A stretch of 12,575 nucleotides of DNA from Methanospirillum hungatei (GTDB lineage: Archaea > Halobacteriota > Methanomicrobia > Methanomicrobiales > Methanospirillaceae), in the NCBI RefSeq assembly GCF_020216685.1, contig NZ_JAIWNS010000151.1, forward strand, positions 1 to 12,575, given 5' to 3'. How positions within the stretch are numbered: position 1 is the first letter of the stretch; each line of letters starts with the position of its first letter. Below are positions 1 through 12,575 of this stretch, one piece after another. The position numbers were made by a program, and so were the translations under genes. The notes under the pieces are model-generated. The model saw nothing but the letters and a program-made list of their open reading frames with translations. It was not told the DNA's origin and did not search any database.

Positions 1-145
1 ATTTTATCATTTGATGCATTAATAACTGAACTCGTACCGATTCATGTGATAACATCACCGCACCCATTGGTGGTCCCAGCAAAGTTATCCAGAAGACAGA
101 AGACATTATTATCGTATTTCGGAGGTATCCCCGCCGTCTGATCAA
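1..145 (-). CDS. Partial hypothetical protein, N-terminus only, possibly membrane-anchored
   Basis: An open frame runs on the minus strand from a TTG at 145-143 to the window edge, giving about 48 residues. The start is chosen because a strong Shine-Dalgarno sequence, GGGAGGA (157-151), lies 5 nt upstream. The N-terminus is basic (IRRRGYLR), followed by a hydrophobic stretch at about residues 11-32, which would suit a signal anchor or first membrane helix. I do not recognise the family. It lies downstream of the fmdE-like gene on the same strand, separated by T tracts. A competing reading exists: the plus strand is open from 1 to a TGA at 139-141 and could be the tail of another gene. I prefer the minus-strand reading because of the ribosome binding site. 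Confidence 0.35.
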   Translation of the reverse strand, partial: MIRRRGYLRNTIIMSSVFWITLLGPPMGAVMLSHESVRVQLLMHQMIK

Positions 146-157
146 TACTCTCCTCCC

Positions 158-210
158 AAAAAAATAGCGAACACATATACCATTGGAGTAACAGGGAACA
201 GGCAAAAAAA
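158..210 (-). terminator. Two T-tract terminators after the fmdE-like gene
   Basis: On the minus strand, runs of seven T occur at 210-204 and 164-158, 35 and 81 nt after the fmdE-like stop codon. Archaeal RNA polymerase can terminate on T tracts alone, so these are plausible terminators. No strong hairpin precedes them. Confidence 0.35.
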
Positions 211-244
211 GAGAGCGAGATTACTATCCCGAAGATTATTTATG

Positions 245-883
245 TCAGATTTTTTCGTAATATTTCTGACTTCCACATCCGGGACAAAGGCCATTTTCAA
301 CAAGGTTGTCCGGAACAGGTTCACCACATGACGTACAGATAACTGTCTTCCATTTCTTTTTATGGCTGACAGGTATCCGGACTTTTTCCCAGGATAACAT
401 TCCGGTTCCGATATCCAGAATTTCTTCCACCAGTTTCTTTTTCATGGTCATGCCATCAAAATCTGATGAATTAGCAAACCATGCCTTAAGTGTTGGAGTT
501 CCATCAAGTTTTCCCACATCAACCTTTACTCGAAAGCCCACAGCATGATCGTCTGTACTCGGACGATTCATTGTAAGTGCAAATCTACCGATCGGGATAA
601 TAGTGAGACGATGATTTCCGGTAGTACAGTGAGTGATTACCTGCAGTGGATCCGGTGCACATTTCGTCGTTTCACACACTGCATACAATTTCTCTCCAGG
701 GGTTGCCCCCAGAAGCTCGAGAGCCTTATCGACCATATAAATGCCAATGAGCAGACCTGGAGCAGGAAATGTATGAAAATCAATACACTGGTCGAACCAG
801 TTAACAATGGTAGGATCACTCCCATTTTTTTTAAGCAGAGAAAGAATTTCCTCTTTTGAGTATTCGTCCCCGAGTTTGGACAT
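245..883 (-). CDS. fmdE: FmdE-family protein with C-terminal zinc ribbon
   Basis: The 212-residue product has an FmdE-type N-terminal domain followed by a zinc ribbon. FmdE proteins are associated with formylmethanofuran dehydrogenases and other Mo/W proteins; their exact role is unclear, so a role in enzyme assembly or metal handling is inference. Numbering from the upstream TTG at 904, the family segment is at residues 42-100 (DFHTFPAPG, VCETTKCAPDPLQVITHC) and the ribbon cysteines are C190, C193, C207 and C210. The usual FHGHxCPG motif reads FHTFPAPG, so the second His and the Cys are absent. I prefer ATG 883 because a TATA-like TTGTATATG lies about 25 bp upstream, fitting a leaderless mRNA; TTG 904 would add seven residues. 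The gene is divergent from the fwd operon. Confidence 0.82.
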   Translation of the reverse strand: MSKLGDEYSKEEILSLLKKNGSDPTIVNWFDQCIDFHTFPAPGLLIGIYMVDKALELLGATPGEKLYAVCETTKCAPDPLQVITHCTTGNHRLTIIPIGRFALTMNRPSTDDHAVGFRVKVDVGKLDGTPTLKAWFANSSDFDGMTMKKKLVEEILDIGTGMLSWEKVRIPVSHKKKWKTVICTSCGEPVPDNLVENGLCPGCGSQKYYEKI

Positions 884-904
884 GTAATTAATGTTTGACT
901 TCAA

Positions 905-925
905 GACATATACAAATTGATATGT
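905..925 (-). promoter_or_regulatory. Promoter of the fmdE-like gene with overlapping palindrome
   Basis: A TATA-like TTGTATATG on the minus strand (about 917-908) is one archaeal promoter distance from ATG 883. It lies inside an inverted repeat, ACATAT at 906-911 and ATATGT at 920-925 with an 8-nt spacer, which could be a repressor site. The match is short and could be chance. Confidence 0.35.
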
Positions 926-1157
926 TTACCTCTTCAGAAATGATCACAAACATTCGAGAGAGAATTTTCATCATTCTAATAATAAATCCATTTCTATTGA
1001 TTATGCAGTATGTTAAATGAATCATGTAAAAATATTGTTGAGTATCTCACCAATAATCAACATTTTTGCGGCACCATAATTTATACTGATAACAATGGAG
1101 TAGGTAGTAAACTACTTTTAGAATATTTTCACCATTATTATAGCATAAGTGATCAAC

Positions 1158-1177
1158 TATTCACGCGATAGTGAATA
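1158..1177. repeat. Perfect palindrome TATTCAC-N6-GTGAATA
   Basis: Seven-base arms at 1158-1164 and 1171-1177 are perfectly complementary around a 6-nt spacer. The length and symmetry suit a dimeric transcription factor. The half-site TTCAC is shared with the nearby TTTTCACC repeats, so the same protein may bind both; that link is inference. Confidence 0.4.
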
Positions 1178-1213
1178 TTAATATGTATGACTAAAAATAG
1201 GTATAAGTAAACT

Positions 1214-1242
1214 AAATTAGGTTATTCCTCCCTAATTTTTTT
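1214..1242 (+). terminator. Terminator-like hairpin followed by T run
   Basis: AAATTAGG (1214-1221) pairs perfectly with CCTAATTT (1231-1238) around a 9-nt loop, and the downstream arm runs into seven consecutive T (1236-1242). This is the shape of an intrinsic terminator on the plus strand. No gene is recognised upstream on that strand, so it may end a short unannotated transcript or be only an AT-rich inverted repeat. Confidence 0.35.
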
Positions 1243-1282
1243 CACCAATTTTCACCATAATTTGTGAGAAAACCGATACGGT

Positions 1283-1413
1283 TATCACGTCATACTCTCT
1301 ATGATGTATTGCTCGGATATACCACCGGGCACATGTTTAACGTGATAGAGGCAGAATCAACCCGAATTCGTGAAGGATTTTCCCGAGTTCTTCCTTCATG
1401 AATGATTCTGCCT
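1283..1413 (+). ncRNA. Candidate structured RNA: three-way junction plus long hairpin
   Basis: TATCACGT (1283-1290) pairs with ACGTGATA (1340-1347). Inside this 8-bp stem are CATA/TATG (1291-1294 with 1300-1303) and GCTCGG/CCGGGC (1311-1316 with 1325-1330, one G-U). One base later a second domain begins: AGGCAGAATCA (1349-1359) pairs perfectly with TGATTCTGCCT (1403-1413), and TTCGTGAAGGA (1367-1377) pairs with TCCTTCATGAA (1392-1402) with one G-U, leaving a 7-nt one-sided bulge. The stretch is richer in GC than its surroundings and holds no open frame of note. A weak TATA-like CATAATTT at 1255-1262 is about 25 bp upstream. It could be a small RNA, or DNA inverted repeats from a mobile-element remnant. 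The strand is a guess. Confidence 0.4.
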
Positions 1414-1743
1414 TTCTATATGGTTTGTAATCTCAATTTAGGGTTCGTTATTAAAAACGAATTATTAACATTTTCACAATTTTCCATGAATCAATAACAG
1501 AATGACGAATTTTCACCGATAATCACCATAATGCGCGGAACTTCATAAGAATGCATTTTACCATGGATTGGAGTTAATTTTTTGATGTTAATTCTTCTAA
1601 TGTCGCACATAAATTTTGCGTGATTTTATCATTATTATGGGGTTAATTATAATATTTATAATCCTTCTAATAATGCCTATTATGCTAACTTTTTTTGCTC
1701 ATTCACCAATAAATCATCATTTTGAAGAAAGCAAAACAATGAA

Positions 1744-1751
1744 TTTATATA
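1744..1751 (+). promoter_or_regulatory. TATA box of the fwdDBAC operon
   Basis: TTTATATA at 1744-1751, with an A-rich BRE-like stretch just upstream, would place the transcription start near 1773-1776. The leader before fwdD would then be about 112 nt. Confidence 0.5.
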
Positions 1752-1802
1752 GTGAAAAGAGAAAATTTCTGTTATCACGGGACAATCAGAGTACTTCAGG
1801 TC

Positions 1803-1849
1803 TGCATGTTCCGGGACATGCATCATATAACCGGCTTTCCGGTCGTATG
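1803..1849 (+). promoter_or_regulatory. Two consecutive hairpins in the fwd operon leader
   Basis: Hairpin 1 pairs TGCATGT (1803-1809) with ACATGCA (1816-1822) over a 6-nt loop. Hairpin 2 runs from 1824 to 1849: CATA and ACCGG on the left pair with CCGGT and TATG on the right over a CTTT loop, interrupted only by an A-C mismatch and a G-U. Both lie between the predicted transcription start and the fwdD ribosome binding site (GAGGAG, 1878-1883). A cis-regulatory leader is plausible; there is no T tract after them, so control by termination is not evident. Confidence 0.42.
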
Positions 1850-1887
1850 ACTGTTCATCGGCGATTTTCTTCGTTACGAGGAGCATT

Positions 1888-2289
1888 ATGAGCACAATTT
1901 CCATCAATCTGATTTCCGGACGTACCATTCAGCAGGGTGCGTCAATGGAAGGCGGAAAAGAGACTGATAAATACATGAAAGCCTGCGGGATCATCGAGAT
2001 CGATGATTCTGACTTTAAACGCCTTGGCATCATGAAAAATACCAATGTCAAGGTAAAAAGTGAATATGGAGAAGTTGTCGTAAAGGCAATTGAAGCAACC
2101 CAGGGGCCGCATCCGGGCGTTGCCTTCATCCCCATGGGACCATGGGCAAACAGTGTGACCAGCCCTGAAACGTACAGCACCGGTATGCCCACTTTTAAAG
2201 GAGTCCCGATTACTATTGAACCAGCAGAGAAGGAAAAAGTCCTGAACTCATTGGAACTTGTCAGGGCTAAGTGCTGGGGTGATGCATAA
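1888..2289 (+). CDS. fwdD: Formylmethanofuran dehydrogenase subunit D
   Basis: The 133-residue protein matches the size and sequence of FwdD/FmdD, a molybdopterin-dinucleotide-binding domain with a double-psi beta-barrel fold. In the family it completes, with FwdB, the site that holds the W- or Mo-bis-pterin cofactor for reducing CO2 to formate. Visible family segments are the N-terminal LISGRTIQQGASMEGGK and the ATQGPHPGVAFIPMGPWAN segment at about residues 70-90. ATG 1888 is preceded by GAGGAG (1878-1883), a good ribosome binding site. It is the first gene of the operon and its TAA overlaps the fwdB ATG by one base (TAATG), which suggests translational coupling. The sequence does not show whether Mo or W is used. 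Confidence 0.93.
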   Translation: MSTISINLISGRTIQQGASMEGGKETDKYMKACGIIEIDDSDFKRLGIMKNTNVKVKSEYGEVVVKAIEATQGPHPGVAFIPMGPWANSVTSPETYSTGMPTFKGVPITIEPAEKEKVLNSLELVRAKCWGDA

Positions 2290-3608
2290 TGTCAAAAACA
2301 TGTACTGATGTCATCTGTCCATTTTGTGGGACTCTTTGCGATGATCTGATTGTCACCACAGATGATGAAGGAAAAAAGATCCTGAATGTTGAGAATGCCT
2401 GCGCCATCGGAGCGGAGAAATTCCTCCATGCATCTGATCACTCACACCGGGTAACCCGTCCGCAGAAACTTCAGGAAGACGGATCCTTCAAAGAGATAAC
2501 CTACGATGAGGCCATCGAATATACCGCACAGATGCTGGCAAATGCGAAAAAGCCATCCATGTACGGCTGGTCCTCAACCAATTGTGAATCCCAGAGCGTC
2601 GGACATGAAATCGCAGAACTCTGTGGAGCACTGGTAGACAATACCGCTGCCGTCTGTCACGGAACAACCCTTATTGCAGTGCAGAATGTAGGTATCCCAA
2701 GCTGTACCCTTGGAGAAGTCAAGAACCGTGCAGATCGCGTTATTTTCTGGGGATGCAACCCGGCTCATGCACACCCCCGCCACATGTCCCGGTATTCCAT
2801 CTTCCCCCGTGGTTACTTCACCGGAAAGGGTCAGAAACAGAGAAAGATCATCGTCGTGGATCCACGTCCGACCGATACCGCAAGCCTTGCAGATGTTCAC
2901 CTTCAGGTTGAACAGGGGTATGACTATGAATTACTCCAGGCACTCCGTGCAGCAGTCCGTGGAAATGAACTGACCGGAGATATTATCGCCGGAGTCCCGA
3001 AGGAAAAGGTCTACGAGGCAGCTGAACTCTTAAAGTCCGGCCGGTTCGGAGTCATCTTCTTCGGTATGGGAGTGACCCAGTCCCTTGGAAAGGATCACAA
3101 CATCGATGCAGCCATCATGCTGACAAAAGACCTCAATGACTACACCAAGTTCTCCATCATAGCCATGAGAGGACACTATAATGTGACCGGTTCAGGTCAG
3201 GTCCTCGGCTGGCAGTTCGGATTCCCATACTCTGTCGACCTCTCCAGAGGGTTTGCACGGTACAACCCAGGTGAGACCGGAACCATCGAAGTCCTGAAGA
3301 GAAAGGAGATTGATGCCATGTTTGTCCTGGGCAGTGACCCTGGTGCACACTTCCCAATGGAATGTGTCAAAGAGATCTCCCGGCTCCCATCAGTCGCAAT
3401 TGACCCGCATATCACCCCGACCACCGCCATCTGCAAAGTCCATGTCCCGGTCGCCTTTGTGGGAGTAGAAGTCGGTGGCAACTGCTATCGTATGGATAAC
3501 GTCCCGATTGAAGCCAGAAAAGTTGTCGAACCACCGGAAGGAATGATGACCGATGAGGAGTTCCTGAAAGCAGTCTTAAAAAGGGTCAAAGAACTCAAGG
3601 CAAATTAA
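2289..3608 (+). CDS. fwdB: Formylmethanofuran dehydrogenase subunit B (catalytic, Mo/W pterin)
   Basis: The 439-residue product has the usual FwdB length and belongs to the formate dehydrogenase/molybdopterin oxidoreductase family. It reduces CO2 to formate, which passes through an internal tunnel to FwdA. The N-terminal [4Fe-4S] motif is C10-P-F-C13-G-T-L-C17 with C38 in NACAIG. C123 in the AVCHGTT motif corresponds to the cysteine that ligates tungsten in the characterised Methanothermobacter enzyme; it is encoded as cysteine here, not selenocysteine. Segments such as VIFWGCNPAHAHPRH and IIVVDPRPTDTASLAD are typical of pterin-binding domains. The start overlaps the fwdD stop. A 13-nt gap with a GGGAG ribosome binding site leads to fwdA. 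Nothing looks truncated. Confidence 0.95.
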   Translation: MSKTCTDVICPFCGTLCDDLIVTTDDEGKKILNVENACAIGAEKFLHASDHSHRVTRPQKLQEDGSFKEITYDEAIEYTAQMLANAKKPSMYGWSSTNCESQSVGHEIAELCGALVDNTAAVCHGTTLIAVQNVGIPSCTLGEVKNRADRVIFWGCNPAHAHPRHMSRYSIFPRGYFTGKGQKQRKIIVVDPRPTDTASLADVHLQVEQGYDYELLQALRAAVRGNELTGDIIAGVPKEKVYEAAELLKSGRFGVIFFGMGVTQSLGKDHNIDAAIMLTKDLNDYTKFSIIAMRGHYNVTGSGQVLGWQFGFPYSVDLSRGFARYNPGETGTIEVLKRKEIDAMFVLGSDPGAHFPMECVKEISRLPSVAIDPHITPTTAICKVHVPVAFVGVEVGGNCYRMDNVPIEARKVVEPPEGMMTDEEFLKAVLKRVKELKAN

Positions 3609-3621
3609 GGGAGTAATAATC

Positions 3622-5322
3622 ATGAGCGAATATATCATTAAAAATGGAAAGGTCTACGACCCAAAGACTGGATTAAAAGGAGATGTTGCCGATGTATGTA
3701 TCAAGGATGGAAAGATTGCAGACAAGGTCTCCAATAAGGCGAAAGTAATTGATGCAAAGGGCAAGACGGTCATGGCCGGTGCAGTTGAAGTCCATGCACA
3801 TGTCGCCGGTCCAAAAGTCAACGAAGGAAGAAACTACCGTCCGGAAGACAAACTCTTCACCTACAAGCCAACCGGAAAGAACACCCGTATGTCAGGCGGG
3901 TTCTCAATCCCGACCACCTTCAAGACCGGGTATGAATACGCCCGGATGGGATACACCACCGTCATGGAAGCTGCAATGCCGCCACTTTATGCACGGCACG
4001 TCCATGAAGAGATCAAGGACACTCCAATCATCGACGAAGGAGCATTCCCGGTCTTTGGAAATAACTGGTTTGTCTTTGAGTACCTGAAAAACAACGAGAT
4101 GGACAATGTCTGTGCATACATCTCCTGGCTGCTCAAGACAACCAAAGGATATGCAATCAAGATCGTCAACCCCGGTGGCTCTGAAGCATGGGGATGGGGA
4201 GAGAACTGTACAACCGTCAATGATCCGGTCCCGTACTTTGACATCACCCCCGCAGAGATTGTAAAGGGTCTTCTGACTGCAAACGAGAAGATGGGCCTTC
4301 CACACTCGATTCACATCCACTCAAACAATCTTGGAAATCCAGGGAACTATACCACAACCCTTGATACCTTAAAGATTGCAGAAGGAGTCAAACCAAACAA
4401 CAAGTTCGGTCGAGAACAGGTCCTTCACCATACCCACGTTCAGTTTCATAGCTACAAGGGTGACTCATGGGCAAACTTTGAGTCAGGAGCAAAGGAGATC
4501 GCGGATTATTTCAACAAGAACAAGAACATGACCATGGATCTTGGTTGTGTTACCCTTGATGAGACCACGACCATGACCGCCGACGGTCCGTTCGAGCACC
4601 ACCTTACCTCATTAAATCACCTCAAGTGGGCAAATGTGGATGTCGAACTTGAGACCAGCTCTGGTATCGTTCCCTACGTGTACGACCCGAACATCAAGGT
4701 ATGTGCCATTCAGTGGGCAATTGGTCTTGAACTTGGTCTCCTTGCAAAAGATCCGATGAGAACCTTCATCACCACCGACCACCCGAATGCAGGACCATTC
4801 ACCCGGTACCCGCGTATCATGAAGTGGCTTATGTCTGACAAGTCACGTCAGGCCATGCTCAAGGGCTTTAAGAACTCTGACAAGGTCATTGCAGCAACCA
4901 ACCTTGCTTCCATCGACCGTGAACTGACCCTCTATGAGATTGCCCAGATGACCAGAGCCGGACCTGCCAAATCACTTGGTCTGTATGACACCTTTGGTGG
5001 TCTTGCCCCTGGAATGGACGCCGATGTGGTCGTCTATGACCTGAACGAAGACAAGATCAAGGATGCGGAAGAGATCGAGAAGGCGTTCTCTGCAGCAGAT
5101 TATGTCTTTAAGAGTGGAACCCTCGTTGTAGAGAATGGTGAAGTCATCAACAACGGAAACAAGCGTACCCTCTGGGTTGATGCCAAAGTCCCGATGAACG
5201 AACAGGTAGAACGGGATGTCCAGATGAAGTTCCTCAAGTTCTACAGTATGAACCTGAACAACTACGAGGTATCAAACCACTACGTACCAAATCCGTACGT
5301 CATTGAGGTAGATTCCAACTAA
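3622..5322 (+). CDS. fwdA: Formylmethanofuran dehydrogenase subunit A (amidohydrolase)
   Basis: The 566-residue protein is a dihydroorotase-like amidohydrolase, the subunit that condenses formate with the amine of methanofuran to give formylmethanofuran. Expected binuclear-metal features are present: H58 and H60 in VEVHAHVAG, K180 in GYAIKIVNPGG (equivalent to the carboxylated lysine of the family), His residues in SIHIHSNN (231-233) and in LHHTHVQFH (269-276), and D386 in ITTDHPNAG. The length fits the family. ATG 3622 has a GGGAG ribosome binding site 9 nt upstream. It is the third gene of the operon, with a 13-nt gap to fwdC. Codon choice and base composition match its neighbours. Confidence 0.96.
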   Translation: MSEYIIKNGKVYDPKTGLKGDVADVCIKDGKIADKVSNKAKVIDAKGKTVMAGAVEVHAHVAGPKVNEGRNYRPEDKLFTYKPTGKNTRMSGGFSIPTTFKTGYEYARMGYTTVMEAAMPPLYARHVHEEIKDTPIIDEGAFPVFGNNWFVFEYLKNNEMDNVCAYISWLLKTTKGYAIKIVNPGGSEAWGWGENCTTVNDPVPYFDITPAEIVKGLLTANEKMGLPHSIHIHSNNLGNPGNYTTTLDTLKIAEGVKPNNKFGREQVLHHTHVQFHSYKGDSWANFESGAKEIADYFNKNKNMTMDLGCVTLDETTTMTADGPFEHHLTSLNHLKWANVDVELETSSGIVPYVYDPNIKVCAIQWAIGLELGLLAKDPMRTFITTDHPNAGPFTRYPRIMKWLMSDKSRQAMLKGFKNSDKVIAATNLASIDRELTLYEIAQMTRAGPAKSLGLYDTFGGLAPGMDADVVVYDLNEDKIKDAEEIEKAFSAADYVFKSGTLVVENGEVINNGNKRTLWVDAKVPMNEQVERDVQMKFLKFYSMNLNNYEVSNHYVPNPYVIEVDSN

Positions 5323-5335
5323 GGAGTGACAAGGA

Positions 5336-6334
5336 ATGGATATAGTAAAACTTACCCTCACGAAAGTTCCCGAACTGTACCTTGAAGCAGAAAACATCAC
5401 TCCTGACCACTTTGCAGGTAAGACTGCACAGCAGATTGGAGAATTACACGTTCACCTCGGAAACACCACTGCAAAAATCAGCGACTACTTCACTGTAGAA
5501 GGGAAGGGAGGAGCCACTGCTGCAGACACCAAGATCATCATCTCCGGGCCGACTGACAAGGTCAAGTACATCGGTATGAAGATGACCGCCGGAGAGATCG
5601 AGGTTCAGGGTAATACAGACATGTATACCGCGGCATGGATGGCAGGCGGGAAGATCCATGTCAAGGGAAATGTTGACTCATTCTGTGCCATTGGTATGAC
5701 CGGTGGCGAGTTCATCGTTGACGGGAATGCAAAGAACTACCTTGCAGCTTCATACCGTGGAGACTGGAGAGGGATGCAGGGTGGTAAGGTCATCGTGAAG
5801 GGCAACGCAGGATCCGATACTGCAACCTTTATGAACGGCGGTACCATCGATATCGGCGGCAATGTTGATGTTCACCTGGGAACCCATGCAGAAGGCGGTA
5901 AGATCATCGTCCGTGGCAATGCAAAAGGCCGTGTCGGGGGGCAGATGGTCAAGGGAGACATCTTTGTCCTTGGTCAGGTCGAGCGGATGATGCCCACCTA
6001 CATCCTGAAGGGTGAGGAAGAAGTCGAACTCGACGGTAAAAAACAGATGTTCCATGTCTGGATTGGTGACATGGGCGAGCGGCATGGAAAGCGGAAAGGA
6101 GAGATCATCTATGGAAAGATCTACGTTCCATCCGGCAAGGCTGAGGCCGCTGCACCGGCAGCCCGTGCAGAACGCAAGAAAAAATTGACCGACAAACAAC
6201 TTGAACAGGTTAAAGAAGCATTCAAAGGTCAGGAGCCAACCGTCCAGCAGGTCAGAACCTACATCTATGATACCTTTGATATTGACATGAAACCCATGCA
6301 GGTCTCACGTCTTATCGACGGACTCAAGAGATAA
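5336..6334 (+). CDS. fwdC: Formylmethanofuran dehydrogenase subunit C with C-terminal extension
   Basis: FwdC is a right-handed beta-helix scaffold, related to the C-terminal domain of glutamate synthase, that holds subunits A, B and D together. Residues 80-215 show the periodic repeats that form the helix (GEIEVQGN, GKIHVKGN, GEFIVDGN, GKVIVKGN, GTIDIGGN, GKIIVRGN). The family's usual length is about 265-275 residues; this product has 332. The extra part begins with an Ala/Arg/Lys-rich linker (residues 269-283) followed by about 50 residues, starting KLTDKQLEQVKEAF and ending QVSRLIDGLKR, that resemble a winged helix-turn-helix as found in some transposases. No stop codon or frame break separates the two parts. 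A GGAG ribosome binding site lies just after the fwdA stop. It is the last gene of the operon. Confidence 0.93.
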   Translation: MDIVKLTLTKVPELYLEAENITPDHFAGKTAQQIGELHVHLGNTTAKISDYFTVEGKGGATAADTKIIISGPTDKVKYIGMKMTAGEIEVQGNTDMYTAAWMAGGKIHVKGNVDSFCAIGMTGGEFIVDGNAKNYLAASYRGDWRGMQGGKVIVKGNAGSDTATFMNGGTIDIGGNVDVHLGTHAEGGKIIVRGNAKGRVGGQMVKGDIFVLGQVERMMPTYILKGEEEVELDGKKQMFHVWIGDMGERHGKRKGEIIYGKIYVPSGKAEAAAPAARAERKKKLTDKQLEQVKEAFKGQEPTVQQVRTYIYDTFDIDMKPMQVSRLIDGLKR

Positions 6335-6356
6335 TCTTTTTTTTTTTATTTTTTTT
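6335..6356 (+). terminator. Long T tract ending the fwd operon
   Basis: Right after the fwdC TAA comes T11 (6337-6347), one A, and T8 (6349-6356). This is a strong archaeal T-tract terminator for the plus strand. It overlaps the last codons and stop of the convergent modC gene, where it encodes the C-terminal lysines, so the two operons meet without a spacer. Confidence 0.75.
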
Positions 6357-7413
6357 GTGTTTCTTCGGGAAATACCATTACCGCTGATGCCTTGAATGCA
6401 ATAAAGATGGTATCCCCCTCATCAATCCTGAGTTCGTACAAACTCTGAATGGTTAGAACACCAGTTAGGAAAATTCCACAATCAATTACTACCCATGCAA
6501 TGGATCCCATTCGTCTTATCTTTGTTACCGTTGCCATGAGGACATTTCGTGCACTGGATTTCAAAGGTTCGCGTGAAAAGATGAGAGCATCAGGTCTGAT
6601 ACCACATTGAACCGGGCCGGTATATGGGGTGATGACATGTATTTTTACCTGACCAATCCTGATCACCTTCCCCTCATGACTATCCATTGCAATACCGGAG
6701 AATAAATTTTCCATTCCGGTGAAGGCAGCAACAAAGGGTGTTTTGGGGTTTTGAAAGATCTCATCAGGACTTCCAATTTGCACGATGGCTCCATTGTCCA
6801 TGACTGCTGTTCGGTGCCCAAGTGAGATAAGATCCTCTGCATGATGCGTGATATGAATGACAGACACACCTGTAAGCATAGGGATTCTTGCTAACTCATT
6901 TCGCATTTTTTTATGAGTGATGGCGTCAAGAGCGGACAATGGTTCATCGAGCAGAAGAATCCGCGGTTTTATGACAAGGGCACGGGCAATGGCTACCCGT
7001 TGCTGTTCTCCGCCACTTAGGGTATCCGGACGACGGGATAAGAGGTGGGTAATTCCAAGAAGTGAAGCAATACCTTCCGTCGCTTTTCTGATGTCATGAG
7101 ATGGGTGCCTGAGTTGTCTCAGTCCAAATCCAATGTTTTTCTCTATGTTCAGATATGGAAAAAGCATGTAATCCTGGTATACCATCCCTATATGCCGAAG
7201 TCGTGCCGGCCGATCCGTTATGTCAGTACCATCCAGAATTATCTTTCCGGAATCTGGAGAATAAATTCCCGCTATAGTCTCGAGTAATAGGCTCTTTCCA
7301 GCTCCCGAAGGTCCAAGAATGATAAAATATTCACTATCATCTATTGTCAGGGTCACATTCCTGAGATGAAAATCACCGAGGGTTTTGGATAATCCCATAA
7401 TTTCTAGTGGCAC
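6346..7413 (-). CDS. modC: Molybdate/tungstate ABC transporter, ATP-binding protein
   Basis: The 355-residue protein is a ModC/WtpC-type ATPase that powers oxyanion import from the cytoplasmic face. Motifs in order: Walker A GPSGAGKS (34-41), Q-loop VYQDY (Q80), signature LSGGEQQR (132-139), Walker B ILLLDEP (152-158), D-loop SALD (160-163) and H-loop ITHH (H190). Residues from about 260 on form a TOBE/MOP-like domain ([10 protein letters not shown] and after), which in this family can bind oxyanion or regulate transport. The start is a GTG that shares one base with the modB stop (TAGTG), and AAGGAAGG lies 5 nt upstream. The ending abuts the fwdC terminator. Which metal oxyanion is carried cannot be told from this subunit. 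Confidence 0.88.
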
Positions 7414-8222
7414 TATACCTTCCTTTTTACTCCAAACCAGTGTTCAAAGACAAGTAATGTTCCTACCGAGATTGCCATTAAAATGGTCGCTGACGCAATG
7501 GCCAGGTCAAGATCCCCGGTTGAGATATTCAGATACAGGGCTATTGGCAATGTCTCAGTTTTCATCTTGGTTGCACCAGCGAGCATTAGGACAGCTCCAA
7601 ACTCTCCCATGGCTTTAGACCAGGTGATGGTAAGTCCTGCAAGAAGAGCCTGGTGGGACATGGGAAGACTGACCTGCAAAAATACGGCAGATTCAGATGC
7701 TCCAAGTGTTCTTGCCACATGCTCATACCGGGGAGGTACTGAATCAAAAGCAGACCGCATGACTCTGATTAGATACGGAACATTTACAAAAAACTGAGCG
7801 ATAACAATTGCGGTGGTGGTATACACAATATCAATCCCGATAAAGCGGAGAATATTACCGAAAAAAGATGGTCCGAAGAATATCAGAAGGGCAATACCAG
7901 CGACCAGTGGTGGGAGGGAGAGGGGAAGGCTGATGACCATACCCATGAATCCTGATGTTGGAAAGTGGTATCGGGAAAGTGCATATGCAACAGGGAGAGC
8001 AATAACGGCGCAGAATATGGTAGAGATGAGTGATGTGATCAGGGACAGTTGAATCGAAAACAAAATCTCTTCGGAAGTTAGTGCCCGGATAAGGGCATGT
8101 GTGTCAGGCCAGAGGACGAGACTCGTAAATACCAGGCAGAATAGGAGTATCAGAGATCCAGAGAGGAGAATTAGAAAACCCTGAAACCAGGAGCCAGAAT
8201 ACACCTTAAATTTCCCTTTCAT
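7413..8222 (-). CDS. modB: Molybdate/tungstate ABC transporter, permease
   Basis: The 269-residue integral membrane protein has about six hydrophobic segments (roughly residues 14-38, 55-82, 91-117, 131-155, 190-215 and 238-260). The cytoplasmic EAA loop that docks on the ATPase is at residues 167-187, EHVARTLGASESAVFLQVSLP. The segment GEFGAVLMLAGATKMKTETLPIALY (206-230) is characteristic of ModB/WtpB permeases. ATG 8222 lacks an obvious ribosome binding site. A CATATATG box (8273-8280 on the plus strand) could give this gene and modC their own start, 51 bp upstream. The gene is coupled to modC by the one-base overlap. Confidence 0.88.
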   Translation of the reverse strand: MKGKFKVYSGSWFQGFLILLSGSLILLFCLVFTSLVLWPDTHALIRALTSEEILFSIQLSLITSLISTIFCAVIALPVAYALSRYHFPTSGFMGMVISLPLSLPPLVAGIALLIFFGPSFFGNILRFIGIDIVYTTTAIVIAQFFVNVPYLIRVMRSAFDSVPPRYEHVARTLGASESAVFLQVSLPMSHQALLAGLTITWSKAMGEFGAVLMLAGATKMKTETLPIALYLNISTGDLDLAIASATILMAISVGTLLVFEHWFGVKRKV

Positions 8223-8398
8223 GGATTCGGGATACAGAATGTAATTTTTCGAATTATCTTGTTTACCAAAACCATATATGCATGCGAATCCGGACGACTG
8301 GATTTTATGGAGTGAGAGGTTTTATTGCATGGTACTTTCAAAAAGACAGGAAAGAGGGTGTAAAATATCCCTTTTAATAAAATCATATGTTTTTTCAC
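8223..8398 (-). promoter_or_regulatory. modA-modB spacer with possible internal promoter
   Basis: This 176-bp spacer is unusually long for genes of one transporter. On the minus strand it starts with a short T-poor stretch after the modA stop and contains a CATATATG TATA-like box (8280-8273). An inverted repeat GGATTCG (8223-8229) / CGAATCC (8285-8291) spans the leader up to the modB start. An independent or boosted modBC transcript is possible. Confidence 0.3.
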
Positions 8399-9193
8399 TC
8401 ATACCTTCAGATCAGCATAGGCTGGGTCCGGATAAACAGGGAAACCATGCTTTTTAAATACTGCCTTTCCTTCATCTGATGAAACAAAGTCTACAAATTC
8501 CTGTGCATGCTCTTTCTGTGTAGTAAAGGTGGTCCGGCCGATGGGTACAACAAGTGCAAGGCTTTCGTCATCAGGTAATTGAACGGATTCTATCTCATCT
8601 CCTTTTATCTGGTCAATGGTAATGAGACTTGCATCAACCTGCTTCAGTTTTAACGCAGTTACCACTTCATTTATCGTGGGTGCACGAAGGACGACATTTT
8701 TCTCAACATCCTCAGCAATACCCAGTTTTTCAAAAAGTTTCTGACCCTGTCTTCCTATAGCTGTTGTATTCACATCACCAAGTGCGAGCTTGAGTCCATC
8801 TTTGGTAAAGTCATAAATAGACTTAATTCCGTGTGGATTTCCTGGTTGAATACCGATCACCGGAACATGATAGGCAACATACACCGGATCAATTACCAGA
8901 CTCTTATTCTCTGCGATTGCATAATCAGGAGTGCCACCAGGAATAAAAACATCGCCCTTTTTGGTCAGTTCCATCTGAGTAATAAGAGTCCCGGATCCGG
9001 CGAAATTATATTCTACCTTAATACCTGTTTTTTCTTCAAAAAAGGTTCCGATTTCTGTCATCGGCTCTTTCAGTCCAGCTCCCGCATACACAAAGAGTGT
9101 ATCAGACTCTAAAGCTCCATACACCGGAGCAGACATGAACGCAAATAGGAAGAAGAGTACAAGTCCTGTTAAGAGACATGATCGATACTTCAT
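8399..9193 (-). CDS. modA: Molybdate/tungstate ABC transporter, substrate-binding protein
   Basis: The product belongs to the ModA-like extracellular solute-binding proteins that capture molybdate or tungstate outside the membrane. The frame is open further upstream to 9370, but ATG 9193 is chosen because it directly starts a signal peptide (MKYRSCLLTG, a hydrophobic core to about residue 22, likely cleavage after VYG) and leads into the mature N-terminus LFVYAGAGLKEPMTEI. The 264-residue length fits. Family segments include EYNFAGSGTLITQM (61-74), KKGDVFIPGG and a C-terminal VVPIGRTTFTTQ-to-FKKHGFPVYPD region. There is no lipobox cysteine at the cleavage site and no C-terminal membrane segment, so how it is retained is unclear. 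It is first in the modABC order and divergent from the first moeA. WtpA-type annotation is less likely from the N-terminal motif. Confidence 0.87.
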   Translation of the reverse strand: MKYRSCLLTGLVLFFLFAFMSAPVYGALESDTLFVYAGAGLKEPMTEIGTFFEEKTGIKVEYNFAGSGTLITQMELTKKGDVFIPGGTPDYAIAENKSLVIDPVYVAYHVPVIGIQPGNPHGIKSIYDFTKDGLKLALGDVNTTAIGRQGQKLFEKLGIAEDVEKNVVLRAPTINEVVTALKLKQVDASLITIDQIKGDEIESVQLPDDESLALVVPIGRTTFTTQKEHAQEFVDFVSSDEGKAVFKKHGFPVYPDPAYADLKV

Positions 9194-9215
9194 CTGTACT
9201 ACTAGCCAACTGATA

Positions 9216-9224
9216 ACATATAAT
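9216..9224 (-). promoter_or_regulatory. TATA box of modA
   Basis: On the minus strand ATTATATGT (9224-9216) is about 27-30 bp before ATG 9193, so the transcript would have a leader of only a few bases or none. This supports the chosen modA start over the longer reading frame. Confidence 0.45.
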
Positions 9225-9433
9225 GATTTCTTTTTGATTAAAGTTAGTGACATTAAATTCATTTCATGCGAAAACCTACTTAGTAAATTACATTCAAAGG
9301 GCGAGAGAAGTATAGTAATACAGAGTATCCGAAAATGATCCTGAAAATCACTAGGAAATTTGATCCTCATTCAAGGACCTTGGTTTAAAATTATCTCCAT
9401 GGAAAATGATTTTTTCAAAAGGCTACATGGATC

Positions 9434-9441
9434 ATTATATT
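9434..9441 (+). promoter_or_regulatory. TATA box of the first moeA
   Basis: ATTATATT (9434-9441) is about 25 bp before ATG 9464, predicting a leaderless or nearly leaderless mRNA; no ribosome binding site is visible at that ATG. Together with the modA box, this makes the 270-bp gap 9194-9463 a divergent promoter region. I see no clear operator palindrome in it. Confidence 0.4.
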
Positions 9442-9463
9442 CCCAAATCCGGTCACAACTATC

Positions 9464-10864
9464 ATGGAGTATTTATCGTATTGTGAAATGAACATGTATA
9501 AAACTCGGGTATGTATGGAATTCATGCAGAATAAAAAACACATTTATTTATCAGGTACTTTTAATCAGACTCAAAATACTACGCAGAACAGTTCTTTTGA
9601 CACTGTACCAATATGTTCAGCTTCAATTGAGGATGCTGTCAACCTGATACGACAAATTGCTCCGGATACGCAAATCGAAACCAGATATATTGATGAAGCC
9701 GATGGCTATACCCTGGGAGCTCCGGTTTTTTGCAGATATGATATTCCGGGTTTTGATCGCTCAACAAAAGACGGCTTTGCAGTCCGAGCTGAAGATACTA
9801 AAGATGCCACACCAGAAAACCCGATCCGGTTAACCTTTTCAGGATCGATACAGAACGGCTATTCACCTTCTCATATCCTCACGAAAGGGTCCTGTATGGG
9901 CATTACAACCGGGGGAGCATTACCAAATGGTTCAGATGCTGTTGTAATGTTGGAGTATGCTTGTTTTAAAGAAACATACGTGGAGATTTACTGCCCGGTG
10001 GTTCCGGGAGATAATGTCATCAGAAAGGATGAAGATGCGAAAGCAGGAGAAATTATCTTCCCTGAAGGAAAGATACTACGTCCCCAGGATATCGGAGTTC
10101 TTGCAGGATTTGGAATCTGTACTGTACAGGTCAGGGCCATGCCGGTTATTGGAATCCTTTCAACCGGGCCAGAACTTGTCCCTGCAGATGGGAGGCCTAA
10201 GAGAGGGGAAGTCAGAGAGACCAATTCATACCTTATTTCAGCATTGTGCAGAAAACTCGGAGCTCTGCCCAAACGGTATGGTATTGCCTGGGAGGGGATG
10301 GCTGATCTATCTAACATGCTTTGCACGGCTGTTTCAGAATGTGATGCAATCATTATCAGCGGGGGAAGCGCCCATGATGAGCGTGATCGTACGGCTGAAG
10401 TAATCTCACATTATGGATCTATCCTCTTGTCAGGTATGTCCATTTCTCCGAGGAAAAAGATGGTAATTGGAGCAATTCGAGGTAAACCGATTATTGGTCT
10501 GCCGGGTCACCCGGCATCAGTGTATTTGTTGTTATTGCTTGTGGTTTCAAATCTCATCCAGGCAATGAAAGGTTCTGTGACACAAGGCCTTTTAAAAGAA
10601 CACGCAATCGCAGGAGATGACATGAAAGCTCATCCCGATCGTGAGTATCACATCCCAGTACGGATTGACAATGGCTATGTCTTTTCATTAAGCCGGAAAG
10701 CAGGTCTTGTTAGTCTACTTACCCATTGCGACGGAATTGTCCATATCCCCCAGGGAAGCAGAGGAATTAAAAAGGGTGAACAGGTGGATGTCATGGATCT
10801 TACCATGATTCGATCACCTTTTCATATACATCCACATGATCAGTACGATGCAAAATTATTTTAA
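9464..10864 (+). CDS. moeA: MoeA paralogue 1, molybdopterin molybdenumtransferase-like
   Basis: MoeA inserts molybdate (or tungstate) into adenylylated molybdopterin. Visible MoeA segments: DIPGFDRSTKDGFAVRAEDT (93-112), TTGGALPNGSDAVVMLEY (148-165), RPQDIGVLAGFG (206-217), ILSTGPELVP (231-240), ISGGSAHDERDRT (298-310) with D308 in the place of a conserved acidic residue, and IIGLPGHPAS (343-352). The usual PGKP motif before that last segment reads SPRKKM (328-333), an atypical substitution. The C-terminal domain (about 390-445) is complete, with about 20 extra residues at the end. The N-terminal 50 residues are not part of the MoeA fold; Met 18 or Met 21 are alternative starts, but the TATA box position favours ATG 9464. 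The gene diverges from modA. Confidence 0.87.
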   Translation: MEYLSYCEMNMYKTRVCMEFMQNKKHIYLSGTFNQTQNTTQNSSFDTVPICSASIEDAVNLIRQIAPDTQIETRYIDEADGYTLGAPVFCRYDIPGFDRSTKDGFAVRAEDTKDATPENPIRLTFSGSIQNGYSPSHILTKGSCMGITTGGALPNGSDAVVMLEYACFKETYVEIYCPVVPGDNVIRKDEDAKAGEIIFPEGKILRPQDIGVLAGFGICTVQVRAMPVIGILSTGPELVPADGRPKRGEVRETNSYLISALCRKLGALPKRYGIAWEGMADLSNMLCTAVSECDAIIISGGSAHDERDRTAEVISHYGSILLSGMSISPRKKMVIGAIRGKPIIGLPGHPASVYLLLLLVVSNLIQAMKGSVTQGLLKEHAIAGDDMKAHPDREYHIPVRIDNGYVFSLSRKAGLVSLLTHCDGIVHIPQGSRGIKKGEQVDVMDLTMIRSPFHIHPHDQYDAKLF

Positions 10865-11005
10865 AAAAATGCAATTTATGGTGAGTTTAAAAAATTTGTT
10901 ATTTGAAGTACCCAAAAACGGTATCAAGTTAATCAAATTCATCATTTTCCCTTAAAATTAAATAAGTTAATTAAATCACAGATATCGTAAATGAAAATAA
11001 GTATT
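10865..11005. other. AT-rich spacer after the first moeA
   Basis: This stretch is very AT-rich and holds no convincing gene. It contains one reverse-strand copy of the spacer repeat found near fwdD (TTTATGGTGAG, 10876-10886). No clear terminator hairpin for moeA is seen; the A-rich end just after the stop is on the wrong strand for a T tract. Confidence 0.4.
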
Positions 11006-11013
11006 TTTAAATA
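11004..11013 (+). promoter_or_regulatory. TATA box of the candidate RNA / second moeA
   Basis: TTTTTAAATA at 11004-11013, preceded by a purine/A-rich BRE-like GAAAATAAG, is a near-consensus archaeal TATA box. It predicts a transcription start around 11033-11036, exactly where the first hairpin of the candidate RNA begins. Confidence 0.55.
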
Positions 11014-11034
11014 CTCTTTCTATCATATATGTGG

Positions 11035-11176
11035 TGCTGACTCTTGTCAGCAAAACTCGGTGCGGTCATCAGGTTACCTTGAGATCCAGTAATACCGATC
11101 GTGAGAAAGCTCCGAACCGGTTCCTGATGACCATTTCAATATAATTATGCCTCCTTAAAGGAGGTTTTCTAGTTTT
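11035..11176 (+). ncRNA. Candidate structured RNA upstream of the second moeA (small RNA or riboswitch)
   Basis: A 7-bp hairpin, TGCTGAC/GTCAGCA with a TCTT loop (11035-11052), is followed by a perfect 10-bp stem: GGTCATCAGG (11064-11073) with CCTGATGACC (11123-11132). This stem encloses 49 nt rich in short pairings, including the self-complementary AACCGGTT (11115-11122). TCGGT (11057-11061) could pair with ACCGA (11094-11098) as a pseudoknot. The segment is clearly GC-richer than both flanks and has a TATA box at the right distance upstream. It ends with a terminator-like hairpin. No tRNA, 5S, SRP or RNase P signature is seen, and I see no ACA box or proper C/D boxes. It could be a free small RNA or a leader controlling moeA. 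The Moco riboswitch consensus as I remember it does not match. Confidence 0.55.
11149..11176 (+). terminator. Hairpin plus T-rich tail between the RNA and moeA
   Basis: CCTCCT (11150-11155) pairs with AGGAGG (11159-11164) over a 3-nt loop, followed by TTTT, CTAG, TTTT. This is a compact intrinsic-terminator shape. The GGAGG arm resembles a ribosome binding site but no start codon follows at a usable distance, so termination or attenuation is more likely than translation control. Confidence 0.5.
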
Positions 11177-11223
11177 ATTTCGAATTGTAATAGTTAATTA
11201 TCAGGAAGAATAAGTTATTATTG

Positions 11224-12525
11224 ATGAACAGTACACTCGGGAAGATCATCTCCAGTCACCCCCATGGACCGGATACCGTATTGTCAGATACGGTACATGG
11301 ACATGATACTGGCTCAGGACTTGGGAAAGGGAATAAATTGAGAACCTTTCTTTCAGAAAAGGCAGAACCTTTTTTTGATGTTGTTACAATTGACGAAGCA
11401 GTCAGAACTGTAAGAAGCATTGCAAAACAGACCGGAACGGAGACGATTATGATTGATGAAGCTGAGGGTCGGGTTTTAGCCGAATCAATCATCACACAGG
11501 AGAATATTCCGGGATTTGACAGATCCTGGAAAGATGGATATGCTGTGATTGCACAGGACACATATCCAGCGAAAGAAAATTCTCCGGTCATCCTTTCTCT
11601 TTGTGGTTCAATTGCTATGGGAAAGTCAAAGAAGGGGCAGATTCAGTCAGGGGAATGTATGTATATTCCCACTGGTGGTCAGATGCCGGATGGTGCTGAT
11701 GCAGTCGTTATGATTGAATATGCAGAGCAGGTTGGTGATAGGGTCCTCATTCGCCAACCGGTTGTTGTCCGGGAGAACGTAATTGCAAAAGATGAAGATT
11801 TTCATGCAGGAACCGTTATTTACCCGGTCGCTTCGACACTCAGGCCACAGGATATCGGAGTTCTCGCTGCAATTGGGAAAACGCGGATTTCCGTCCGAAA
11901 AAATCCCCGAATCGCCATTATATCAACCGGGGTCGAACTGGTTCCTGCAGAGGCGATACCACGGACAGGTGAAGTTCGTGAGGTGAATTCGCACCTGATA
12001 TCTGTTTTCCTACGAAAACAGGGAGCAATCCCGGTCAGGTACGGAATCATCAGAGATAATCTTGATGAATTAAAAAGTACGATTGAAACCGCTTCCTCTG
12101 AATGCGATGCAGTCATCGTGAGCGGAGGCAGCTCCAAAGATCGGAATGATATCACCTTCAGGGCGATTGCATCACTTGGTAAAGTATTTGTGCATGGAAT
12201 TTCCATTGCTCCTGGAAAGCCTACCATTATCGGACAATGCGGAGATGTCCCGGTAATCGGTCTTCCAGGTCATCCGGTATCGACATTCATGGTAATGACT
12301 TTGGTTGCCGTTCATCTGATCCAGGCCATGAAAGGAGCACCTTGTCAGCATATTTACAAAAAGACTATAAAAATGGCGACGGACCTCAAGTCAGAAGGAG
12401 GCCGTGAGCAGTATATCCGGGTACGTATTGAAAACGATGAAGCTACACCGGTTCTTGGAAAATCAGGACTGTTAAATACTCTCCTCCATAGTGATGGAAT
12501 TATCCATATTCCGACAGGAAAGTAA
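11224..12525 (+). CDS. moeA: MoeA paralogue 2, molybdopterin molybdenumtransferase, C-terminally truncated
   Basis: This second MoeA (433 residues from ATG 11224) shares many blocks with the upstream copy: NIPGFDRSWKDGYAV, YIPTGGQMPDGADAVVMIEYA, LRPQDIGVLAAIG, IISTGVELVPAE, VSGGSSKDRNDIT and VIGLPGHPVS. Unlike the first copy it keeps the standard APGKPT motif (residues 329-334), so it looks the more orthodox enzyme. About 50 N-terminal residues precede the MoeA fold; TTG 11338, behind a GGGAAAGGGA purine stretch, is an alternative start. The frame ends at TAA 12523-12525 in the middle of the family's final IPxGxxGxxKGExVxV segment; the missing residues are encoded just downstream in the same frame. 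The gene is therefore probably disrupted by a nonsense change, or the stop is a sequencing error. Two MoeA copies in archaea have been proposed to divide Mo and W; that is inference here. Confidence 0.85.
   Translation: MNSTLGKIISSHPHGPDTVLSDTVHGHDTGSGLGKGNKLRTFLSEKAEPFFDVVTIDEAVRTVRSIAKQTGTETIMIDEAEGRVLAESIITQENIPGFDRSWKDGYAVIAQDTYPAKENSPVILSLCGSIAMGKSKKGQIQSGECMYIPTGGQMPDGADAVVMIEYAEQVGDRVLIRQPVVVRENVIAKDEDFHAGTVIYPVASTLRPQDIGVLAAIGKTRISVRKNPRIAIISTGVELVPAEAIPRTGEVREVNSHLISVFLRKQGAIPVRYGIIRDNLDELKSTIETASSECDAVIVSGGSSKDRNDITFRAIASLGKVFVHGISIAPGKPTIIGQCGDVPVIGLPGHPVSTFMVMTLVAVHLIQAMKGAPCQHIYKKTIKMATDLKSEGGREQYIRVRIENDEATPVLGKSGLLNTLLHSDGIIHIPTGK
11274..11295. repeat. Inverted repeat TACCGTAT-N6-ATACGGTA
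   Basis: Perfect 8-bp arms at 11274-11281 and 11288-11295 flank a 6-nt spacer. It lies inside the poorly conserved N-terminal reading of the second moeA. It could be an operator or a leader hairpin if translation really starts at TTG 11338. Confidence 0.35.
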
Positions 12526-12567
12526 GGCCTTGTAAAGGGTGAAGAGGTAGAGGTGAGGCTCTGGTGA
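12526..12567 (+). pseudogene. Orphaned C-terminal codons of the second moeA
   Basis: In the same frame after TAA 12523-12525, thirteen codons read GLVKGEEVEVRLW before a TGA at 12565-12567. This continues the family's C-terminal pattern and aligns with GIKKGEQVDVMDL in the first MoeA. It is the remainder of the original reading frame, so the ancestral stop was most likely the TGA. Confidence 0.75.
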
Positions 12568-12575
12568 GCCGTTTT

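Follow-up and report, generated by a model that had tools for sequence, protein, structure and literature searches.

The window analysed here, a 12,575-nt stretch of DNA from Methanospirillum hungatei, contains fwdD, fwdB, fwdA and fwdC, two moeA genes and, on its minus strand, a Mo/W-type ABC transporter. Between the end of the first moeA ORF (moeA1, position 10864) and the ATG of the second (moeA2, position 11224), an initial annotation had singled out positions 11035–11176 as a compact candidate RNA with its own promoter and terminator-like hairpin, belonging either to a transcriptional riboswitch for Mo/W cofactor or a precursor, or to a free-standing small RNA. Which of the two it is, and what such an RNA would do at this place, is the question that the locus raises.

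The comparison covers 12 Methanospirillum genomes, among them the window's species (G000) and its near twin (G003), and G012, from a neighbouring genus. The start codon of moeA2 was picked by conservation of N-terminal residues; its product scores under the NCBIfam curated cut-offs of the MoeA equivalogs and above that of the TIGR00177 domain model, and relatives were found at five loci (two in Methanospirillum, two in a Methanomicrobiales archaeon and one in a planctomycete, at 31% identity). The elements of the intergenic region and the gene downstream are as follows.

11006–11013, + strand: TATA-like box TTTAAATA of RNA1, 29–30 nt upstream of the 5′ hairpin in 7/7 genomes
11035–11052, + strand: RNA1 5′ hairpin, TGCTGAC-N4-GTCAGCA, 7 bp (11035–11041/11046–11052), at the expected transcript start
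11053–11063, + strand: RNA1 single-stranded linker, with AACTCGG at 11054–11060, invariant in 7/7 and repeating part of the moeA2 target
11064–11073, + strand: 5′ arm of the RNA1 10-bp stem, invariant in 7/7
11078–11100, + strand: RNA1 conserved internal strand CTTGAGATCCAGTAATACCGATC, exact (with two N) in 7/7 carriers
11103–11112, + strand: RNA1 apical hairpin with a 4-nt loop, its letters variable and its pairing kept
11123–11132, + strand: 3′ arm of the RNA1 10-bp stem, invariant in 7/7
11148–11159, + strand: RNA1 tail, TGYCTCYATCAC in relatives, where it pairs with el2, and TGCCTCCTTAAA in the window, where only TGCCTC remains
11149–11176, + strand: RNA1 3′ end, with a 7-bp hairpin in the window's species and T-runs
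11185–11202, + strand: moeA2 promoter-like element TTGTAATAGTTAATTATC, between the RNA1 T-run and moeA2
11224–12525, + strand: moeA2, molybdopterin molybdotransferase MoeA-like, passing domain model TIGR00177

All the features noted at 11035–11176 are present in the sequence, and the element is conserved in 7/12 Methanospirillum genomes. The conserved structured RNA, RNA1, spans window positions 11035–11133, with a length of about 100 nt plus a U-rich tail and a start near 11035. Folding of the noted stretch yields −47.9 kcal/mol (z = −3.74), and 0/200 dinucleotide shuffles are equally stable. The 7-bp 5′ hairpin and the perfect 10-bp stem around 49 nt lie where they had been placed, and the TATA-like box, 29 nt before the hairpin in the window, is kept in 7/7 carriers as TTTAAATA, TTTATATA, CATAAATA, CTTAAATA or ATTATATA, variants that were listed for the test after the sequences had been read. 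The description of the enclosed core as GC-rich holds only relative to its AT-rich flanks, its G+C content being 23/49. The exact 5′ palindrome, allowing a 3–6 nt spacer, occurs once in each of 6/12 genomes and always at RNA1; the remaining carrier, G011, has a G.U variant that falls outside this pattern. The internal strand CTTGAGATCCAGTAATACCGATC has no occurrence in the five non-carriers at up to three mismatches, and a single, unrelated three-mismatch site in G006. The possible pseudoknot UCGGU/ACCGA is invariant across carriers, so that covariation cannot argue for or against it.

The check among relatives called for by the initial annotation returned homologues of RNA1 in seven genomes by both blastn and covariance model. 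Over 61 genomes, blastn yields strong matches in these seven (E ≤ 1.1e-25), the next match lying at E 0.0017. The covariance model identifies one copy in each of 7/12 Methanospirillum genomes (E ≤ 5.5e-23), and a search of 232 genomes of the class (model R1) recovers the same seven carriers: G000, G003, G011, G006, G001, G010 and G009 (M. stamsii), which represent six lineages. Among 392 phylum-sampled genomes, matches at E ≤ 0.1 were confined to G000 and G009, and three weak model matches outside the genus (E 0.18–0.44) were dropped after their sequences had been read. A 20-nt RNA1 pattern matches one viral contig exactly, but the covariance model has no match there; a second pattern matched no viral contig, and plasmids returned no match. 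RNA1 is present in one branch of the genus, between two moeA genes and directly upstream of moeA2 in 7/7 carriers. The five genomes without a match are G002, G004, G005, G007 and G008; absence is weak evidence in G005, G007 and G002 because these genomes are incomplete (67%, 64% and 88%, respectively), unlike G004 and G008 (both 99%).

The alignment of the seven carriers has 71/104 invariant columns. At fourfold-degenerate third positions of the adjoining moeA2, distinct lineages share 34–56% identity, near saturation, and 5/152 fourfold codons are invariant in all seven carriers. Set against this divergence, the invariance of RNA1 indicates that selection maintains it. The covariation looked for at 11064–11073/11123–11132 is absent, since all 20 positions are invariant in 7/7. 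None of the 26 predicted pairs, and none of the 17 long-stem pairs, changed on both sides, and both long stems are invariant apart from one A-U to G.U change; spacing varies (a gap of 4 or 5 nt in the 5′ palindrome, and 49–52 nt between the 10-bp arms). The exception is the apical hairpin, in which a 4-nt loop and at least 3 bp are kept in 6/6 lineages by different pairs (GAG/CTC, GTGC/GCAC, TGTG/CACG, GTGCT/AGCAC); 0/20000 shuffled sets equal this, with allowed loop positions that were chosen after the sequences had been seen.

RNA1 does not match a known RNA class. Among 4227 Rfam families, Moco RNA included, there are seven matches in the window at E ≤ 5, all far below gathering and none over 11035–11176, and a search of 10990–11225 returned three matches at E ≤ 10, also far below gathering scores. 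Covarying stems of riboswitch type around an invariant core were not found, the small apical hairpin being the only element that varies with its pairing. ARAGORN has 0 tRNA or tmRNA hits in the window. H/ACA guides carry ACA after a stem and C/D guides have box C and box D flanking the guides; by eye, ATT, ATC or AAA follows the RNA1 stem, and TGATGA and CTGA sit within perfect stems. A peptide was likewise rejected, as one- and two-base length changes break every frame.

The signals around RNA1 resemble those of a separate transcript. A run of 4–7 T begins 30–34 nt past the 10-bp stem in 7/7 carriers. The terminator-like hairpin and T-rich tail that had been described are both found in the window, but only the T-run is general: read from the sequences, the hairpin before it is absent in G009 and G010. 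A poly-U stretch seems to be enough for termination in archaea (PMC7289017). At the level of sequence signals, RNA1 has its own promoter-like and end signals at conserved positions in 7/7. Although it adjoins moeA2, it is separated from that gene by a promoter-like element and what seems to be a leaderless start: TTAATTAT (TTAATCAT in G010) starts 29–30 nt before the ATG in 7/7, and no Shine-Dalgarno sequence was seen in the 75 nt upstream, from which we infer that the moeA2 mRNA is leaderless. Allowing up to two mismatches, elements like TTGTAATnGTTAATTATC (11185–11202) turn up elsewhere in the genus only at scattered positions, roughly as often as the reversed control pattern does. Inspection by eye of G004, G005 and G008, where RNA1 is missing, shows in the short moeA1–moeA2 spacer a related TGTAATTG...GTTATATC stretch and an ATG then GAACTCGGG; in G004, GATTGG replaces TGTAATTGG. 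Since moeA2 has a promoter-like element of its own and a similar upstream region where RNA1 is missing, RNA1 is best read as its own gene.

The strongest signal external to RNA1 is complementarity to another RNA, el2. The invariant ACTCGG of the RNA1 linker has seven sites in the window against 3.8 expected, a number that 16/200 shuffles reach, and el2 was reached through one such site with TGCCTCTATCACG nearby. Its elements, and its complementary site in moeA2, are these.

1311–1413, + strand: el2, upstream of fwdD, delimited by covariance model, its strand taken from G.U asymmetry
1341–1353, + strand: el2 site A, CGTGATAGAGGCA, the complement of the tail that RNA1 has in relatives
1376–1388, + strand: el2 apical loop and flank (seed), GATTTTCCCGAGT, complementary to moeA2 11235–11247
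11235–11247, + strand: el2-complementary site ACTCGGGAAGATC in the moeA2 mRNA, forming 13 contiguous bp with loop and flank of el2

el2 is a previously unreported RNA. The covariance model R2 detects it at E ≤ 3.5e-4 in 12/12 Methanospirillum genomes, though only in part in G002, and beyond the genus in G012 (E 8.8e-10); weak matches in G034, G225 and G053 (E 0.01–0.48) were dropped after reading the sequences. Its end lies 470–506 nt from fwdD in 9/9 genomes checked, a set that excludes G003, G006 and G007. Against Rfam there is no credible match, the region having two far-below-gathering matches at E ≤ 5. Across its three helices, 98.8% of 168 pair cells hold on the + strand and 89.9% on the − strand, the consensus energy being −41.1 and −26.9 kcal/mol, respectively. 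Eight further standard pair types are seen on + and two on −, because most changes read as G.U on + and as A.C on −. TATA boxes lie upstream of el2 on + in G004, G005, G007 and G008, as judged by eye, whereas RNA1-bearing genomes have only a weak TTAT-like element at that distance. Pair retention and energy, pair types and upstream TATA boxes make + the likely transcribed strand. Covariation within el2 is not above chance (95/500 column shuffles). A short frame on the minus strand was rejected as a peptide, since a deletion of one base throws it out of frame in G006 and G011.

Several further observations concern the surroundings of el2. Diverged second copies are found in G001 (L146 1501–1604, −), where the CCCGAGTT loop is retained, and in G010 (L147 1501–1602, +), which carries CCAGAGTT. 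The fwd genes have their own TATA-like box downstream of el2 in the five RNA1-bearing genomes examined by eye; at about 1735–1785 this box is followed by a conserved TTATCACGG, 8 nt of which are complementary to el2 CGTGATAG (with one G.U), a complementarity seen by eye in the RNA1-bearing branch. TTATCACGG could be a further el2 partner, or merely a promoter element. Direct repeats TCACCRAT..TCACCAT, also noted by eye, occur in the fwd–fmdE region (window ~1070, 1236–1256 and 1518–1540), are partly kept in relatives and look like operators of some regulator.

The el2 loop is complementary to the start of moeA2. Counted from the A of the moeA2 ATG, ACTCGGGAAGATC begins 11 nt downstream; its partner is el2 GATTTTCCCGAGT, and the match comprises 13 contiguous bp in G000, G001 and G009, 12 in G006, 11 in G011 and 9 in G010, with G003 like G000. 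Complementarity of the loop to the moeA2 start region, at 9–13 contiguous bp, is found in 9/9 genomes tested, including the RNA1-lacking G004, G005 and G008 (10 contiguous bp, CCCGAGTTCA). Shuffled moeA2 ends are as good in 0–19/1000 cases for the el2 loop in 7/7 RNA1-bearing genomes; with whole el2, shuffles as good number 22/300 for G009 and 0–3/300 for the other six. Within the window the moeA2 site is the best non-self site of the el2 loop (−21.8 vs −20.2 for the next), and its adjacent CTC GGG codons are two of the five invariant fourfold codons. The target is partly structured (mean unpaired 0.35–0.68 in six genomes).

In G004, G005 and G008 the site lies in a short frame of 34–39 codons that starts 108–112 nt before the assigned moeA2 ATG. 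This frame, MYSELG... (L044, L043 and L045, respectively), runs up to the moeA2 start; its letters resemble the MNxxLG of the other branch, where the N-terminal extension of moeA2 seems to correspond to it. The el2 loop CCCGAGTTC is retained in G002 and G007, but none of the four moeA loci examined there has a complementary site at a start, which implies different or undetected partners for el2 in these genomes. moeA1 and fmdE were dropped as targets because a start-proximal ACTCGG is not conserved (found after the start in 2/10 genomes and 4/7 loci). Among seven loci with sites like the moeA2 target that were read, six have the site in open frames and one (L154) just past a stop codon; those of L161 and L158 have one seed mismatch and lie about 22 codons past a possible start.

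RNA1 is complementary to el2 at two sites, collinear and antiparallel to the two sites of el2. Its tail forms 13–17 contiguous bp with el2 in G001, G006, G009, G010 and G011 (5/6 lineages), at −26.9 to −34.8 kcal/mol, and in each of these five lineages 0/500 shuffles are as good. A variable tail base Y is matched by an el2 base R (C-G in G001, G006 and G011, U-A in G009 and G010), a pattern that may go back to one evolutionary event. In G000 and G003 the tail has changed into a stronger hairpin and the pairing is lost (−10.5 kcal/mol, with 212 and 162 of 500 shuffles as good), so that only the 7-bp linker match remains there. That second match, of RNA1 AACTCGG with the el2 loop (7 bp, −10.4 kcal/mol), is present in 6/6 lineages and is not significant by itself, 13–77/500 shuffles being as good. 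The six lineages with RNA1 retain el2 site A, which has diverged in G004, G005 and G008. Tested against the five intact tails, el2 site A of RNA1-bearing genomes reaches −22.8 to −34.8 and that of G004, G005 and G008, without RNA1, −11.8 to −19.0, while G007 and G012, also without RNA1, are intermediate, down to −24.3 and −25.1 with some tails.

The RNA1–el2 complementarity, together with the match of the el2 loop to the moeA2 start, gives RNA1 and el2 the appearance of two components of a single switch, not of a metabolite sensor. What the computation shows is that the two RNAs are conserved, which strand of el2 is probably used and where the complementarities lie; the scheme that would best join these results has el2 as an antisense small RNA acting on moeA2 and RNA1 as its decoy, a tentative reading that we put slightly short of an even chance. 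el2 would be transcribed from the stretch preceding the fwd operon and would expose CCCGAGU in a 14-nt apical loop. This loop would base-pair with the mRNA around the moeA2 start, which in RNA1-bearing species means the opening codons of an apparently leaderless message, and so block initiation. RNA1 would be a free-standing small RNA whose likeliest job is to bind and neutralise el2: its single-stranded linker AACUCGG would serve as a copy of the moeA2 target and, in most carriers, its 3′ tail would invade the 5′ single strand and lower stem of el2 (GUGAURGAGGCA). Making RNA1 would thereby free moeA2. In the cell, this supposes that both RNAs are transcribed and bind one another, with el2 repressing moeA2, RNA1 relieving that repression and the balance possibly tied to Mo/W supply.

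The strongest caveats on this proposal are that tail pairing is lost in the window's species and that the most constrained strand of RNA1 lies outside the el2 pairing. The most conserved part, 11078–11100 with the invariant 10-bp stem, is not accounted for by el2 and may serve a ligand, a protein or some other target. A somewhat unlikely alternative, but one built on exactly this point, is that RNA1 uses the invariant CUUGAGAUCCA..AAUACCGAUC strand to act in trans on a different mRNA or on a protein, el2 complementarity being secondary; the retention of RNA1 in the window's species despite the lost tail pairing would fit it as well, while hybrids of RNA1 single-stranded segments, sought in the window only and so a weak point against it, are no better than those of shuffled segments (20 shuffles each). 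The same core enters a distinctly unlikely variant in which it binds Mo/W cofactor or a precursor, and ligand binding uncovers or masks both sites for el2; if that ligand-gated sponge were true, one archaeal RNA would sense the cofactor and set moeA2 output through el2, and possibly that of the fwd operon too, whose leader carries the 8-nt el2 complementarity in the RNA1-bearing branch.

That RNA1 is instead the 5′ leader of moeA2, a riboswitch or antisense-controlled attenuator starting at 11035 in which a ligand or el2 decides between an end at the T-run and read-through, we consider unlikely. Its position directly upstream of moeA2 in every carrier, an invariant unpaired core and possible pseudoknot that are aptamer-like, and the prospect of el2 acting on linker, tail and moeA2 start within one mRNA all suit a leader, but they are set against the conserved promoter-like element 29–30 nt before the ATG with no Shine-Dalgarno seen upstream, against a comparable upstream region and el2-complementary site in G004, G005 and G008 without RNA1, and against long stems that never covary and a terminator hairpin that is not conserved. 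The transcriptional-riboswitch layout first suggested for the locus loses its footing on the same grounds, namely the moeA2 element, the lack of stem covariation and the unconserved terminator hairpin, whereas the free-standing small RNA, offered as equally possible, gains from the TATA-like box at a fixed distance, the U-run end, strong conservation and the absence of an Rfam match. Highly improbable, finally, is that RNA1 and el2 are inverted repeats in DNA bound by a transcription factor: palindromic half-sites and the operator-like direct repeats of the fwd–fmdE region speak for it, but the spacing of both the 5′ palindrome and the 10-bp arms varies, the palindrome occurs once per genome, and changes in el2 keep pairing, as G.U, on one strand only.

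In bacteria, small-RNA sponges and decoys carry a copy of a small RNA's target site. RNA1, read as a decoy, would do likewise with the el2 target; it differs in being archaeal and, in most carriers, in adding a second, longer pairing to the el2 5′ region. In Methanosarcina mazei, sRNA162 acts on mRNAs via two distinct domains, and its unstructured linker masks a ribosome binding site (PMC3510493). By description only, our proposal is similar in having a methanogen small RNA act on mRNA, but in our case an apical loop would do the pairing, with a copy of the target on a second RNA. The riboswitch-controlled sponge RNAs EutX and Rli55 of Enterococcus and Listeria, with EutX sequestering a protein and a cobalamin aptamer providing control (PMC5821096), are again comparable by description only, as structured small RNAs that act in trans as sponges for a regulator of neighbouring genes, as proposed for RNA1; unlike EutX, RNA1 would capture an RNA and has no known ligand. 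The Moco RNA riboswitch, whose abstract lists bacterial groups and environmental DNA (PMC2408646), is also a conserved RNA adjoining Mo/W cofactor genes, but neither RNA1 nor el2 matches it or any other family in Rfam, and RNA1 seems unlike an mRNA leader. Judged by titles and the beginnings of abstracts, the open-access papers searched on small RNAs of archaea and methanogens contain no case of one archaeal small RNA decoying another.

The proposed el2/RNA1 model makes exact, testable base-pair predictions in a genus that has cultured members. If true, an archaeon would possess a circuit of two RNAs, one serving as decoy for the other, that links cofactor insertion (moeA) with the Mo/W enzyme of methane formation (fwd).
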